Source: Streptomyces inusitatus | Lineage (GTDB): Bacteria; Actinomycetota; Actinomycetes; Streptomycetales; Streptomycetaceae | Reading direction: 5' to 3' | Length of the DNA: 64,000 nucleotides | Assembly (NCBI RefSeq): GCF_014651115.1 | Contig: NZ_BMWG01000004.1 | Location: forward strand, 248,001 to 312,000 | Shown: positions 1 to 64,000 of the stretch, piece after piece | Numbering within the stretch: the first letter of the stretch is position 1 | Layout: each line of letters starts with the position of its first letter | The notes under the pieces: generated by a model | The model's input: the letters and a program-made list of their open reading frames with translations, nothing else | What the model was told of the DNA's origin: nothing | The model's database searches: none | Translations under genes and position numbers: made by a program

Positions 1-1
1 G

Positions 2-712
2 ATGATCTCCCACGGCCACGAGGCCCCGCCGCCGGAGTCCGCCCGCGACAGCCCGCCGCCCTCCAGGGCCGCTGTGGCCTCCCTGACCCCCGGCCGCCGC
101 GACGAGTGGATCGCCCGCGCCGCCGCCGGGGGGACCAGGGTCTTCGCCGACGTCGGCTGGGACGAGACGGGCCGCTGGGACCCGGCCGACCTCGCCGATC
201 TGGAGCACTGCGAGGCATTCCTCCCCAACGCGGCGGAGGCGATGCGCTACACCCGCGCCGCCACCCCGGTCGCCGCCGCCCACGCGCTCGCCGAGCGGGT
301 GCCGGTGGCCGTCGTCACCCTGGGGGCCGAGGGGGCGTACGCGGTGGACGGCCGCACCGGCGAGAGCGCCCAGGTCCCGGCCATCGCGGTGGAGGCGCTC
401 GACCCGACCGGGGCGGGCGATGTCTTCGTGGCCGGATTCGTCACCGGGACCCTCGCGGAGTGGCCGCTCGCCGACCGGCTCGCCTTCGCCGGGCTGACCG
501 CCGCCCTCTCCGTGCAGGAGTTCGGCGGCTCGCTCTCCGCGCCCGGCTGGCTGGAGATCGCCGCCTGGTGGCAGCGGGTGCGGGAGGTCGCCGGACAGGA
601 CGCCGCCCCGCTGCGACGGTACGCCTTCCTGGACGCGCTGCTGCCCTCGCCCCCGCTGGACTGGCCGCGCCGGCGCGCCGTGCCGACCATCGGCTTCCGC
701 AGCCCGGTCTGA
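2..712 (+). CDS. PfkB-family carbohydrate kinase, C-terminal part (cut by window start)
   Basis: The frame is already open at the first bases, so the true start lies outside the window. What remains (about 236 codons) is the C-terminal part of a ribokinase/PfkB sugar kinase. The family signature DPTGAGD lies near visible residues 134-140; its last Asp is the catalytic base that activates the substrate hydroxyl, and the glycines form the anion hole. An earlier segment ending in VTLGAEGAYA fits the family's nucleotide-binding strand. The sugar cannot be read from this fragment. A 147-base gap separates it from phoH, so it need not share that operon. Confidence 0.85.
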   Translation: MISHGHEAPPPESARDSPPPSRAAVASLTPGRRDEWIARAAAGGTRVFADVGWDETGRWDPADLADLEHCEAFLPNAAEAMRYTRAATPVAAAHALAERVPVAVVTLGAEGAYAVDGRTGESAQVPAIAVEALDPTGAGDVFVAGFVTGTLAEWPLADRLAFAGLTAALSVQEFGGSLSAPGWLEIAAWWQRVREVAGQDAAPLRRYAFLDALLPSPPLDWPRRRAVPTIGFRSPV

Positions 713-859
713 CCCTGCCCGGCGGGCCCCCGCTTCCGGCCGGGCCCGCCGGAAAACCCCTCGGCCCCTGTCAGTGCGGCGTCGTACGCTTGAGGTCCAG
801 AGGTTGTCGAGCGGCGAGAACCCTCAGCGGGAGGTATGCGCAGGCCACAGAGCCGGCCC

Positions 860-1978
<1,119 letters not shown>

Positions 1979-1991
1979 CGGTAAAAGCACC

Positions 1992-2489
1992 ATGTCGATC
2001 GACGTCAACAACGAATCCGGGACCGAGGTCGACGAGCGGTCGATCCTCGATGTCGCCCGTTACGCCCTCGCCCGGATGCGCATCCACCCGCTCTCCGAGC
2101 TGTCGGTGATCGTCGTGGACGCCGAGGCCATGGAGCAGCTGCACCTCCAGTGGATGGATCTGCCGGGACCGACCGATGTCATGTCCTTCCCGATGGACGA
2201 GCTGCGTCCGCCGGTCAAGGACGACGAGGAGCCCCCGCAGGGCCTCCTCGGCGACATCGTGCTCTGCCCCGAGGTGGCGAAGCAGCAGGGCGAGCAGGCC
2301 CCGACGGGGCACTCCATGGACGAGGAGCTTCAGCTGCTCACCGTCCACGGAGTGCTGCATCTGCTCGGTTACGACCACGAGGAGCCCGACGAGAAGGCCG
2401 AGATGTTCGGCCTCCAGGCGGCGATCGTGGACGGCTGGCGGGCCGAGAAGGGCTTCACCGGCCCCTCCCCGGCGCCGACCGTCTCATGA
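1992..2489 (+). CDS. ybeY: rRNA maturation endoribonuclease YbeY
   Basis: A 165-residue zinc-dependent single-strand endoribonuclease used in 16S rRNA 3'-end maturation and ribosome quality control. The metal motif [11 protein letters not shown] is at residues 119-129, with His119, His123 and His129 as expected ligands; TDVMSFP near 61-67 is the second conserved block. It sits between phoH and the CBS membrane protein, and its stop overlaps the next start (ATGA at 2486-2489), so the two are translationally coupled. The ATG at 1992 is chosen because it follows the phoH stop and matches family length; reading further upstream would run into phoH. Confidence 0.96.
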
Positions 2490-3784
2490 GCGCCCCCCTG
2501 GTTCTCGGCGCGGTCGCGCTGGTCATCGTCGCCTGGCTGGCCGCCTGTGCCGAGGCGGGCATCGCCCGCGTCTCCAGCTTCCGCGCCGCCGAGGCGGTCC
2601 GCGCGGGCCGGCGCGGCGCGAGCCGGCTGGAGCAGGTCGCCGCCGACCCCACCCGCTATCTCAATGTCGCCCTGCTGGTGCGGGTCGCCTGCGAGATGGC
2701 GGCCGGGGTGCTCGTCACCTACGCCTGCCTCCAGGAGTTCCCCGAGACCTGGGAGGCGCTCGCCGTCGCCATCGGCGTGATGGTCCTCGTCTCCTATGTC
2801 GCCGTCGGCGTCTCCCCGCGCACCATCGGCCGCCAGCACCCGCTGAACACCGCGACCGCGTCCGCCTATGTGCTGCTGCCGCTGGCCAGGATCATGGGCC
2901 CGATCCCCCAACTGCTGATCCTCATCGGCAACGCGCTCACCCCCGGGAAGGGCTTCCGCAAGGGCCCCTTCGCCAGCGAGGCCGAGCTGCGGGCGCTGGT
3001 CGACCTCGCCGAGCAGGAGTCCCTGATCGAGGACGACGAGCGCCGCATGGTGCACTCCGTCTTCGAGCTGGGCGACACCCTCGTACGCGAGCTGATGGTG
3101 CCTCGGACGGATCTGATCAGCATCGAGCGGTACAAGACGGTCCGTCAGGCGCTCACCCTCGCGCTGCGCTCCGGCTTCTCCCGCATCCCCGTCACCGGGG
3201 AGAGCGACGACGACATCGTCGGCATCGTCTATCTCAAGGACCTCGCCCGCAAGACGCATGTCAACCGCGACTCGGAGTCCGATCTGCTCTCCACCGCGAT
3301 GCGCCCCGCGGTCTTCGTCCCCGACACCAAGAACGCCGGGGACCTGCTGCGCGAGATGCAGCAGAAGCGCAATCACGTCGCCGTCGTCATCGACGAGTAC
3401 GGCGGCACCGCGGGCATCGTCACCATCGAGGACATCCTTGAGGAGATCGTCGGCGAGATCACCGACGAGTACGACCGGGAGCTGCCGCCCGTCGAGGATC
3501 TCGGCGACGGCCGCTACCGGGTCACCGCCCGGCTCGACATCGGCGACCTGGGCGAGCTGTACGGCCTGGACGAGCTGGACGACGAGGATGTGGAGACGGT
3601 CGGCGGACTGCTCGCCAAGTCCCTGGGCCGGGTCCCGATCTCGGGCGCGAGCGCCGTGGTCGACCTGCCGGACGGACGCGCGCTGCGGCTGACCGCCGAA
3701 TCCTCGGCCGGCCGCCGGAACAAGATCGTCACAGTGCTGGCGGAGCCCGTCGAGGCCCGCGCGGAGGGGGAGCACGCGGCATGA
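2486..3784 (+). CDS. Hemolysin-family (CNNM/CBS/CorC_HlyC) membrane protein
   Basis: A 432-residue inner-membrane protein. The first 150 residues hold four hydrophobic segments of the DUF21/CNNM domain. A cytoplasmic CBS pair follows (the block beginning RELMVPRTD to the region around [17 protein letters not shown]), and the last 80 residues are a CorC_HlyC domain. Relatives bind adenine nucleotides at the CBS pair and are linked to Mg2+ or other divalent-cation efflux; the name hemolysin is historical. The start overlaps the ybeY stop (ATGA) and the end overlaps the next start in the same way, placing it in one operon with phoH, ybeY and the MmcQ gene. The transported ion is not readable from sequence. 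Confidence 0.92.
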
Positions 3785-4134
3785 GAGCGCGACAGCTGAG
3801 GGCGTTCTGTCTGGACTTCAACGACGCGGTCGAGGAGTTCCCGTTCGGCCCGGAGACCTCGGTCTTCAAGGTCGCGGGCAAGATGTTCGCCCTCAGCGCG
3901 CTCGACGGCGAGCCGCTGACGGTCAATCTCAAGTGCGAGCCGGAGATCGCGGAGCGGCTCCGCGCCGACCATCCCGAGATCGTCCCCGGCTGGCACATGA
4001 ACAAGCGCCACTGGAACACGGTCACCATCGGCGGGCTCCCGGCCAAGATGGTCCGGGAGCTGATCGAGGACTCCTACGACCTGGTGGTGGCCGGTCTCCC
4101 CAGGGCGGAGCGCCTCCGCCTCGACCGCCCCTGA
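3781..4134 (+). CDS. MmcQ/YjbR family protein
   Basis: A 117-residue cytoplasmic protein of the MmcQ/YjbR family, which has a DNA-binding-like (CyaY-like) fold and no settled biochemical role. Family marks are FPFGPETSVFKV near the N-terminus, the LKCEP strand, GWHMNKRHWNTV around residues 73-84 and a C-terminal helix ending in EDSYDLVV. It is complete and of normal length. Its ATG overlaps the TGA of the CBS membrane protein, so it is the last gene of the phoH-ybeY-CBS unit. Confidence 0.9.
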   Translation: MRARQLRAFCLDFNDAVEEFPFGPETSVFKVAGKMFALSALDGEPLTVNLKCEPEIAERLRADHPEIVPGWHMNKRHWNTVTIGGLPAKMVRELIEDSYDLVVAGLPRAERLRLDRP

Positions 4135-4290
4135 GGCCGTCCCCGAGTGCGAGCGGCCCCGGTGGTATCACCGGGTGCTGCCGCCCTCGATGGCGGTGAG
4201 ATCCCGATTTATGTGTACTCTCCTCCAGTCCAGCAGGGTGGGCGGAAGAGGCTCCCCGGCAGCAACATCCATCAGGGAGTCACCACTTTC

Positions 4291-4989
4291 ATGCGTGCCC
4301 GTATGCGCCGCGGCGTCGCCGCCGTCCTCACCGCCTCCGCCCTCTCGCTGACGGCCGCCGCCTGCGGCGGGTCCGACTCCGGCTCCGACGGCGACAAGAA
4401 GGCGAAGGACTCGGCCGCCAAGCCGCTGACCGCGGCCCAGATGAAGGCCGGTCTGGTCGGCGTCAAGGACCTCCCCGCCGGTTACAAGGTCGGCGAGGAG
4501 ACCGCCGACGACGAGAAGTACACGGCGGACAAGAAGGAGTGCCAGCCGCTGGCCGACTTCCTCAGCCAGAAGATCGCCGGGGGCACGGACGGCGGCTCCG
4601 CCGACTTCGAGAGCGCCGACCAGAGCAGCATGGTCTCCCAGAACATCGTCACCTTCCCCGGCGCGGGCGCGACCGACTACGCCAAGAAGCTCTCCACCGC
4701 GCTGGACGCGTGCAAGGGCTTCGGCGTCGGCGAGGGCGACCAGAAGATGGCCATGACCATCGAGAAGCTCTCCGCCACCCCCAAGGCCGGCGAGGAGTCC
4801 CACTCCTTCCGCATGAAGACCGAGATCAAGTCGCTCTCCCTGAAGTTCGAGACGAACTTCCAGGTCGTGCGCCAGGGCACCGGCATCTCCCGGGTGCTCC
4901 ACGTCCCGGCCGACGCCTCCGGTCACAAGGACTTCGACGAGCTCGCCAAGCGCGTGGGCGAGAAGTTCGTCAAGGCCGTCCAGAGCTGA
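4291..4989 (+). CDS. Putative secreted lipoprotein
   Basis: A 232-residue protein with an arginine-rich n-region, a hydrophobic core and a lipobox ending in LTAAAC at residues 21-26, so it should be lipidated and anchored on the outer face of the membrane. Two more cysteines follow in the mature part (around CQPLADF and LDACKGFG). The mature part starts with a Gly/Ser/Asp/Lys-rich linker, then an alpha/beta domain with no motif I recognise. GGGAG lies about 11 bases before ATG 4291; in-frame upstream codons are not preceded by a good site. Function unknown; solute binding or a cell-envelope role are possibilities only. Confidence 0.8.
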   Translation: MRARMRRGVAAVLTASALSLTAAACGGSDSGSDGDKKAKDSAAKPLTAAQMKAGLVGVKDLPAGYKVGEETADDEKYTADKKECQPLADFLSQKIAGGTDGGSADFESADQSSMVSQNIVTFPGAGATDYAKKLSTALDACKGFGVGEGDQKMAMTIEKLSATPKAGEESHSFRMKTEIKSLSLKFETNFQVVRQGTGISRVLHVPADASGHKDFDELAKRVGEKFVKAVQS

Positions 4990-5045
4990 TCCACCCGGGC
5001 CGGGGCCCCCGCGTACGCGCCGGGGCCCCCGCCTATGCTCGGGGC

Positions 5046-5408
5046 ATGACGCAGAGCACCGATTCCGGCGACCTCGGCCCCGAGGACCGCAAGATCATCA
5101 CGCTGGCGCGCAGCGCCCGCGCCCGCAACGGTGTGCCCGAGGGCGCGGCCGTGCGCGACGAGACCGGCCGCACCTATGTGGCGGGCACCGTCGCCCTGGA
5201 ATCCCTCGCGCTCAGCGCGCTCCAGACCGCCGTCGCCATGGCCGTGGCCAGCGGCGCGCGCTCCCTGGAGGCGGCGGCCGTCGTCTCCGAGGCCGAGACC
5301 GCGTCCGACGCGGACCGCGCGGCGGTACGCGACCTGGGCGGGCCGGACACCCCGGTGCTGCTCGCCGGTCCCGACGGAGAGCTGAAGTCGTCGGTCACCG
5401 CCGGCTGA
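5046..5408 (+). CDS. Cytidine-deaminase-like protein lacking zinc ligands
   Basis: A 120-residue protein that aligns by eye with small Cdd-type cytidine deaminases: the GVPEGAAVRDETGRTYVAG strand block corresponds to the usual PVGAAL..DG segment, and LALSALQTAVA falls where active enzymes have LCAERTA. The zinc-binding Cys and the proton-shuttling Glu of that motif are replaced (C to S, E to L), and no PCxxC motif follows, so deaminase chemistry looks lost. Reading frame and codon use are normal, so this is a maintained protein rather than a decaying gene. It lies upstream of era, with the WxL genes between them. TATGCT lies 7 bases before ATG, suggesting a leaderless mRNA. Confidence 0.8.
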   Translation: MTQSTDSGDLGPEDRKIITLARSARARNGVPEGAAVRDETGRTYVAGTVALESLALSALQTAVAMAVASGARSLEAAAVVSEAETASDADRAAVRDLGGPDTPVLLAGPDGELKSSVTAG

Positions 5409-5630
5409 CCCCTTCGCCCACCCCCTCCCGATTCCGGTACGGCGCAAGAATCAAGCTGCCTTGTCTTGCAATCGCCGCCCGGGTGCGCCTCAATGACGCA
5501 GCCGCCTCCGTGAGCGGTCGCCTCCGTCCGCCCGTGCTGCCCGGGTGCCCCTGACCCGGTGCGGGCCGCCGTCGTGCGAGCCCCGGCGGCGGCCGCCCAT
5601 CCATCCCTGAACGGGAAAGGGGACTTCCCC

Positions 5631-6110
5631 ATGCGAGGCAGCGGTCCACTGATCGGCACGGCACTGACGGCGGGGACACTCGCCGCCCTCTCCCTCGTCT
5701 TCGCCCCGGCCGCGGCGGCGGTCACCCCCGGCACGGCACAGGCCTCCTACGACTGTGGATCCTGGGGCGGCGGTACGGCGACGCTCACCGCCACCCAGAA
5801 CGGCACCTCGGCCACGATCACCATCAACTCGGCGGTGACCACCCCGGTCGCCGTCGCCAGGGACACCATCAGCTCGACGCTCACCCTGGCGAAGCGCGGC
5901 GGCGGGACCGTCACGTTCACCGGCAAGAGGAATCCCGCGCTCGCCGCCAACTCGGCGGTGACGATGGGGCCCCTGAGCGGCACGGTGGCCGCCGGGAACA
6001 GCCTGGACTCGTACTTCGCCGGGACCGCCCTGTCGATGACGATCTTCGGCTTCCCGGTCGGCTGCGACGCGCTCACCTCGCAGACCCCGGGCCCGTTCGT
6101 CTTCAACTGA
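5631..6110 (+). CDS. Small secreted protein next to WxL genes
   Basis: A 159-residue protein with a Sec signal (basic start, hydrophobic core, likely cleavage after APAAAA near residue 30). The mature part is all-beta in character, Thr/Gly/Ala-rich, and has only two cysteines: one in YDCGSWGG early on and one in GFPVGCDA near the C-terminus, probably one disulphide. Its layout (Cys near the start, immunoglobulin-like strands, late Cys) resembles the first half of the next, longer protein, so the two may share a domain. AAAGGGGA about 8 bases before ATG 5631 is a good ribosome site. First gene of a three-gene secreted set; specific function unknown. Confidence 0.75.
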   Translation: MRGSGPLIGTALTAGTLAALSLVFAPAAAAVTPGTAQASYDCGSWGGGTATLTATQNGTSATITINSAVTTPVAVARDTISSTLTLAKRGGGTVTFTGKRNPALAANSAVTMGPLSGTVAAGNSLDSYFAGTALSMTIFGFPVGCDALTSQTPGPFVFN

Positions 6111-6302
6111 GCCGTACCCGCTCAGAAAGCCACCCAGCCACCCAGCCAGCCGGGCGGCGGTGCGCGCGACGCCCGCCGCCGTCCGGCCGGACGACCCCGC
6201 CATTATCTGATGGGCCATCAGTCGACGGGTCCCGGCTCCCTTGACTTCTCGCCCGGCCCGCCCGTCAATGGCCCCCCGCGACTCTCCGAAGGGGGCACCC
6301 CG

Positions 6303-7670
6303 ATGGCCTCAGCCGACCGAGCGGCCGCCGCGCGAAAACCAGCCTCCCGCCGTGGCGGCGCCCCCCGCCGGGCCGTCGCACTCGGCGCGCTCGCGCTCGT
6401 CATGGGGACGACGGCCCTCGCCGCGCCCGCACAGGCGCGGAGCGCCGCCGACGGCGCGGTGACCTTCGCGACCCGCTGTGTGCCCCCGCCCGTCGCGGGC
6501 ATCCCGCCCATCCAGGGCACCACCACCGCCGAGATCACCGTCGACACAGCGACCCCCCGGGTCGGCGACACCGTCACCGTCACCTACAAGGTCGCCAAGC
6601 CCGCCGCGAGCAACCCGGTCGACCTGGCGCTCCCCGCCGACATCATGACGCCGAGCGGCGAGGTCGCCCTCGGCGGGGCGCAGAGCGGCAAGCTCACCGT
6701 CACCGGCCCCAAGAAGAACCCGCCCGTCCCCGGCAAGGGCGAATTCCCGCCGTTCTCGATGACCGGAACCTTTAAGGTCACCGCGCCCGGCTCGATCACC
6801 CTCTCGCCGGGCGACTACAACATCCACACCAGCTACATCATGGAACTCGACACCCCCTGCGCGGTCAGCACCCCGCCCGCGCCCGTCTCCCGGACCATCG
6901 TCGCGAGCGGGGAACCTGGAGCCAATGAGCGCGCCATCGCGCTCGCCACCGCCTCCGGCAAACCCGGCGACCGGGTCACCGTCACCGGAACGAGGTTCAC
7001 CCCGCTCACCGAGATCACCCTCGCCGGCCGGGCCGGTCAGGCCCAGACCGCCGACAGGCTGACCTTCACCTCCGACGCCGAGGGCGGCTTCACCGGCCGC
7101 CTCAAGGTCAACGACAGGGCGACCACCGGAATCGTCGCGTACGAGGGCTCCGCCTGGTCGGCCGAGAAGGGCGCGGGCCCGGCCGCGTACACCGTCACCG
7201 ACGACACCCCGCTGCCCAGGGACAGTCAGAAGCTGACCGCGTCCGTCACCGCCGGTGAGCTGTCCATGTCCCAGGAGGGCGACACGGTCCGGCTCTCCTC
7301 CGTCGACTTCGGCACCGGCGGGGGAGCCGACGGCGATCTCCGCACCATCACCGTCAAGGACTTCCGGGGCGGCCCGGCCGGCTGGTCCCTCACCGGCAGG
7401 GTCACCGACTTCACCGGACCGTCCGGCGGCGAGATCGACGCCGGACGGCTCCACTGGGTCCCCGCCTGCACCACGAAACAGGGCAGCCCCAGCACCTGCG
7501 AGGCCGGTTCCGAGGGGGCCGTCGGCAGCGCGGGCGCGACCCTCGCCTCCGCCCCGGACGCCACACTCACCGGCGGCGAGTTCACCGTGGACGCCTGGGT
7601 GTCGCTGAAGGTCCCGGCCTACACCGCCCCCGGGACCTACTCCGGCGTACTCACCCTCACGCTCACCTGA
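6303..7670 (+). CDS. Secreted protein with C-terminal WxL-like domain
   Basis: A 455-residue secreted protein. It has a long basic n-region and a signal core ending near APAQARSA (residue 40). The N-terminal module carries a Cys pair (TRCVPP and DTPCAV), and the middle has a repeat-like beta segment. The last 120 residues read as a WxL surface domain: GWSLTGRV, a glycine turn, HWVPAC, and a final block ending GTYSGVLTLTLT. In Gram-positive bacteria WxL domains bind peptidoglycan non-covalently and are co-encoded with DUF916 membrane proteins, as here. GGGGG about 7 bases before ATG supports the start. Function likely cell-surface attachment; ligand unknown. Confidence 0.78.
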   Translation: MASADRAAAARKPASRRGGAPRRAVALGALALVMGTTALAAPAQARSAADGAVTFATRCVPPPVAGIPPIQGTTTAEITVDTATPRVGDTVTVTYKVAKPAASNPVDLALPADIMTPSGEVALGGAQSGKLTVTGPKKNPPVPGKGEFPPFSMTGTFKVTAPGSITLSPGDYNIHTSYIMELDTPCAVSTPPAPVSRTIVASGEPGANERAIALATASGKPGDRVTVTGTRFTPLTEITLAGRAGQAQTADRLTFTSDAEGGFTGRLKVNDRATTGIVAYEGSAWSAEKGAGPAAYTVTDDTPLPRDSQKLTASVTAGELSMSQEGDTVRLSSVDFGTGGGADGDLRTITVKDFRGGPAGWSLTGRVTDFTGPSGGEIDAGRLHWVPACTTKQGSPSTCEAGSEGAVGSAGATLASAPDATLTGGEFTVDAWVSLKVPAYTAPGTYSGVLTLTLT

Positions 7671-7727
7671 CCGCCCGGCGGGCGGGCGCGCACCCGGCCC
7701 GCCCGCCCGCTCCCGGGAGCCGCCCCC

Positions 7728-8786
7728 ATGCCCGTACCGCGCCGCCCCGCGCTCCCGGCCCCGCCCGGCCGCCCGCCCGCCCTCGCGCTCGTGCTCGGTC
7801 TCGCCCTCCTCGCGACCCTCCTCACGGCGCTCGGCCCACTGCCCGCCACCGCAGCGCGCGCCGCCGACAACGGCGAGTGGTCCGTCTTCCCCGCCGCCTC
7901 CCGGCCGGACGGCGGACGCCCCTACTTCCATCTCTCCGCCGACCCCGGCCACTCCGTCACCGACCGGGTCACCGTCGCCAACAAGACCGCCGCCCCGCTG
8001 ACCTTCCGGCTGTACGCGGCCGACGCCTACAACACCGCCCGCGACGGCGGCTTCGCCGTGCGCTCCCCGGACGAGCGCCAACGCGGCGTCGGGGCCTGGG
8101 CGAAGCCCGCGCGGCAGCGGATCACCGTCCCCGCGCGCTCCTCGGTCACCGTGCCCTACACCCTCACCGTCCCCGAGTCCGCCGAACCGGGCGACCACGC
8201 CGGCGCGCTCGTCGCCCTGGACGAGCGCCTCGCGCCGCCGTCCGGCGCGGTCGCCGTCGGGGTCCGCCGGGCGGTGGGCGCGCGCGTCCACCTCAAGGTG
8301 ACCGGGCCCGCCGTCCCCGCCCTCACCGTCGAGGACGTACGGATCACCCAGGACCGGCCACTGGTGCCCGGCACCGGCGAGAGCAGTGCTCTCATCTCGT
8401 ACACCCTCCACAACCGGGGCAATGTGACCCTCGGCCCCGAGGTCGTCCTCAAGGCCGAGGGCCTCTTCGGCCGCGATCTGCTCAACCGGCGGCTGACGAG
8501 GGTCCCCTCCGAGCTGCTGCCCCGCCAGCGGATCCGTCTCACCGAGCGCTGGGCCGGCTCCCCCTGGCTGGAATGGGGCGAGATACGGCTGACCGCGAGC
8601 GCCGGACGGTTGCGGGAATCCGCCGGCGCCTCCTTCCTCGCGCTGCCCTGGACGGCAGCCGCCGCGCTCGCCCTCGTCCTGGCGGGAATCGCCCTCCGGA
8701 TACGGAAACGAGTACGGAAACGAGTACGGGAAGGAGTACGCGAGCGCGTACGGGCACGGCGCGCCGGGACCCCGGCGAGAGCCTGA
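7728..8786 (+). CDS. DUF916 (WxL partner) membrane-anchored surface protein
   Basis: A 352-residue type I membrane protein. The signal peptide ends near TAARAAD (about residue 46); two DUF916-type beta domains follow (one around FHLSADPGHSVTDRVTV, the second from about residue 200); a single membrane span (LPWTAAAALALVLAGIAL) lies near residues 303-320. The cytoplasmic tail is a string of Arg/Lys/Val units encoded by roughly 12-base direct repeats at 8699-8750. DUF916 proteins hold WxL proteins at the wall or membrane, and this gene directly follows the WxL gene with a 57-base gap. It ends 38 bases before era, which probably has its own promoter. Confidence 0.83.
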   Translation: MPVPRRPALPAPPGRPPALALVLGLALLATLLTALGPLPATAARAADNGEWSVFPAASRPDGGRPYFHLSADPGHSVTDRVTVANKTAAPLTFRLYAADAYNTARDGGFAVRSPDERQRGVGAWAKPARQRITVPARSSVTVPYTLTVPESAEPGDHAGALVALDERLAPPSGAVAVGVRRAVGARVHLKVTGPAVPALTVEDVRITQDRPLVPGTGESSALISYTLHNRGNVTLGPEVVLKAEGLFGRDLLNRRLTRVPSELLPRQRIRLTERWAGSPWLEWGEIRLTASAGRLRESAGASFLALPWTAAAALALVLAGIALRIRKRVRKRVREGVRERVRARRAGTPARA

Positions 8787-8824
8787 CGACACGAGGGCGT
8801 CCGGCATCAGCGACAATGGGCGGC

Positions 8825-9769
8825 ATGAGTGTTCGTACCCCGTCCTCCGAGCCCGCCGCCCACCGGGCCGGCTTCGCCTGCTTCGTCGGCCGCCCCAACG
8901 CGGGCAAGTCCACCCTCACGAACGCTCTCGTCGGTCAGAAGGTGGCGATCACCTCCAACCGGCCGCAGACGACCCGCCACACCGTGCGCGGCATCGTCCA
9001 CCGCCCCGAGGCGCAGCTGATCCTGGTGGACACCCCCGGTCTCCACAAGCCGCGCACCCTTCTCGGCGAGCGCCTCAACGACGTCGTGCGCGCCACCTGG
9101 GCCGAGGTCGACGTGATCGGCTTCTGCCTGCCCGCCGACCAGAAGCTCGGCCCCGGCGACCGCTACATCGCCAAGGAGCTGGCGGAGGTCAAGAAGACCC
9201 CCAAGGTCGCGATCGTCACCAAGACCGACCTGGTCGACTCCAAGGCCCTCGCCGAGCAGCTCATCGCCATCGACCAGCTCGGCCGTGAGCTGGGCATCGA
9301 GTGGGCGGAGATCATCCCGGTCTCCGTCGTCGGCGAGAAGCAGGTCCAGCTCGTCTCCGATCTGCTGGTCCCGCTGCTCCCGGAGGGCCCCGCGCTCTAC
9401 CCGGAGGGCGACCTCACGGACGAGCCCGAGCAGGTCATGGTGGCCGAGCTGATCCGCGAGGCCGCGCTGGAGGGCGTCCGCGACGAGCTGCCGCACTCGA
9501 TCGCGGTGGTGGTCGAGGAGATGATCCCCCGCGAGGACCGCCCGGCGGACCGGCCGCTGCTGGACATCCACGCCTATCTGTACATCGAGCGCCCCAGCCA
9601 GAAGGGCATCATCATCGGCCCCAAGGGCAAGCGCCTGAAGGACGTCGGCACCAAGTCCCGCAAGCACATCGAGGCGCTGCTCGGCACCCCGGTCTTCCTG
9701 GACCTGCACGTCAAGGTGGCGAAGGACTGGCAGCGGGACCCCAAGCAGCTCCGCAAGCTCGGCTTCTGA
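8825..9769 (+). CDS. era: GTPase Era
   Basis: A 314-residue ribosome-assembly GTPase that binds the 3' end of 16S rRNA and checks 30S maturation. G1 is GRPNAGKS near residues 22-29, followed by G2 (QTTRHT), G3 (DTPG) and G4 (TKTD); the C-terminal KH domain contains IIIGPKGKRLKDVG. Length is standard. GACAAT ends 7 bases before ATG 8825, which fits a leaderless start; another in-frame ATG at 8816 overlaps that element and is less likely. Era functionally pairs with YbeY, encoded 6 kb upstream. Confidence 0.96.
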   Translation: MSVRTPSSEPAAHRAGFACFVGRPNAGKSTLTNALVGQKVAITSNRPQTTRHTVRGIVHRPEAQLILVDTPGLHKPRTLLGERLNDVVRATWAEVDVIGFCLPADQKLGPGDRYIAKELAEVKKTPKVAIVTKTDLVDSKALAEQLIAIDQLGRELGIEWAEIIPVSVVGEKQVQLVSDLLVPLLPEGPALYPEGDLTDEPEQVMVAELIREAALEGVRDELPHSIAVVVEEMIPREDRPADRPLLDIHAYLYIERPSQKGIIIGPKGKRLKDVGTKSRKHIEALLGTPVFLDLHVKVAKDWQRDPKQLRKLGF

Positions 9770-9780
9770 GGCCCGGCGGT

Positions 9781-9811
9781 GGCGCGTGACCGTCGCGGAC
9801 GGTCACGCGCC
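9781..9811. terminator. Bidirectional hairpin terminator between era and the emfourin gene
   Basis: Perfect 13-base arms (9781-9793 and 9799-9811) around a 5-base loop, placed 11 bases after the era stop and overlapping the stop of the convergent emfourin gene. There is no U-tract, as is common for Streptomyces terminators. Confidence 0.75.
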
Positions 9812-10069
9812 CTCCCTCAGCACCCGGGAGAACAGCTCCCGCTGCTCGTCGGTGAGCCGGGGGTCCGAGCAGTACACCGTGTGCCCGTCCACCGTCAGCT
9901 CATAGCCGAACCCGTCCGGAACGCCCGCCGGGGGAGCCCCGGCGGCGTCCGCGAGGGCCCGTTCGGCCAGCGCGCGCCATGTCTCCGCGTCGGCCCGGTC
10001 CAAGGTCTCCACCTCGGCGTATCGCTCGATCCCGGCGAAGCCGCCGGTACGTCGTACCTGGATGCGCAT
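9803..10069 (-). CDS. Emfourin-type protease inhibitor
   Basis: An 88-residue cytoplasmic protein starting MRIQVRRTGGFAGIER, the hallmark N-terminus of emfourin, the proteinaceous inhibitor of protealysin-like M4 metalloproteases. The PDGFGYEL and GHTVYCSD strand blocks follow. It lies 76 bases downstream of the M4 protease gene on the same strand, matching the protealysin-emfourin operon known in other bacteria, so it probably holds that protease inactive in the cell. In-frame codons before 10069 run through the intergenic gap and look untranslated. Confidence 0.85.
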   Translation of the reverse strand: MRIQVRRTGGFAGIERYAEVETLDRADAETWRALAERALADAAGAPPAGVPDGFGYELTVDGHTVYCSDPRLTDEQRELFSRVLREGA

Positions 10070-10145
10070 GGCTTCCGTTCTAGTACGGATCGGCCCGGGG
10101 CGGAAGCCGGATCCACCCCGGGCCACCCGGCCGTGGAACAAGCTC

Positions 10146-11225
10146 TCAGTTCGTCGGCACCTTCACCGTCGACCACGCCTTCAGCACCGCCTGGAGCTCC
10201 TCGCCGTCCCCGTAGCGGGCCCGCGCGGACTCCACCGTCAGCCGGGCGAACTCGCGGAACCGCGCGTTCGGCGACAGCTCGCCGCCGGTGAGGGTGTCGA
10301 ACCAGATCTGACCGGCCCGCTCCCACGACTTTCCGCCCAGCTCGGTGGCGAGCAGATAGAAGGCGTGGTTGGGGATGCCGGAGTTGATGTGCACCCCGCC
10401 GTTGTCCCGGCCGGTACGGACATAGCCGTCCATGGTGGCCGGCTGCGGGTCCTTGCCGAGGACGTCGTCGTCGTACGCCGTCCCCGGGGCCTTCATGCTC
10501 CGCAGCGCCACGCCCGTGACCTCCGGGCCCAGCAGCCCCGCCCCGATCAGCCAGTCGGCCTCGGCGGCGGTCTGGCCGAGGGTGTACTGCTTCACCAGCG
10601 AGCCGAAGACGTCGGACACCGATTCGTTCAGCGCGCCCGACTGGGTGAAGTACTCCAGGTTCGCTGTGTACTGGGTGAGGCCGTGCGCCAGCTCGTGCGC
10701 GATGACGTCGACCGGGATGGAGAAGTCGAGGAAGAGCACCCCGTCCCCGTCGCCGAACACCATCTGCTCGCCGTCCCAGAAGGCGTTCGCGTACTGCCGG
10801 TCGTAGTGGACGCTGGCGATCAGCGGCAGCCCCTCGCCGTCGAGGGAGCTCCGGCCGTACGACTTCAGCAGCAGCTCGAAGGTGGCGCCGAGCCCCGCGT
10901 ACACACGGTTGACGGTCGCGTCCTGCCCGGGCTCCGAGCCCTCCTCGCGGACCTTCTTCCCGGGCAGCAGGGTGCGGTTCTCGCAGTCGTAGACCGTCCG
11001 GTCCGGCTCCTCGGGGCCGACCGCGGCGGCGGAGGGGGCCGCGGCGCTCAGCCCCCGTACGGTGGTGATCCGCCGCCTGGTCCGGTTGGCGGCGTCGAGT
11101 TCCAGGGTCCGCTGGGCGAGCGTGGCGATCGCGGTGTCCGCGCCCCGGGCGAGGGTGTCCAGGACATGCGGCGGGATGATCGTGCAGAAGACGGGATGCC
11201 GGGAGCCTGCGTGGGTGTTTGCCAT
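10146..11225 (-). CDS. Protealysin-like M4 metallopeptidase
   Basis: A 359-residue thermolysin-family zinc protease without a signal peptide. The short propeptide carries the protealysin mark PPH (residues 18-20, in CTIIPPHVLDTLA), then YDCENRTLLPGK near 79-90. The catalytic domain has HELAH at 177-181 (two zinc His and the general base Glu) and the third zinc ligand Glu201 in GALNESVSD; a C-terminal His region (GVHINSGIPNHAFY) follows. Protealysin-like enzymes are made inside the cell as precursors and are inhibited by emfourin, encoded next. ATG 11225 is used; a TTG three codons upstream is possible. Role may be intracellular or release-dependent proteolysis; substrates unknown. Confidence 0.92.
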   Translation of the reverse strand: MANTHAGSRHPVFCTIIPPHVLDTLARGADTAIATLAQRTLELDAANRTRRRITTVRGLSAAAPSAAAVGPEEPDRTVYDCENRTLLPGKKVREEGSEPGQDATVNRVYAGLGATFELLLKSYGRSSLDGEGLPLIASVHYDRQYANAFWDGEQMVFGDGDGVLFLDFSIPVDVIAHELAHGLTQYTANLEYFTQSGALNESVSDVFGSLVKQYTLGQTAAEADWLIGAGLLGPEVTGVALRSMKAPGTAYDDDVLGKDPQPATMDGYVRTGRDNGGVHINSGIPNHAFYLLATELGGKSWERAGQIWFDTLTGGELSPNARFREFARLTVESARARYGDGEELQAVLKAWSTVKVPTN

Positions 11226-11382
11226 GAGCGGCAATGTGGCATCGGGTCACCCTCCTGTCACTGGTTGCCACGATGATTAGTGAAATAGAGTGAAGTATCC
11301 CGGTTGGCCGAATACAATCGACATCCCGCATAGTGATACGACACGGTGGGCCGGGGATTCCTCGGTTAGGCTGCCTCGCATC

Positions 11383-13289
<1,907 letters not shown>

Positions 13290-13307
13290 ACCGGGTTCTC
13301 TTCGCCG

Positions 13308-13351
13308 CCGTGCCCCTGGCACATCCAGCCGTGGATGTTCCAGGGGCACGG
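13308..13351 (+). terminator. leuA terminator hairpin
   Basis: Perfect 12-base outer arms (13308-13319 and 13340-13351) enclose a second 7-base stem (ACATCCA with TGGATGT), starting 18 bases after the leuA stop. A very stable stem without a U-tract. Confidence 0.85.
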
Positions 13352-13545
13352 CCCGTCGCGCCGTGAATTCCCCCTGCCGACAGCCGGAATCCGGGTGTGG
13401 TTCGCGGGGATTTCGCCGGTGGACCGGATGGCGGGTAATCAGCCATGTGCCGATGTCCTGCCGCCCGAGTGCTGACGGCACCCTCGTCATGTGGCTAACA
13501 TCACGTCAACGCGGGAATGTTGCCGGAGCGTTACGGAGGTGCGCG

Positions 13546-14241
13546 GTGCGCGCAGGCCGGGGTTTGTTTGGCCGAAAGCTGCTGGTCTGCGGCATTCACA
13601 CATCCTGGAACACGGTGGGGGACGGCGAGTTCTTCTGCCCGGACTGCGGCGGCGATCGCAACTACCGCCGCCGGACCGGCCGCCGCCGTTTCACCCTCCT
13701 CGGTGTTCCGCTGCTGCCGCGCGGCGCCGCGGGCCCGGTCGTCGAATGCGCCTCCTGCCACGGCCACTTCGGCATGGACGCCCTCGACCACCCCACCACC
13801 GCCCGCTTCTCCGCGATGCTCCGGGACGCCGTGCACACCGTGACCCTCGCGGTCCTCGCCTCCGGCGGCACCGCCTCCCGCCAGGTCAGGGAGACCGCCG
13901 TCGCCACCGTCCGCGCGGCCGGCCTCCACGACTGCACCGAGGACCAGCTCACCGGCCTCATCGAGGCGCTCGCCGCCGACACCGGCCGCTTCGTCACCGA
14001 CGCGGGCCCCTACGGCGCGGCCCTGGCCATCGAACTCCACGAGGCACTGGAGCCGCTCGCTCCGCACCTGGCCCCGGCCGGCCGGGAGTCCATCCTGCTT
14101 CAGGGCGCCCGTATCGCCCTCGCGGACGCCCCCTACAGCCCCGCCGAACGCGAAGTCCTCGCCACGGTGGGCGCCGCCCTCCAATTCCTCCCGGCCGACA
14201 CCGACCGCCTTCTCTCGACCGCCCGTACGCCCTCGCCCTGA
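13546..14241 (+). CDS. TerB-family protein with N-terminal zinc ribbon
   Basis: A 231-residue cytoplasmic protein. The N-terminal part has two Cys pairs (FCPDCGG and ECASCHG) that make a zinc ribbon; from about residue 85 an all-helical TerB-like domain follows with acidic residues typical of the family (DAPYSPAEREVL). TerB folds bind divalent metal and occur in stress and signalling settings well beyond tellurite resistance, so that label should not be read as proof of resistance. GTG 13546 is chosen because GGAGG lies about 6 bases before it; earlier in-frame starts have no ribosome site. Confidence 0.75.
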   Translation: MRAGRGLFGRKLLVCGIHTSWNTVGDGEFFCPDCGGDRNYRRRTGRRRFTLLGVPLLPRGAAGPVVECASCHGHFGMDALDHPTTARFSAMLRDAVHTVTLAVLASGGTASRQVRETAVATVRAAGLHDCTEDQLTGLIEALAADTGRFVTDAGPYGAALAIELHEALEPLAPHLAPAGRESILLQGARIALADAPYSPAEREVLATVGAALQFLPADTDRLLSTARTPSP

Positions 14242-14269
14242 GGGCTGAGGCGTCTGAGGCGTCTGAGGT

Positions 14270-14692
14270 CTACCGCTCGGGTCTCACCTCGTCGAGGACG
14301 GCGTCGACCTCCACCTCGACGAGCCAGTCCGGATCGATGAAGCGCGAGACCTCGACGAAGGTGGTCACCGGGCGGACCGCCGCGAACCGCTCCCCGTGGG
14401 CCCGTGCGGCTTCCCTCCACCGGGTCACGTCCGTGAGCATGACGCGAGTCCGCACGACATCCCCCAGTGATGCCCCCGCCGCCGTCAGCGCCGCCTCCGC
14501 GATGTCCAGGCATCTGACGGTCTGGGCATGGACGTCGCCCCGCCCCACGGTCGTCCCGTCGTCCCCGATGGGGGCGGTTCCGGCGACCGCGACATGCGCC
14601 CCCTTGCGGACCGCCCGGGAGAACCCGATGTCGGGTTCGAGCGGCGACCCCGAGCTGACGGTCTGGCGGGCTGTCCGGTGAATGGATTCCAT
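14270..14692 (-). CDS. RidA/YjgF-family enamine deaminase-like protein
   Basis: A 140-residue protein of the RidA (YER057c/UK114) family, whose classic members hydrolyse reactive enamine/imine intermediates from amino-acid metabolism. Marks are the hydrophobic strand VAVAGTAPI, the trimer-interface helix block (TVRCLDIAEAALTAAGASLGD is the consensus region, around residues 59-79) and the C-terminal strand DWLVEVEVDAVL. The substrate-binding Arg of classical RidA is replaced in the late VSRFIDPDW block, so this is likely one of the Rid subfamilies of unknown substrate. Convergent with the TerB gene; a direct repeat precedes the start. Confidence 0.85.
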   Translation of the reverse strand: MESIHRTARQTVSSGSPLEPDIGFSRAVRKGAHVAVAGTAPIGDDGTTVGRGDVHAQTVRCLDIAEAALTAAGASLGDVVRTRVMLTDVTRWREAARAHGERFAAVRPVTTFVEVSRFIDPDWLVEVEVDAVLDEVRPER

Positions 14693-14730
14693 CACCCCAT
14701 GATCCCGGAGTGCCCTGTTCCTGAGGCGAG

Positions 14731-14787
14731 TTCTACGGGTTACAGGCCCCACGGGTTCTACGGGTTCTACGGGTCCTACGGGTTCTA
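14731..14787. repeat. 9-base direct repeat cluster (TTCTACGGG)
   Basis: Copies at 14731-14739, 14756-14764, 14765-14773 and 14774-14782 (last with one change), plus a partial unit reaching the stop of the small membrane protein. It lies between two minus-strand genes, upstream of RidA. Looks like slippage-prone repeat growth; no function evident. Confidence 0.7.
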
Positions 14788-15048
14788 AAGAGGTGCCACG
14801 CCGAACGGCAGCAGAAGCAGCAGCACCGTGGGAACGACCCCGGCGAGCAGCCCCGCCGCCGACTTGGCCCGGTTGATCCCGCTGACCAGCCCGAGGATTC
14901 CGAAGGTGACGGCCAGGGGACCCAGGGCGAAGGCGAGCGGAGCCACACCGAAGGCGTAGAGAGCCAGGCACACCAGGCCGATGACGCCCAGCCCGAGGGA
15001 GACGCCTCCGTAGAGACCGGCGGGACCGTCTGCCGCTTTGTCAGTCAT
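14785..15048 (-). CDS. Small two-span membrane protein
   Basis: An 87-residue protein with two long hydrophobic segments (about residues 14-58, possibly a helical hairpin, and 65-87) and a short polar loop containing GINRAKS. It resembles the short DUF4190-like membrane proteins common in actinomycetes. AGGGG lies 9 bases before ATG 15048. It ends in the 9-base repeat cluster. Function unknown. Confidence 0.7.
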   Translation of the reverse strand: MTDKAADGPAGLYGGVSLGLGVIGLVCLALYAFGVAPLAFALGPLAVTFGILGLVSGINRAKSAAGLLAGVVPTVLLLLLPFGVAPL

Positions 15049-15120
15049 GGCGAAACCCCTGCATTAATCCATGTTCACCCTGCATGTAAAGCCCTGTGCG
15101 CGAGGTGAAAATTACATTTG

Positions 15121-15151
15121 GGTGACATGATCACCACTCCGGCGATCATGT
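15121..15151. promoter_or_regulatory. Overlapping inverted repeats upstream of a secreted-protein gene
   Basis: GGTGA-N5-TCACC at 15121-15135 overlaps ACATGATC-N11-GATCATGT (15125-15132 with 15144-15151), in a locally AT-richer stretch about 100 bases before the secreted-protein start. TAGCAT just after could be a -10 element. Candidate operator; regulator unknown. Confidence 0.45.
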
Positions 15152-15247
15152 TAGCATCCCCGTCTGTTCCGGTCGCTCGGGCCCCCATCCGCTTACTGCG
15201 GGGCCCTGCTGACGGGACTGAATGACAGGAATCATGGGGGGAAACAA

Positions 15248-16417
15248 ATGAAGAGCTTTTCAGTGGCGAAGATATCGGCCCTGGTGCTCGCTCCAGCCGT
15301 AATGGTGACGTCGGGAATCGCCCCGGCGGCCTCGGCCTCCGACATTGAGAAGAACGCCGATTCGGTGGCGTTCTCCCTTTCGGCGCTCACAAACGGCGAG
15401 ACCCGGAAACTGGATTCGTCCGCCGCGCGCGGCACGTCGGCCGGTGCGCCCAAGGGGACGGACTTCGGCGTGGAACAGGCGAAGTCGGGCGAGAGGGCCG
15501 TGGTCGACCGCTCCAGTCTGGAGCAGGGAATCGCGGTTTCGTACGGCGGCTCGTTCGTCGATCTGTCGTGGCGCGCGTACGCGCCGGACGCGCGGTACGC
15601 GGTGACGCGGGACGGGCGCGAGGTGGCCGTCCTCCCCGCCGGTGTGTCCTCGTTCCGCGACACGAACGTCGTGAAGGGCGCCGAGTACGACTACCAGGTG
15701 GCCCCCGTGCTGCCGAAGGGCGGCCACGCCGAGGCCCGCCTCTGGGGAGTGAAGGCGGCCGTCCCCGAGTCGAGTTCCCGTGACGGGCTCCGGCGCGCGG
15801 CCTCCGAGCGGGTCGCGCTGGCTGCGGCGGCGAAGACCACCACGCTCTCCTGGATCACCTTCATCCCGCAGAAGAAGATCGACGCGCCGCCGGCCGGCTG
15901 CTCGTACAAGAAGGGCTACCAGTTCGGCGGCGACGGGCGCGGATACGACTGGAAGTCGAGCAAATACCGGTCCGCTCTCCACGCGACCGTCACCTGGAGC
16001 AATAAGAAGGTCGTCGGCAATAAGTCGATGGGTTCGACGACCGTCTACAAGAAGAGCAGTGGAAAGAAGGTGGCGACCAAGACCGCCACCGACAAGAAAA
16101 TGGAAGCCAAGAAGCTCGGCAGCAGCGGCAGCAGCGTCGACATCCGTATGAAGATGCTCGCCCAGAACCCCTTCTGTAGCGGAATTCTGGGCATCAAGGG
16201 CGGAATCGATGGCGCCTTCACCATCAATATGACCAAGGGCGGAAACTGGACCATCCGCTCCGGCAAGCACCGTCTGATGCCCAACCACCACATCTACATC
16301 TACAACGGCGGCAAGGTCACCAACGTCTACCAGCGCGGGTACGCCTCCGTCACGTGCCTGATCGGCAAGGCGACCTGCTCCGAGGCCGACCTCACCGGCT
16401 ACCGCGGCAAGTTCTGA
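15248..16417 (+). CDS. Secreted protein of unknown function
   Basis: A 389-residue protein with a Sec signal (cleavage near APAASAS, residue 30). Residues 95-150 look like a fibronectin-III-type beta domain (ISVSYGG-like start, VTRDGREV strand). A Lys-rich C-terminal domain has four cysteines (AGCSYKKGY, NPFCSGI, SVTCLIGK, KATCSE) and aromatic/His strands (HHIYIYNGG), suggesting a disulphide-stabilised surface or toxin-like beta domain. Codon use is less GC-extreme than neighbours (many AAT, AAA and ATT codons), hinting at transfer. GGGGGGA lies 6-7 bases before ATG 15248. I do not recognise the family. Confidence 0.75.
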   Translation: MKSFSVAKISALVLAPAVMVTSGIAPAASASDIEKNADSVAFSLSALTNGETRKLDSSAARGTSAGAPKGTDFGVEQAKSGERAVVDRSSLEQGIAVSYGGSFVDLSWRAYAPDARYAVTRDGREVAVLPAGVSSFRDTNVVKGAEYDYQVAPVLPKGGHAEARLWGVKAAVPESSSRDGLRRAASERVALAAAAKTTTLSWITFIPQKKIDAPPAGCSYKKGYQFGGDGRGYDWKSSKYRSALHATVTWSNKKVVGNKSMGSTTVYKKSSGKKVATKTATDKKMEAKKLGSSGSSVDIRMKMLAQNPFCSGILGIKGGIDGAFTINMTKGGNWTIRSGKHRLMPNHHIYIYNGGKVTNVYQRGYASVTCLIGKATCSEADLTGYRGKF

Positions 16418-17470
16418 CGCGGCCCGGGGGCGCCCGGTGCGACCCGCTTCGCACCGGGCGCGACCCCGGCCCACCGCAGGAGCTTCGCGGTGGCCGAAGC
16501 CCTGTCCCGCTCGCTCAGATCCCTGATGTGGGCGTAGTGGTCCGCTCCCGGGGCCGTCAGCACCGCGCTGTCCCTCGCGCCCCTGCCGAGGCGGTACGGC
16601 TCCGCGCTCCACGGGTCGTACTCGCCGTTCACGAAGAGCATCCGCCGGGCGCTGTCGCGCACCCAGCGGTCGATGTCCGCCATGGCCTTCGGCTTGAACG
16701 TCATCGGGATCCCGCGCGGCACGAAGGTGCGCGGCGGCTGGTACGGATACCGGGTCAGCCCCTTGAGGTGCGCGGGCGTCCGCCGCGTGGGGGAGCCCAG
16801 CTCGGTCCCGGCCTGGTACTCGTAAGCGAAGTCGGTGAGGTTCTGATCGGCGAACGTGCTCAGCTTCACCAGCCCGTTGAGCGTCTCGTACAGCCGCTGG
16901 TCCGTGAGGGCCGCCGGGTCGGGCAGCGCTGGACGGCCGCCCTCCGGCGGCATGGCCCAGTAGTTCCAGGACACCTCCCGCACCACGGCCTCGTACGCCT
17001 TGTCCAGCGAGCCCACGGTGGTGAAGGTCAGTCCCTCGGCCGCCGCCTCGGCCGCCAGCCGCCGTTCCATCGCCTCCCGTCTGATCAGCCCCTCCCGCTC
17101 CAGAGCCCGCAGCCCGGCGCGCTGCTCGGCGGTGCCGACCCGCTCGAAGAACCGGTCGTACGCCGAGTCCTCGTCGTTGTCGACATCGTTGGGGGCGACA
17201 TAGGCGACCACACCGTCCATGTCGTCCGGGTGGAAGCGCTCGTAGAAGGTGGCCGTCATCCCGCCCTTGGAGTTGCCGGTGGCGATCCACTTCTTGGGGT
17301 AGATCTTCTTCAGCGCGGTGAACAGCCGGTGCTGGTCGTCGGCGGCCTGCCGGACGGTGAGCTTCGACGCCGGTCGCGCCGGCCGCTGTCACGGTGCCCG
17401 CCAGCACGGCCAGGGACACGAGTCCGGTCAGCGTCTTGCGCTTATGTCTCCTCGTGGTGGATGTACGCAC
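16399..17470 (-). pseudogene. S37 prolyl tri/tetrapeptidyl aminopeptidase, broken by deletion and frameshift
   Basis: The copy nearest the secreted-protein gene. It begins with GTG and a good signal peptide (KTLTGLVSLAVLAGTVTAAG), then jumps at about 17365 to a region equivalent to residue 144 of the intact copy next door, but in another frame. About 120 residues between signal and catalytic domain are missing. Beyond the junction the second frame is complete, including the nucleophile motif GNSKGG, the DPWSAEP block and the C-terminal His region. No start in that frame precedes the active-site Ser, so no active enzyme is expected. The end overlaps the convergent secreted-protein gene by 19 bases. 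Confidence 0.85.
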
Positions 17471-17621
17471 CTACGGACGTCGGCGTACGCACCCGAGTTG
17501 AGAAGACCGGCGGCCAGGGAGATCAACCGGCCTGAAAAGAAGGGCGGGTCGGCTTGAAGCGGCCCCTTCCGGACCTCCTTCCCACCGACCCGCCCACCCG
17601 CCCGCTCAGGGGCGATGATGC

Positions 17622-19073
17622 CTACGGAAGCCGCAGCACCCGGTCCCGCTGACCGTCCCTGCGGTCCAGCTCAGGGCTGAACGCACCCAGCGGCTTCGCC
17701 TTCGACGGGTCCTTCAGCACGGACCTGGGCGCGACCCCGGCCCACTTCTGGATCTTCGCGATGGAGAGCGTCCGCTCCTTCTTGGGCAGCCCGGCCACCT
17801 CCGCGCCGTGGTTGGCCTTGGGCACGGTGAAGACATAGCTGTCCTTCGCGCCCTTGCCGAGACGGAACGGCTCCGCGCTCCACGGGTCGTACGAGCCGTT
17901 GACGAAGAGCATCTGCCGGGCGTTGTCCCGCACCCAGCCGCCGACGTCCGCCATCGCCTTCGGCTTGAACGTCATCGGGATGTCGCGCGGCACATACGCG
18001 CGCGGCGGCAGGTCCTCGTAACGCGCCAGGTCCTTCAGATGCTTGGGCACCTTGATCGTCGGCGCGCCCAGCTCGGTGCCGGCCTGGTAGTAGTACGGCG
18101 TGAACGGTTCGAGGTTCGCGTCGCTGGCCCCGTCGACCCCGCCCAGCTCCAGCAGCGCGGTGTAGAGCCGGTCGTCGCTCAGCTTCTTCGGCGAGGCGGG
18201 GATCGCGTCGCACGCCTCGACCCCCGAGTACTGCCAGAAGCCCCAGGGCATACCGAGGATCGCGCCCTCGTACGCCTTGGCCAGTGAGCCCACCGTCTTG
18301 AAGGTCGCGCCGGTCTCGGCCGCCGTGGCGGCGAGGCGCTTCTCCATCGGCCCCCGGCGGACCAGCGCCTCGCGCTGGATGCCCTTCAGCAGGTCCCGGC
18401 ACTTCTTGGTGCCGACCGTGTCGAAGAACTTGTCGTACGCCGAGTCCTCCTTGTTGTTCACGTCGTTGGGCGCGACATACGCGACCACGCCGTCCATGTC
18501 CTTGGGGTGGAAGCGCTCGTAGTACGAAGCGGTCATGCCGCCCTTCGAGGCCCCCGTGGAGATCCACTTCTTGGTGTAGATCTTCTTCAGCGCGGTGAAC
18601 AGCCGGTGCTGGTCGTCGGCCGCCTGCCGGATGGTGAGCTTCGACCAGTCGGCGGGCTTCGGCCGCGACGGCGGGAAGAAACGGTGCTCCAGCGAGACCT
18701 CATTGCCGTCGATGATCTGCGCCGGCTCCGAGCGCTCCGGGTTGGGCCACAGGAAGTAGCCCGAGGTGTGGAAGACGGTGGGGCGGCTGGTGTCCTTGTG
18801 CAACAGGGTGAACTGCTGCCGGAAGGTGCCCTTGCGCGGGTTCTTGTGGTCGATCGGCTGTGCGTAGCTGAGCGTGAAGAAGCGGTGCTTGCCGACCTTC
18901 TCCTCACTGATGAACTTGATCCCCGGTATCGCCAGCAGCCGGCTCTTGATGTCCGCCGCCTTCGCCTGGCTCCCGACGGGCCGCTCCGGCACCTCGGCCG
19001 CGTGGGCCCCGGCCGCTGTCACCGTGCCCGTCAGCAGGGCCAGGGACACCATTCCCGTGAGCGTTCTGCGCAT
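17622..19073 (-). CDS. S37 (PS-10) secreted prolyl tri/tetrapeptidyl aminopeptidase
   Basis: A 483-residue secreted serine peptidase of the Streptomyces S37 family, which releases tri- or tetrapeptides from peptide N-termini and helps use extracellular protein. The signal peptide ends near GAHAAEV (about residue 25). The nucleophile is Ser176 in GASKGG; FHTSGYFLWP near 101-110, SYDPWSAEP and the late NHG give the remaining conserved blocks. ATG 19073 is preferred over ATG 19097 because GGAGG lies 7-8 bases before it. The neighbouring damaged copy on the same strand shows this was a tandem pair; this one is intact. Confidence 0.9.
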   Translation of the reverse strand: MRRTLTGMVSLALLTGTVTAAGAHAAEVPERPVGSQAKAADIKSRLLAIPGIKFISEEKVGKHRFFTLSYAQPIDHKNPRKGTFRQQFTLLHKDTSRPTVFHTSGYFLWPNPERSEPAQIIDGNEVSLEHRFFPPSRPKPADWSKLTIRQAADDQHRLFTALKKIYTKKWISTGASKGGMTASYYERFHPKDMDGVVAYVAPNDVNNKEDSAYDKFFDTVGTKKCRDLLKGIQREALVRRGPMEKRLAATAAETGATFKTVGSLAKAYEGAILGMPWGFWQYSGVEACDAIPASPKKLSDDRLYTALLELGGVDGASDANLEPFTPYYYQAGTELGAPTIKVPKHLKDLARYEDLPPRAYVPRDIPMTFKPKAMADVGGWVRDNARQMLFVNGSYDPWSAEPFRLGKGAKDSYVFTVPKANHGAEVAGLPKKERTLSIAKIQKWAGVAPRSVLKDPSKAKPLGAFSPELDRRDGQRDRVLRLP

Positions 19074-19199
19074 GCGCTGTCCTCCCCATGGATGCATCTA
19101 CGACCGGGGGGACGGCGGAACGCGCCGGATGGTTGAGAACCAGGTGTGTGACATGGGCAACTCAACGGACCTCTGGACAGGGCGGGATGACGCACCGTC

Positions 19200-19312
19200 T
19201 CCGGCGGCGGCGCCGCGTCCGCCAGCTCGGCGGGCACCCTCCGCCGCAGAAAGCGCAGCACCGGCAGCGAGGTCTCCCGGTGGACGCCCTCGAACCCGCG
19301 CCAGTCGTCCAT
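19200..19312 (-). pseudogene. Possible remnant of a sigma-factor-like gene (N-terminal end only)
   Basis: A strong ribosome site (GGAGG, 8 bases) precedes ATG 19312, and the first 33 codons read MDDWRGFEGVHRETSLPVLR then FLRRRVPAELADA, much like region 2 of ECF sigma factors. After that the frame turns to Pro-rich noise and runs into the S37 leader. I infer a truncated gene; the match is short and by eye. Bases 19313-19429 hold nothing else recognisable. Confidence 0.35.
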
Positions 19313-19429
19313 GGCCGCGCCCTCCCCTCCTCCGCATCGATCCACATCCTGTCTGTGTCCGGACAACGCGACTTCTTGCAGACCGGACGGGACCGATGCG
19401 CTCAGGAGCGGGGGCGGGAGCAGGAGCCG

Positions 19430-20071
19430 TTACGCCTCCGGCCGCCAGTCGAACGGGAAGTGCTTGCTCGACCCGCCCCGGTACTCGCGCGAGAAGTCAA
19501 ACCCCTCCGCGCGGTCCTCACTCACCACACCCCACGTCGCCACCTGCCCCGGCCCGACCTCCGCCCCCGGCGCGTTGATCAGCTGCACCCGGCGCGTGGG
19601 ATCCGACGTCGGCCCGGTCAGCGCCTTCGCCCCCACACTCACCTTGTCGGACACACTCGCCCGCCAGTACGCCAGATCCGGCGCGGCATCGAAGCGGATC
19701 GGCGCGTACGCCACCTCCCGCACCTCACTGATCAGCGAGCCGAACTTCCCCGGCCACCCGCCGACGTTCCCCCGGAAGATCTCCTCCAGCGCGTCCCGCT
19801 GCTCCCGCGTCCCCTTCTCGTCTATGTAGAACATCGCCTTCATCGTGGCGTCGGGGTCCCCGACCCACATGTTCCCCGCGAACTCCCCGAGCGCCACGAT
19901 CCCGAGGCCGTCCAGGCGCACATCCCCGAAGTGCCCCTCATGGATCTGCCACACGAGCGTGAACAGACACCCGCCGTCCGTCGGAGCCTGCGCGAAGGTG
20001 CAGGGGCAGGGCATCGAGCAGCTGCACACGTCGAACCACTCGCCCTTGAGGTGCCAGTTGGTCTCGGTCAT
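19430..20071 (-). CDS. DUF1326 family protein with Cys-rich motif
   Basis: A 213-residue cytoplasmic protein. DUF1326 is marked by the N-terminal cluster CSCSMPCPCTF (about residues 16-26), five sulphur ligands in a short stretch, then GGCLFTLVWQIHEGHFGDV and repeated beta strands. No enzymatic role is established for the family. The cysteine cluster and the two TACCCC-N3-GGGGTA sites upstream suggest metal (for example copper) or reactive-sulphur handling; that is inference. AAGGG precedes ATG 20071 by 7 bases; a GTG directly before it is also in frame. Confidence 0.85.
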   Translation of the reverse strand: MTETNWHLKGEWFDVCSCSMPCPCTFAQAPTDGGCLFTLVWQIHEGHFGDVRLDGLGIVALGEFAGNMWVGDPDATMKAMFYIDEKGTREQRDALEEIFRGNVGGWPGKFGSLISEVREVAYAPIRFDAAPDLAYWRASVSDKVSVGAKALTGPTSDPTRRVQLINAPGAEVGPGQVATWGVVSEDRAEGFDFSREYRGGSSKHFPFDWRPEA

Positions 20072-20087
20072 CACGGTTCCCTTCTCT

Positions 20088-20108
20088 ACATACCCCGATG
20101 GGGTATGT
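20088..20108. promoter_or_regulatory. CsoR/CstR-like operator copy 1
   Basis: A perfect inverted repeat, ACATACCCC-GAT-GGGGTATGT, 17 bases upstream of the DUF1326 start and therefore able to block its transcription or lie in its leader. The core TACCCC-N3-GGGGTA has the G/C-tract-in-A/T-flanks form of CsoR/CstR-family operators. Confidence 0.65.
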
Positions 20109-20149
20109 GCCTATGGGAACGGTAGCCCGGCGTTCGCCGCTGCGTCAAT

Positions 20150-20164
20150 TACCCCTGGGGGGTA
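20150..20164. promoter_or_regulatory. CsoR/CstR-like operator copy 2
   Basis: A second TACCCC-N3-GGGGTA core, centred 59 bases upstream of copy 1. Two identical cores in one promoter region make a chance origin unlikely. The rest of 20109-20376 holds no gene I can support. Confidence 0.6.
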
Positions 20165-20376
20165 TCCGATTGAGTCTGCGGGTCCGGTGCGCGGGTCCGG
20201 TGGTCGGGGTACGGGTCCGCTCCGGGCCCGGGTCCGGGACTGCTTTCCTCACCGCGCTCCGCGCGAGCTGCGCCGCTTTACGTCCCGGCCCCGGTCCCTG
20301 CGCGGCCCCTTCGCGTGTACGTCGCCCCCCGGGGCCGTTTGTGACCGCACATCAGATCTCCCCCGAGCCCACGGCT

Positions 20377-21264
20377 TCACCGCCTCACAGCGGTCTCCCG
20401 GCCGACGCGTGACAGCTTCTCGGGATTGCGCACCGCGTAGAGCCCGGTGACGAGCCCGCCGTCGATACGCACCGACATGACCGTGTCGATCCCGCCGCCC
20501 CGCCGGAGGACCAGCCCCGGGCCGCCGTTGACCCGGGCCGCCCCGAGCGACATCGCGCCGCCGATCCCGCCGAGCACCCTGGCCACCCTGTCCGCGCCCA
20601 CGACCGGCGAGAGCGCGGCCCGTACGACTCCGCCGCCGTCGGTCAGCAGGACGACGTCCGGCGCGATCAGGCCGAGGAGCAGCCGTAGATCACCCGTTTC
20701 GACGGCCTGTTGGAACGCCGCGAGCACACGGCGGGCCTCGGCGGGGGAGACCGCCTCGCGCGGACGGCGGCGCGCCGCGATGTGCGCCCGCGCCCGGTGC
20801 GCGATCTGCCGGACCGCCGCCGGGGACTTGCCGACGGCCGCCGCGATCTCGCCGTACTCAAGAGCGAACACCTCGCGCAGCACGAACACCGCCCGCTCGG
20901 TCGGCGCGAGAGTCTCCAGTACGAGCAGCATCGCCGTCGAGACGCTGTCGGCCAGCTCCGCGTCCTCGGCCACATCCGGCGCGGTCAGCAGCGGCTCGGG
21001 CAACCAGGGCCCGATATACGTCTCCCTGCGCCTGCGGAGCGTGCGCAGCCGCCCCAGCGCCTGGCGCGTCACCACCCTGACCAGGTACGCACGCTGATTC
21101 CGCACCGATCCGAGATCGACGTCCGCCCAGCGCAGCCATGCCTCCTGAACGACGTCCTCGGCGTCGGCGGCGGAGCCGAGCATCTCGTACGCGACGGTGA
21201 ACAGCAGTGCCCGATGAGCGAGGAACGCCCCGGTGGCCGCCGTGCCCCCCGCGTGTTCCCCCAT
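20377..21264 (-). CDS. ECF41-group sigma factor with fused SnoaL-like regulatory domain
   Basis: A 295-residue sigma factor. Region 2 (AEDVVQEAWLRW) lies near residues 35-46 and region 4 (EYGEIAAAVGKSPAAVRQ) near 150-167. A C-terminal NTF2/SnoaL-like extension of about 100 residues carries a DGGG block and the NPEKL motif, matching the DGGGK and NPDKL marks of group ECF41. In that group the extension replaces an anti-sigma factor and modulates activity. The typical partner, a carboxymuconolactone-decarboxylase gene, is divergent and adjacent. An ECF41-type promoter precedes this gene, so it probably activates itself. ATG 21264 follows a G-rich site. Confidence 0.93.
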   Translation of the reverse strand: MGEHAGGTAATGAFLAHRALLFTVAYEMLGSAADAEDVVQEAWLRWADVDLGSVRNQRAYLVRVVTRQALGRLRTLRRRRETYIGPWLPEPLLTAPDVAEDAELADSVSTAMLLVLETLAPTERAVFVLREVFALEYGEIAAAVGKSPAAVRQIAHRARAHIAARRRPREAVSPAEARRVLAAFQQAVETGDLRLLLGLIAPDVVLLTDGGGVVRAALSPVVGADRVARVLGGIGGAMSLGAARVNGGPGLVLRRGGGIDTVMSVRIDGGLVTGLYAVRNPEKLSRVGRETAVRR

Positions 21265-21299
21265 GGCCGCCGCCCCCCTTCGCCGTGTCACGCACACAG

Positions 21300-21326
21300 G
21301 ACGCCGGTCCCGGCCGCCCTGTGACA
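21300..21326 (-). promoter_or_regulatory. ECF41-type promoter of the sigma gene (autoregulation)
   Basis: Read on the minus strand: TGTCACA (21326-21320), exactly 16 bases, CGTC (21303-21300), 36 bases before the sigma ATG. This is a full match to the published ECF41 consensus as I recall it. Confidence 0.75.
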
Positions 21327-21360
21327 CCCGTGACCGGTGGTCCACGTCACACCGCCGCGC

Positions 21361-21387
21361 TGTCACAGGACCCGGGCGGCCGGCATC
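21361..21387 (+). promoter_or_regulatory. ECF41-type promoter of the decarboxylase-family gene
   Basis: TGTCACA at 21361-21367, 16-base spacer, CATC at 21384-21387 (one change from CGTC), 38 bases before the ATG of the divergent gene. Confidence 0.65.
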
Positions 21388-21425
21388 CCGTGTTCGTCAT
21401 ACAGATCTGCGAATGAGGACGAACC

Positions 21426-21908
21426 ATGGAACCCCGTATGAACCTGTTCGCCAGTGGACTCGGCACCAGGATCGCCAAGCGCGTCTACGCCGTCAGCCTC
21501 GCGATCCAGGAGTCCCCCCTGCCCGAGTCCACCCGGGAACTGGTCCAGCTCCGCGCCAGCCAGATCAACGGCTGCGGCTACTGCGCCGACATCCACGCTA
21601 AGGACGCCACCGCCGCCGGTGAGACCCCGGCCCGCCTCCACCTCCTCGCCGCCTGGCGCCACTCCACCGTCTTCACCGACCCCGAACGCGCCGCGCTGGC
21701 CCTCACCGAGGAGGGCACCCGCATCGCCGACGCCGCCCAGGGCGTCTCCGACGAGACCTGGGCCCGGGTGCGTGAGCACTACGACGACGACCAGGCCATC
21801 GCCCTCGTCTCCCTGATCGCCATGATCAACGCGACCAACCGGCTCGGCGTGATCCTGCACCACCGGGGCGGTTCCTACGAGCCCGCCGAACTCGCGACCG
21901 GGTCTTGA
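21426..21908 (+). CDS. Carboxymuconolactone decarboxylase / AhpD-like protein
   Basis: A 160-residue all-helical AhpD-like protein. The core RASQINGCGYCADIHAK (about residues 40-56) carries the CxxC and His typical of peroxidase-type members of this family, so it may act in peroxide or alkyl-peroxide defence rather than muconolactone breakdown. Genes of this family are the usual targets of ECF41 sigma factors, and this one sits divergent from such a sigma with a matching promoter. GAGGAC 6 bases before ATG 21426 is a good ribosome site. Confidence 0.9.
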   Translation: MEPRMNLFASGLGTRIAKRVYAVSLAIQESPLPESTRELVQLRASQINGCGYCADIHAKDATAAGETPARLHLLAAWRHSTVFTDPERAALALTEEGTRIADAAQGVSDETWARVREHYDDDQAIALVSLIAMINATNRLGVILHHRGGSYEPAELATGS

Positions 21909-21935
21909 CCTCAAGTCCGCTTCGGGTACCAGGGT
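21905..21935 (+). promoter_or_regulatory. MerR/SoxR-type promoter of the SgcJ-like gene
   Basis: TTGACC at 21905-21910, a 19-base spacer and CAGGGT at 21930-21935, 7 bases before ATG 21943. The spacer contains an imperfect dyad ACCTCAAG-N4-CTTCGGGT (21908-21927). A stretched 19-base spacer with a central dyad is characteristic of promoters activated by MerR-family proteins. It overlaps the stop of the gene before. Confidence 0.6.
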
Positions 21936-21942
21936 GATCCGC

Positions 21943-22344
21943 ATGGACACCAGAACCGCAGACACCGCAGACATCAAAGCCATCGGACAGGTCGTCGCCA
22001 CGGTCGAGCGCACCCAGCGCGCCAAGGACACCGAGGGCTTCCTCGCCCTCTTCCACCCCGACGCCCTCTGGACCACCGGCCACGGCAAGGTCCTGATCGG
22101 CTTCGACACGATCGCCGAGTTCACCCGCTCCGTACTGCCGACAGCCAGTTGGGACGGCGAGATCACCTACGAGGTCGTGCACACACAGTTCCTCCGGCCC
22201 GACGTCGCGGCCGTCAAGGTCCGGCAGCTCTACCGCTCACCGGAGGGCGAAACGGAAGGCGCTCCGCTTTACATCATGACGAAGCAGGACGACGGGAGGT
22301 GGCTGCTGCACGCCTGCCAGAACACCGGCGTGCAGGCTGAATAG
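21943..22344 (+). CDS. SgcJ/EcaC-type NTF2-like (SnoaL-fold) protein
   Basis: A 133-residue NTF2-like cone-fold protein of the SgcJ/EcaC family; members are small oxidoreductase- or cyclase-like proteins often of unknown substrate. Blocks seen: ATVERTQRAKDTEGFLALF (helix 1), FHPDALWTTGHGKVLIG, and the closing strand DDGRWLLHACQNT. The spacing of the -10 element to ATG 21943 fits a leaderless mRNA. It follows the decarboxylase-family gene by 34 bases but has its own MerR-like promoter, so it may answer a second signal. Confidence 0.82.
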   Translation: MDTRTADTADIKAIGQVVATVERTQRAKDTEGFLALFHPDALWTTGHGKVLIGFDTIAEFTRSVLPTASWDGEITYEVVHTQFLRPDVAAVKVRQLYRSPEGETEGAPLYIMTKQDDGRWLLHACQNTGVQAE

Positions 22345-22351
22345 AACCGCC

Positions 22352-22404
22352 GGGGCGCGGGCGGACCGCACTCGGTCCGGCCGGTGCCGAAAGGCCCGCG
22401 CCCC
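22352..22404. terminator. Nested bidirectional terminator
   Basis: Outer 11-base arms GGGGCGCGGGC (22352-22362) and its complement (22394-22404), with an inner stem GGACCG-CACT-CGGTCC (22363-22378). It lies between convergent genes. Confidence 0.75.
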
Positions 22405-22425
22405 GGGCGTCAGGCCGGCGGGTGT

Positions 22426-22950
22426 TCAGCAAACCGACCACACATCCCCGGGAAGGAAATGAGAAAGGTCGTCCATCGCTTCGAAAGGCACGAACACCGG
22501 CCGCGTGAGCAGATGATCACCGGCCCGCTGAACATCGATCACCACCCCCAAGGCGTCGGACCCGGGCACGCCCGCGTCCATGTACGTGAGTTCCGCGTAC
22601 GGCTCACCGGCCTCCGCCCGATCGGCCATCCACCGCTCCAGCACGGAGGGCACCCGCCCGACCAGCGCGACGCCTTCCGCGAAGACCTGAGGCCCGCACA
22701 GCGCGTCGACCACCACCCCCGACAGCCGCTCCTCCCGGTAGCAGAGCTTCAGGCCGAACTCCCGGTACACGCCCTCCACGACCGCGGATCCCCGGTGCTT
22801 GTGTCGCTGGGATTCCGCCGTGACACCGCTCAGCGCCTCCGACACCTCCCCGGGGCCCATGCCGAAGCGCAGCGGCCCCACGCTCACGAACGGATCCAGC
22901 GCCCACTGCCGCCGCTCGTCGTCCGGCAGCACCTTCCACCACTCGTACAT
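22426..22950 (-). CDS. Hypothetical protein
   Basis: A 174-residue soluble protein with no signal peptide or membrane span. It starts MYEWWKVLPDDERRQWALDP, has a mixed alpha/beta pattern and ends in GDVWSVC. Two short beta blocks (GSAVVEGVYREFGLKLCY and LGVVIDVQRAGDHLL) are visible. I do not recognise the family. It lies in an eroded accessory stretch next to a broken ADP-ribosylglycohydrolase gene; relation unknown. A GTG two codons upstream of ATG 22950 is an alternative start. Confidence 0.6.
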   Translation of the reverse strand: MYEWWKVLPDDERRQWALDPFVSVGPLRFGMGPGEVSEALSGVTAESQRHKHRGSAVVEGVYREFGLKLCYREERLSGVVVDALCGPQVFAEGVALVGRVPSVLERWMADRAEAGEPYAELTYMDAGVPGSDALGVVIDVQRAGDHLLTRPVFVPFEAMDDLSHFLPGDVWSVC

Positions 22951-22979
22951 ACCCACGAACGCTACGGCAGCAAGATCCG

Positions 22980-23243
22980 TCAGGCGGAGCCCAGCCGCCG
23001 CGCCAGATCGACCAGATCGCCCAGCCGCAGCACCGTTCCCGGCCTCTCCGCCCCCGACAGGGGCACATGCAAGGGCTCGGTCCAGCGCGCGGGAATCGCC
23101 TCCGGCCCGTAAAGCGCGCCCGCGAGCCCTCCGGTGACCGCCGCGACGGTGTCCGTGTCACCACCGAGGTCGATCGCCGCGCGAATCGCCGCCCGCCGGT
23201 TGATCCGGAAGTGGGTCGCGACGGCCCGCTCCACGTTTTTCAT
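22980..23243 (-). pseudogene. ADP-ribosylglycohydrolase, C-terminal remnant
   Basis: Only the last 87 codons remain: AAIDLGGDTDTVAAVTGGLAG is the metal-binding GGDTDT end motif of ADP-ribosylglycohydrolases (two Asp bind Mg2+), followed by the usual GPEAIPARW. The N-terminal 200 or more residues with the first metal motif are absent, and the bases upstream (23244-23298) do not hold them. Such enzymes remove ADP-ribose from proteins or nucleic acids; this copy cannot be active. Confidence 0.75.
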
Positions 23244-23298
23244 CCGCGCAGGTCAGTGCGTGTACGTGTACGGGCCCGGAGGCGGCCGAGAGCTACGG

Positions 23299-23874
23299 CT
23301 ACGCGCGGGTGCAGACGAGGTGGGTCTTGCTGGCACCGTCCACGTGGACGATGCGCAGGGTGCCGCTCTTCTTGTCGTACTTCACATCGAGCCGCTGGTC
23401 CCCGGTGTCGAAGGAGCCCGGCGGCGGCTTCCACGGCAGGCTCAGGGCGACGGAGCCGTCGACCGTCGCCGGGAGGTTCTCGGCGGAGGAATCGGTCATC
23501 TCCTGCGAGCCGCCAGGGTTGAGGCTCTCGGGGTGGTGCAGGTTCAGTCGGCCCCCCTGGAGAGACCATGTTCCCGCGAGCGTTCCGTGCTCGCCGAAGT
23601 CCAGCGTCCAACTGGTGCCCTCGACGGTCGCGGAGAACGTGCGGGTCTCCTCGCCCGGGTCTCCGACGGCGACCTTCCAGCCGCCGCGGAGGAACGCCGC
23701 GAGTGCCTGACCCGCCACGGATTCCGTCGGGGTGGGACTGGCATCGCCGCCCCCGCCCCCGCCGCCCCCGCCGCACGCCGTGAGCAGCGAGGCCCCGACG
23801 CCGACCGCGAGGTAGCGCAGAGCCGTACGGCGGCCCACCGCTCGGGACACTGTCCGTAACGCGTCCAGACTCAT
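23299..23874 (-). CDS. Tat-exported lipoprotein
   Basis: A 191-residue protein with a twin-arginine signal (GRRTALRYLAVGVGASLL) and a lipobox LLTAC at residues 30-34, so it is probably exported folded and lipidated. Nine glycines follow the lipid Cys, then a Pro/Thr linker. The mature domain is beta-rich, with TWSLQGGRLNLHHP-like strands of a lipocalin-type fold and one late Cys (LVCTRA). AGAGGG lies 7 bases before ATG 23874. A long inverted repeat covers the leader. Function unknown. Confidence 0.75.
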   Translation of the reverse strand: MSLDALRTVSRAVGRRTALRYLAVGVGASLLTACGGGGGGGGGDASPTPTESVAGQALAAFLRGGWKVAVGDPGEETRTFSATVEGTSWTLDFGEHGTLAGTWSLQGGRLNLHHPESLNPGGSQEMTDSSAENLPATVDGSVALSLPWKPPPGSFDTGDQRLDVKYDKKSGTLRIVHVDGASKTHLVCTRA

Positions 23875-23881
23875 TGCTTCC

Positions 23882-23910
23882 CTCTCTGTTGTCTGCCTGT
23901 CAACAGAGAG
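23882..23910 (-). promoter_or_regulatory. Inverted repeat overlapping the ribosome site of the Tat lipoprotein gene
   Basis: Perfect 10-base arms CTCTCTGTTG (23882-23891) and CAACAGAGAG (23901-23910), loop of 9. In the mRNA the second arm runs into the AGAGGG ribosome site, so the hairpin could hide it; as DNA it could be an operator. Confidence 0.6.
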
Positions 23911-24343
23911 GCTAATCGGGGGAGTTCACTGATTTCCTGTCATTAATTCCGGCAGTACAGGGGCGGCGCCGTACAAGAATTGCGCAAGGCGCTCCAACGT
24001 TCCGGAATCGTCAGTCGATGTCGTCCGCCGCCTCACCGCCGCCCTCCGAAAGGAACGAGAGCGCGGGGACCCAGTGACCGAGACCCCGCCGGCTCCTGCG
24101 CCGGGAAGCCTGCACCGGCCATCCCAAGGGCCGTGAGGGCCGCCATTCTTACGGAGCGGATCAGCGCGATGAACGCGTACGCGAACGCGCGCAGTCGGGG
24201 TGAGATGGTTTGAGGTCGTCTTACCGATGTGCCCGATAAATGGTTCACGGACGGCCGGAATACCGACTCGTCCGAGAACACTGCGCGCCGGACCTTCGAA
24301 AAACCAGATGCCGAGGGACAGCGCCCGCCACTACGGTGAGCCA
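23911..24343. other. Gene-free stretch
   Basis: No reading frame here has a credible start, ribosome site and protein pattern together. The first part should hold the promoter of the minus-strand Tat lipoprotein gene, the last part the leader of the VOC gene. Nothing else recognised. Confidence 0.6.
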
Positions 24344-24775
24344 ATGGCATTGATCAGGAAGTTCCAGGTCACCTTCGACTGCGCGGAGCCCGAGCGTCTC
24401 GCCCGTTTCTGGTGCGAGGTGCTGGGATACGTCGTCCCGCCGCCGCCGGAGCCCTTCGCCACCTGGGACGAGTACAAGCACTCCCTGCCGCCCGAGAAGC
24501 GGGATTCCTGGTCGGCCTGCGTCGACCCCTCCGGCGAGGGCCCGCGTCTGTTCTTCCAGCGCGTCCCCGAAGGCAAGGTCGTCAAGAACCGCGTCCATCT
24601 CGACGTCCGCGTCGGCACCGGCCTCATCGGCAAGGAGCGCCTGGCCACCCTTGAGGCCGAGTGCACCCGCCTGCTCCCGCTCGGCGCGGTACGCCAGCGG
24701 CTGCTGTACGACGGCGGCGACGACTCGTGCATCGTGATGCAGGACATCGAGGGCAACGAGTTCTGTATCGACTGA
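24344..24775 (+). CDS. VOC-superfamily (glyoxalase-like) protein
   Basis: A 143-residue single-chain VOC protein of the glyoxalase_6 type. It opens with VTFDCAEPERLARFWCEVLGY (core about residues 8-28), carries RLFFQRVPEGKVVKNRVHLD in the middle (His in the second strand as metal ligand) and ends MQDIEGNEFCID (Glu as metal ligand). Members include glyoxalases, dioxygenases and resistance proteins; this branch is mostly uncharacterised. GGTGAG lies 3-4 bases before ATG 24344. Isolated gene in the accessory stretch. Confidence 0.85.
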   Translation: MALIRKFQVTFDCAEPERLARFWCEVLGYVVPPPPEPFATWDEYKHSLPPEKRDSWSACVDPSGEGPRLFFQRVPEGKVVKNRVHLDVRVGTGLIGKERLATLEAECTRLLPLGAVRQRLLYDGGDDSCIVMQDIEGNEFCID

Positions 24776-24897
24776 GGCCTTGCGAACACTGGTGTCAGTA
24801 GCGATTTCTCCTTTCGGCCTCTCCCACGACGGCCGATGTCATCGACTGTGAAGCAGCGTGCTTGACGGGATCCTTCGATCATCTTGAGGGGTGATTG

Positions 24898-25152
24898 ATG
24901 CGGGGATCGACTCGGATGCCGCTGGAGGGCGGCGGGGTGATTCTGGTCGAGGCCGGGCCGGGCCGGAACCGGAACTCGGCGGGCCGGTGAAGGCGGGCCG
25001 GGTCGGGGACGCTCTCCGTGAGCTGCCACAGACGTTGCAGGCCGCTCTGGTGCCGGTCCGTCACCAAGGCCGGCGCAACCGTTCATCTGAAGGTCAGACT
25101 GCTCTGGAAGAAGGATGAGCCCGCACCCGCTGCGGGGAACCCCGGAGCATGA
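24898..25152 (+). pseudogene. Trypsin-co-occurring (Trypco1-type) gene, frameshifted and internally deleted
   Basis: GAGGGG precedes ATG 24898. The frame gives RMPLEGGGVILVEAG, a Trypco1-like opening strand, then stops near 24990. A second frame continues the homology (GDALRELPQTLQAALVPV) and the first frame resumes with ATVHLKVRLLWKK, the usual last strand, ending TGA 25152. Roughly 30-40 middle codons are gone. The stop overlaps the next gene's start (ATGA at 25149-25152), the normal coupling of such pairs. The match is by pattern memory, not search. Confidence 0.5.
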
Positions 25153-25790
25153 GCGCCGGGGACGGGTCCGTGCCGGACTCGGTGGTCCAGGTACTGGCGG
25201 TGGACGGTGAGGTGGCCGGGGCGGGCTTTCTGGTCGCTGCTGATGCCGTCGTCACCTGCGCACATGTCGTACGCGCGGCCGGACAGGGGCCGGGCGGCCG
25301 GGTGCGGCTCGCCTTCCCGCACCTGCCGGGCGCGCCGAGGGTGTGGGGCGAGGTACCGGCGGAGCAGCGGCGGATGCTGATGCTGCTGGGCTCTTCCGGA
25401 GCGGGAAAGACTTCGCTGGTCAACGCAGGTGTGCTGCCCGCCCTGGCGGACGGGGCACTCTCGGGCAGCGACCGCTGGCTGCCCGTGGTCACCCGTCCCG
25501 GACAGGACTTCTTCGCGGAACTGGAGAACGCGGGGCTGCCCGGCGCTTCCACCGACTGCCTGACAGCCTCGGCCGGGGCCCGCCTCGATGCGGAGCCCGG
25601 CTTCGACCGGCTGCTGATCGTCGACCAGTTCGAGGAACTTCTGACTCGGCCGGGCCCCGTGTCCGACAGTGACGCATCCGAACGTCCGCACCCATGGCGC
25701 GTAGAAACATGCCCTCGTTCTCGGCCAGGACGCTCACCGTGTTCGTGCATATCGGGCGGCGGTACCCGAGCTCGGCATGCCACCGAGTAG
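25149..25790 (+). pseudogene. Trypsin-like peptidase fused to nSTAND NTPase, deleted remnant
   Basis: The frame begins like a trypsin-type peptidase (GAGFLVAADAVVTCAHVV, with the catalytic His in TCAHVV near residue 39) but jumps near residue 66 to the P-loop of an nSTAND NTPase (LLGSSGAGKTSLVNAGVLPA, residues 80-99) and its Walker B (LLIVDQFEELLTR, 155-167). The catalytic Asp and Ser of the peptidase, the rest of the NTPase and any C-terminal repeats are missing. After about 25650 the frame is unrelated sequence up to TGA 25790. Such trypsin-STAND proteins with Trypco partners belong to predicted conflict/defence systems. Confidence 0.7.
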
Positions 25791-25847
25791 TCGAACCACG
25801 CGAACCAAATGTGCGCGGATCAGGGAGACAGGCCCTGGTTCCCTGTC

Positions 25848-26000
25848 TCAGGTCTCCGCCGCCGTGGGCGTCATCGTCTCGCTGGAGTTCTGCGATACGG
25901 GCTGAAATACGGTCAACCATCGATGCGCTGACGCGACGGCCGTCCAGGGCTGGTACAGCTCCGGGGGCAGCAGGTCGTCGGGGAAGTCGGTCGCGTCCAT
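25848..26000 (-). pseudogene. Possible N-terminal fragment of a hypothetical protein
   Basis: A 50-codon frame starting MDATDFPDDLLPPELYQPW, an opening style seen in longer actinomycete hypothetical proteins, then ending early in low-complexity Thr/Glu sequence. No clear ribosome site. Apart from this, 25660-26017 looks like decayed sequence without any gene I can support. Confidence 0.25.
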
Positions 26001-26017
26001 ACCCGTAGGCTGGGCAG

Positions 26018-26299
26018 GTGTCCGAACTCCTGTCGTTTCAAAGCTACTTCGCCCGTTGTTCGGAGAGGTCCGACAAAGTCGGCTTCTCGCTCCGGGACGG
26101 CAGGGAGTTCCTCGGCTGGGTGGTCGAGGTGGAGGAGAGCCGGATCCTTGTCTCCTGGGCGCCGGGTCCCTTTGACGACCCGGTCGACGACGGTGACGGG
26201 GAAGATGGCGACGAGTGGGTGGCGTTCGCATCGATCCGCCCCGGCACCGTCGGCCACTACGACCGGACGGTCCGCCGCTGGGTGAGCATGTTCGGCTGA
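26018..26299 (+). CDS. Small hypothetical protein (possible beta-barrel)
   Basis: A 93-residue acidic protein starting at GTG 26018. The pattern VGFSLRDGREFLGWVVEVEE then ILVSWAPGPF suggests a small Sm/Tudor-like beta barrel, and a Trp-rich end (VRRWVSMFG) closes it. I do not recognise a named family. It stands alone between decayed regions; the reading frame is clean and codon use normal, so it is probably real. Confidence 0.5.
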   Translation: MSELLSFQSYFARCSERSDKVGFSLRDGREFLGWVVEVEESRILVSWAPGPFDDPVDDGDGEDGDEWVAFASIRPGTVGHYDRTVRRWVSMFG

Positions 26300-26708
26300 A
26301 CCGCGCGGCTCGTCAGGGCGTTGCGGGTGGCTCCGGCACCTGTACGGATACGGGCAGCAGGCCGTCGGCACGGTCGGCTCCTGCGGCACGCACCTGCTCG
26401 GGCGAACGGGACAGTCCCCCATGTCGTGGGCGCTCTGGCGGAAGTCGGGCGAGGACGGCCCCCAGGGCTCGAAGTGTCCGGCGGGAGGGTCCCCCGGATC
26501 TGGGTGATTCGCAACCCGGGGAAGCTGCGGCCGTGGACGGGGGAGCCGCCGCTTCGGACGCCGGGCAACGGGCAGCCGTCAGAGGTCACTTGGCTCGGCG
26601 TGGAGCCTGAACGGTCCGGTGGCCGTCCACGTAAAATGATCTGCGGGGAAGTGGCAGGCGCCGGCCCGCACCGTATCTCTCCCGATCTTCCGGAAGGGTT
26701 TCGCTCTC
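26300..26708. other. Gene-free stretch
   Basis: Open frames exist on both strands, but all read as Pro/Arg/Gly-rich shadows without starts or motifs. The end should hold the promoter and ribosome site (GAAGGG) of the small membrane protein gene. Nothing else recognised. Confidence 0.55.
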
Positions 26709-27092
26709 GTGCTCACGACCGTTGCCATGCACTGGATCTGGCTGATGGCCGCTGCGGCCACGGTGATTCACTGTTTCGCCATGGCGAAGTGGATTCCCCT
26801 GCCGGTGGTCCGTACGGCATATCCCTTGGTAATCGTCGGGTGTGGCGTTCTCGTCATCGCGCTCGGCGACGGGAGGGAACTCACTTCGGTCGAGAAGCTG
26901 GTGCTGTACCCGTCCTCGCTCATCGGCCTGACGGTCGGGCTGCTCCCCAGCCGCAAGCTGTTCACGGTGTGGGCCCTGGAGCTGAAGGAGGGTGTGAGGC
27001 GCGAGAGGTTCGAATACCCGCGCTGGCACGTCCCGTTCGCGGTCGGTACCACGGTCGTCTTCATCGTTCTCGGGTTCGCGCTGACGCGCTGA
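26709..27092 (+). CDS. Membrane protein of unknown function
   Basis: A 127-residue protein with three to four hydrophobic segments (about residues 7-30, 34-52, 66-80 and 108-125) and a basic cytoplasmic loop (LKEGVRRERFEYPRW). GAAGGG lies 12 bases before GTG 26709; ATG 26727 is an alternative. It precedes the prolyl aminopeptidase gene by 23 bases on the same strand, so they may be cotranscribed. No family recognised. Confidence 0.6.
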   Translation: MLTTVAMHWIWLMAAAATVIHCFAMAKWIPLPVVRTAYPLVIVGCGVLVIALGDGRELTSVEKLVLYPSSLIGLTVGLLPSRKLFTVWALELKEGVRRERFEYPRWHVPFAVGTTVVFIVLGFALTR

Positions 27093-27115
27093 CGCGGTTC
27101 GCCGATGATGTGGTC

Positions 27116-28093
27116 ATGACCTACATCACCGAGATGTATCCGCCGATCGAACCCCGGCTGCGCGGCATGCTCGATGTCGGGGACGGCAATCGCGTGTACT
27201 GGGAGGAGTGCGGGAACCCGGAGGGGAAACCGGTGCTCGTGGTGCATGGAGGGCCGGGGTCGGGGTGCCGGCCGGGGCTGCGGAGGATGTTCGATCCGGG
27301 GAGGTGCCGGATCATTCTGTTCGATCAGCGGGGGTGCGGGCGGAGCACGCCGCACGCGAGTGATCCGGCGACGGACATGCGGCACAACACCACCGCGCAT
27401 CTGATCGCGGACATGGAGCGGCTGAGGGAGCGGCTGGGGGTCGGGAGATGGCTGCTGTACGGGGGATCCTGGGGCTCGACGCTGGCGCTGGCGTACGCGC
27501 AGACGCATCCGGAGCGGGTGTCGGAGATCGTCCTCCAGGCCGTCACCACCTCCCGGCGCTCCGAGACCGACTGGCTGTACCGGGGCGCGAGCCGCTTCTT
27601 CCCCGAGGCGTGGGACCGCTTTAGGGCGGGAGCGCCGGGAGTCCCGGCCGACGGGGAGGGGATCGTCGCCGCGTACGCGCGGCTCACCGGGCACTCGGAC
27701 CCCGCCGTACGGGCGAAGGCGACCGCGGACTGGTGCGCCTGGGAGGACTCCGTGCTGCTGATCGAGACGGCGGGGGCCACCACCCCGTACACCGATCGCG
27801 CGGACCTCGCCAAGCTGGCGTTCGCGCGGATCTGCGCGCACTACTTCGCCCATGGCGCATGGCTGGAGGAGGGGGCGCTGCTGCGGGACGCGGGACGGCT
27901 CGCGGGGATCCCCGGGGCGCTGATCCACGGCAGGCTCGACATGGTGTGCCCGGTCGGCACGGTGTGGGAGCTGGCCAAGGCGTGGCCGGACGCGGAGCTG
28001 ACCGTCGTCGAGGACGCGGGGCACATGGGGTCGGAGGCGATGCTGGACCGCGTACTGCGGACCCTGGACCGGTTCGCGGGGGCGCCCCGCTGA
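27116..28093 (+). CDS. pip: Prolyl aminopeptidase (proline iminopeptidase)
   Basis: A 325-residue cytoplasmic alpha/beta-hydrolase of family S33 that removes N-terminal proline from peptides. Signature blocks are the oxyanion turn HGGPGSG near residues 43-49, FDQRGCGRSTPH near 65-76, nucleophile GGSWGS near 116-121, the late Asp in GRLDMVCP and the His in EDAGHMG. Length is normal. ATG 27116 is used; ATG 27134 (MYPPIEP) is also plausible. The first 400 bases use more GGG Gly codons than neighbours. It likely works on di- and tripeptides taken up from the medium. Confidence 0.93.
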   Translation: MTYITEMYPPIEPRLRGMLDVGDGNRVYWEECGNPEGKPVLVVHGGPGSGCRPGLRRMFDPGRCRIILFDQRGCGRSTPHASDPATDMRHNTTAHLIADMERLRERLGVGRWLLYGGSWGSTLALAYAQTHPERVSEIVLQAVTTSRRSETDWLYRGASRFFPEAWDRFRAGAPGVPADGEGIVAAYARLTGHSDPAVRAKATADWCAWEDSVLLIETAGATTPYTDRADLAKLAFARICAHYFAHGAWLEEGALLRDAGRLAGIPGALIHGRLDMVCPVGTVWELAKAWPDAELTVVEDAGHMGSEAMLDRVLRTLDRFAGAPR

Positions 28094-28108
28094 CGTCGGC
28101 CGCGGCGC

Positions 28109-28744
28109 TCAGCGGGCGACCGCCAGACCGAAGGGCACCGGACCCAGCGCCCGGACCAGGCCGCCGACCATCAGGACGAAGGACTCGGGGCCCCGGGCGC
28201 TCGCCACACCGCCGAGATCGAGGATCCACGCGGGCGGCCAGCCCAGCGAGATGAGCAGAGCCTCGGCCGCGCGCTTGGCGTCGCCGTCGTCCCCCGACAG
28301 AAAGGCGGACGGCGGGACGCCGAGCGAGGAGGGAACGGCCATGACCGAGACATGCACGGTGTTGAGGGTCTTCACCCCCCGGACGCCGGGCAGCGTCCGC
28401 TGAAGCTCCTCGGCGAGGCTGCTCCCCGGATACCGCAGGGCCGAGGCGAAGCCGTGCGCGTCCGGCACCACCGCGTTGGCCACATCGATGAGCACCTTCC
28501 CCGCGAGCCGGGGCGCGAGCGGGCCGAGCACCTCGGCCGACACCGCCCCGGGCAGCGCGTTGATCACCAGATCCGCCGCCTCGGCGGCCTCTTCGGGCCG
28601 GGTGACCCGTACCCCCGGGCCCCAGTCCCCGGCGGCGTCCGGGCGGCGGGCGCCCACGATCACCCGGTGGCCCGCCGCGCTCAGCGGGAGGGCGAGGGCG
28701 CGGGCCACTTGGCCCGCGCCGACAATGCCAATGGTCTGTGTCAT
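28109..28744 (-). CDS. F420-oxidoreductase-like NAD(P)-binding protein
   Basis: A 211-residue Rossmann protein of the NADPH-dependent F420 reductase type (F420_oxidored fold): GIVGAGQVARALALPLSAAG binds the dinucleotide near residues 6-25, GARRPD follows the second strand, and LVINALPG, VLIDVANAV and VKTLNTVH are the usual later blocks. Such proteins reduce F420 or act as small-molecule oxidoreductases; true F420 use is not proven here. Divergent from the HxlR regulator gene with a 78-base gap, the usual arrangement for a regulator and its target. Confidence 0.82.
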   Translation of the reverse strand: MTQTIGIVGAGQVARALALPLSAAGHRVIVGARRPDAAGDWGPGVRVTRPEEAAEAADLVINALPGAVSAEVLGPLAPRLAGKVLIDVANAVVPDAHGFASALRYPGSSLAEELQRTLPGVRGVKTLNTVHVSVMAVPSSLGVPPSAFLSGDDGDAKRAAEALLISLGWPPAWILDLGGVASARGPESFVLMVGGLVRALGPVPFGLAVAR

Positions 28745-28784
28745 GCCCCCGACGCTAGGGCGGCGCTACGGTCGGACGGGAGTA

Positions 28785-28800
28785 GGCACTTCACCGTGCC
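28785..28800. promoter_or_regulatory. Candidate HxlR operator
   Basis: GGCAC-N6-GTGCC between the divergent oxidoreductase and HxlR genes. Short, so moderate confidence only; the position is where an HxlR protein would control both. Confidence 0.4.
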
Positions 28801-28822
28801 CAGCGCACCCGGAGGGACGCCC

Positions 28823-29263
28823 ATGACCACCCGCACCGCCGCCGAGCGCCGCGCCGAGGCCCGTACCGCGCACCGGGCCCGGTTCGCCGACTGCCCCACC
28901 AACCGGCTCCTCGACCGCCTGGGGGACAAATGGGTCGCGCTCGTTCTCAAGGAACTCTCCGACGGGCCGCGCCGCCACGGCGAGCTGAACCGGGCGATCG
29001 CGGGCGCGAGCCAGAAGATGCTCACCGAGACCCTGCGCCGCCTGGAGCGCGACGGCCTCCTGAACCGGACCGTCACCGCCGCCGTCCCGGTGCGGGTGAC
29101 CTACGACCTCACCCCCCTCGGCCGCGGTCTGCTGCCCGTCCTGGCCGCCGTGACGCGCTGGGCCGAGGAGAACTCCGGCCGGATCGACGCGGCGCGCAGG
29201 GAGTACGACGAGTCCGGGGCCCGGGACGCGGTACGGGCGGGGTCCGGCGGTACGGGACAATGA
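28823..29263 (+). CDS. HxlR-family transcriptional regulator
   Basis: A 146-residue winged-helix regulator. The N-terminal block FADCPTNRLLDRLGDKW has the conserved Cys and GDKW of HxlR; the recognition region RRHGELNRAIAGASQKMLTETLRRLERDGL and the wing (VPVRVTYDLTPLG) follow. Some HxlR proteins sense electrophiles or quinones through that Cys. GGAGGG lies 6-7 bases before ATG 28823. It probably controls the divergent oxidoreductase gene. It ends 4 bases before recO, which has its own -10-like element. Confidence 0.9.
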   Translation: MTTRTAAERRAEARTAHRARFADCPTNRLLDRLGDKWVALVLKELSDGPRRHGELNRAIAGASQKMLTETLRRLERDGLLNRTVTAAVPVRVTYDLTPLGRGLLPVLAAVTRWAEENSGRIDAARREYDESGARDAVRAGSGGTGQ

Positions 29264-29267
29264 GGCC

Positions 29268-30014
29268 ATGAGCCTGTTCCGCGACGACGGCATCGTGCTG
29301 CGCACCCAGAAGCTGGGCGAGGCCGACCGTATCGTCACGCTGCTCACCCGCGGCCATGGGCGGGTGCGGGCCGTGGCGCGCGGGGTCCGGCGGACGAAGT
29401 CGAAGTTCGGGGCCAGGCTGGAGCCCTTCTCCCATGTCGATGTGCAGTTCTTCGCGCGGGGGAGCGAGCTGATCGGCCGGGGGCTGCCGCTCTGCACCCA
29501 GAGCGAGACCATCGCCCCCTACGGCGGCCGGATCGTCACCGACTATCCGCGCTACACGGCGGGCACCGCGATGCTGGAGACCGCCGAGCGCTTCACCGAC
29601 CATGAGGGCGAGCCCGCCGTACAGCAGTACCTCCTGCTCGTCGGCGCGCTGCGCTCGCTCTCGCGCGGCGAGCACGCGCCGCACCTGATCCTGGACGCGT
29701 TCCTGCTGCGCTCCCTCGCGGTCAACGGGTACGCGCCCAGCTTCGACGACTGCGCCAAGTGCGGGCTGCTGGGGCCGAACCGATTCTTCTCCGTCGCCGC
29801 CGGCGGCGTCATATGCGGGGACTGCCGGGTGCCCGGGAGCGTCGTACCCTCGGCGGAGGCCATCGGGCTGCTCAGCGCGCTGCTGACCGGCGACTGGCCC
29901 ACGGCGGACGCCTGTGAGGCGCGTCATGTCAGAGAGGGCAGCGGGCTGGTCTCCGCCTATCTGCACTGGCATCTGGAGCGCGGCCTGCGCTCGCTCCGCT
30001 ATGTGGAGAAGTAG
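29268..30014 (+). CDS. recO: DNA repair protein RecO
   Basis: A 248-residue recombination mediator: with RecR it helps load RecA on SSB-coated gaps. The N-terminal OB fold starts [20 protein letters not shown], a helical part follows, and a zinc site is formed by CAKCG (about residues 162-166) and CGDCR. Length is typical. GACAAT ends 6 bases before ATG 29268, fitting a leaderless start. uppS follows after an 86-base gap, an order widely kept in actinobacteria. Confidence 0.95.
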
Positions 30015-30042
30015 CGGCCCGCCTTCAGTACCGAGCGAACAC

Positions 30043-30083
30043 CGAAGCAGAAGAAGCAGAAGAAGCAGAAGCAGAGCAGAAGC
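30043..30083. repeat. Purine-rich GCAGAAGAA-type tandem repeat before uppS
   Basis: About four imperfect copies of a GCAGAAGAA / GCAGAA unit in the recO-uppS gap, directly before the AGGAG ribosome site of uppS. Strongly strand-biased (A/G only plus C). Possibly slippage-variable leader length. Confidence 0.6.
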
Positions 30084-30100
30084 TAGGAGATGTGAGCCGC

Positions 30101-30925
30101 ATGGCACGACGCGGAATCCTGGGCCGGTCCCGCCGCGAGTACAAGATCCCCGAGCCGCACCCCTCCGGGGAGCGGCCGCCGAAGATCCCCGGCGAACTCG
30201 TCCCCAACCACGTCGCCTGCGTCATGGACGGCAACGGCCGCTGGGCCAAGGAGCGCGGCCTGCCGCGCACCGAGGGCCACAAGGTCGGCGAGGCCGTCGT
30301 CCTCGATGTGCTCAAGGGCTGCCTGGAGATGGGCGTCAAGAACCTCTCCCTGTACGCCTTCTCCACCGAGAACTGGAAGCGCACACCCGACGAGGTGCGC
30401 TTCCTGATGAACTTCAACCGGGACGTCATCCGCCGCCGCCGCGACGAGATGAACGAGCTGGGCATCCGCATCCGCTGGGTCGGCCGTATGCCCAAGATGT
30501 GGAAGTCGGTCGTCCAGGAGCTTCAGATCGCCCAGGAGCAGACCGTCGACAACGACGCCATGACGCTGTACTTCTGCGTCAACTACGGCGGCCGCGCCGA
30601 GATCGCCGACGCCGCGCAGAAGATCGCGCGCGATGTGGCGGCGGGCCTGCTCGACCCGGCGAAGGTCAATGAGAAGACCTTCCAGAAGTACATGTACTAC
30701 CCGGACATGCCGGACGTGGACCTCTTTCTGCGCCCGAGCGGCGAGCAGCGCACCTCCAACTATCTGCTCTGGCAGAGCGCGTACGCGGAGATGGTCTTCC
30801 AGGACGTGCTGTGGCCCGACTTCGACCGCCGCGACCTGTGGCGGGCCTGTCTGGAGTACGCCCGGCGCGACCGCCGCTTCGGCGGCGCGGTGCCCAACGA
30901 GGTCCCCGGGCAGAGCGGTGCCTGA
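30101..30925 (+). CDS. uppS: Isoprenyl (undecaprenyl) diphosphate synthase
   Basis: A 274-residue cis-prenyltransferase that extends farnesyl or geranyl diphosphate with isopentenyl units to make the lipid carrier for cell-wall synthesis. Marks: [16 protein letters not shown] (catalytic Asp) near residues 43-58, FSTENWKR near 87-94, and [19 protein letters not shown] near 207-225. AGGAG sits about 11 bases before ATG 30101; GTG 30092 is too close to it. Streptomyces have more than one such gene, so chain length (C30-C55) is not certain. Confidence 0.94.
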
Positions 30926-30927
30926 GG

Positions 30928-30974
30928 ACAGGCCCTAGGGCCTGTGGGCGCCCGGGGGTCAGCGACCCCCGGGC
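30928..30974. terminator. Palindrome plus hairpin between uppS and zur
   Basis: An 18-base perfect palindrome (ACAGGCCCTAGGGCCTGT, 30928-30945) directly after uppS, then a hairpin with 11-base arms (30950-30960 and 30964-30974, 3-base loop) that overlaps the zur stop. Probably ends both convergent units. Confidence 0.7.
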
Positions 30975-31399
30975 TTGGCGCTCGCGCACTCCGCGCAGGT
31001 GCCGAAGATCTCCACGGTGTGGGCGACATTCACGAAGCCGTGCTGCGCCGCCACCGTCTCGGCCCACTGCTCCACCGCGGGGCCCTCGACCTCGACCGCC
31101 TTGCCGCACACGCGGCAGACCAGATGGTGGTGGTGGTCGTCGGTCGAGCAGCGGCGGTAGACGGACTCGCCGTCATTGGTGCGCAGGACGTCGACCTCGC
31201 CCGCGTCGGCGAGGGACTGGAGCGTCCGGTAGACCGTGGTCAGCCCGACCGAATCGCCCCGGTGCTTGAGCATGTCGTGCAGCTCCTGGGCGCTGCGGAA
31301 CTCGTCCACCTCGTCCAGTGCCGCCGCCACCGCGGCGCGCTGCCGTGTGGATCGGCCTCGCACTGGTGCGGTGTTCCCGCCGCTTGGCGCCGTCGCCAC
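30959..31399 (-). CDS. zur: Zinc uptake regulator Zur (Fur family)
   Basis: A 146-residue Fur-family repressor. The winged helix includes GLTTVYRTLQSLADAG; the metal sites are the His-rich DDHHHHLVCRVCG block and a second CAEC near the C-terminus (structural zinc on two CxxC pairs). Zinc-loaded Zur shuts zinc uptake; here it lies 58 bases downstream of znuB on the same strand as znuA-znuC-znuB, so it is part of its own target unit. GTG 31399 follows GAGGAGG by 5 bases. Nearby Zur-box-like sites before znuA support the identity over other Fur proteins. Confidence 0.93.
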   Translation of the reverse strand: MATAPSGGNTAPVRGRSTRQRAAVAAALDEVDEFRSAQELHDMLKHRGDSVGLTTVYRTLQSLADAGEVDVLRTNDGESVYRRCSTDDHHHHLVCRVCGKAVEVEGPAVEQWAETVAAQHGFVNVAHTVEIFGTCAECASAKPGGR

Positions 31400-31457
31400 A
31401 GCTGCCTCCTCGCTCGCCCCGACCTGCTTGTCAGGGCCAATTCTGCCAGGCCCGGCG

Positions 31458-32393
31458 TCAGACCTTGACGTCGTCGCCCGGGAGCCGGGTGCGCGGGACC
31501 TCGGAGAGGGTCTCCGAGGGGCACTCCGGCGCGCCCGTTCCCCGGCCGTCCGCCCCGGCCCTCGCGGCCTCCGTGCGGCGCGCGCGGAGCCTGGCGAGCG
31601 GGGTGGCGAGCGCGGTGAGGGCGATGAAGACGGCGATGGCGAGCAGGACGATGGTCGCGCCCGGGGGCACGTCCTGGTAGTACGAGGTGGTGGTGCCCGC
31701 CAGGGTCACGGCCACGCCGATGCCGACCGCCAGCGCGAAGGTCGCCCTGAACGAGCGGGAGATCTGCTGGGCCGCCGCGACGGGGACCACCATCAGGGCG
31801 CTGACCAGCAGCAGCCCCACGACGCGCATCGCGACCGAGACGGTGACGGCGGCGGTGACCGCGATCAGCAGATTCAGGAAGCGCACCGGCAGCCCGGTGA
31901 CCCGGGCGAACTCCTCGTCCTGGCTGACGGCGAAGAGCTGCCGGCGCAGTCCGACCGAGACCAGGACGACGAAGGCGGCGAGCGCCCCGATGGCGATCAG
32001 GTCGGAGTCGGAGACGGAGGAGAGCGAGCCGAAGAGGAAGGAGCTGAGATCGCCGGTGGAGCCGGTGTCGGAGACATTGATCAGCAGCACACCGCCCGCC
32101 ATGCCCCCGTAGAAGAGCATCGCGAGCGCGATGTCGCCCCGGGTCCGCCCGTACGCCCTGATCAGCTCCATGGTGACCGCGCCGACGACGGAGACGAGGG
32201 TCGCCATCCAGATCGGGTTGGTGGAGAGCAGGAAGCCGAGGCCGACACCGGTCATCGCGACATGGCCGATGCCGTCGCCCATCAGCGCCTGGCGGCGCTG
32301 CACCAGATAGATGCCGATGGCGGGCGCGGTGATGCCGACCAGCAGGGCCGCGATCAGCGCCCGCTGCATGAAGGCCGTCTCAAGGATTTCCAT
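31458..32393 (-). CDS. znuB: Zinc ABC transporter, permease
   Basis: A 311-residue inner-membrane permease of the ABC-3 (manganese/zinc) type with about eight to nine spans. Conserved blocks: YLVQRRQALMGDGIGHVAM near residues 29-47, GDIALAMLFYGG near 87-98 and MRVVGLLLVSALMVVPVAAA near 196-215. The C-terminal 40 residues are polar and probably cytoplasmic. It follows znuC with a 2-base gap. Works with ZnuA (capture) and ZnuC (energy) to import zinc when it is scarce. Confidence 0.93.
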   Translation of the reverse strand: MEILETAFMQRALIAALLVGITAPAIGIYLVQRRQALMGDGIGHVAMTGVGLGFLLSTNPIWMATLVSVVGAVTMELIRAYGRTRGDIALAMLFYGGMAGGVLLINVSDTGSTGDLSSFLFGSLSSVSDSDLIAIGALAAFVVLVSVGLRRQLFAVSQDEEFARVTGLPVRFLNLLIAVTAAVTVSVAMRVVGLLLVSALMVVPVAAAQQISRSFRATFALAVGIGVAVTLAGTTTSYYQDVPPGATIVLLAIAVFIALTALATPLARLRARRTEAARAGADGRGTGAPECPSETLSEVPRTRLPGDDVKV

Positions 32394-32395
32394 GG

Positions 32396-33196
32396 TCAGG
32401 TCAGCAGTCCTGTGCGGAGCGGCTCGTCGGCCGCGTGCGGATGTACGTGGTCGTGGCCGGGCAGCGCGTGCTGGCCCACGGCCTTCGGCGGCGGCCCGTC
32501 GTGCACCACGCAGCCGTCGCGCAGCACCACGGCCCGGTCGATCAGCGGCTCGATCGCGCCCAGCTCGTGCAGGACGAGGAGCACGGTCGTACCGGCGGCG
32601 ACCTGGTCGCGCAGGGTCGCGGCGAGGATCTCCTGGCTGGCGAGGTCGACCCCGGCCATCGGCTCGTCCATGATCAGAAGCTTGGGCTCGGAGGCGAGCG
32701 CGCGGGCGATCAGCACCCGCTGGTGCTGGCCGCCGGAGAGCGCGCCGACGGAGTCCTTGGCCCGGTCGGCGAGGCCGACCAGCGCGATCGCCCGGTCGAC
32801 GGCCGCGCGGTCGGCGCGGGAGAGCAGTCCGAGCCGGGTGCGGGAGAGGCGTCCGGAGGAGACGACCTCGCGCACGGTCGCGGGGACCCCGCTCGCGGCG
32901 GTGGTGCGCTGGGGCACGTATCCGACGCGGGACCACTGGCGGAAGCGGCGCAGCCCGGTGCCGAAGAGTTCGATCTCGCCCTCGGTGAGCGGTATCTGTC
33001 CGATCACGGAGCGTACGGCGGTGGACTTGCCGGAGCCGTTCGCGCCGAGGAGGGCGACGACCTCGCCGCGGCGCACCGTCAGATCGACGCCGCGCAGCAC
33101 GGGGCGGGAGCCGAGGGTGGCGCGTGCTCCCCGCATGCTGATGACGGCGTCGCCGATGGCGGTTTCGCCGTCGGCGGCTATGGCGGGCTCGCTCAC
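32396..33196 (-). CDS. znuC: Zinc ABC transporter, ATPase
   Basis: A 266-residue ABC ATPase: Walker A GANGSGKS, Q-loop YVPQR, signature ALSGGQHQR, Walker B LLIMDEP, switch HELG. The C-terminal end is His-rich (ALPGHDHVHPHA), as often in zinc transporters. GTG 33196 is preferred because GGAG lies 6-7 bases before it; GTG 33220, which overlaps the znuA stop (GTGA), is an alternative with a weaker site. Between znuA and znuB in one operon. Confidence 0.92.
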   Translation of the reverse strand: MSEPAIAADGETAIGDAVISMRGARATLGSRPVLRGVDLTVRRGEVVALLGANGSGKSTAVRSVIGQIPLTEGEIELFGTGLRRFRQWSRVGYVPQRTTAASGVPATVREVVSSGRLSRTRLGLLSRADRAAVDRAIALVGLADRAKDSVGALSGGQHQRVLIARALASEPKLLIMDEPMAGVDLASQEILAATLRDQVAAGTTVLLVLHELGAIEPLIDRAVVLRDGCVVHDGPPPKAVGQHALPGHDHVHPHAADEPLRTGLLT

Positions 33197-33216
33197 AGGG
33201 GACTCCGATCGGGTGG

Positions 33217-34215
33217 TCACGACGCGCCCAGCGCCTTCTTCAGCGCCGTCAGATTGGACTCCATCACCTCGATGTAGTCGGAGCCCCTGGACTTGTCGGT
33301 GATGCCTTCGAGCGAGTCGAGGACGTCCGTCGTGAGCCCGGTGTCGTCGGCGAGGGTCTTGGCGGTCCGGTCGCTGGCGAGGGTGTCGAAGAAGACGGTG
33401 GTGACCTTGTCCTTCTCCGCGATGGTCTGGAGTTCCTTGATCCGGGCCGGGCTGGGCTCCGCGTCGGGGTTGATCCCGGCGATGCCCTCCTGGTCCAGGC
33501 CGTACCGCTCGGCGAGGTGGCCGAAGGAGGTGTGGGTGGTGATGAAGGTCTTGGTGGCGGTCTTGCTCAGGCCTTCGCGGTAGTCGGCGTCGAGCTTGTT
33601 CAATTCGCCGACCAGGGTCGCGGTGTTCTTCCGGTAGGCGTCCGCGTTCTTCGGGTCCGCCTTCCCCAGGGACTCGCCGACGCCCTCGGCGACCTCCGCG
33701 TACTTCGCGGGGTCGAGCCAGATGTGGGGGTCGCCGGCCTCGGAGCCGTGGTCGTGGCCGTGGTCGTCCTCTTCGGCGCCGTGGTCGTGGCCCTCGTGGC
33801 TCTCCTCGTGGCCCTTCTCGTCCTGGTGGGTCTCCAGGGAGGTGAGGGTCGCGGCGTCGACCGTGTGCTTCACGCCGGACTGCTCGATGGCCTTGTCGAC
33901 GGCGGGCTGGAGACCCTTGAGGTAGAGGATGTAACCGGACTCGCCGAGCTGGGCGGCCTGGCGCGGCTTGAGTTCGAGATCGTGCGGCTCGACGCCCGGC
34001 TTGGTCAGCGCCGTGACGGAGACATGCTCGCCGCCGATCCGCTCGGCGAGGAACTGCATGGGGTAGAACGACGCCGTCACCTTCAGCCTGCCGTCCTCCG
34101 AGCCGCCCCCGGAACCGGAGCCCGAGTCGGCGGAGGAGCAGGCGGCGACCGCCGTCAGGCCGAGAACGACTGCTCCGGCGGTGGCGGTGGTGCGTATGAG
34201 GCGTCGTACGTTCAT
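33217..34215 (-). CDS. znuA: Zinc ABC transporter, substrate-binding lipoprotein
   Basis: A 332-residue periplasm-side zinc-binding lipoprotein (lipobox VAAC, Cys near residue 24). Cluster A-I fold: one metal His lies in GVEPHDLELKP, a long His/Asp/Glu loop (about residues 118-150, with GHDHG and HGHDHG units) is typical of ZnuA and absent from Mn-type proteins, then DPHIWLDP gives another ligand and TTHTSFGHLAERYGL a third; the last Asp is near FFDTLAS. ATG 34215 (MNVRR) is used, with ATG 34224 possible; neither has a strong ribosome site. Zur-box-like sequences cover and precede the start. Confidence 0.94.
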   Translation of the reverse strand: MNVRRLIRTTATAGAVVLGLTAVAACSSADSGSGSGGGSEDGRLKVTASFYPMQFLAERIGGEHVSVTALTKPGVEPHDLELKPRQAAQLGESGYILYLKGLQPAVDKAIEQSGVKHTVDAATLTSLETHQDEKGHEESHEGHDHGAEEDDHGHDHGSEAGDPHIWLDPAKYAEVAEGVGESLGKADPKNADAYRKNTATLVGELNKLDADYREGLSKTATKTFITTHTSFGHLAERYGLDQEGIAGINPDAEPSPARIKELQTIAEKDKVTTVFFDTLASDRTAKTLADDTGLTTDVLDSLEGITDKSRGSDYIEVMESNLTALKKALGAS

Positions 34216-34251
34216 GACAGTCATTTTCAACAAAAGTGGAAACGATTGTCA
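34215..34251. promoter_or_regulatory. Pair of Zur-box-like sites at znuA
   Basis: Two 15-base TGA/TGG...TCA dyads: TGACAGTCATTTTCA (34215-34229) and TGGAAACGATTGTCA (34237-34251), 22 bases centre to centre. Both resemble the actinobacterial Zur box (TGAAAATNATTTTCA type). They sit in an AT-rich island within very GC-rich DNA, and could also affect divergent glyS. Confidence 0.75.
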
Positions 34252-34451
34252 ACAAACCTGGAGCGAATGCGGGCGAACACACACAGCCGCCCCCACCCGG
34301 GGGACCCCCGGGGATCCCCCCGGCTCCCCGGGGTGACCTGCGCGGCGAGTCCCGGCCGTACCCGCCCGGCCATCGATTTGATCCGGGGGGTGCGTGCGCC
34401 GGTAATCTGGAGCATTCCTCGTTCGTCGTCGTCATCTATGAAGAGAGCACC

Positions 34452-35837
34452 GTGGCCGCCGACAAGATCGACACCATCGTCAGCCTCAGCAAGCGCCGTG
34501 GCTTTGTCTACCCGTGCAGTGAGATCTACGGCGGTCAGCGCGCCGCCTGGGACTACGGACCCCTCGGCGTTGAACTGAAGGAGAACCTCAAGCGCCAGTG
34601 GTGGCGCTACATGGTCACCTCGCGCGAGGACGTCGTCGGCATCGACTCGTCGGTGATCCTGGCCAGCGAGGTCTGGGAGGCCTCCGGCCACGTCGCGACC
34701 TTCTCCGACCCGCTCACCGAGTGCACCTCCTGCCACAAGCGCTTCCGCGCCGATCACCTGATCGAGGCGTACGAGGAGAAGCACAACGGCCGCGCCCCCG
34801 AGAACGGCCTCGCCGACCTCAACTGCCCCAACTGCGGCAACAAGGGGACCTTCACGGACCCCAAGCAGTTCTCCGGCATGCTCTCCACCCACCTCGGCCC
34901 CACCCAGGACTCCGGCTCGGTCGCCTATCTGCGCCCCGAGACCGCCCAGGGCATCTTCACCAACTTCGGCCAGGTGCAGCAGACCTCCCGCAAGAAGCCG
35001 CCGTTCGGCATCGCCCAGATGGGCAAGTCGTTCCGCAACGAGATCACGCCCGGCAACTTCATCTTCCGCACCCGTGAGTTCGAGCAGATGGAGATGGAAT
35101 TCTTCGTCAAGCCCGGCGAGGACGAGGCGTGGCAGGAGTACTGGATGGAGCAGCGCTGGAACTGGTACACCGGTCTGGGCCTGCGCGAAGAGAACATGCG
35201 GTGGTACGAGCACCCGAAGGAGAAGCTCTCCCACTACTCCAAGCGCACCGCCGACATCGAGTACCGCTTCCAGTTCGGCGGCAGCGAGTGGGGCGAGCTG
35301 GAGGGCGTCGCCAACCGCACCGACTACGACCTCTCGGCGCACTCCAAGGCCTCCGGCCACGACCTGTCGTTCTTCGACCAGGAGGCCGGCGAGCGCTGGA
35401 CGCCGTACGTCATCGAGCCCGCCGCCGGTGTCGGCCGCACGATGCTCGCCTTCCTCCTCGACGCGTACAACGAGGACGAGGCCCCCAACGCCAAGGGCGT
35501 CATGGAGAAGCGCACCGTGATGCGCCTCGACCCGCGCATCGCGCCGGTCAAGGTCGCGGTGCTGCCGCTCTCCCGCAACCCGCAGCTCTCCCCGAAGGCC
35601 AAGGGCCTCGCGGCCGACCTGCGGCAGAACTGGAACATCGAGTTCGACGACGCGGGCGCCATCGGCCGCCGCTACCGCCGTCAGGACGAGATCGGCACCC
35701 CGTTCTGTGTGACCGTCGACTTCGACACCCTCGACGACAACGCCGTCACCGTGCGTGAGCGCGACACCATGGCGCAGGAGCGGGTCTCCCTCGACCAGAT
35801 CCAGTCCTACCTGGGCTCGCGTCTGCTCGGCTGCTGA
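34452..35837 (+). CDS. glyS: Glycyl-tRNA synthetase (dimeric type)
   Basis: A 461-residue class II synthetase of the eukaryote-like alpha2 type used by actinobacteria. Motif 2 is in [20 protein letters not shown], the glycine-site acidic residues are in EMEFFV, motif 3 is [14 protein letters not shown], and a C-terminal anticodon-binding domain follows ([10 protein letters not shown]). A Cys pair (CTSCHK) and CPNCGNKG near residues 92-125 bind zinc. GTG 34452 is chosen: earlier in-frame codons lie in the znuA promoter region. Divergent from znuA with a 236-base gap; a strong terminator follows. Confidence 0.96.
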
Positions 35838-35853
35838 CGACGACACGGCCACG

Positions 35854-35892
35854 GAGAGGCCGGACGGGCGTCCTTAGCCCGTCCGGCCTCTC
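35854..35892 (+). terminator. glyS terminator
   Basis: Perfect 16-base arms (35854-35869 and 35877-35892) with a 7-base loop, 16 bases after the glyS stop. The strongest hairpin in the window. Confidence 0.88.
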
Positions 35893-35916
35893 GCCGTTCC
35901 CGGCGGAAAAAGCTGG

Positions 35917-35945
35917 TGCGACCCCGCTTCGGGGGCCTGTAGGCT
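35917..35945 (+). promoter_or_regulatory. Sigma-70-like promoter, probably leaderless
   Basis: TGCGAC at 35917-35922, a 17-base spacer and TAGGCT at 35940-35945. An ATG starts 7 bases after the -10 element, so transcription should begin at or next to it. Confidence 0.6.
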
Positions 35946-35952
35946 CGCCGAC

Positions 35953-35982
35953 ATGTCTTCGTTCTTCCAGATCTACGAGTGA
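35953..35982 (+). CDS. Possible 9-residue leaderless micropeptide
   Basis: ATG followed by MSSFFQIYE and TGA, 7 bases behind a good -10 element and 72 bases before the DUF6243 gene. It may be a translated leader that affects the downstream gene, or simply a start codon near the transcription start. Two Phe and a Tyr stand out, but there is no run long enough for a classic attenuator. Confidence 0.35.
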   Translation: MSSFFQIYE

Positions 35983-36054
35983 GAGAGCCTCGGCGCACGC
36001 CAGCCCTCATCTGACGATCACCCAGTCACTTCTCACCCTGAATGGGAGAACCCC

Positions 36055-36285
36055 ATGGCCAAGAGCCGTAACAACCTCCTCGGCGTCGGCGGACAGCGCA
36101 AGAAGGTGTCCCGCGCCGACCAGTCGGGCCTCGGCCCCACCCCCGAGGCCAACCGCAAGAACGCCGCCGACCAGAAGGCCGAGCTGCTCCGCAAGATGCG
36201 CGAGCGCGCCCAGGGCGCCTCCTCGGACGACTCCTCGGACTCCGGCTCCGCCGGGTCCGCCGGGTCCCAGGACTCCCAGGGCTGA
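36055..36285 (+). CDS. DUF6243 family small basic protein
   Basis: A 76-residue protein, very hydrophilic: basic N-terminal half (NNLLGVGGQRKKVSRADQSG) and a Ser/Asp/Gly tail. It matches the short Streptomyces DUF6243 family, whose function is unknown. GGGAGA lies 7 bases before ATG 36055. It follows the micropeptide frame and ends at a strong bidirectional terminator. Confidence 0.8.
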   Translation: MAKSRNNLLGVGGQRKKVSRADQSGLGPTPEANRKNAADQKAELLRKMRERAQGASSDDSSDSGSAGSAGSQDSQG

Positions 36286-36305
36286 TTCGCCCCGTAAGCC
36301 TTGTC

Positions 36306-36337
36306 TCGCCCCGCCGGGCCGCTGCCCGGCGGGGCGA
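36306..36337. terminator. Bidirectional terminator between DUF6243 and MFS genes
   Basis: Perfect 14-base arms (36306-36319 and 36324-36337) with a 4-base loop, between convergent genes. Confidence 0.85.
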
Positions 36338-36373
36338 AGCGCTGTCCGGGGGCGGGATGCGAAGGGCGCCGGC

Positions 36374-37810
36374 TCAGCGGCGTACGGCGGGCTCCACCGG
36401 GCGGTCGGAGCCGAGGCGGTCGGCGCAGTGGAGGGCGGTGCGGCGGGCCCAGGGGCCGGTGGTGAGGGCGCCGACGGCGAGGATGCAGAGGCCGCAGCCG
36501 GCGATGATCCACCAGGCGGTGCGGGAGGCGGCGAGGAAGGCGTCCGGGTATCCGGGGGAGCCCGCGGCCGTGGCGGCGACGCCGTGGGCGAGGACGGTGC
36601 CGATCACGGCGACGCCGAGGGTCTGGCCGATCTGGCGGCTGGTGGAGGCGACGGCCGCGGCGACCCCGGCCTGGGCGCGGGGCATGCCGGAGACGGCGGT
36701 GTTGGTGATCGGGGTGTTCACCAGACCGAAGCCGATCCCGAAGAGGACGTATCCGATGAACAGCAGGGTGTCCGAGGTCTCGGCCTCGAAGGCGGCGAAG
36801 AGCACCCCGCACGCGCCCATGGTGACCCCGGCGAGCAGCAGCGGCAGCCGGGGCCCCCGGCTGCCCACCATCCGGCCCGAGAGCGGGGCGCAGACGAGGG
36901 TGAGCGCCGCCATCGGCAGCATGTAGAGCCCGGCGTGGAGCGCGGAGTAGCCGCGTACGTCCTGGAGATAGAGGGTGTTCAGGAAGAGGAACCCGCCGAG
37001 GGCGGCGAAGGCGGAGACGGCGATCACGGTCGCGCCGCTGAAGGGCGCGCTGCGGAAGAAGCGCAGATCGATCAGCGGCTCCGGCCGCCTCGGCTCGTAC
37101 AGCACCACCCCGATCAGGGAGACCACCGCGACGGCCGCGAAGAAGAGATCGGTCTCGATGATGGCGTAGGTGAGCGAGCCGAGCAGCGCGATGATCAGCA
37201 GTTGGCCCACCGGGTCGATCCGGCGGGGGTGCGGGGCGCGGGACTCGGGGACGTACCGCCAGGTCAGCAGGAGGGCGGCGATGCCGACGGGCAGATTGAC
37301 CCAGAAGATCGAGCGCCAGCCGACGGTGTCCACCAGCAGACCGCCGATGAGCGGTCCGGCGGCCATGGAGATGCCGACGACCCCGCCCCACACTCCGATC
37401 GCCCGGGCGCGTTCGGCCGGATCGGTGAAGGTGTTGGTGATGATCGACATGGCGACCGGGTTGAGCATCGAGCCGCCGACCGCCTGGATCATCCGGAAGG
37501 CGACGAGGGACTCCAGGGTCGGGGCGAGCGAGCAGAGCAGCGAGCCGAGGGTGAAGAGCACCAGACCGGCGACGAAGACCTTGCGGCGGCCGATCCGGTC
37601 GGCGGTGGAGCCCGCCAGCATCAGCAGGGAGGCCAGGACCAGGGTGTAGGCGTCGATCGTCCACTGGAGCCCGGAGACGGAGGCGTGCAGCTCACGGCCC
37701 ATCGACGGCAGGGCGACATTGAGGATGGTGTTGTCCAGGCTGACGATCAGCAGACTCATGCAGCAGATGGCCAGCACCAGGAGCCGGCGTCGGGAGGTCA
37801 GCTCTGCCAT
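36374..37810 (-). CDS. MFS multidrug exporter (DHA2/EmrB-QacA type)
   Basis: A 478-residue membrane protein with about 14 predicted spans, the drug:H+ antiporter-2 layout. Marks are LDNTILNVALPSMGRELH after span 1 (motif D1), DRIGRRKVFVAG between spans 2 and 3 (motif A), and GVWGGVVGISMAAGPLIGGLL (motif C, antiporter). Substrate not predictable. ATG 37810 is used. It lies 65 bases from and divergent to dusB, with no regulator gene beside it. Confidence 0.9.
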   Translation of the reverse strand: MAELTSRRRLLVLAICCMSLLIVSLDNTILNVALPSMGRELHASVSGLQWTIDAYTLVLASLLMLAGSTADRIGRRKVFVAGLVLFTLGSLLCSLAPTLESLVAFRMIQAVGGSMLNPVAMSIITNTFTDPAERARAIGVWGGVVGISMAAGPLIGGLLVDTVGWRSIFWVNLPVGIAALLLTWRYVPESRAPHPRRIDPVGQLLIIALLGSLTYAIIETDLFFAAVAVVSLIGVVLYEPRRPEPLIDLRFFRSAPFSGATVIAVSAFAALGGFLFLNTLYLQDVRGYSALHAGLYMLPMAALTLVCAPLSGRMVGSRGPRLPLLLAGVTMGACGVLFAAFEAETSDTLLFIGYVLFGIGFGLVNTPITNTAVSGMPRAQAGVAAAVASTSRQIGQTLGVAVIGTVLAHGVAATAAGSPGYPDAFLAASRTAWWIIAGCGLCILAVGALTTGPWARRTALHCADRLGSDRPVEPAVRR

Positions 37811-37875
37811 GCGTGGATCGTACGGCCGTCCCATGATCGCCGCCCGGTGTCGGCGCGATACGCGACAATGGACGG

Positions 37876-39081
37876 ATGACCACGCTCGCCCCGTCGCCTT
37901 CGGCGTCCTCGACGCTCACCATCGGCCCGCACGCCGTACAGCCTCCCGTGGTGCTCGCACCCATGGCAGGGATCACCAACGCGCCCTTCCGCACCCTGTG
38001 CCGGGAGTTCGCCGAGGGCGTCCGGGGCTTCGGGGGCAGCCCGGCGCGGCAGGCCGCCCCGGGCTCCAAGGGGCTCTTCGTCAGCGAGATGATCACCACT
38101 CGGGCGCTGGTCGAGCGCAATGAGAAGACCATGCAGCTGATCCATTTCGACGCGCACGAGACCCCGCGCTCGATCCAGCTGTACGGAGTGGATCCGGTCA
38201 CCGTCGGCAGGGCCGTCCGCATGATCGTGGACGAGGATCTCGCCGACCACATCGATCTGAACTTCGGCTGCCCGGTCCCCAAGGTGACCCGCAAGGGCGG
38301 CGGCTCTGCCCTCCCGTACAAGCGGCCCCTGCTGCGCGCGATCCTGCACGAGGCGGTCTCGAACGCGGGGGCGCTGCCGGTCACCATGAAGATGCGCAAG
38401 GGCATCGACGACGACCACATCACCTATCTCGACGCGGGCCGGATCGCCGTCGAGGAGGGCGTCACCGCGATCGCGCTGCACGGCCGCACGGCCGCGCAGC
38501 ACTACGGCGGCACGGCGGACTGGGACGCGATCGCCCGGCTGAAGGAGCATGTCCCGGAGATCCCGGTGCTGGGCAACGGCGACATCTGGTCGGCGGAGGA
38601 CGCGCTGCGGATGGTCCGGGAGACGGGCTGTGACGGTGTGGTCGTGGGGCGCGGCTGTCTGGGGCGGCCGTGGCTCTTCGGCGACCTGGTGTCGGCCTTC
38701 GAGGGTACGGGCGCGTCCGCCGCGCCGACCCTGCGAGAGGTCGCGGGGGTGATGCGCCGGCACGCGGAGCTGCTGGGGGGGTGGATCGGCGACGAGGCGC
38801 GCGGAGTGATCGACTTCCGTAAGCATGTGGCCTGGTATCTGAAGGGCTTCTCGGTCGGCTCGGAGATGCGCAAGCAACTGGCGATCACCTCGTCGCTGGC
38901 GGAGCTGGACGAGCGGCTGGCGCTGCTCGATCTGGACCAGCCCTGGCCGGTGGGGGCGGACGGCCCGCGCGGGCGTACGTCGGGCAACAACCGGGTGGTT
39001 CTGCCGGACGGCTGGCTGAAGGATCCGTACGACTGCGCGGGCGTCGGCGCGGACGCGGAACTGGACACTTCGGGCGGCTGA
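37876..39081 (+). CDS. dusB: tRNA dihydrouridine synthase (DusB type)
   Basis: A 401-residue FMN enzyme that reduces uridines in the tRNA D-loop with NADPH. TIM barrel marks: VVLAPMAGITNAPFRTLCRE near residues 25-44, the catalytic Cys in LNFGCPVPKVTRKGGGSAL near 133-151, MKMRKGIDDDH, HGRTAAQHYGG and the FMN-phosphate loop NGDIWSAEDA and VVVGRGCLG. A helical C-terminal tRNA-binding domain completes it. GACAAT ends 6 bases before ATG 37876, suggesting a leaderless mRNA. Confidence 0.94.
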   Translation: MTTLAPSPSASSTLTIGPHAVQPPVVLAPMAGITNAPFRTLCREFAEGVRGFGGSPARQAAPGSKGLFVSEMITTRALVERNEKTMQLIHFDAHETPRSIQLYGVDPVTVGRAVRMIVDEDLADHIDLNFGCPVPKVTRKGGGSALPYKRPLLRAILHEAVSNAGALPVTMKMRKGIDDDHITYLDAGRIAVEEGVTAIALHGRTAAQHYGGTADWDAIARLKEHVPEIPVLGNGDIWSAEDALRMVRETGCDGVVVGRGCLGRPWLFGDLVSAFEGTGASAAPTLREVAGVMRRHAELLGGWIGDEARGVIDFRKHVAWYLKGFSVGSEMRKQLAITSSLAELDERLALLDLDQPWPVGADGPRGRTSGNNRVVLPDGWLKDPYDCAGVGADAELDTSGG

Positions 39082-39165
39082 CCCAGCCCCCGGGCACGTG
39101 ATTCTCGCCACCCTTGATAGGGGTGACGCTCAGATGAGCGTTATGGGGATGGGTGCATCTCTCGG

Positions 39166-39190
39166 AAGGGTGGCACTGGGTGCCACCCTT
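39166..39190 (+). terminator. Candidate dusB terminator hairpin
   Basis: Perfect 10-base arms AAGGGTGGCA (39166-39175) and TGCCACCCTT (39181-39190), 5-base loop. Two weaker hairpins precede it (CACCC/GGGTG at 39109-39124 and GCTCA/TGAGC near 39128-39139). Confidence 0.65.
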
Positions 39191-39279
39191 CATGGCTTCA
39201 CCCTTTCAAGACCCTGCCCGACCTCCCGGCACTCGGCGTCGACATGGCGAGGGTTCCCCGTCGCTCTGCGTGTGTGTGC

Positions 39280-39294
39280 CTTCAAGCCTTGAAG
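39280..39294. promoter_or_regulatory. Short palindrome upstream of ppdK
   Basis: CTTCAAG-C-CTTGAAG, a 15-base near-perfect palindrome in the dusB-ppdK gap, about 160 bases before ppdK. Possible operator. Confidence 0.35.
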
Positions 39295-39380
39295 CAAGGG
39301 TGTTGGGGCGGCTGATCGCGGGGTCGCTTTCGATCCGCTGGCGGACGAGTGGTTACGGCCGTATGACGGCCAAGTGGACG

Positions 39381-39405
39381 TACCCAGATGCCTTCGATCT
39401 GGGTA
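39381..39405 (+). promoter_or_regulatory. Inverted repeat in the ppdK leader/promoter
   Basis: TACCCAGAT (39381-39389), 7-base spacer, ATCTGGGTA (39397-39405): perfect 9-base arms, 48 bases before the ppdK start. It could be an operator or a leader hairpin. Apart from this and the hairpins noted, 39082-39453 holds no gene. Confidence 0.5.
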
Positions 39406-39453
39406 TGTTCCTGGCCGTCAGGGCAGCCACCGAGCCTCGGGGAGTCGAGAGCC

Positions 39454-42171
39454 GTGTCGGAAATCAAGGATCAGCCGGACCAGAAGTTCGTTTACGACTT
39501 CACCGAGGGCAACAAGGACCTGAAGGATCTGCTCGGCGGCAAGGGCGCGAACCTTGCCGAGATGACCAACCTCCGGCTGCCCGTCCCTCCGGGCTTCACC
39601 ATCACCACCGAGGCCTGCAAGGTCTACCTCGCCACCGGCGAGGAGCCGGCCGCCCTCCGCGACGAGGTGAGCGCCCACCTGGACGCCCTGGAGCGGCACA
39701 TGGGCAAGAGGCTCGGCCAGGCTGACGATCCCCTCCTCGTCTCCGTGCGCTCGGGCGCGAAGTTCTCCATGCCCGGCATGATGGACACCGTCCTCAACAT
39801 CGGTCTCTCCGACGAGTCCGTCGCCGGTCTCGCGCGGCAGTCCGGCGACGAGCGCTTCGCCTGGGACTCCTACCGCCGGCTCATCCAGATGTTCGGCAAG
39901 ACCGTCCTCGGCGTCGACGGCGACCTCTTCGAGGAGGAGCTGGAGGCGGCCAAGGCCGCCAAGCGGGTCACCGTCGACACCGATCTGGACGCGGACGACC
40001 TCAAGTCCCTGGTCAAGAGCTTCAAGGAGATCGTCGAGTCCCGGGCGGGGCGGGACTTCCCGCAGGACCCGCGCGAGCAGATGGACCTCGCGGTCAAGGC
40101 GGTCTTCGAGTCCTGGAACGGCGACCGCGCCAAGCTCTACCGCCGCCAGGAGCGCATCCCCGGCGATCTCGGCACCGCCGTCAACATCTGCTCCATGGTC
40201 TTCGGCAACCTCGGCCCCGACTCCGGCACCGGTGTGGCCTTCACCCGCGACCCGGCCAGCGGCCAGCAGGGCGTCTACGGCGACTACCTCCAGAACGCGC
40301 AGGGCGAGGACGTCGTCGCGGGCATCCGCAACACCGTCCCGCTCGCCGATCTGGAGCGCATCGACAAGACCTCGTACGACCGGCTGATGCAGATCATGGA
40401 GACGCTGGAGAACCACTACAAGGATCTCTGCGACATCGAGTTCACCATCGAGCGCGGCCAGTTGTGGATGCTTCAGACCCGTGTCGGCAAGCGGACCGCC
40501 GGGGCCGCCTTCCGGATCGCCACCCAACTCGTCGACCAGGGGCTGATCGACGAGGCCGAGGCGCTCAAGCGGGTCACCGGGGCCCAGCTCGCCCAGCTGA
40601 TGTTCCCGCGCTTCGACGAGCGGGCCAGGGGCGAACTCCTCGGCCGGGGCATCGCCGCCTCGCCCGGCGCGGCCGTCGGCAAGGCCGTCTTCGACTCGTA
40701 CACCGCCGTCAAATGGTCCCGCTCGGGTGAGCGGGTCATCCTGATCCGCCGGGAGACCAACCCCGACGACCTCGACGGAATGATCGCCGCCGAGGGCATC
40801 CTGACCTCGCGCGGCGGCAAGACCTCGCACGCCGCCGTCGTCGCCCGGGGCATGGGCAAGACCTGTGTCTGCGGCGCGGAGGAGTTGGACGTCGACACCA
40901 AGCGGCGGCGGATGACGGTCGGCACGACCGTGATCGAGGAGGGCGACCTCGTCTCCATCGACGGCTCCACCGGCAAGGTGTACCTCGGCGAGGTGCCCGT
41001 CGTGCCGTCCCCGGTGGTCGAGTACTTCGAGGGCCGGATGCACGCGGGGGCCGAGGACGCCGGCGAGCTGGTCGCCGCCGTCCACCGGATCATGGCCTAC
41101 GCGGACCGGGTCCGCAGACTGCGCGTACGGGCCAACGCGGACAGCGCCGAGGACGCGCTGCGCGCCCGGCGGTTCGGGGCCCAGGGCATCGGGCTGTGCC
41201 GCACCGAGCACATGTTCCTCGGTGAGCGCCGCGAGATGGTCGAGCGGCTGATCCTCGCCGACACCGACGAGGAGCGCACCACCGCGCTGGAGCAGCTTCT
41301 GCCGCTCCAGAAGAAGGACTTCATCGAGCTGTTCGAGGCGATGGACGGCCTTCCGGTGACGGTCCGGCTGCTCGACCCGCCGCTCCACGAGTTCCTGCCC
41401 GACATCACCGAGCTGTCGGTGCGGGTGGCCCTCGCCGAGTCCCGCGAGGACCACAATGAGAACGATCTGCGGCTGCTCCAGGCCGTCCACCGGCTCCATG
41501 AGCAGAACCCCATGCTCGGGCTGCGCGGCGTCCGGCTCGGGCTGGTCATCCCCGGTCTCTTCGCCATGCAGGTACGGGCGATCGCGGAGGCCACCGCCGC
41601 CCGTATCGACGCCAAGGGCGATCCGCGCGCCGAGATCATGATCCCGCTGGTGGGCACCGTCCAGGAGCTGGAGATCGTACGGGAGGAGGCCGAGCGGGTC
41701 ATCGCCGAGGTCGAGGCCGCCACCGGGGCCGAACTCAGGCTGGCGCTGGGCACAATGATCGAGCTGCCGCGCGCGGCGCTGACGGCCGGACAGATCGCCG
41801 AGGCCGCCGAGTTCTTCAGCTTCGGCACCAATGACCTCACCCAGACCGTCTGGGGCTTCTCCCGCGACGATGTGGAGGCGAGCTTCTTCACCGCCTACCT
41901 GGAGAAGGGCATCTTCGGGGTCTCGCCGTTCGAGACGATCGACCGGGACGGCGTCGGCGCGCTGGTGCGCAGCGCGGTGGCGGCGGGCCGGGCGACCCGG
42001 CCCGATCTGAAGCTCGGGGTCTGCGGGGAGCACGGCGGCGATCCGGAATCCGTCCACTTCTTCCATGAGGTGGGGCTGGACTATGTCTCCTGCTCGCCCT
42101 TCCGGATCCCGGTGGCCCGGCTGGAGGCGGCCCGTGCGGTGGCCCTGTCGAAGGGGACGGCGACCGGCTGA
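39454..42171 (+). CDS. ppdK: Pyruvate, phosphate dikinase
   Basis: A 905-residue enzyme interconverting pyruvate + ATP + Pi and PEP + AMP + PPi, usable for gluconeogenesis or PPi-dependent glycolysis. Order: N-terminal ATP-grasp domain (LLGGKGANLAEMTNLRLPVP near residues 22-41), swivelling phosphohistidine domain with GGKTSHAAVVARGMGK (phospho-His about 459, with the regulatory Thr two before it), and a C-terminal PEP/pyruvate barrel ending in FSFGTNDLTQ and GVCGEHGGDP (catalytic Cys). GTG 39454 follows GGGGAG; earlier in-frame codons lie within the inverted-repeat region. Confidence 0.96.
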   Translation: MSEIKDQPDQKFVYDFTEGNKDLKDLLGGKGANLAEMTNLRLPVPPGFTITTEACKVYLATGEEPAALRDEVSAHLDALERHMGKRLGQADDPLLVSVRSGAKFSMPGMMDTVLNIGLSDESVAGLARQSGDERFAWDSYRRLIQMFGKTVLGVDGDLFEEELEAAKAAKRVTVDTDLDADDLKSLVKSFKEIVESRAGRDFPQDPREQMDLAVKAVFESWNGDRAKLYRRQERIPGDLGTAVNICSMVFGNLGPDSGTGVAFTRDPASGQQGVYGDYLQNAQGEDVVAGIRNTVPLADLERIDKTSYDRLMQIMETLENHYKDLCDIEFTIERGQLWMLQTRVGKRTAGAAFRIATQLVDQGLIDEAEALKRVTGAQLAQLMFPRFDERARGELLGRGIAASPGAAVGKAVFDSYTAVKWSRSGERVILIRRETNPDDLDGMIAAEGILTSRGGKTSHAAVVARGMGKTCVCGAEELDVDTKRRRMTVGTTVIEEGDLVSIDGSTGKVYLGEVPVVPSPVVEYFEGRMHAGAEDAGELVAAVHRIMAYADRVRRLRVRANADSAEDALRARRFGAQGIGLCRTEHMFLGERREMVERLILADTDEERTTALEQLLPLQKKDFIELFEAMDGLPVTVRLLDPPLHEFLPDITELSVRVALAESREDHNENDLRLLQAVHRLHEQNPMLGLRGVRLGLVIPGLFAMQVRAIAEATAARIDAKGDPRAEIMIPLVGTVQELEIVREEAERVIAEVEAATGAELRLALGTMIELPRAALTAGQIAEAAEFFSFGTNDLTQTVWGFSRDDVEASFFTAYLEKGIFGVSPFETIDRDGVGALVRSAVAAGRATRPDLKLGVCGEHGGDPESVHFFHEVGLDYVSCSPFRIPVARLEAARAVALSKGTATG

Positions 42172-42410
42172 GGGGGCGGCGACGGCCGGCTGAGCCGACC
42201 GGGGCAGGGGGCGTCCGAGGGGTGCCGGGGAGGGTGCCCGAGGGGGCGCCCGCCCCTCCTGTTGCACAGGTCAGGGCGTCCCCTTCTGTTTCTTTCGGCA
42301 CTTCCGTAAAGACCCTGTCGAATTCAGGGGCCTTGATAGGCGACATGACGCGCGTAGCCTGATCTTGACGTAACCCCAATTTCTGTCGTTCGCCCTTTGA
42401 AACAGCGGGC

Positions 42411-42450
42411 GGGGCGCGGCCTGTGGATCCCCATCCACGGGCCGCGCCCC
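42411..42450. terminator. Two-storey hairpin upstream of the ArsR-type gene
   Basis: Outer 11-base arms GGGGCGCGGCC (42411-42421) and complement (42440-42450), inner stem GTGGAT/ATCCAC. It lies 240 bases after ppdK and 240 before the next gene, so it may end ppdK transcription. The rest of 42172-42692 shows no gene I can support. Confidence 0.6.
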
Positions 42451-42692
42451 ATTACCCCACCGGACAGGGAGCCGCACCTTCTGTCACCCGCCGCCGGATG
42501 TGCGAAGCCCCCCACGGTCTTCGACTCATCCATCGGAGACAGAAGGAACCTGCCCGACGCCGTACAGCCTTTCGGTTCGCACCCGACCCGGGCGAGACAT
42601 TTCAACTCTGGCTGAAACTCCGTGGTGACCGGCTGTGATGACGTGCATACTCAGTGATCGGGGCGATTGCGGGTGCAACAGTGGGGGTTTCA

Positions 42693-43742
42693 GTGCTGCG
42701 TATCCATTTCACCGGCGACGACCTGGCCAGGGTGAGAATGGCCACAAGGCCGGATGCCCTGTGGGAAACGATTCTCAGTTTTCATCGATTGAGAGAGCGC
42801 CGTCGCGCTCAGATGTTCGGGGAATGGCGTACGGAAACCCGCACGCGGTTGAATAGTGAAACAAGCCTGCTCTCCGCACTGGTGCCGCTCCGGGGCTATT
42901 TCCCGGACTTTCTCACTCCGCCGGAAGGCATCGGAGGTCTGGAGGCCGGTCTTGAGGCGATCCGCGCCACCGATGCCGGGCGGCTTCAATCCGAACTGAC
43001 TCTGGTGTCAGCGGGAACCGCCCCCGAACAGCAGGCCGAACGATCGGTCGAGCGGCCCGCCGAGCGCGCCGCCGAACGGGCCGGAAGGCTCGCCGGACTC
43101 GCCGAGGGCAAGCCCGAACCGCTCGCCCGGCTCATCTCGGTGCTGCGCGGCTACCACCGCGCCGCCATCGAGCCGTACTGGGCGCACATCCAGGCCAGGG
43201 TGGAGGCGGACCGCGCGGTGCGCGGCCGGGCCCTGCTCGACGGCGGCGCGGCCGAACTGCTCTGCTCACTGCCGGCCGGGCTGCGCTGGCGGGCCCCCGT
43301 GCTGGAGTCCGACTACCCCGTCGACCGCGAACTGCGGCTGGACGGCCGGGGGCTGCTGCTCCAGCCCTCCTTCTTCTGCCGGGGCATGCCCGTGGTGCTG
43401 CGGGACCCCGCCCTCCCGCCGATCCTGGTCTACCCGGCGGCGCACAGCCCCGAGCCCGCCTTCGGGGAGACCGGCGGCACCGCGCTCGGCCCCTCCCTCG
43501 GCAGGCTCGTGGGCCACACCCGCTCGGCCGTCCTCCAGGCCATCCGCTACGGCTGCACCACCAGCGAACTGGCCCGCAGGGCCGGTGTCTCGCTCGCCTC
43601 CGCCAGCCAGCACGCGGCGGTGCTCCGGGAAGCCGGTCTGGTGCTGACGCTGCGCCACGGCAACGCGGTGCTCCACACCCTGACCCCGCTGGGCGCGGCC
43701 CTGCTCAGAGGCGGGGCGCCGGCGGAAGCGACAGGCTGCTGA
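42693..43742 (+). CDS. ArsR-type winged-helix regulator with N-terminal DUF5937-like domain
   Basis: A 349-residue actinomycete regulator: a large N-terminal domain (starts MLRIHFTGDDLARVRMA if GTG is read as Met; GIGGLEAGLEAIRAT near 80-94) and a C-terminal ArsR-like HTH (TTSELARRAGVSLASASQHAAVLREAGL near 290-317) with a wing ending in LTPLG. A repeated RPAERAAERAGRLAGLAE segment near 115-135 is a helical linker. No metal-binding Cys motif is seen, so it is not an arsenic sensor. GTG 42693 follows GGGGG by 5 bases. Its last 38 bases overlap the convergent PhoX-like gene. Confidence 0.82.
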   Translation: MLRIHFTGDDLARVRMATRPDALWETILSFHRLRERRRAQMFGEWRTETRTRLNSETSLLSALVPLRGYFPDFLTPPEGIGGLEAGLEAIRATDAGRLQSELTLVSAGTAPEQQAERSVERPAERAAERAGRLAGLAEGKPEPLARLISVLRGYHRAAIEPYWAHIQARVEADRAVRGRALLDGGAAELLCSLPAGLRWRAPVLESDYPVDRELRLDGRGLLLQPSFFCRGMPVVLRDPALPPILVYPAAHSPEPAFGETGGTALGPSLGRLVGHTRSAVLQAIRYGCTTSELARRAGVSLASASQHAAVLREAGLVLTLRHGNAVLHTLTPLGAALLRGGAPAEATGC

Positions 43743-44967
43743 CCCAGTTCCGCGCGGGGGCGCCGCCCCGCTTCCGGAACGGCCCGGCCACCTCGTAGGT
43801 GATCCCGCCCGAGTCCGCGCCGCTCGTACCGCGCTGGCTGGAGAAGTAGAGCCGCCCGCCGTCCGGGGAGAACGCCGGACCGGTGATCTCCGAGTCCGAC
43901 TGGCCGTCGATCCGCAGGAAGGGCGCGACCTCGCCCTCCGGGGTGATCACGCAGATCTCCATCGTGCCGCCGTCCTCCGCCACGTACAGATCCCCGGACG
44001 CGCCGCCCGTGATGTTGTCCACCCCGGTCAGCGGCCCGCCCCCGCTGATCGCGGACTCGTCGTAGGCCAGCTCATAGGTGTCGGAACCGAGGTCGAGCCG
44101 CCAGACCCGGTCGTCGCCCTTGGTGGTGAACCAGACGCTGTCGTCAGCGTAGTGGCACCCCTCGCCGCCGCTGAACCGCTTCGCGCCCGGCACCTGCTCG
44201 CGGGTCCTCTTCTCGGCGGCGGCCGGGTCGGGGACGTCCGTCCAGGTGAAGGGGCCCGAGTCGGCCTCGCCCGCCGTGAGCACCTGGAGCGTGCCGGAGG
44301 CGAGCGAACCCCACTCGGCGGGCACGAACCGGTAGAGGCAGCCGTCGCGCTCGTCCTCCGTCAGATACACCGCTTGGCGCACCGGGTCGGCCGCCGCCGC
44401 CTCGTGCTTGAACCGGCCCATCGCGTCCCGGCGCACGGCGGGCCGCACCCCCCGCGGATCGGTCTCGTAGACATAACCCCGCGAGACCTCCTCGCAGGAG
44501 AGCCAGGTGTTCCAGGGGGTGCTGCCGCCCGCGCAGTTCTGCCGGGTGTCCGAGAGGATCCGGTACGCGCCGGTGATCGCTCCCGAGCCGTCGAAGGCGA
44601 CCGCGCTCGCGCCGCCCGAGGGGCTGATCTCCGAGTTCGACACATAGATCCAGCCCGTGCCGTCGGCGAAGCACGCGCCGCCGTCGGGGGCGCTGTGCCA
44701 CGCGTACGAGGTGCCGTCGACCCGCTCGCCCGAGCGGGCGATCACCCGGCTGGTGAAGCCGGGAGGCAGCGCGATCCCCCGGGCGTCGGCCGCCAGCGGG
44801 GCTCCGTACGGCCCCCGGCCCGGCCGGGCCGTCCCCGCGGCGGCGGCCCCGCGCCACAGCGAGCCGCCGAACGCGCCCGCCGCCGAACCGCCCGTACCGA
44901 CAGCGCCCAGCGCCGCCGCCGCCGTACCGCCGACGACCGCCGTGCGCAGAAAACTCCGACGTTCCAT
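43705..44967 (-). CDS. Tat-exported DUF839/PhoX-like protein
   Basis: A 420-residue protein with a twin-arginine signal at the very start (MERRSFLRTAVVGGTAAAAL). The mature part is the DUF839 beta-propeller of PhoX-type alkaline phosphatases: GSTPWNTWLSCEEVS near 150-164, GRFKHEAAAADP, a Glu/Asp-rich calcium/iron site region (SGGEGCHYADDSVWFTT) and GPAFSPDGGRLYFSSQ near the end. At about 420 residues it is shorter than classical PhoX, so it may be a calcium-dependent phosphatase or a related esterase. No Pho box was recognised upstream. Confidence 0.85.
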   Translation of the reverse strand: MERRSFLRTAVVGGTAAAALGAVGTGGSAAGAFGGSLWRGAAAAGTARPGRGPYGAPLAADARGIALPPGFTSRVIARSGERVDGTSYAWHSAPDGGACFADGTGWIYVSNSEISPSGGASAVAFDGSGAITGAYRILSDTRQNCAGGSTPWNTWLSCEEVSRGYVYETDPRGVRPAVRRDAMGRFKHEAAAADPVRQAVYLTEDERDGCLYRFVPAEWGSLASGTLQVLTAGEADSGPFTWTDVPDPAAAEKRTREQVPGAKRFSGGEGCHYADDSVWFTTKGDDRVWRLDLGSDTYELAYDESAISGGGPLTGVDNITGGASGDLYVAEDGGTMEICVITPEGEVAPFLRIDGQSDSEITGPAFSPDGGRLYFSSQRGTSGADSGGITYEVAGPFRKRGGAPARNWVSSLSLPPAPRL

Positions 44968-45113
44968 GCATCGCTCCAGAAGCACTGGTGACAACCCGCG
45001 CCGCCGGGCGGCGGCACGAGTCGCGCGACGAGGGAATCCTCGGGCGTGGAGTTGACGACAGGTCACACCACATTGACGTCCGACGCTCGGACACCGGAGA
45101 AATCGGGGCTTTC

Positions 45114-47060
45114 CTATGGATTCCGGGACTTCGACGCCTGCTCAGTATCGGTGAGCCGGAAGCGCAGACGGCAGATCACCGCCTCCGTGTCCCGGCGCAC
45201 CGCGTGCGCCAGCACCGCCCCGCGCTGGTTCTGGAGCAGCCGCTGCCACAGCCGCTCGGGCTCCACCTCCCCGATCAGCACCGTGACCCGGGTGTGCGGG
45301 TGGTAGTGGTGGATCCGCCGGACATACTCCGAGACCGGCCGCCCTATCGTGCGGTGGTCCGACTGGAGCTCCACCAGATCGATCCCCGGATTCCAGCGCT
45401 CCCAGTCCCGGCGCAGCGCGCCCGACTCCGCGCGGTCCTCGGCGTCCTGATGGGTGACGGTCACCGCCCGCACCTCGTCCCCCAGCGAGACCGCCGCGTT
45501 GAGCGCCTCACAGGTCAGCCGGGAGAGATGCGAGACGGGCACGATCACCAGCGAGCGCTCCCGGCGCGGCGGCCGGGGCACCAGACCCAGACCGATGCGC
45601 TCGTCGATACGGCCGTAGGCGCGGTGGACCCGCTCGAAGAGCACCACCAGCGCCGGGAGAGCGATCACTATCAGCCATGCCCCCTCGGTGAACTTGGTGG
45701 CGGTCACCACGACCGCGCTGACCCCGGTGAGTACCGCGCCCAGACCGTTCAGCACGGCCTTGAGCACCCAGCGGCCGGTCCGGTGGGCCCGCCAGTGGAT
45801 CACCATCCCGGTCTGGCAGACGGTGAAGCCCACGAACACACCGATCGCGAACAGCGGCACCAGCGTGTTGGTGTCACCGCCGGAGAAGACCAGCAGCAGC
45901 GCCGCGACGGCGGCGAGCGCCACCACTCCGTGGCGGTGCACCTCGCGGTCGGCCTTCAGCCGGAAGACATGCGGCAGGAAGTTGTCCCGCGCGAGCAGCG
46001 ACATCAGCACCGGCAGCCCGCCGAAGGAGGTGTTCGCCGCCAGCGCCAGCAGCACCACGGTCGCGAACTGGACCACATAGAAGCCCCAGCCGTGCCCGAG
46101 CGAGGCGTCCGCGAGCTGAGCGAGCACCGTCACCCCCTCGACCGGCTGGAGATGGAAGCGCCCGATCAGGATCGAGAGCCCGATCAGCATCACCCCGAGC
46201 AGCACACCGAGTACGACCTCGGTGCGCTGCGCGCGCTTGGCGGCCGGGGCGCGGAACGACGGCACGGCGTTGGCGACCGCCTCCACGCCGGTGAGCGCGG
46301 AGCAGCCGGAGGCGAACGCCTTGAGCAGCAGCAGCGCCCCGACCGTGGTCGCGCTCTCGCCGAGCGCCGAGGCCTGCCCGGCGGCGGCCTCCGTGGAGAG
46401 CGGCGCGGAGCGGAAGAGCCCGACCGCGATCAGGGTGAGGATCGAGCCGACGAAGACGGCGGTCGGCACGATGAACGCCTTCGCCGAATCGACGATCCCG
46501 CGCAGATTCACGGCGGTGACCAGCACCAGCACACCCAGGCACAGCGACAGCCGATGGTCGTAGAGCCCGGGGAAGGCCGAGGTGAGCGCGGCGACTCCGG
46601 CGGTCACCGAGACCGCCACGTTCAGGACGTAGTCCAGGATCAGCGAGGCCGCCGCGACCAGCCCGGTGCGCCGGCCCAGATGGGCGCGGGCGACGGCGTA
46701 GGAGCCGCCGCCGTCGGGGAAGGCGGCGATGACCTGGCGGTAGGAGGCGACGAGCACGGCCAGCAGTACGGCGATGGCCAGCGTGACGGGCAGGGTGTAG
46801 CCGAGCCCGACACCGCCCGCGGCGGCCAGGACGAGGACGATCGCCTCGGGCCCGTACGCCACCGACGCCATCGCGTCGAGCGAGAGCGCGGCCAGCCCCT
46901 GGAGCGAGGTGAGCCGATGCCGCTCACCGGAGTCCGGCGCGCTGACGGGCGCGCTGACGGGCGCGCTGATGGGGGCGAGATCGGGCGGCGGTACGAGGGG
47001 TTCGGCGGAGGCGGCCGACGGTGCGCCGGACGCGCCGGAGGGCGTGGACAGAGTGGTCAT
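45114..47060 (-). CDS. APC-superfamily permease with C-terminal cytoplasmic domain (possibly KimA-like)
   Basis: A 648-residue membrane protein: a Pro/Ala/Ser-rich N-terminal tail with a repeated ISAPVSAPVSAP segment, 12 spans of the APC/LeuT fold (AMASVAYGPEAIVLVLAAAGG in span 1, CSALTGVEAVANAVPSF near span 6), then about 150 cytoplasmic residues. The loop NTSFGGLPVLMSLLARDNFLP and the long C-terminal domain recall the KimA-type potassium importers rather than amino-acid carriers; I hold this loosely. No c-di-AMP riboswitch pattern was seen upstream. ATG 47060. Confidence 0.85.
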   Translation of the reverse strand: MTTLSTPSGASGAPSAASAEPLVPPPDLAPISAPVSAPVSAPDSGERHRLTSLQGLAALSLDAMASVAYGPEAIVLVLAAAGGVGLGYTLPVTLAIAVLLAVLVASYRQVIAAFPDGGGSYAVARAHLGRRTGLVAAASLILDYVLNVAVSVTAGVAALTSAFPGLYDHRLSLCLGVLVLVTAVNLRGIVDSAKAFIVPTAVFVGSILTLIAVGLFRSAPLSTEAAAGQASALGESATTVGALLLLKAFASGCSALTGVEAVANAVPSFRAPAAKRAQRTEVVLGVLLGVMLIGLSILIGRFHLQPVEGVTVLAQLADASLGHGWGFYVVQFATVVLLALAANTSFGGLPVLMSLLARDNFLPHVFRLKADREVHRHGVVALAAVAALLLVFSGGDTNTLVPLFAIGVFVGFTVCQTGMVIHWRAHRTGRWVLKAVLNGLGAVLTGVSAVVVTATKFTEGAWLIVIALPALVVLFERVHRAYGRIDERIGLGLVPRPPRRERSLVIVPVSHLSRLTCEALNAAVSLGDEVRAVTVTHQDAEDRAESGALRRDWERWNPGIDLVELQSDHRTIGRPVSEYVRRIHHYHPHTRVTVLIGEVEPERLWQRLLQNQRGAVLAHAVRRDTEAVICRLRFRLTDTEQASKSRNP

Positions 47061-47257
47061 CGGGACGGCGAACCTCCGGTGCTGAAGCCTGGAGCCCCAG
47101 CGTGAGGGCGCGAATTTCCTTCCACGGGCCCTCTTGTCGCGTCCTTTGCGCCCCGGCGTCCCGTCTTCACACGACGTTGACGCGCCGCGTAGAAAACCCG
47201 TCAGCGCTCGCGGCCGGGTGCGGACAGAGCGGTACGCGGAGGCTTACCGTCCCGCTC

Positions 47258-47818
47258 ATGGAGAGCGAGAGCGAGAGCGTGGGGCCAAGCGGCGGGGCGG
47301 CAGTGGACGAGGAGCACGCGGTGCTCGCCGAGGACCGGGGCTGGGTCAGCGACCTCTGGGCCGCCTGCTTCTGCTCCCTCAGTCTGATCGTCCTGCTCCA
47401 TCTGGTGGACCTCGCCGCGGGCACCGTCGAGCTGGGCCGCACCCTGCTCTGGTCCGTCCTCGCCGTCCTGCTCTTCGCGGTCCTCTACCCGCCCCGGGTG
47501 ACGGCCGGTCACCACTGGCTCTGTGTGCGCGGTCTCCTCGGCGAGCGCCGGGTCAGCACCGATCTGCTCACCCAGGTCGCCCGCAGGGGCGGGGTCGCCC
47601 AGCGGATCGTCCTGAAGGACGTGCGGGGCCGCCGGGTCGAGGTGGACCCGGTGACCCTCGCCGCCAATCCGCTGCTCTGGCTCGAACTGGAGCGGGGCGC
47701 GCGCAAGGCGCGGGACCGGGGGCTGCTCCGCAATGGCTCGGGGGTGCTTCGGTCGCTCTCCGACCGGATCGAGTCGGACGCGGCCCGAGGGGTGTTCGAG
47801 GCCTCGGGCCTCAAGTAG
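47258..47818 (+). CDS. Two-span membrane protein
   Basis: A 186-residue protein: acidic start (ESESESVG), two spans close together (about residues 36-57 and 62-80), then a basic cytoplasmic domain with PH-like strands (HHWLCVRGLLGERRVSTDLL and GRRVEVDPVTLAANPLLWLEL). The arrangement fits the small actinomycete membrane proteins with a bacterial-PH-like tail. GGAGG lies 16 bases before ATG 47258, rather far; a later GTG (47279) is possible. Divergent from the permease gene. Function unknown. Confidence 0.65.
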   Translation: MESESESVGPSGGAAVDEEHAVLAEDRGWVSDLWAACFCSLSLIVLLHLVDLAAGTVELGRTLLWSVLAVLLFAVLYPPRVTAGHHWLCVRGLLGERRVSTDLLTQVARRGGVAQRIVLKDVRGRRVEVDPVTLAANPLLWLELERGARKARDRGLLRNGSGVLRSLSDRIESDAARGVFEASGLK

Positions 47819-47879
47819 CCCCACCGGCCCGGGCCGGCCCCGTGCGGCCCGGTGCTGCCCCGTGCGGCCCGGGGCGGCC

Positions 47880-48806
47880 TCAGGGGGCCAGCCCCTCGTA
47901 CACCACCCCCGTGAGCTGCTCCGACGCCACCCACAGCCGCTCGCCCGCCACATCGTCACGGGTCCAGCCGGCCCGCCAGGACGGCCTCGGCGCACCGCGC
48001 CAGCCGAACGGGCCCGGCCCGGTGAAGGAGTCGGGCCGCACCCCGGGCGCGGTCGCCGCGTACAGCGTCGGCAGCGCGCCCGCCGTCGCGGACTGCGCCA
48101 GCAGCCGGTTGCCGAGGGCCATGACCCGCTCGGCGGACTTGCGCCCCTCCATCCGGGGCCCCGCCGTCTGGAGATTGGTGGACGCGTACCCCGGGTGGGC
48201 GGCCGCGGCCACCACGCCGGAGCCGGCCGCCCTCAGCCGCCGTGCCAGCTCGTGGACGAAGAGCAGATTCGCCGTCTTGGAGCGGGCGTAGGCGATCCAC
48301 CGCCGGTACTGGTGCTCGCTGTTGAGATCGCCCATGTCCAGATCGGCCGCCGCGTGCACCAGGCTGGACACGCTGACCACCCGTGCGCCCGGAGTGCCCA
48401 GCAGCTTCGGCAGCAGCAGCCCGGTGAGCGCGAAGTGGCCGAGGTGGTTCACGCCGAACTGGGTCTCGAACCCGTCGGCGGTCCGGCCCTGCGGCAGGGC
48501 CATCACCCCGGCGTTGTTGATCAGCAGATCGAGCCGCTCGTCCCGGTATCCGGCCGCGAACTCCCGTACGGAGGCGAGATCGCCGAGATCCAGCCGCCGG
48601 AACTCCACGTCGGAGCCCGGCAGCGCGCCCTTGATCAGGGCCTCGGCCCGGCTGCCGCGCTCCTCGCTCCGGCAGGCGAGCACCACCCGCGCGCCCTTGC
48701 GGGCCAGCTCACGGGCGGTGATCAGCCCGATGCCGCTGTTGGCCCCGGTGACCACGGCCGTACGCCCGCGCTGATCCGCGATGTCCCTGGTGTGCCAGCC
48801 CGCCAT
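47880..48806 (-). CDS. Short-chain dehydrogenase (protochlorophyllide-reductase-like SDR)
   Basis: A 308-residue Rossmann enzyme: TGANSGIG near residues 20-27 binds NAD(P), NNAGVMALP follows, the catalytic Ser lies in VVSVSSLVH and the Tyr-Lys pair in YARSK. The C-terminal extension (AGALPTLYAATAPGV) places it with the retinol-/protochlorophyllide-type SDRs of actinomycetes; substrate unknown. AAGGGCGAG precedes ATG 48806. It lies 50 bases downstream of a second SDR gene on the same strand and may share its TetR-controlled promoter. Confidence 0.87.
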   Translation of the reverse strand: MAGWHTRDIADQRGRTAVVTGANSGIGLITARELARKGARVVLACRSEERGSRAEALIKGALPGSDVEFRRLDLGDLASVREFAAGYRDERLDLLINNAGVMALPQGRTADGFETQFGVNHLGHFALTGLLLPKLLGTPGARVVSVSSLVHAAADLDMGDLNSEHQYRRWIAYARSKTANLLFVHELARRLRAAGSGVVAAAAHPGYASTNLQTAGPRMEGRKSAERVMALGNRLLAQSATAGALPTLYAATAPGVRPDSFTGPGPFGWRGAPRPSWRAGWTRDDVAGERLWVASEQLTGVVYEGLAP

Positions 48807-48856
48807 CGCACTCGCCCTTCGAAAGCCCGTCGTCTGGCCGCTCAGCGTAGGAGCCG

Positions 48857-49618
48857 TCAGGCCGAGGAGCCACTGTCCACGACAAGATCGGTGCCGACGA
48901 CCGCTCCGGCGTCGTCCGAGGAGAGGTAGAGGACGGCCGCCGCGATCTCCTTGGCGGAGGCGGCCCGGCCGAGCGGGTTCTCGTGCTTGAGCCGCTCGGT
49001 GCGGTCGGCGTCGGTCTCGCCCGGGCGCAGCGACATGGGCCCCTCGGACGAGCCGGGGCTGACCGCGTTGATCCGGATGCCCTCCGCGATGTGGTCGAGC
49101 GCGGCGGTGCGGGTGAGGGCGGAGACAGCCGCCTTGGATGTGATGTAGGCGGCGGCGTTCGGCATGCGCCGATGCGCGCCCAGGTTGGAGGCGATGTTGA
49201 CGATCGCGCCGCCGCCGTTCCGCCGCATCTGCGCCACCTGGTACTTCATCGCCAGCCAGACGCCGGTGACATTGGTCCGCAGCACCGACTCCCAGTCCCC
49301 CTCGCCGATGTCGGCGGCCGGCTCGAAGCCCCGGAAGATCCCCGCGTTGTTGACCGCGACATCCAGCGAGCCGAAGCGTTCGACGGTCGAGCGCATCAGG
49401 GCGCGCACCTCGTCGGAGCGGGTGACATCGGTGGGTACGGCGAGTGCCGCGCCGCCTTCCCGTTCGATCAGCTCGACCGTCTCCGCCAGTGTCGCCAGGG
49501 TGCGGCCCGCGGCCACCACATTGGCTCCCTCGGCGGCGAAGGCGAGGGCGATGGCACGGCCGAGGCCGGTGCCGGCGCCGGTGACGAGAACGGTCTTCCC
49601 GCTGAATCGATCGGACAT
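48857..49618 (-). CDS. Classical SDR oxidoreductase under TetR control
   Basis: A 253-residue classical SDR: TGAGTGLG near residues 12-19, DVAVNNAGI, Ser in IVNIASN, Tyr-Lys in YITSK, and the late GxxD-type end AGAVVGTDLVVDSGSSA. Typical of 3-oxoacyl- or alcohol-type reductases; substrate unknown. A TAGAACGAGCGGTCAA site 17 bases upstream is repeated exactly before the TetR gene, so this gene is the probable target of that regulator. AGAGAG lies before ATG 49618. Confidence 0.88.
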   Translation of the reverse strand: MSDRFSGKTVLVTGAGTGLGRAIALAFAAEGANVVAAGRTLATLAETVELIEREGGAALAVPTDVTRSDEVRALMRSTVERFGSLDVAVNNAGIFRGFEPAADIGEGDWESVLRTNVTGVWLAMKYQVAQMRRNGGGAIVNIASNLGAHRRMPNAAAYITSKAAVSALTRTAALDHIAEGIRINAVSPGSSEGPMSLRPGETDADRTERLKHENPLGRAASAKEIAAAVLYLSSDDAGAVVGTDLVVDSGSSA

Positions 49619-49634
49619 GTGGCACTCTCTCTAT

Positions 49635-49650
49635 TAGAACGAGCGGTCAA
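49635..49650. promoter_or_regulatory. TetR operator copy at the SDR gene
   Basis: TAGAACGAGCGGTCAA, an imperfect dyad (GAnCGnnCGnTC core), between the SDR start and the TetR stop. Identical to the copy at 50364-50379. Confidence 0.75.
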
Positions 49651-49761
49651 ATATAGGGACGGGCTCCGCCTGTGACGGAGTGCGGCCGGGTGCGGCCGGG
49701 GTGCGGTTGGGTGCGGCCGGGGTGCGGTTGGGGTTCGTTTCCCGCGGTGGCGGGCGCGGGG

Positions 49762-50343
49762 TCAGTCGAGCAGCGCCAGGGCCTGTTCGAGCGCGTCGCG
49801 GACCCGTATGGGGTCGTCGCTCGCCTTGCCGACGATCCGCGCGCCCTGCATCAGCACCAGCAGCAGCCGGGCCAGCGCCAGCGGGTCCCGGCCCTCGGGC
49901 AGCTCGCCCTGGGCCCTGGCCCGGGTCAGCGACGCGTGCAGCAGGGTTTCGAGCTGCTCCCAGCTCAGCTGGACCTTGTGGGCCGCCGCGGTGTCGTGCG
50001 GGGCCAGCTCGGCGGCCGTATTGGTGACCAGGCAGCCCTTCAGCCGCCGCTCGTCGCCGCACTCGGCGGCGAGCCGGCGCACGGTCTCCCGGACGCCGGG
50101 CAGGGCGGGGCCGGGTGCGGAGAGGGTCGAGACCAGCAGGTTCGTGGTGGTCTCCGCGTACCGGTCCATCGATTTCAGATACAGCTCGTGCTTGCCGCCG
50201 AAGGTGGCGTAGATGCTGGCGCGGCCGATCCCGAGGTGCTCGACCAGATCCGCCACGGAGGTCGCCTCGTACCCGCGCCGCCAGAACAGTTCAAGGGCCG
50301 CCTGAAGGGCGACGTCCGGATCGAATTCCTTGGTCCTTGCCAC
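49762..50343 (-). CDS. TetR-family transcriptional regulator
   Basis: A 193-residue repressor. HTH: SVADLVEHLGIGRASIYATFGGKHELY near residues 29-55; the ligand domain belongs to the TetR_C type with GCLVTNTAAELAPHD near 102-116. GTG 50343 begins VARTKEFDPD. The operator-like sequence 21 bases upstream is identical to the one before the SDR gene downstream, so it should repress itself and that gene until an inducer, perhaps the SDR substrate, binds. The 143-base gap to the SDR start carries the second site. Confidence 0.9.
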   Translation of the reverse strand: MARTKEFDPDVALQAALELFWRRGYEATSVADLVEHLGIGRASIYATFGGKHELYLKSMDRYAETTTNLLVSTLSAPGPALPGVRETVRRLAAECGDERRLKGCLVTNTAAELAPHDTAAAHKVQLSWEQLETLLHASLTRARAQGELPEGRDPLALARLLLVLMQGARIVGKASDDPIRVRDALEQALALLD

Positions 50344-50363
50344 GATGTGACGGTAACTCAATC

Positions 50364-50379
50364 TAGAACGAGCGGTCAA
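50364..50379. promoter_or_regulatory. TetR operator copy at the TetR gene
   Basis: The same 16 bases as at 49635-49650 and in the same orientation, 21 bases before the GTG start. Confidence 0.75.
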
Positions 50380-50396
50380 GAAAGGGGTTCGGGGGC

Positions 50397-51026
50397 TCAG
50401 CCTTCGGCGCCCGCGCGTACGCCGATGAGATGGGCGAAGGCGACCACGTTCCCCCGGTATCCGGACTTCTCGCTGAAGCCGCCGCCGCAGGTGATCACGC
50501 GGAGTTCGGCGCGGCCGCGCGAGCCGTACACCTCGTCGTCCGGGAAGGCGTCCGCCTCGTACACCTCGATCGCGTCGACCGTGAAGACGGCGGTCCTGCC
50601 GTCCTGGCGGGACACCTCGATCCGGTTGCCCTTCTTGAGCGCGCCCAGGCCGTAGAAGACGGCCGGCCCCTTGGCGTTGTCGACATGACCGGCGACGACG
50701 GCGGTGCCCTTCGCGCCCGGGGGAGTGCCGTCCCGGTACCACCCCGCGAGATTGGGGTCGGCGGGCGGCGGCACCTCCAGCCCGCCGTCCTTGGCGAGGC
50801 CGAGCCCGATGAGAGGGGTGTCGACGTCGATGTAGGGGATCCGCAGCCGCAGCGGCCCGGCCGGGGGCAGCGGGGCGGCGACCGCGTCCGTATGGGCGTG
50901 CGGGCCTGCCGCGAAGGCCTCGGCGGCGGTCGGCATGGGCGGGGTGACATCCCGGGAGCCGTTCTGCACCAGCCAGAGCCCGGCGCAGGCGGCGATGGCG
51001 AGACACCAGCCCTTCGTGCTGCTCAA
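50397..51026 (-). CDS. Class F sortase
   Basis: A 209-residue membrane-anchored transpeptidase: one N-terminal span (GWCLAIAACAGLWLV, residues 6-20), then the sortase barrel. The catalytic His is in VVAGHVDN, Cys in VITCGGGF and Arg in GYRGNVVAF. Class F sortases of actinomycetes are housekeeping or accessory types of poorly known specificity. TTG 51026 is chosen because GGAGG lies 4-5 bases before it. The probable substrate gene is directly upstream on the same strand. Confidence 0.9.
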   Translation of the reverse strand: MSSTKGWCLAIAACAGLWLVQNGSRDVTPPMPTAAEAFAAGPHAHTDAVAAPLPPAGPLRLRIPYIDVDTPLIGLGLAKDGGLEVPPPADPNLAGWYRDGTPPGAKGTAVVAGHVDNAKGPAVFYGLGALKKGNRIEVSRQDGRTAVFTVDAIEVYEADAFPDDEVYGSRGRAELRVITCGGGFSEKSGYRGNVVAFAHLIGVRAGAEG

Positions 51027-51063
51027 CGGCCCTCCGAGTCGATCGGGATGAGAGGCGGGACGC

Positions 51064-51101
51064 CCCCGTTCCCGGCGGGCCGGAGCCCACCGGGAACGGG
51101 G
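51064..51101 (-). terminator. Hairpin between sortase-substrate and sortase genes
   Basis: Perfect 12-base arms (51064-51075 and 51090-51101) with a 14-base loop. It may reduce read-through from the abundant surface protein into the sortase gene. Confidence 0.6.
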
Positions 51102-51171
51102 AACAGCGGGTCGTCGGACGGCCCCCGGCGGGCGGCGCCGCTTTCGCGGCGCGCCCCCCTCGGGCCGCCCG

Positions 51172-51846
51172 TCAGCCGCCCTGGGTGCCGCTCGCCCGGC
51201 GACGCAGGAGCAGGGTCCCGCCGGCGGCGGCCGCGGCCAGGACGGCCGCTCCCGCCGCGACCTGAGCGGTGTCGGGGCCGATGCTGCCCCCGACGCCGGT
51301 CTGCACATGGCCGCTGGGCTGCTGGTGATGGCCGCCCTGGCCGCCCGATTCGTACCCGCCCGGGTCGTGGCCGCCGGAGTCCTGGCCGCCTGAGTCATGG
51401 CCCTGGCCCTGACTCCGGCCCTGGTCGCCGCCGCCCTCGCGCGATTCGGATTCGCCCTCGTTCTTGCCGTTGAGCGAACCCGACTCGTCCTGGTGGCGGC
51501 GCAGGGTGACCTCACCGGTGACGCGTTTGCCGTTGTCGCAGCGCACGCTGACCCCATAGACGCCGGGCTGTACTCCGTAGGGCACCCTGAGCTGTCCCAC
51601 CGCGGACTCCTTGTGGGCTCCGGGGGACAGCCGGAACTCGCCCGCGCCCAGTGCGCGGGCGTCTCCGACGCCCTCGCCGCCGGGGCCGCAGGCTGTCGTG
51701 TTCAGGGTGAGTGACGCCCCCGGAGCGGCGGTGGACGGGAACACCTCCAGGGACGCATGGTCCTCGGCGAACGCTCCGGGGGCCCCGAGGCCTATGGTGG
51801 AGACCGCCAATACGGCCGTGGTCAGCAGTCGGGCGGTGGTGCGCAT
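51172..51846 (-). CDS. Surface protein, probable class F sortase substrate
   Basis: A 224-residue protein with a Sec signal (cleavage near GAFAED, residue 27), a beta domain with two cysteines (TTACGPGG and SVRCDNG), a long Gly/Ser/Asp/Gln/His-rich spacer (about residues 118-165 with DSGGQDSGG-type repeats), then VQTGVGGSIGPDTAQ, a hydrophobic span and an RRR end. The C-terminal layout (short motif, span, basic tail) is that of a sorting signal, but without LPxTG. With the sortase next to it, it is the likely substrate. Confidence 0.8.
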   Translation of the reverse strand: MRTTARLLTTAVLAVSTIGLGAPGAFAEDHASLEVFPSTAAPGASLTLNTTACGPGGEGVGDARALGAGEFRLSPGAHKESAVGQLRVPYGVQPGVYGVSVRCDNGKRVTGEVTLRRHQDESGSLNGKNEGESESREGGGDQGRSQGQGHDSGGQDSGGHDPGGYESGGQGGHHQQPSGHVQTGVGGSIGPDTAQVAAGAAVLAAAAAGGTLLLRRRASGTQGG

Positions 51847-52060
51847 GGTGTTCCTCCGAAAACGGTGGTGCTGAGTGCGTCACCTCCGAGATAAGGCGCA
51901 CCCCGCGCCCCACGCCTGCTGATGATGCGTCAGATTTAAGCCCATCGCTCGGCGTGTCGAGCTGGACGCTTGGCGTTTTCGCAGGTCAGAGTGGGTGATG
52001 GTCAATCAGATCACTGGCGCGCTGAATGAGTGACAGGTTCACCCGTTCACCTCCGACCGT

Positions 52061-52130
52061 CCCTGACCAGCACTGACCAGCACTGACCAGCACTGACCAG
52101 CACTGACTGGCGCTGATCGGCGCTGACGCG
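52061..52130. repeat. 10-base tandem repeat, seven units
   Basis: Units of CACTGACCAG: near-perfect in 52061-52100, then increasingly diverged (CACTGACTGG, CGCTGATCGG, CGCTGACGCG). It lies between the surface-protein gene and the end of the aminotransferase gene. The unit length equals about one helical turn. The remainder of 51847-52060 holds no gene. Confidence 0.85.
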
Positions 52131-52142
52131 GTGTCGGCGGAG

Positions 52143-52907
52143 TCAGATCACGTCCCAGTCCACGCTGTCGTGCGCCGATGTCACCGACGCCATGAGGGCC
52201 GTGTCGACGTCGTACCCGACCGCGTCGATGCCGACGACCGGCGAGATGCCCCGGGAGTTGGTGACGAAGGCGGCGCGGTAGCCGCCCAGGCCGGCGAGGG
52301 TCACCCTGCGCCGGACCGACGGCAGCAGCGGCTCCAGCATCGCCTGGACCGTCCCCAGCAGGCACGGCGCGTCGGGCCAGACCACCCGCTCGCCGTCCCA
52401 GAAGGCCGCATTGGTGACCGCGCCCTCGGTCACCGTCCCGTCCGGCGCGACGAGGAGCGCCTCGTCGTACCCCGCCCGGGAGGCGAGCGTCAGCGCGCGG
52501 CTCTGCCCGAAGGACCCGAGGTGCTTGATGTGCGGGAAGTCACGGACGTACGGCACGGACAGCAGCCGCACGGGCCTCGGGGCCTCCTCGAACGGCTCGC
52601 GCACGGTGACCGTGAGCGTCACCCGCTCATCGCCGTGGGGCCAGTGCACATAGACCCGCAGAGAGGCGTCCGAGACCCCGGCGGAGGCGAGCGCGTGGCG
52701 CATCCGCTCCCGTACCAGCGCCTTGTCCAGGCCCTGTCCGTACAGCTCCCGCGTCGCCCCGTCGAGTCTCGCCAGATGCAGCCCGATGCCGCGTGCCCGG
52801 CCCCCTCTGACCTGCATCGCCGTGAAGTGCCCATAGCTGCTGAGCATCGGCATGGACATCGTCTCGGTGGTGGCGACGACGCCGTCGATCTCGGTATGAG
52901 TCATCCC
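52143..52907 (-). CDS. Class IV PLP-dependent aminotransferase
   Basis: A 254-residue aminotransferase of fold type IV (branched-chain aminotransferase, D-amino-acid aminotransferase or aminodeoxychorismate lyase group). The Schiff-base Lys is in IKHLGSFGQSRALTLA near residues 123-138; the Glu of the PLP-N1 contact is in GTVTEGAVTNAAFWDG. It is short for BCAT. TACCGT 6 bases before ATG 52907 fits a leaderless start; GGAGGG directly before ATG is too near to serve. Divergent from the FMN-reductase gene across a SoxR-box-like site, so it may be co-regulated. Confidence 0.82.
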   Translation of the reverse strand, partial: GMTHTEIDGVVATTETMSMPMLSSYGHFTAMQVRGGRARGIGLHLARLDGATRELYGQGLDKALVRERMRHALASAGVSDASLRVYVHWPHGDERVTLTVTVREPFEEAPRPVRLLSVPYVRDFPHIKHLGSFGQSRALTLASRAGYDEALLVAPDGTVTEGAVTNAAFWDGERVVWPDAPCLLGTVQAMLEPLLPSVRRRVTLAGLGGYRAAFVTNSRGISPVVGIDAVGYDVDTALMASVTSAHDSVDWDVI

Positions 52908-52957
52908 TCCACGGTAGGGGGACGGGGGCGGGCGGCGGGGGCGATCCGGCACCGGTC

Positions 52958-52988
52958 TTGACCTCAAGGGAGGTTGAGGTATCAAGCT
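52958..52988 (+). promoter_or_regulatory. SoxR-box promoter
   Basis: TTGACC (52958-52963), 19-base spacer, CAAGCT (52983-52988), 7 bases before ATG 52996. The spacer carries CCTCAAGGGAGGTTGAGG (52962-52979), a perfect 6-base-arm dyad with the CCTCAA/TTGAGG arms of known SoxR boxes. Confidence 0.82.
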
Positions 52989-52995
52989 CCTGCCC

Positions 52996-53634
52996 ATGAA
53001 CTCCAGCACGCGGGAGAACCCGCGACACACCCAGGACGGCCCCGCCCCGGACGCCACCGCTCCACTGAAGCTCGTCGTCATCCTCTCCAGCAATCGCGAG
53101 GGGCGCTTCGGGCCGGTCATCGCCGACTGGTTCCTCGAACACGCCGAACTCCACCGGGACTTCCAGGTCAGCGTGGTCGACCTGGGAGAGGAGGACCTGC
53201 CCACCGCGCTGACCAGCAACCCCCCGCCCTCGGTGGCCGAGTACCTCGGCCGGACCTCGCCCCGGCTCGCCGCCGCCGACGCGTTCGTCGTCATCACCCC
53301 CGAGTACAACCACTCCTTCCCCGCCTCCATCAAGAGCCTCATCGACTGGCACTTCACCGAGTGGCGCGCCAAGCCCGTCGCCTTCGTCTCCTACGGCGGG
53401 CTCTCCGGCGGCCTGCGCGCCGTCGAACAGCTCCGGCTGGTCTTCGCGGAGCTGCACGCGGTGGCCATCCGCGACACCGTCTCCTTCCACCACGCCCAGG
53501 ACCGGTTCGACGGCGACGGCCGCCCCAAGGACCCGGCGGGCTCCGACGCCGCCGCAGTCTCCCTGCTCGACCAGCTTGCCTGGTGGGGGCACACGCTCCG
53601 GGATGCCAAGGCCGCCCGCCCGTACACCGGGTGA
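52996..53634 (+). CDS. NAD(P)H-dependent FMN reductase
   Basis: A 212-residue flavodoxin-like reductase. The FMN phosphate loop is SSNREGRFGPVI near residues 31-42; PEYNHSFPASIKSLIDW near 101-117 binds the flavin ring; FVSYGGLSGG closes the site. The first 24 residues are an unstructured Pro/Ala-rich extension. The SoxR-box promoter places it among redox-active-compound response genes; in S. coelicolor a reductase of this kind is a SoxR target. Probable role: handling redox-cycling antibiotics or quinones. Confidence 0.9.
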   Translation: MNSSTRENPRHTQDGPAPDATAPLKLVVILSSNREGRFGPVIADWFLEHAELHRDFQVSVVDLGEEDLPTALTSNPPPSVAEYLGRTSPRLAAADAFVVITPEYNHSFPASIKSLIDWHFTEWRAKPVAFVSYGGLSGGLRAVEQLRLVFAELHAVAIRDTVSFHHAQDRFDGDGRPKDPAGSDAAAVSLLDQLAWWGHTLRDAKAARPYTG

Positions 53635-53731
53635 GGCGTGGACCGGGGCCCACGAGGGGCGGCCGGCCGGCTCGGCCGACCGCCCCGTACCGTGGCCCCG
53701 GCCACGGTGAGAACCCCAGAGGAGGAACCCG

Positions 53732-54241
53732 ATGAACGGTCCTGAGCTGCCCTTCTTCGTCTACGGCACGCTCCGCCCCGGCGAGCAGAACCACACCCTC
53801 CTCCTCCTGGGCCGCACCGCGGCCGAGGAACCGGCGCGCTGGACGGGAGCGGTGCTTTACGAAGGCCCCGGCTATCCGTACGCCGTCGAGCCGGGCGGTA
53901 CGAGCGGTACGAGCGGTGCGGACGGTATGGACGGTACGGGTGGTGCGGGTGGTACGGAGCCGAGTGCGGATCGCGGGGCCGTCGTCGTCGGCGAACTGCT
54001 GACGGCGGCACCGGGGGAGTACGGCCCTCTCCTCGCCGAACTCGACGAGCTGGAGGAGTACATAGCCCCCGGCCACCCCCGCAATCGGTACGAGCGGGTC
54101 ACCCGGGATGTGCTGCGCGCCGCCGACGGCGCGGCGATACGGGCCTGGGTCTATCTCGCCGCCCCCGCCCTGGCCCGGGAGCTGCGCAGGAACGGCACCC
54201 CCGTGCCGGGCGGCGACTGGCGCGCCCGCCCGGTCGGCTGA
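53732..54241 (+). CDS. Gamma-glutamylcyclotransferase-like protein
   Basis: A 169-residue GGCT/AIG2-fold protein: substrate loop VYGTLRPGEQN near residues 10-20, catalytic Glu region AELDELEEYI near 107-116, and a closing strand AIRAWVYLA. Members cleave gamma-glutamyl peptides to 5-oxoproline. A Gly/Thr/Ser-rich insert (about residues 55-78) is encoded by 9-base-type GGTACGAGC repeats at 53893-53960 and is probably a recent expansion in a surface loop. GAGGAGG lies 7 bases before ATG 53732. Confidence 0.87.
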   Translation: MNGPELPFFVYGTLRPGEQNHTLLLLGRTAAEEPARWTGAVLYEGPGYPYAVEPGGTSGTSGADGMDGTGGAGGTEPSADRGAVVVGELLTAAPGEYGPLLAELDELEEYIAPGHPRNRYERVTRDVLRAADGAAIRAWVYLAAPALARELRRNGTPVPGGDWRARPVG

Positions 54242-54313
54242 TCAGCCGGCTGACCGGCCAGGGACGGTACGGGAACGGCGGGGGACGGCGGGGGCGGTAA
54301 GGGAACGGCGGGC

Positions 54314-54904
54314 TCAGGCGCGTCGGCCGAGCAGCGCGAGCAGCCTGGTCTGGTGGCTGTCGCCCGGCGGGGGCTCGATGGGCGGGGCGAAGAAGCCCGA
54401 GTCCGACAGTCCCGCCGCGTACGGAGTGACCTCGTCCAGCGCGAAGGCGACCAGGGCGTCGGGCAGCCGTTCGGACGCGCCGATGGCCCGGGCCAGATCC
54501 CAGCTGTGCACCACCGCGTCCATGATCATCTGAGAGCAGTAGGCGACGGCCGGGGTCTCGCCGTACGACAGCCACACCGTCCGCCCCAGCGCCCCCGGCT
54601 CCGCGAAGGCCTTCCGGGCGGCGCGGGCGGCGGCGTCCCAGACGGCGCGCGGGCGCGTCCCGAGGACGTCGCCCTCGTGGGCGTCACCCACTTCCTCGAC
54701 CGTCGCGCCCGCCGTGACCAGGTCCGGAACCCACAGCTGCTCCGAGGTCAGATGGTTCACAAGATCACGTACGGACCAATCGGTGCAGGGCGTCGGCTCG
54801 TCCCACTGATCGGCCCGCACCTGGTGCACCCGGTCGCCGAAGAGCGCGAGGGCCTCGGCGTGCCGGCTGAGCAGGGTGGTGACGTCTTTTTCCATGTATC
54901 CCAT
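54314..54904 (-). CDS. TIGR03086 / mycothiol-dependent maleylpyruvate isomerase-like protein
   Basis: A 196-residue DinB-like four-helix protein: HQVRADQWDEPTPCTDWSVRDLVNHL near residues 27-52 contains the metal His, and MIMDAVVHSWDLARAIG near 130-146 the second metal site. Such actinomycete proteins are thought to bind zinc and act on mycothiol adducts; the exact reaction is unknown. ATG 54904 (MGYMEKD) is chosen; ATG 54895 is also possible. Convergent with the GGCT gene. Confidence 0.87.
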   Translation of the reverse strand: MGYMEKDVTTLLSRHAEALALFGDRVHQVRADQWDEPTPCTDWSVRDLVNHLTSEQLWVPDLVTAGATVEEVGDAHEGDVLGTRPRAVWDAAARAARKAFAEPGALGRTVWLSYGETPAVAYCSQMIMDAVVHSWDLARAIGASERLPDALVAFALDEVTPYAAGLSDSGFFAPPIEPPPGDSHQTRLLALLGRRA

Positions 54905-55009
54905 GGTTCTCACTGTCGCGCGCGGGGGATGGAGACGCGAGCCGCCGCCCGCGTGTCCGCCGTCGTGTCTCGCCGGGGGCGCCTCCGTGCCTCGCCGGGT
55001 CTTCGGGGC

Positions 55010-55699
55010 TCACTTCCCGGCGGCGGCCAGCGCCTCCGCCACACCCTTCTCCCGGTCCCCCAGGAACTTCGGATCCGGCTGGAACACCACGTCCAGCGCC
55101 GCCTTGCCCGCCGCGAACATCTCCCGGACACTGCCGTGGATCCAGTGCGAGTCGAGGGGCTCGTCGACCCCGACGCCGTACGAGTCGATCCCCGCCGAGT
55201 CGCAGAGCGCCACGGCCCGCCGGATGTGGAAGCCCTGGGTCACCAGCACCGCCCGGTCGACGCCGAAGATCTTCTTGGCGCGGACACAGGAGTCCCAGGT
55301 GTCGAACCCGGCGTAGTCGCTCACGATCCGCTCGTCGGGCACTCCGCGCTCGGTCAGATAGGTCCGCATCGCGTCGGGCTCGTCGTACTCCTCCCGGCTG
55401 TTGTCCCCGGTGACCAGGACGGCCTTGACCTTCCCGGTGCTGTACAGCTCGGCGGCGGCGTCCAGTCGGTGCGCGAGATAGGGCGTGGGCCTGCCCTGCC
55501 AGAGGCCGGCCCCGAAGACCACGGCCACCTCCTGGGCCGGCACCTCGGCGAGCGGGCGGACCCGGCTGTCGGCGACGGCGTGCATCCAGGTCGCGGGCGA
55601 CAGCGCCAGCACACAGCCGAGCATCGCCGCCCACACCAGCCGCCGCTGACCGCGCCGGGTGCGGGGCATACGCGGTCGGCGCAGCCGGGGGAGCTTCAT
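55010..55699 (-). CDS. SanA/YdcF-like (DUF218) membrane protein
   Basis: A 229-residue protein: basic N-terminal tail, one span (VWAAMLGCVLALSPATWMHAV), then an outer-face DUF218 domain (VVFGAGLWQGRPTPYLAHRLDAA near residues 60-82, LVTGDNSREEYDEP, VTQGFHIRRAVAL). Related SanA proteins affect the envelope barrier and vancomycin sensitivity in enterobacteria. GAAGGA lies 7-8 bases before ATG 55699. The start is 11 bases after the SWIM gene stop, so it is probably the last gene of the MoxR-VWA operon. Confidence 0.87.
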   Translation of the reverse strand: MKLPRLRRPRMPRTRRGQRRLVWAAMLGCVLALSPATWMHAVADSRVRPLAEVPAQEVAVVFGAGLWQGRPTPYLAHRLDAAAELYSTGKVKAVLVTGDNSREEYDEPDAMRTYLTERGVPDERIVSDYAGFDTWDSCVRAKKIFGVDRAVLVTQGFHIRRAVALCDSAGIDSYGVGVDEPLDSHWIHGSVREMFAAGKAALDVVFQPDPKFLGDREKGVAEALAAAGK

Positions 55700-55710
55700 T
55701 CGCAGATCCT

Positions 55711-57549
55711 TCACACCTGATCAGACGGTATTCGAACGGATTCGGTTCGCCTCCCGTCCGGAGCGTCGGTGGACGGGAGCCGGGCCGACCAGGCGGCGGG
55801 CAGCAGCGAGCGGGCCGCGGCCGAGGCGTAGACCGAGGCGGTGAGCCAGGCTTCGGCGAAGGCGTCGGGGTCCGCCGGGAGCAGTCGGCCGAGCGCGTCG
55901 TGGCGGCGGTCGGCGGCGCTCTCCACGAGGGCGCGGGCGCACTCCGCGCCCGTGCTCAGGCCCACCGCGCGGAGCCTGCGCGGGAGTTCGCCGTCCGCCG
56001 AGGCGGCGGTCACGGCCCGCCCGCCCGCGACCGCCCGGTCCACGGCCCGCCGCAGCAGCTCCAGCTCCACCGGCAGCCCGGGCGGGGCCGAGTCCCCCCG
56101 CGGGGCGGCGGTCCGCCCGTCGGCGGGCGGCAGATGCGAACGGTTCAGCCTTCGCAGGCCGAGGTCCGCCCGGACCGGCTCACCCTCGTGTCCCGTCCAG
56201 AGCCCGGCCAGCGCCTGAACCCCGCCCGGCCGGTCCGCCACCGCCCGCGCGATCAGCCGCAGCCCCATGCCCGGCCGGCTCGCGAGCAGCCGCAGATTCT
56301 CGCTGTACGCCAGCTCCGCGCGCTCGTCCGGAGCCAGCAGCCGCAGCACGGGCCCGCCGTCGACCCGGAAGCCGCCTTCGGTGACCGTTCCGGTGAGGAA
56401 GAGCAGATCGCCGCCCACCCGGCGGGTCTCGGCCGGCTCGGCCAGCCAGCCGAGCGCGCGGGAGAGCTGCTCGGCGGGGGGCAGCCGCCAGAGCCCGTCG
56501 AGCGGCGGTTCGTCCCATCGGGCGCCCTCCGCCCGTACCGAACGCGACCGCGCCCCACCGCCGATCCGGCCGTCCGGCGACACCGTGGGACCGGTCAGGA
56601 TCACCGCGCCCCCGGCCCCCCACTCGCGCAGCGGCAGCGCGCAGCCGCCAGGCACCGGAGCGCCCGCCGCCTGGAGCGCGCGTTCGGGGCGGCCGGGGGC
56701 GATGTCGGAGACCGTGTGCAGGACGCCGTCGGGGGTGACGCCGTACGCGGTCGCGCCCGCGTAGCCGGAAGCGGTCACCACCGGCTCGGTGAACAGGCCG
56801 TACAGCCGCAGCGGCCGCGTCGGCCGATAGGCGCGGCGCACCGGGGCGACCGCTTCGGCGGGCCGCCGCAGCAGATCGAGCAGTCCGGCCAGCTCGGCGG
56901 AGAGTTCGGGCAGCCGGAAGGCGGGATCCTCCGACCGGGCCTCGCCGAGGCGCCGCGCGATCCGCACCGCGGCGGCGGCCGGCAGCGGGAGCCCGGCGAG
57001 CCTGCCGGAGTGCGCCGCGTGCAGCAGCTCGGCCCGGTGGACGGCTCCGGCCCCCGACACCCCGGTGACCAGCACGGCGGTCGCGGCGGCCCGGAGGGCG
57101 TCGAGCGCGGCGGACTGGGCGGGGGTGAGCGGAACGACCTCCTCCGCCGGGTCGGGCGCGTCCTCGCCCGTCTCTTCCGCCTCTTCCTCCGCCCCTGTCC
57201 CTGTTTCCGTCTCGGCGGTCTCAGCCGTCTCGGCCGTCTCGGCGGCGCGTTCGGCGAGCGGCGCGGCGGACAGCACCGCCGCGCGGTGCAGACAGGCCGG
57301 GGCCAGCAGACAGCCGCAGACCGCGTCGGCCGCGTCCGCCACGATCCCGCCGGTGGTCCTCAGCGTCACCGAGGTCTCCTCGTCGACCCTGATCCGCACC
57401 CCGTCGGGCAGCGGTTCCACGGGCCATCCGGGCACCTTGGCGAGCGCCGAGTCCACGCGCTTGCGCAGCCGGGCCGGGAGCAGATCCAGCGCCCCGGCCG
57501 CCACCTCGGCGGTGACCGGGGGCAGTTCCTGGGCAGGGTTCACGGTCAC
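55711..57549 (-). CDS. SWIM zinc-finger protein of the MoxR-VWA operon
   Basis: A 612-residue cytoplasmic protein. The SWIM zinc finger is CGCLLAPACLH (Cys78, Cys80, Cys86, His88: CxC-x5-CxH). An acidic Ala/Glu/Thr-repeat linker (about 100-140, encoded by GAG-ACC-GCC-type repeats) follows, then a large domain of unknown function with several beta blocks. It is the YehQ-type partner of MoxR/VWA operons as I recall them. GTG 57549 overlaps the stop of the VWA gene (GTGA), so translation is coupled. SWIM fingers bind DNA or protein; the target here is unknown. Confidence 0.78.
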   Translation of the reverse strand: MTVNPAQELPPVTAEVAAGALDLLPARLRKRVDSALAKVPGWPVEPLPDGVRIRVDEETSVTLRTTGGIVADAADAVCGCLLAPACLHRAAVLSAAPLAERAAETAETAETAETETGTGAEEEAEETGEDAPDPAEEVVPLTPAQSAALDALRAAATAVLVTGVSGAGAVHRAELLHAAHSGRLAGLPLPAAAAVRIARRLGEARSEDPAFRLPELSAELAGLLDLLRRPAEAVAPVRRAYRPTRPLRLYGLFTEPVVTASGYAGATAYGVTPDGVLHTVSDIAPGRPERALQAAGAPVPGGCALPLREWGAGGAVILTGPTVSPDGRIGGGARSRSVRAEGARWDEPPLDGLWRLPPAEQLSRALGWLAEPAETRRVGGDLLFLTGTVTEGGFRVDGGPVLRLLAPDERAELAYSENLRLLASRPGMGLRLIARAVADRPGGVQALAGLWTGHEGEPVRADLGLRRLNRSHLPPADGRTAAPRGDSAPPGLPVELELLRRAVDRAVAGGRAVTAASADGELPRRLRAVGLSTGAECARALVESAADRRHDALGRLLPADPDAFAEAWLTASVYASAAARSLLPAAWSARLPSTDAPDGRRTESVRIPSDQV

Positions 57550-60500
57550 CGGTGCGTACCTCCTACGCGCTCGCCGACCCAGCGGGCCAGCTCCAGGGGG
57601 CTGAGTGCGGCCACCGGCATGCCCGCGGCGACCAGCCGGCCCGCCACGGCGGTGGAGTACCTCGGTCTGCCCGCGTCGTCCAGCGAGGCGCAGCCGAGGA
57701 CGTGGCAGCCCGCGTCGACCAGCGTCCGCACCTCGGCGAGCAGCGGTCCGATCGGGCCGCCCTCCTCGAAGTCGCTGATCAGCACGGTCAGGGTGCGTGA
57801 CGGCACGGTCATCAGCCCGCGCGCGTGCCGCAGCCCCTGAGCGATGTCGGTGCCGCCGCCGACCCGGACCTCCAGCAACAGGCCCAAGGGGTCGTCCACC
57901 TGGTCGGTGAGGTCGATGACCTCCGTGGAGAAGGCCACGAAGTGCGTGCTGAGCGCGGGCACCCCGGCGAGGACGGAGGCGGTCAGCGCGGACCAGATCG
58001 TCGACGCCTCCATGGACCCGGACACATCCACGACGAGCACCAGCCGCCAGTCGGCCGATCTGCGCGCCCGGGTGCGGAACACCGGCCGCTCAGGGAGGAC
58101 GGTCACCGCGCCCGTCCCCGGATCGCGCCGGGCGGTCGTCAGATTCGCCCGCAGGGTGCGCGGGAGATCCAGCGGGCCGCCGGGGCGGCGGGTGGGCCGC
58201 GGGTGGGTCAGCCCGGTGAGCGCGGGGCGCAGCCGGTTGGCGAGCGCCTCGGTCAGCTCCTTCACCAGCCGGGCCACCAGGGGCCGCAGCCGGGCGAGCT
58301 GTTGTTCGGGCAGCCCTCCCGCGTAGGAGAGCACGGTCCGCAGCAGCTCGACGGAGGGGATCGCGGCGGCCGGGTTCAGTTCGAGCGCGGCGTCGAGCCG
58401 CCCGGACCCGGCGGCCGACGCGAGGACTTCCTCGCGCACCCCCGGCCCGAAGAGGGCGGCCAGCTCCTCCGACCAGGCCCGGACGCCCGGGTAGGGGGCC
58501 TCACCGCCGCCGCCCCGGCCGGATCCGTCCTCCCCGCGCGAGCCCTCGCCGCGTCCGCCGCCGTACAGCTCGTCCAGCGCGGTGGCGTAGCGCAGCGCGC
58601 TCCCGCTCAGCTCCCGGCCGCGCCCCAGCAGCAGCCGCCACCGCTCACCGCCGGTGAGCGCGTGCCCCTCCGTGCCGCAGTCCGGGCGCCCACCCGGCTC
58701 CGGGCCGGTCGTGTCCGGGCCGGTCGTCCCGGTACCGGCCGCCTCCGGACGACCGGCCGCCGGGGTCAGCCCGCGGGCGGCCAGGGCTTCGCGGCCCGCC
58801 AGATCCGCCAGTGCCAGGAGAGCCAGCGCCGCCGCGTCCGTGACCGGGCCGGTCAGGGTGGACGCCGCCGTGCCGGTGCGGTCCTCCACGACGGACAGCA
58901 GCCGGGCGCGGGCCGCCGGGGCCAGGATGTCGAACCCCGCTCTGAGCGCGGGCAGCCGGTCCAGGAAAGCCCGGTCGGGGAAGCTCTCCACCCGCTCCAG
59001 CAGCGGATCGAGCGCCCGGCCCGTCTCCAGCAGCGGGCCCGCCGCGAGCAGCGCGCCGCGCAGCGATTCGGCCAGCTCGAAACGGAGGCCGGGGGCGGTG
59101 GCGGCGTCCACCCGGGAGGCCAGCCGGTTCCCGAAGTCGCCCGGGTCCCGCAGCCCCAGCAGCACCTGGGCGGCCCCCGCCGCACCCCGTATCAGCGGTG
59201 TCCCGCCGTCCTCCAGGCGGGCCAGCGCGTCGGCGAGCCGGAGCCCGCCGCTCACCCCGGCGGCCTGCCCGGCGAGCGAGACCAGCGCGCGGGCGTCGGC
59301 CGTCTCGGTGGAGCCCGCGAGGCCGTCGAGCGCCCGCACTCCGGCCGCCGCCAGCTCCTCGTACGCCGCGTCGATCTCCCGCCGCCGCCAGCCCGCTGCC
59401 GTCCCGGGCACATGGCCGGCGCGGAGGCGGTCCAGCAGGGCCATCCCGGCGAGCAGTTCGGACAGGGTGCCCGTCGCCGGGAGCAGCTCGGCCGTCTCGG
59501 TCAGCCGCTCGGCCGCCAGCTCGGGCAGCCCGCACGCGGCGGCCCGGGCCAGCCCGTCGAGAACCTCCGCCGCCGTCGGGCCGCCCCGCCGCCGCTCCTC
59601 CGCGCGCCTTCGGCGCAGCATCCCCTGGGCCGCCTGCTCCAGCGTCACCCCGTGCGGGCCGGCCACATCGAGCATCGCGGCCGTCGACGGCGTCCAGGAC
59701 ACGATCCACCGCGTGGTCAGCGCGGTCGCCTCGCCGACCCCGGCGACCTCCGACTCCTCCCCGTACGGCACTCCGCACACCGCGAGCCGCCGCAGGGCGA
59801 TCTCCCGACGCCGGTCGAGATCGGTACGGAGCGTGTCCAGCCGCAGTTCACGCTGGTCGGGCCGGTCGGGGCCCGGCAGCTTCAACTCCGCGAGCAGCGC
59901 CTCGACCGAGGGGCCGAGCCCCGAGCGCGGCGTCCCCGGGGCCAGCCGCCCCTGGCGCGCGCCGACCAGCACCTGTTCCATCGCCGCCGCGACGATCCGG
60001 CCCCGGCCGAGCAGCCTGCCCTGGGTGAGCACCGTCCCGGCGGCCTCGACCAGCTCGCCGCGCCCGGCGGCCGGCAGCCCGCGCAGGGTCGCCAGATCAC
60101 GGGCGACCCGCACCACCTCCCGCGCGTCGGCGGGCCCGCTGGGGTGGCCCGCCTCCCGCACGGCGGCGCAGATCCGGACCGAGACACCGGTCAGCAGCTC
60201 GTCCAGCAGGCACAGATCGCCCGCCGCGCGGAAGACGCCGTGCTGCCACTCGGGGTCCCGGATCCCCGCCGGATATCCCGAACGCTCGTCCAGCAGCGGG
60301 TACGAGTACGGCACCAGCGATGTCACGACATCCACCGCCGGGCCGTCCTCCGCCCGCTCCGGGGCGGTGTTCCCCGCCGGTCGGTCCATGAGCGCGGGCG
60401 CGTGGAACGAGCCGATGACCGCCGCCGCCCGCCGGTCGCCGTGCTCGGCCAGCCTGCGCCGCATGTTCGCCTCGCGGCGCAGGTCGTACGGGTCCACCTC

Positions 60501-61091
60501 ACCGGCGTCCTCGCGCAGGGCCCAGCCGACCAGCAGCGCCGCCCGGCGCAGCGCCTCCGGAGTGCCGCCGGGGGCGGTCGCCTCGACCAGCCGGTCCCAC
60601 AGATCGTCACCGGGGCGCCCCCCGGCCCGCGCCCGCAGCGCGGCGGTGAGCGCACCGGAGCCGGGGGCGGGCTCGGCGGCCCGCTCCGAGCGGCCGTCCT
60701 CGGGCTTCCGCGCCCCGAGCGGCAGATCGAACGGGATCACCTCCACCCCGGCCTCCCGCGCCCAGCGGATCGCCGCCAGCTCCGGCGAGAACTCGGCGAA
60801 CGGCAGGAACACCAGGCCGCCCCCGCTGCCCGCCAGCGCCACCGGGGGCACCGTCGCCGGATCGCCCAGATGCTCCAGCCAGGGCGCGAACTCCTCCGGC
60901 AGCTCGATGAACAGCACCTCGGGAGCCGCCTCGGCCAGCAGCGCCGGGACGGCCGCCGCCAGCGCGGGCGAGTGGTGCCGCACCCCGATCAGATACGGCT
61001 CCCGGCAGCCGGCCAGCCGCGCCAGCGCCTCTTCGGGCCCCCCGCCCGCGCCGCCCGCGCCGCCCGCGCCGCTCGTCTCAGGCGAGTTCAT
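57546..61091 (-). CDS. DUF5682-VWA fusion protein
   Basis: An 1181-residue cytoplasmic protein. Residues about 20-730 are a DUF5682 (YehM-type) region: GVRHHSPALA at the start, FIELPEEFAPW, VIGSFHAPAL and an all-helical remainder. A Gly/Thr/Pro linker follows. The last 380 residues are a VWA domain with a complete MIDAS: DVSGS, the Thr in GGTDIAQG and the Asp in SDFEEGG. In enterobacteria these parts are, to my knowledge, separate (yehM and yehP). ATG 61091 overlaps the MoxR stop by 14 bases. It probably works as the adaptor of the MoxR ATPase on a client protein. Confidence 0.82.
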   Translation of the reverse strand: MNSPETSGAGGAGGAGGGPEEALARLAGCREPYLIGVRHHSPALAAAVPALLAEAAPEVLFIELPEEFAPWLEHLGDPATVPPVALAGSGGGLVFLPFAEFSPELAAIRWAREAGVEVIPFDLPLGARKPEDGRSERAAEPAPGSGALTAALRARAGGRPGDDLWDRLVEATAPGGTPEALRRAALLVGWALREDAGEVDPYDLRREANMRRRLAEHGDRRAAAVIGSFHAPALMDRPAGNTAPERAEDGPAVDVVTSLVPYSYPLLDERSGYPAGIRDPEWQHGVFRAAGDLCLLDELLTGVSVRICAAVREAGHPSGPADAREVVRVARDLATLRGLPAAGRGELVEAAGTVLTQGRLLGRGRIVAAAMEQVLVGARQGRLAPGTPRSGLGPSVEALLAELKLPGPDRPDQRELRLDTLRTDLDRRREIALRRLAVCGVPYGEESEVAGVGEATALTTRWIVSWTPSTAAMLDVAGPHGVTLEQAAQGMLRRRRAEERRRGGPTAAEVLDGLARAAACGLPELAAERLTETAELLPATGTLSELLAGMALLDRLRAGHVPGTAAGWRRREIDAAYEELAAAGVRALDGLAGSTETADARALVSLAGQAAGVSGGLRLADALARLEDGGTPLIRGAAGAAQVLLGLRDPGDFGNRLASRVDAATAPGLRFELAESLRGALLAAGPLLETGRALDPLLERVESFPDRAFLDRLPALRAGFDILAPAARARLLSVVEDRTGTAASTLTGPVTDAAALALLALADLAGREALAARGLTPAAGRPEAAGTGTTGPDTTGPEPGGRPDCGTEGHALTGGERWRLLLGRGRELSGSALRYATALDELYGGGRGEGSRGEDGSGRGGGGEAPYPGVRAWSEELAALFGPGVREEVLASAAGSGRLDAALELNPAAAIPSVELLRTVLSYAGGLPEQQLARLRPLVARLVKELTEALANRLRPALTGLTHPRPTRRPGGPLDLPRTLRANLTTARRDPGTGAVTVLPERPVFRTRARRSADWRLVLVVDVSGSMEASTIWSALTASVLAGVPALSTHFVAFSTEVIDLTDQVDDPLGLLLEVRVGGGTDIAQGLRHARGLMTVPSRTLTVLISDFEEGGPIGPLLAEVRTLVDAGCHVLGCASLDDAGRPRYSTAVAGRLVAAGMPVAALSPLELARWVGERVGGTHR

Positions 61092-62235
61092 CGCGCAGCT
61101 CCCACAGCGTCCGCCACAGCGGTGCGCCGCTCTCCGCCCGCCGCCGCACCGGTCCGTCCCAGTAGCCCAGCAGCCGGGCGTGGTCCGAGGGGTCGTCCTT
61201 GCGGACCGTGCCCAGCAGATGGCCCGGCAGGGTGCGGACGACATCGCGGCCGTCACCGAGATAGGCCGCGCCGAGCCCCATGGCGGTGGCCACATGAACC
61301 GCCTCCGCCGTGGACATCACCGTCGACGGCCGCTCGATCTCCCAGCCCTCGGCACTGCGCCCGGAGCGCAGATCCCGGAACGCCGTCACCAGCGCCTCCA
61401 GCACCGCGTCGTCCACCGCGAACCCCGCGCCGGACCGCTTGAGCGCGGCCGTCGCCTGCCCCCGCACCAGCGCGGTCTCGGCGTCCAGGTCGGTGATCGG
61501 GCCGACCTCCTCGAAGTTGAAACGCCGCTTGAGCGCGGCGGACATCTCCGAGACGCCCTTGTCGCGCAGGTTCGCCGTGGCGATGAGGGTGAAGCCGGGC
61601 ACCGCGTGCACGGTGCCGTCCGCGCCGTCGCCGCCCGCGAGTTCGGGCACCGACATCCGCCGCTCGGAGAGCAGCGACACCAGGGCGTCCTGCACCTCCG
61701 GCAGACAGCGCGTGACCTCCTCGATCCGGGCGACCGCGCCCCGGGTCATCGCAGTCAGCACCGGCGAGGGCACCAGCGCCTTCCTGCTGGGCCCCTTGGC
61801 CAGCAGCATCGCGTAGTTCCAGCCGTAGCGCAGCTGGTCCTCGGTGGTGCCCGCGGTGCCCTGGACGGTCAGCCCGCTGGTGCCGCACACCGCCGCCGCC
61901 AGCAGCTCCGACAGCATCGACTTGGCCGTGCCCGGCTCACCGACCAGCAGCAGTCCCCGCTCGCCCGCCAGGGTCACCACACACCGCTCGACCAGCGCGC
62001 GGTCGCCGACGAACTTCCGCGACACCACCTGCTGCCGTCCGTCGGCGGCCCGCAGCGGCTCCCCGTCCGAACCGCAGACGAACAGCACCACGGCGCGCGG
62101 CGTCATCCGCCAGCCCGGCGGCCGGGGGCCTCCGTCCCAGCCGGCCAGGAACTCCAGCTCCTGCCGGTGCCGGTCCTCGGGCAGCTCGATCTGCCGCGCC
62201 CCGCCCGCCGTCTCCATCCGGTCCCCCTCGCTCAT
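61078..62235 (-). CDS. MoxR-family AAA ATPase
   Basis: A 385-residue AAA+ ATPase of the MoxR group. Walker A GEPGTAKS at residues 99-106; the Walker B position reads ARIEEVTR near 169-176, with Glu where Asp is usual; sensor-1 block IATANLRDKG; arginine region ALKRRFNFEEV. An N-terminal extension (about 80 residues) precedes the AAA core. MoxR ATPases act with VWA partners to mature or remodel proteins, often inserting cofactors or metals. ATG 62235 overlaps the stop of the MolR-like gene (ATGA). Confidence 0.9.
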   Translation of the reverse strand: MSEGDRMETAGGARQIELPEDRHRQELEFLAGWDGGPRPPGWRMTPRAVVLFVCGSDGEPLRAADGRQQVVSRKFVGDRALVERCVVTLAGERGLLLVGEPGTAKSMLSELLAAAVCGTSGLTVQGTAGTTEDQLRYGWNYAMLLAKGPSRKALVPSPVLTAMTRGAVARIEEVTRCLPEVQDALVSLLSERRMSVPELAGGDGADGTVHAVPGFTLIATANLRDKGVSEMSAALKRRFNFEEVGPITDLDAETALVRGQATAALKRSGAGFAVDDAVLEALVTAFRDLRSGRSAEGWEIERPSTVMSTAEAVHVATAMGLGAAYLGDGRDVVRTLPGHLLGTVRKDDPSDHARLLGYWDGPVRRRAESGAPLWRTLWELRDELA

Positions 62236-64000
62236 CGCGAACCACCCTTGCCCCTCCTGGCGTTACGCCCCTTGAACACTTCGAACCCCGGTGCGTCGCC
62301 GTCCAGCACCCGCTGCCAGGCCACCGCGAACAGCTCCGCCACCGGCCGGTCGGGCACCGCGAAAGCGTGCTCCGCGCCGGGGAGCAGATCCGACTTCCAG
62401 CTCTCCAGGGGCAGCCTCGGAGTCCTCGCCTCCAGCCAGCCGCCGGGCAGGAAGAGCGAACGCCCGGCCCGGGCCCGCTTCGCCTCCACCACCAGCTCGG
62501 TCCCCGCCAGCTCCGCCCGGGCCTTCTTCAGCCTGGCGGGCTTCCACCCCGTCCACTCCGCCTGATTCCGGTCGGTGGGATCGGGCAGCGCCAGAAGCAT
62601 CAGATAGAGGGCCGCCGCGTCCTCGGAGAGCCCGAACCGGCCGGCTGCCGCCGTCACCAGCTCCGGCGCGCTGTGCGCCGGATGCTGGGCGGCCCCCGCC
62701 GGACCGTCGGCGGCGAGCAGCTCCGCGAACTCGGTGCCGAGCACCGCGCGCAGCGCCGCCAGCTCGTCCGAGTCGCCCGAGATCGCCAGCAGCAGCTTCA
62801 GCGTCGGATGGTCGGGTCCCGCGTGCTCCCCGGTCGCCACCGAGGCGGCCCGCACCCACACCGACTCCAGCTCCGTGTAGTAGCGCGTCGGGGCGAGCAC
62901 CAGCGTGTCGCCGACCTCGACCAGGCCGTGCTTGCGGCCCCCGGTGTTCGGACCGAGGCCGTGCGCCTCGCGTATCCGCTTCGAGGTCGACTTGCCGTCG
63001 GCGTCCCAGTCGCAGCCGAGGTCGAGCAGCAGCCGCGGATCGGTGAGCCGCTCCCGCAGCATCCGCAGGGTCGTCGGCAGCACCGCCCGCAGCGGGTCCC
63101 CGAAGGGCAGCCGGTAGGCCAGCCACCGCAGCGCGGTCACCGAGGAGGCCAGCGTCCGCCCGGTGAGCAGCGCGTCCTTGTCGACCGGCGTCAGGTCGCC
63201 GTCCTCGTCGGGCCGCTGCTCGGTGCCGCGGGTCAGCTCCCGCCGTGTCTCGGGGTTGAGCGCGGCGTCCAGGCCCGGGTCCGAGGCGAACTCCGCCATC
63301 AGCCGGGCGGTCAGCCAGGGCGGTGTGGCCCGCCGCCGCCCGCGCTCGGCGAGCCAGGCCTCGATGAGCGGCTCCAGATGGAAGCCCCGCGTCCACAGCT
63401 CGTCCACCCGGTCCGGCTCCGCCGGCAGCAGCAGACCGGTGTACCGGCGGCGTTCGGCGGGGGCGAAGTCGCCCAGGGTCTCGCGGGCCGACTTGGCGTC
63501 CGCGCTCTTGAGCCCCAGCGGTGCGAGGTACTCCGCCGTCAGCAGTCCGTCGCGGCCGTACTCATTGATGCCCGGCAGCCCGAGCTGCACCAGCGCGGCC
63601 GTCGCCGCGCCCACGCCGACCCGCTCGGCGAACTCCTGTGCCTGCTCCGGGCGGTACGGCAGCGGACCGTGCTCCCGCACCCCGTCGATCAGACGGCGCA
63701 GCGACTCCGCGTACGAGGGGTCCCCTGCGGAGCCCAGCACCCGGGAGTCGATCTCGGTGAGACCGTCCCAGCCGCCGAAGGCCCCGGCGGGGTCGTACTC
63801 CACACAGTTCCAGGTGGCGCGCGGGTGATCGGTCCGCTCCACGCACATGAACATCAGCACCCTGGCCCCCGAGCGGCGGACCGTGCCGACCGGATCGGCG
63901 GGGTTCTGGTCGAACCTGCCCTTCAGCTGTACGGTCCGCAGCCGCCCGCGCGAGTCCAGCAGGACCGCTTCGCCGTCGACCCTCGTCTCCAGCGCCGCGT
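62232..64000 (-). CDS. MolR/YehI-like large protein of the MoxR-VWA operon (cut by window end)
   Basis: The frame is open to the window edge, so at least 589 residues are the C-terminal part of a larger protein. It is soluble, helical, rich in Leu/Arg/Glu, with Trp-containing blocks (ATWNCVEYD, LDLGCDWDADGKS) and ends FEVFKGRNARRGKGGSR. Its place before MoxR, VWA and SWIM genes is where enterobacterial yehI (molR, DUF4132/WGR family) sits, and its size fits; I cannot see a decisive DUF4132 motif. Role in the system unknown, possibly client or scaffold. Confidence 0.6.
   Translation of the reverse strand, partial: AALETRVDGEAVLLDSRGRLRTVQLKGRFDQNPADPVGTVRRSGARVLMFMCVERTDHPRATWNCVEYDPAGAFGGWDGLTEIDSRVLGSAGDPSYAESLRRLIDGVREHGPLPYRPEQAQEFAERVGVGAATAALVQLGLPGINEYGRDGLLTAEYLAPLGLKSADAKSARETLGDFAPAERRRYTGLLLPAEPDRVDELWTRGFHLEPLIEAWLAERGRRRATPPWLTARLMAEFASDPGLDAALNPETRRELTRGTEQRPDEDGDLTPVDKDALLTGRTLASSVTALRWLAYRLPFGDPLRAVLPTTLRMLRERLTDPRLLLDLGCDWDADGKSTSKRIREAHGLGPNTGGRKHGLVEVGDTLVLAPTRYYTELESVWVRAASVATGEHAGPDHPTLKLLLAISGDSDELAALRAVLGTEFAELLAADGPAGAAQHPAHSAPELVTAAAGRFGLSEDAAALYLMLLALPDPTDRNQAEWTGWKPARLKKARAELAGTELVVEAKRARAGRSLFLPGGWLEARTPRLPLESWKSDLLPGAEHAFAVPDRPVAELFAVAWQRVLDGDAPGFEVFKGRNARRGKGGSR

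Follow-up and report, generated by a model that had tools for sequence, protein, structure and literature searches.

Gene organization of the locus

The 64,000-nucleotide stretch of Streptomyces inusitatus DNA that was analyzed (the window) ends within an operon of overlapping minus-strand genes, and its ORF coordinates confirm the arrangement described in an earlier sequence-only reading (Table 1). Completed outside the window, the set comprises five genes, which encode a DUF4132 protein, a protein of 1697 residues, a MoxR ATPase, a DUF5682-VWA fusion protein, and a SWIM protein. From the long gene through the MoxR and fusion genes to the SWIM-motif gene, the successive overlaps measure 4, 14, and 4 bases, in keeping with the range of 4-14 bases initially claimed. 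The relatives do carry the neighboring genes, and the proposed grouping stands among them; the long gene is present in all 32 related loci. No gene besides the five recurs in more than 13 of 80 neighborhoods, for which larger ORFs were considered over approximately 2 kb upstream and at most 7 kb downstream.

Table 1. Genes and predicted domains of the operon and its surroundings
Feature	Position	Strand	Basis or remark
DUF4132 (YehI-like) gene	L004:6323-7366		just outside the window
Long gene, part beyond the window	extends to L004:6326		4-base overlap with the DUF4132 gene
Long gene, C-terminal third of the 1697-residue protein	62232..64000	-	no known family; earlier called 'MolR-like'
MoxR AAA+ ATPase, YehL-like, 385 residues	61078..62235	-	Pfam AAA_5, E 1.6e-38
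DUF5682-VWA fusion protein (YehM and YehP equivalents), 1181 residues from ATG	57546..61091	-	Pfam, BLAST
Predicted TIKI/Ere/ChaN-like domain, residues 23-284	60240..61025	-	AlphaFold models, fold matches, invariant residues
Helical domain like the AAA+ C-terminal lid, residues 287-377	59961..60233	-	fold match to BchI
Gly/Pro/Thr-rich linker near the fusion junction, residues ~775-815 (approximate)	58647..58769	-	sequence
VWA_CoxE domain, residues 950-1172, MIDAS DxSxS...T...D	57576..58244	-	Pfam, E 7.6e-64
SWIM-motif protein, YehQ position, 612 residues, CxCx5CxH	55711..57549	-	motif
SanA-like DUF218 gene, neighbor outside the system	55010..55714	-	DUF218, E 4.1e-28

The motifs of the ATPase and of the VWA domain are conserved. 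The MoxR protein shares 45% identity with YehL of E. coli across 380 residues and has the same RxEE Walker B, and the motifs GEPGTAKS, RxEE[IV]T, ATAN, and ALKRRF were found in 33 of 33 loci. The MIDAS of the VWA domain is similarly maintained, with DxSxS in 33/33 loci and its T and D in 32/33. The assignment of the last gene as a SWIM gene holds for its CxCx5CxH motif, which is present in the 32 of 32 loci that have the gene, but not for its Pfam SWIM score, which falls below the cut-off (11.6 vs. 19.6 bits); BLAST gave no match between this protein and YehQ.

The window copy of the 1697-residue protein has no Pfam match, its relatives show single weak matches, and a PDB sequence search with it returned none. 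Its description as 'MolR-like' was not borne out, as neither BLAST nor profile comparisons detected homology to YehI beyond that of controls (hhalign E 0.1, vs. 0.15 and 0.2 for controls). The resemblance to an enterobacterial yeh set is sound for the MoxR, DUF5682, and VWA parts, which match YehL, YehM, and YehP, but is not supported for this gene. It is the gene outside the window that matches the DUF4132 end of YehI (Pfam E 2.2e-26; profile E 6e-9). A full-length YehI-type DUF4132 protein is absent from the locus, where the DUF4132 end alone occurs as a separate gene. At locus L235, one ORF holds both a DUF4132 match and matches to the long protein, and the long protein may be tied to DUF4132.

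The SanA-like gene downstream was said to follow after 11 bases, which is true from its ATG start, whereas from a GTG start it overlaps the SWIM gene by 4 bases. An envelope or antibiotic-barrier role had been surmised from this gene, but this hint is not supported, and the gene is judged to stand outside the system. It lies near the operon in 0/32 related loci and in 3 of the best 80 of 519 listed loci, and its usual flanks are kept without the operon in 6/6 relatives checked. It is present in 38/41 genus genomes, with strong orthologues (58-79% identity) in 37/40 other genus genomes, and it was rejected as a functional partner. Against the NCBI SanA equivalog, which requires 363 bits, it scores 110.7 bits.

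The DUF5682-VWA fusion and its distribution

The fusion claimed in the sequence-only reading is real, since a profile search finds both DUF5682 (Pfam E 1.4e-187) and VWA_CoxE in the single 1181-residue protein; the Pfam spans, 47-920 and 949-1171, refer to a copy one residue shorter, and 1 must be added to them. By BLAST, the protein is 30% identical to E. coli YehM over 504 residues and 38% identical to YehP over 374 residues, the latter alignment beginning at about residue 816.

The fusion is conserved. It was found in 32/32 related loci and in 79 of 80 named loci, the remaining one being interrupted by a contig end; these are the best 80 of 519 listed loci from a DUF5682-pattern genome scan, ranked by match to the fused protein, so that their proportion is biased toward fusion and says nothing on its absence elsewhere. 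The search for relatives within the class took 12 loci out of many and left out other matches of middling score. In a phylogenetic tree, the fused proteins form one clade, all from actinobacterial genera (L067, labeled unfused by pattern, has DVSAS and is fused). Within the genus, the fused form is patchy (21/61 genomes), and the genomic place of the operon differs between genomes. Where the locus could be followed after being located via the long gene, the fusion stands directly after the DUF4132-long gene-MoxR set in 21/21 genomes; one further genome with the set, G028, ends at a contig edge and is outside this count. The reading frame of the VWA part is interrupted toward its end in L064 and L068. 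Because DUF5682 and VWA are joined in one polypeptide, the fusion supports the idea that they act together.

Predicted fold and candidate active site of DUF5682

The first 260 residues of DUF5682 likely adopt a fold of the TIKI/Ere/ChaN type, for which sequence comparisons and Foldseek give weak support. AlphaFold models of this domain are confident (pLDDT 90.8 in a larger model and 86.8 for the domain alone, the latter built on 47 alignment rows picked by hand). When the model was structurally re-aligned with 705 chains, ranks 4-16 were taken by ChaN (Z 8.6), HopBA1 (8.0), PMT (6.3-6.5), RRSP or same-numbered toxin entries (6.1-6.5), EreC (6.2), and Ere-like proteins named 'succinoglycan biosynthesis' (5.5-5.8), most of these values being below 8, a range where a common arrangement may mean little. 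RRSP, PMT, HopBA1, BcR135, and ChaN have been placed together in the TIKI superfamily (PMC6254334). The rows after rank 16 begin at Z 5.2 with a histidine-family phosphatase, and the top match was a subunit of the cytochrome oxidase from Tetrahymena (Z 9.9). Foldseek gave no match at E <0.001, the best being 6.1e-3 in one run and 0.04 in another.

In Pfam scans of relatives, only ChaN and TraB, besides DUF5682 itself, recur in more than two members, all below the cut-off: each in 7/61 relatives (best E 0.03), and in 5/47 and 6/47, respectively, of an overlapping set (best E 0.007 and 0.008). The window copy matches neither in Pfam. As homologues of ChaN and TraB are nearly absent from 80 phylum genomes (0/80 and 1/80), Ere proteins alone were used for a profile test, 11 of 18 loci being retained (L138-L142 were left out, and L136 and L137 dropped as the motif was not found). 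The alignment puts GVRH opposite GEASH and E63 opposite the Ere Glu, and 0/200 block shuffles score as high; the hhalign probability is 2-3% (P 0.02). A PDB sequence search with DUF5682 returned one unrelated chain (E 1.1).

The signature of TIKI proteins has the form GxxH ... E ... GxxH, and it is present in the window copy as G36/H39, E63, and G227/H230. In an alignment of 61 sequences from five phyla, with a mean identity of 24%, H39, E63, G227, and H230 occur in 61/61, R38 in 59/61, and G36 in 56/61. Ten charged or histidine residues are invariant in this set, H39, E63, E104, D122, E170, R193, R206, E207, H230, and R312, among which H39, E63, E104, D122, R206, E207, and H230 are predicted from the sequences to be candidate active-site residues. 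Of the 2His/2Glu set of RRSP and Ere, DUF5682 lacks the first Glu and has G36-V37-R38-H39 instead; RRSP requires this set (PMC6254334). All these counts come from alignments, as the motif patterns missed many MIDAS and GxxH variants. Alignment rows were mostly chosen by the HH motif, and the occurrence of [CR]HH.P in 104/104 of them is by selection. Four rows without it were dropped, namely L010, two pieces of L077, and Fusobacterium L121, the last being restored in the later 61-sequence alignment. The frame of L010 begins after the HH motif, L077 is frame-broken, and L121 reads GVRHFSP.

The predicted hydrolase-like domain is followed by a helical domain that matches BchI (1g8p) with a Z value of 9.4 over 72 residues and 28% identity. 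In an alignment of 36 rows picked by hand, Pfam AAA_lid_2 was found in 3/36 relatives, below the cut-off (best E 0.0047), and less commonly than the unrelated family EccE (5/36); it was not found in the window copy. Between this segment and the MoxR lid, hhalign gave probabilities of 1.5-1.9%, with 7/200 shuffles as high, and a PDB sequence search with it returned only six unrelated chains (best E 0.3).

The sequence-only reading took DUF5682 and VWA together as one adaptor for the ATPase. The fusion favors their joint action, but the adaptor component of that proposal is not supported, given the hydrolase-like N-terminal part with its enzyme-like invariant residues; DUF5682 appears to be more than an adaptor.

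A proposed mechanism and its alternatives

With a probability just short of even, the five genes would encode one machine, in which a MoxR/VWA motor operates together with a predicted hydrolase of its own, joined at this locus to the VWA domain. The MoxR ring would engage the VWA domain, whose chain also bears the predicted TIKI/Ere/ChaN-fold hydrolase and the AAA-lid-like domain, which might dock on the ring. ATP hydrolysis might then switch or mature the hydrolase, or deliver it to substrates gripped via the VWA metal site, while the DUF4132/1697-residue pair and the SWIM protein would select or hold the substrate. A more specific proposal, which we make only tentatively, is that DUF5682/YehM represents an unrecognized TIKI branch with an orphan AAA+ lid, the activity of which is gated by the MoxR ring through VWA.

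The same fusion and lid-like domain could also belong to a catalytically dead scaffold that forms, with VWA, one adaptor by which the MoxR ring would receive an outside client. The Glu that comes first in the Ere/RRSP set is absent, which fits such a scaffold, and TIKI members may be without the motif, as in PMT (PMC6254334). However, the ten residues invariant at so low a mean identity, H39, E63, and H230 among them, would be unusual for a scaffold, which makes this explanation rather unlikely. The characterized MoxR/VWA pairs considered, among them those of PMC9976466 and PMC3893208, act as chaperones, and an equally improbable alternative is that the operon encodes a maturation chaperone like NorQD or CbbQO, for metal insertion into, or remodeling of, an enzyme encoded elsewhere. 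The near-universal occurrence of yehL-yehQ in E. coli, with matches in 5301 of 5426 genomes, 5162 of them covering at least 80%, would suit such a function. The molR gene of a study on lepA is presumably that which belongs beside yehI. At 47.3 min, molR is listed as a regulator of molybdenum use, and molR and lepA give a synthetic growth defect (PMC4245954), which also speaks for a chaperone. Against it, no client gene recurs near the operon within the neighborhoods defined above, and the fused form is patchy and varies in position.

That patchiness, together with the association of MoxR with a VWA domain to which an enzyme-like domain is fused, might instead denote a conflict (defense-like) system following the logic of MoxR-vWA ternary systems, with DUF5682 as the effector. 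Four third components of these systems have been named, VMAP, iSTAND, FtsH, and beta-propeller (PMC7159879). In the profile search of the window, the only corresponding match was a weak resemblance of MoxR to bpMoxR (22 bits, cut-off 27), which also speaks for this reading. This explanation seems very unlikely, as ternary systems swap effectors (PMC7159879) whereas the fusion follows MoxR in every genus genome where it could be followed; moreover, PADLOC finds nothing but a weak match to MoxR (REase_II, E 0.009), and YehL, SWIM, and DUF4132 are not mentioned in the main text of PMC7159879.

Should DUF5682 prove to be a hydrolase of the TIKI type, specific residues of the cluster could be named as catalytic candidates and altered in E. 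coli K-12 straight away, and a new kind of partner would be added to those of MoxR/VWA motors. The predicted tie between hydrolase and VWA makes the widespread orphan yeh system testable, and the fused actinobacterial form offers a single polypeptide for structural work. If gating by the ring is true as well, a class of ATP-controlled hydrolases would extend over several phyla and almost all E. coli, and Actinomycetota would have a form of it that is covalently coupled.

Comparison with known systems

In the literature searched, DUF5682 was not mentioned and no function was found for the yeh cluster, each yeh name having few mentions; this agrees with the earlier statement that none is established for the set, although the neighboring molR allele has a reported role. 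MoxR ATPases comprise seven subfamilies, of which YehL is one, and E. coli K-12 has two MoxR proteins, YehL among them (PMC3893208). In the E. coli cluster, yehI-yehK-yehL-yehM-yehP-yehQ, the MoxR, DUF5682, VWA, and SWIM parts follow one another as they do here, and a DUF4132 gene likewise stands upstream. In contrast, its yehM and yehP genes are separate, while the locus studied here has a small separate DUF4132 gene followed by the 1697-residue protein, which has no detectable similarity to YehI. As its YehM and YehP parts are fused, the window locus is a variant of the YehL-type cluster.

Unfused yeh-type loci of Actinomycetota (L088-L092, L113-L115, and L123) also have MoxR, DUF5682, and VWA, but with DUF5682 and VWA in separate frames; a YehI-like protein is found in 8/9 of them and not in L091. 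Some unfused yeh-type loci occur in the same genus as fused ones. Another type of set, found on contig C2 of the same genome and in Rhizobium, Deinococcus, and Methylosinus, shares the MoxR-DUF5682-VWA core, with DUF5682 and VWA separate, but DUF5691 replaces DUF4132 and the 1697-residue protein.

DUF5682 resembles the TIKI/erythromycin esterase/ChaN superfamily by its predicted fold and by the GxxH-E-GxxH pattern of the window copy, but it lacks the first Ere/RRSP Glu, and its chain continues into a lid-like domain and the VWA domain. In NorQD, a precedent for the proposed motor that serves cNOR, a finger of the VWA domain sits in the MoxR pore and the MIDAS grips the client (PMC9976466). The fusion protein resembles NorD in that a C-terminal VWA domain with a MIDAS stands behind another N-terminal domain and has a MoxR ring as its partner.

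Organization of the Operon

The fused set lies on contig C4 of a 7.87-Mb genome. Four overlapping minus-strand genes encode the end of a long protein, MoxR, a 1181-residue protein and a SWIM-motif protein, and a SanA-like gene comes next. A DUF4132 gene, located outside the window, overlaps the start of the long gene by 4 bases. As the sequence-only reading had proposed, DUF5682 and VWA form one polypeptide, since Pfam finds both DUF5682 and VWA_CoxE in the 1181-residue protein, far over the cut-offs. The RefSeq name of the fused protein of Streptomyces atratus is only 'DUF5682 family protein'. BLAST of six proteins of the locus, run against six from E. coli and eight from the window genome itself, aligned the fusion with YehM (504 residues) and with YehP (374 residues), and MoxR was 45% identical to YehL; no counterpart of the long, DUF4132 and SWIM proteins was detected among the six E. 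coli proteins. RxEE, the form of Walker B shared by the window MoxR, its DUF5691-type paralogue and E. coli YehL, may be a signature of the subfamily.

Features of the operon and of related loci (L, retrieved loci with their own coordinates)
Feature	Position	Strand	Remark
Long gene (3' part in window)	ends 62232 (62232-64000 in window; L004:1233-6326 in the retrieved locus, which extends beyond the window)	-	completed outside window: 1697 residues
MoxR	61078-62235	-	matches YehL
DUF5682-VWA fusion, 1181 residues	57546-61091	-	Pfam DUF5682 + VWA_CoxE
AAA+-lid-like domain inside DUF5682	59961-60233		without ATPase core
SWIM-motif protein	55711-57549	-	motif
SanA-like gene	after SWIM-motif gene	-	neighbour of operon
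Further MoxR-DUF5682-VWA locus, window genome	L005:5546-13242		contig C2, with DUF5691
Further MoxR-DUF5682-VWA locus, window genome	L006:4300-11693		contig C39, distant kind
1321-aa protein	L006:332-4297		toxin-like C-terminal end (by eye); convergent to distant-kind locus
DUF5691-type locus	L077:8616-13127		DUF5682 + VWA in one open frame, DUF5682 piece in another; second fusion or frame error
Methylosinus plasmid copy	L117:4435-18220		amid IS elements, recombinase and Imm26 gene; suggests mobility
DUF4132 and long-protein matches, one genus genome	L235:6354-11222		within single 1622-aa ORF
DUF4132 and long-protein matches	L234:7114-13294		side by side

The Long Protein and DUF4132

The long gene had been read as MolR-like, a label that found no support: in profile comparisons its product reached only E 0.1 against YehI, near two controls at 0.15 and 0.2, and the YehI likeness resides instead in the small upstream gene, which matches the DUF4132 end of YehI (E 6e-9, 250 columns). 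No Pfam or PDB match was found for the long protein. This protein of about 1700 residues lies between the DUF4132 and MoxR genes in fused loci, and more distant copies occur elsewhere. A query with part of it matched 27 of 61 genus genomes, namely all 21 fusion genomes, G028 and five others. Eleven weaker or additional copies were opened: the cut locus of G028, whose contig ends after DUF4132, the long gene and MoxR (90% identical), one on a 6.5-kb contig of G050, and nine others (about 29-35% identical). No match to MoxR, the fusion or SWIM was found within 18.5 kb of those nine, and DUF4132 accompanies two of them, in one case as an adjacent gene and in the other within the same ORF. The long protein and DUF4132 thus resemble a separate module, one also present where the MoxR part is missing.

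Distribution of the Fused Form

The DUF5682 loci of the genus fall into four kinds (DUF5691-type, fused, unfused yeh-type and a distant kind), three of which are carried by the window genome. Sorting first on score and next on gene content assigned a fused set to 21 of the 61 genus genomes; the fused kind accounts for 33 of the 39 loci tested, own included. The expectation that relatives keep the SWIM and long genes was borne out, the other 32 fused loci containing the long gene (32/32), MoxR (32/32), DUF4132 (31/32) and SWIM (31/32), with gaps at contig ends (L064, L107). Among named loci, the best 80 of 519 and hence a sample biased towards fusion, 79 passed the fusion test, L158 starting at a contig edge; DUF4132 was present in 77 and the long gene, MoxR and SWIM in 78 each (misses in L158, L185, L206 and L225). 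The closest named fused copies among the matches listed are from Streptomyces (71-78% identical), and titles of fused loci also include Kitasatospora, Saccharothrix, Micromonospora, Dactylosporangium, Catellatospora, Actinokineospora, Actinophytocola, Umezawaea, Nonomuraea, Kineosporia, Wenjunlia and one actinomycete MAG. Among eight plasmid-collection loci opened, the Streptomyces locus is fused, and the genes are separate in Methylosinus, Deinococcus, Rhizobium, Hymenobacter, Allorhizobium, Fusobacterium and one Nonomuraea locus.

When 104 DUF5682 domains were placed in one tree (quick method, midpoint root, long branches), all 33 fused rows grouped on a single branch (SH-aLRT 100%). The window copy groups with that of another family (94%) in this tree, from which closer Streptomyces copies are absent; exchange between families is only a possibility.

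A strong SanA orthologue was found in 38 of 41 genus genomes, own included, with a weak match in one and none in two. In all six relatives selected, a distance of 0.4-2.6 kb separates SanA from the gene whose copy in the window genome is located past the operon, at 68490-69074 (extended numbering), and reductase-like and dnaG-like genes, named by eye, adjoin the SanA region; in the window genome the interval is about 12.8 kb, with the operon inside. SanA is near the operon in none of 32 related loci and in three of the best 80 of 519 named loci, two adjacent and one about 1.9 kb off. All three are within the seven closest relatives among the matches listed, of which two others lack SanA and two are cut. 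Either the operon was inserted beside a resident SanA gene, or it was lost from the other genomes. Among larger ORFs beside the operon (flanks of about 2 kb on the upstream side and at most 7 kb on the downstream side), any further gene recurs in at most 13 of the 80 neighbourhoods (best 80 of 519).

Predicted Fold of DUF5682

An alignment of 61 DUF5682 sequences from five phyla (24% mean identity; residue number is alignment position plus 22) has as invariant residues, among others, H39, E63, S102, E104, D122, W165, E170, R193, R206, E207, G227, H230, G276 and R312; G36 and R38 are variable (56/61 and 59/61). In the model of residues 23-501 (mean pLDDT 90.8), the first part, with pLDDT 86.8 when modelled alone, matches TIKI/Ere/ChaN structures. 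The top three matches of this separate model are Tetrahymena cytochrome oxidase entries (Z 9.6-9.9), followed by ChaN (8.6), HopBA1 (8.0), PMT and RRSP-type (6.1-6.5), EreC (6.2) and Ere-like (5.5-5.8) structures; other folds rank after these, at Z 5.2 and lower. The Tetrahymena subunit that matches best may itself be TIKI-like. Foldseek alone was weak (best E 6.1e-3). ChaN and TraB recur under the Pfam cut-off in DUF5682 relatives, and a profile alignment with Ere proteins pairs the two motifs, although hhalign gives it a probability of just 2-3% (P 0.02); none of 200 block shuffles scored as high. These sequence hints agree with a TIKI/Ere/ChaN fold but are weak. Against the likeness, RRSP and Ere have a 2His/2Glu set (PMC6254334), of which DUF5682 lacks the first Glu.

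The second part of the model matches an AAA+ lid (BchI, Z 9.4). This match is weaker than that of the N-domain: a Pfam scan found AAA_lid_2 in three of 36 members and an unrelated family in five, and the MoxR-lid profile score was reached by seven of 200 shuffles.

Possible Function and Comparison with Known Systems

No functional study of DUF5682 or the yeh names was found in the literature searched, which includes only a minority of subscription papers. The gene molR presumably lies beside yehI. The nearest functional report met concerns a molR allele ('molybdenum utilization', 47.3 min) that slowed growth on combination with lepA loss (PMC4245954, in the part available, where yehI is not named). 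A metal-maturation role would be compatible with that report.

The MoxR motifs are kept in 33/33 loci and the SWIM motif in 32/32; the MIDAS DxSxS occurs in 33/33, and its T and D are present in 32, all but L064, where the frame is broken. In NorQD, a finger of the VWA domain reaches into the MoxR pore, and the client is held by the MIDAS (PMC9976466). By analogy, the MoxR ring would drive the VWA part, and the fused predicted hydrolase might be either the client being switched or a tool acting on a held substrate.

The separate version is near-universal in E. coli: of 5426 genomes, 5301 gave a match, and in 5162 the match spans 80% or more of yehL-yehQ. Whereas the DUF5682 and VWA genes are separate there, they are fused in the window copy, and the set is classed as a variant form of the yeh-type MoxR/VWA cluster, its core holding a putative hydrolase.
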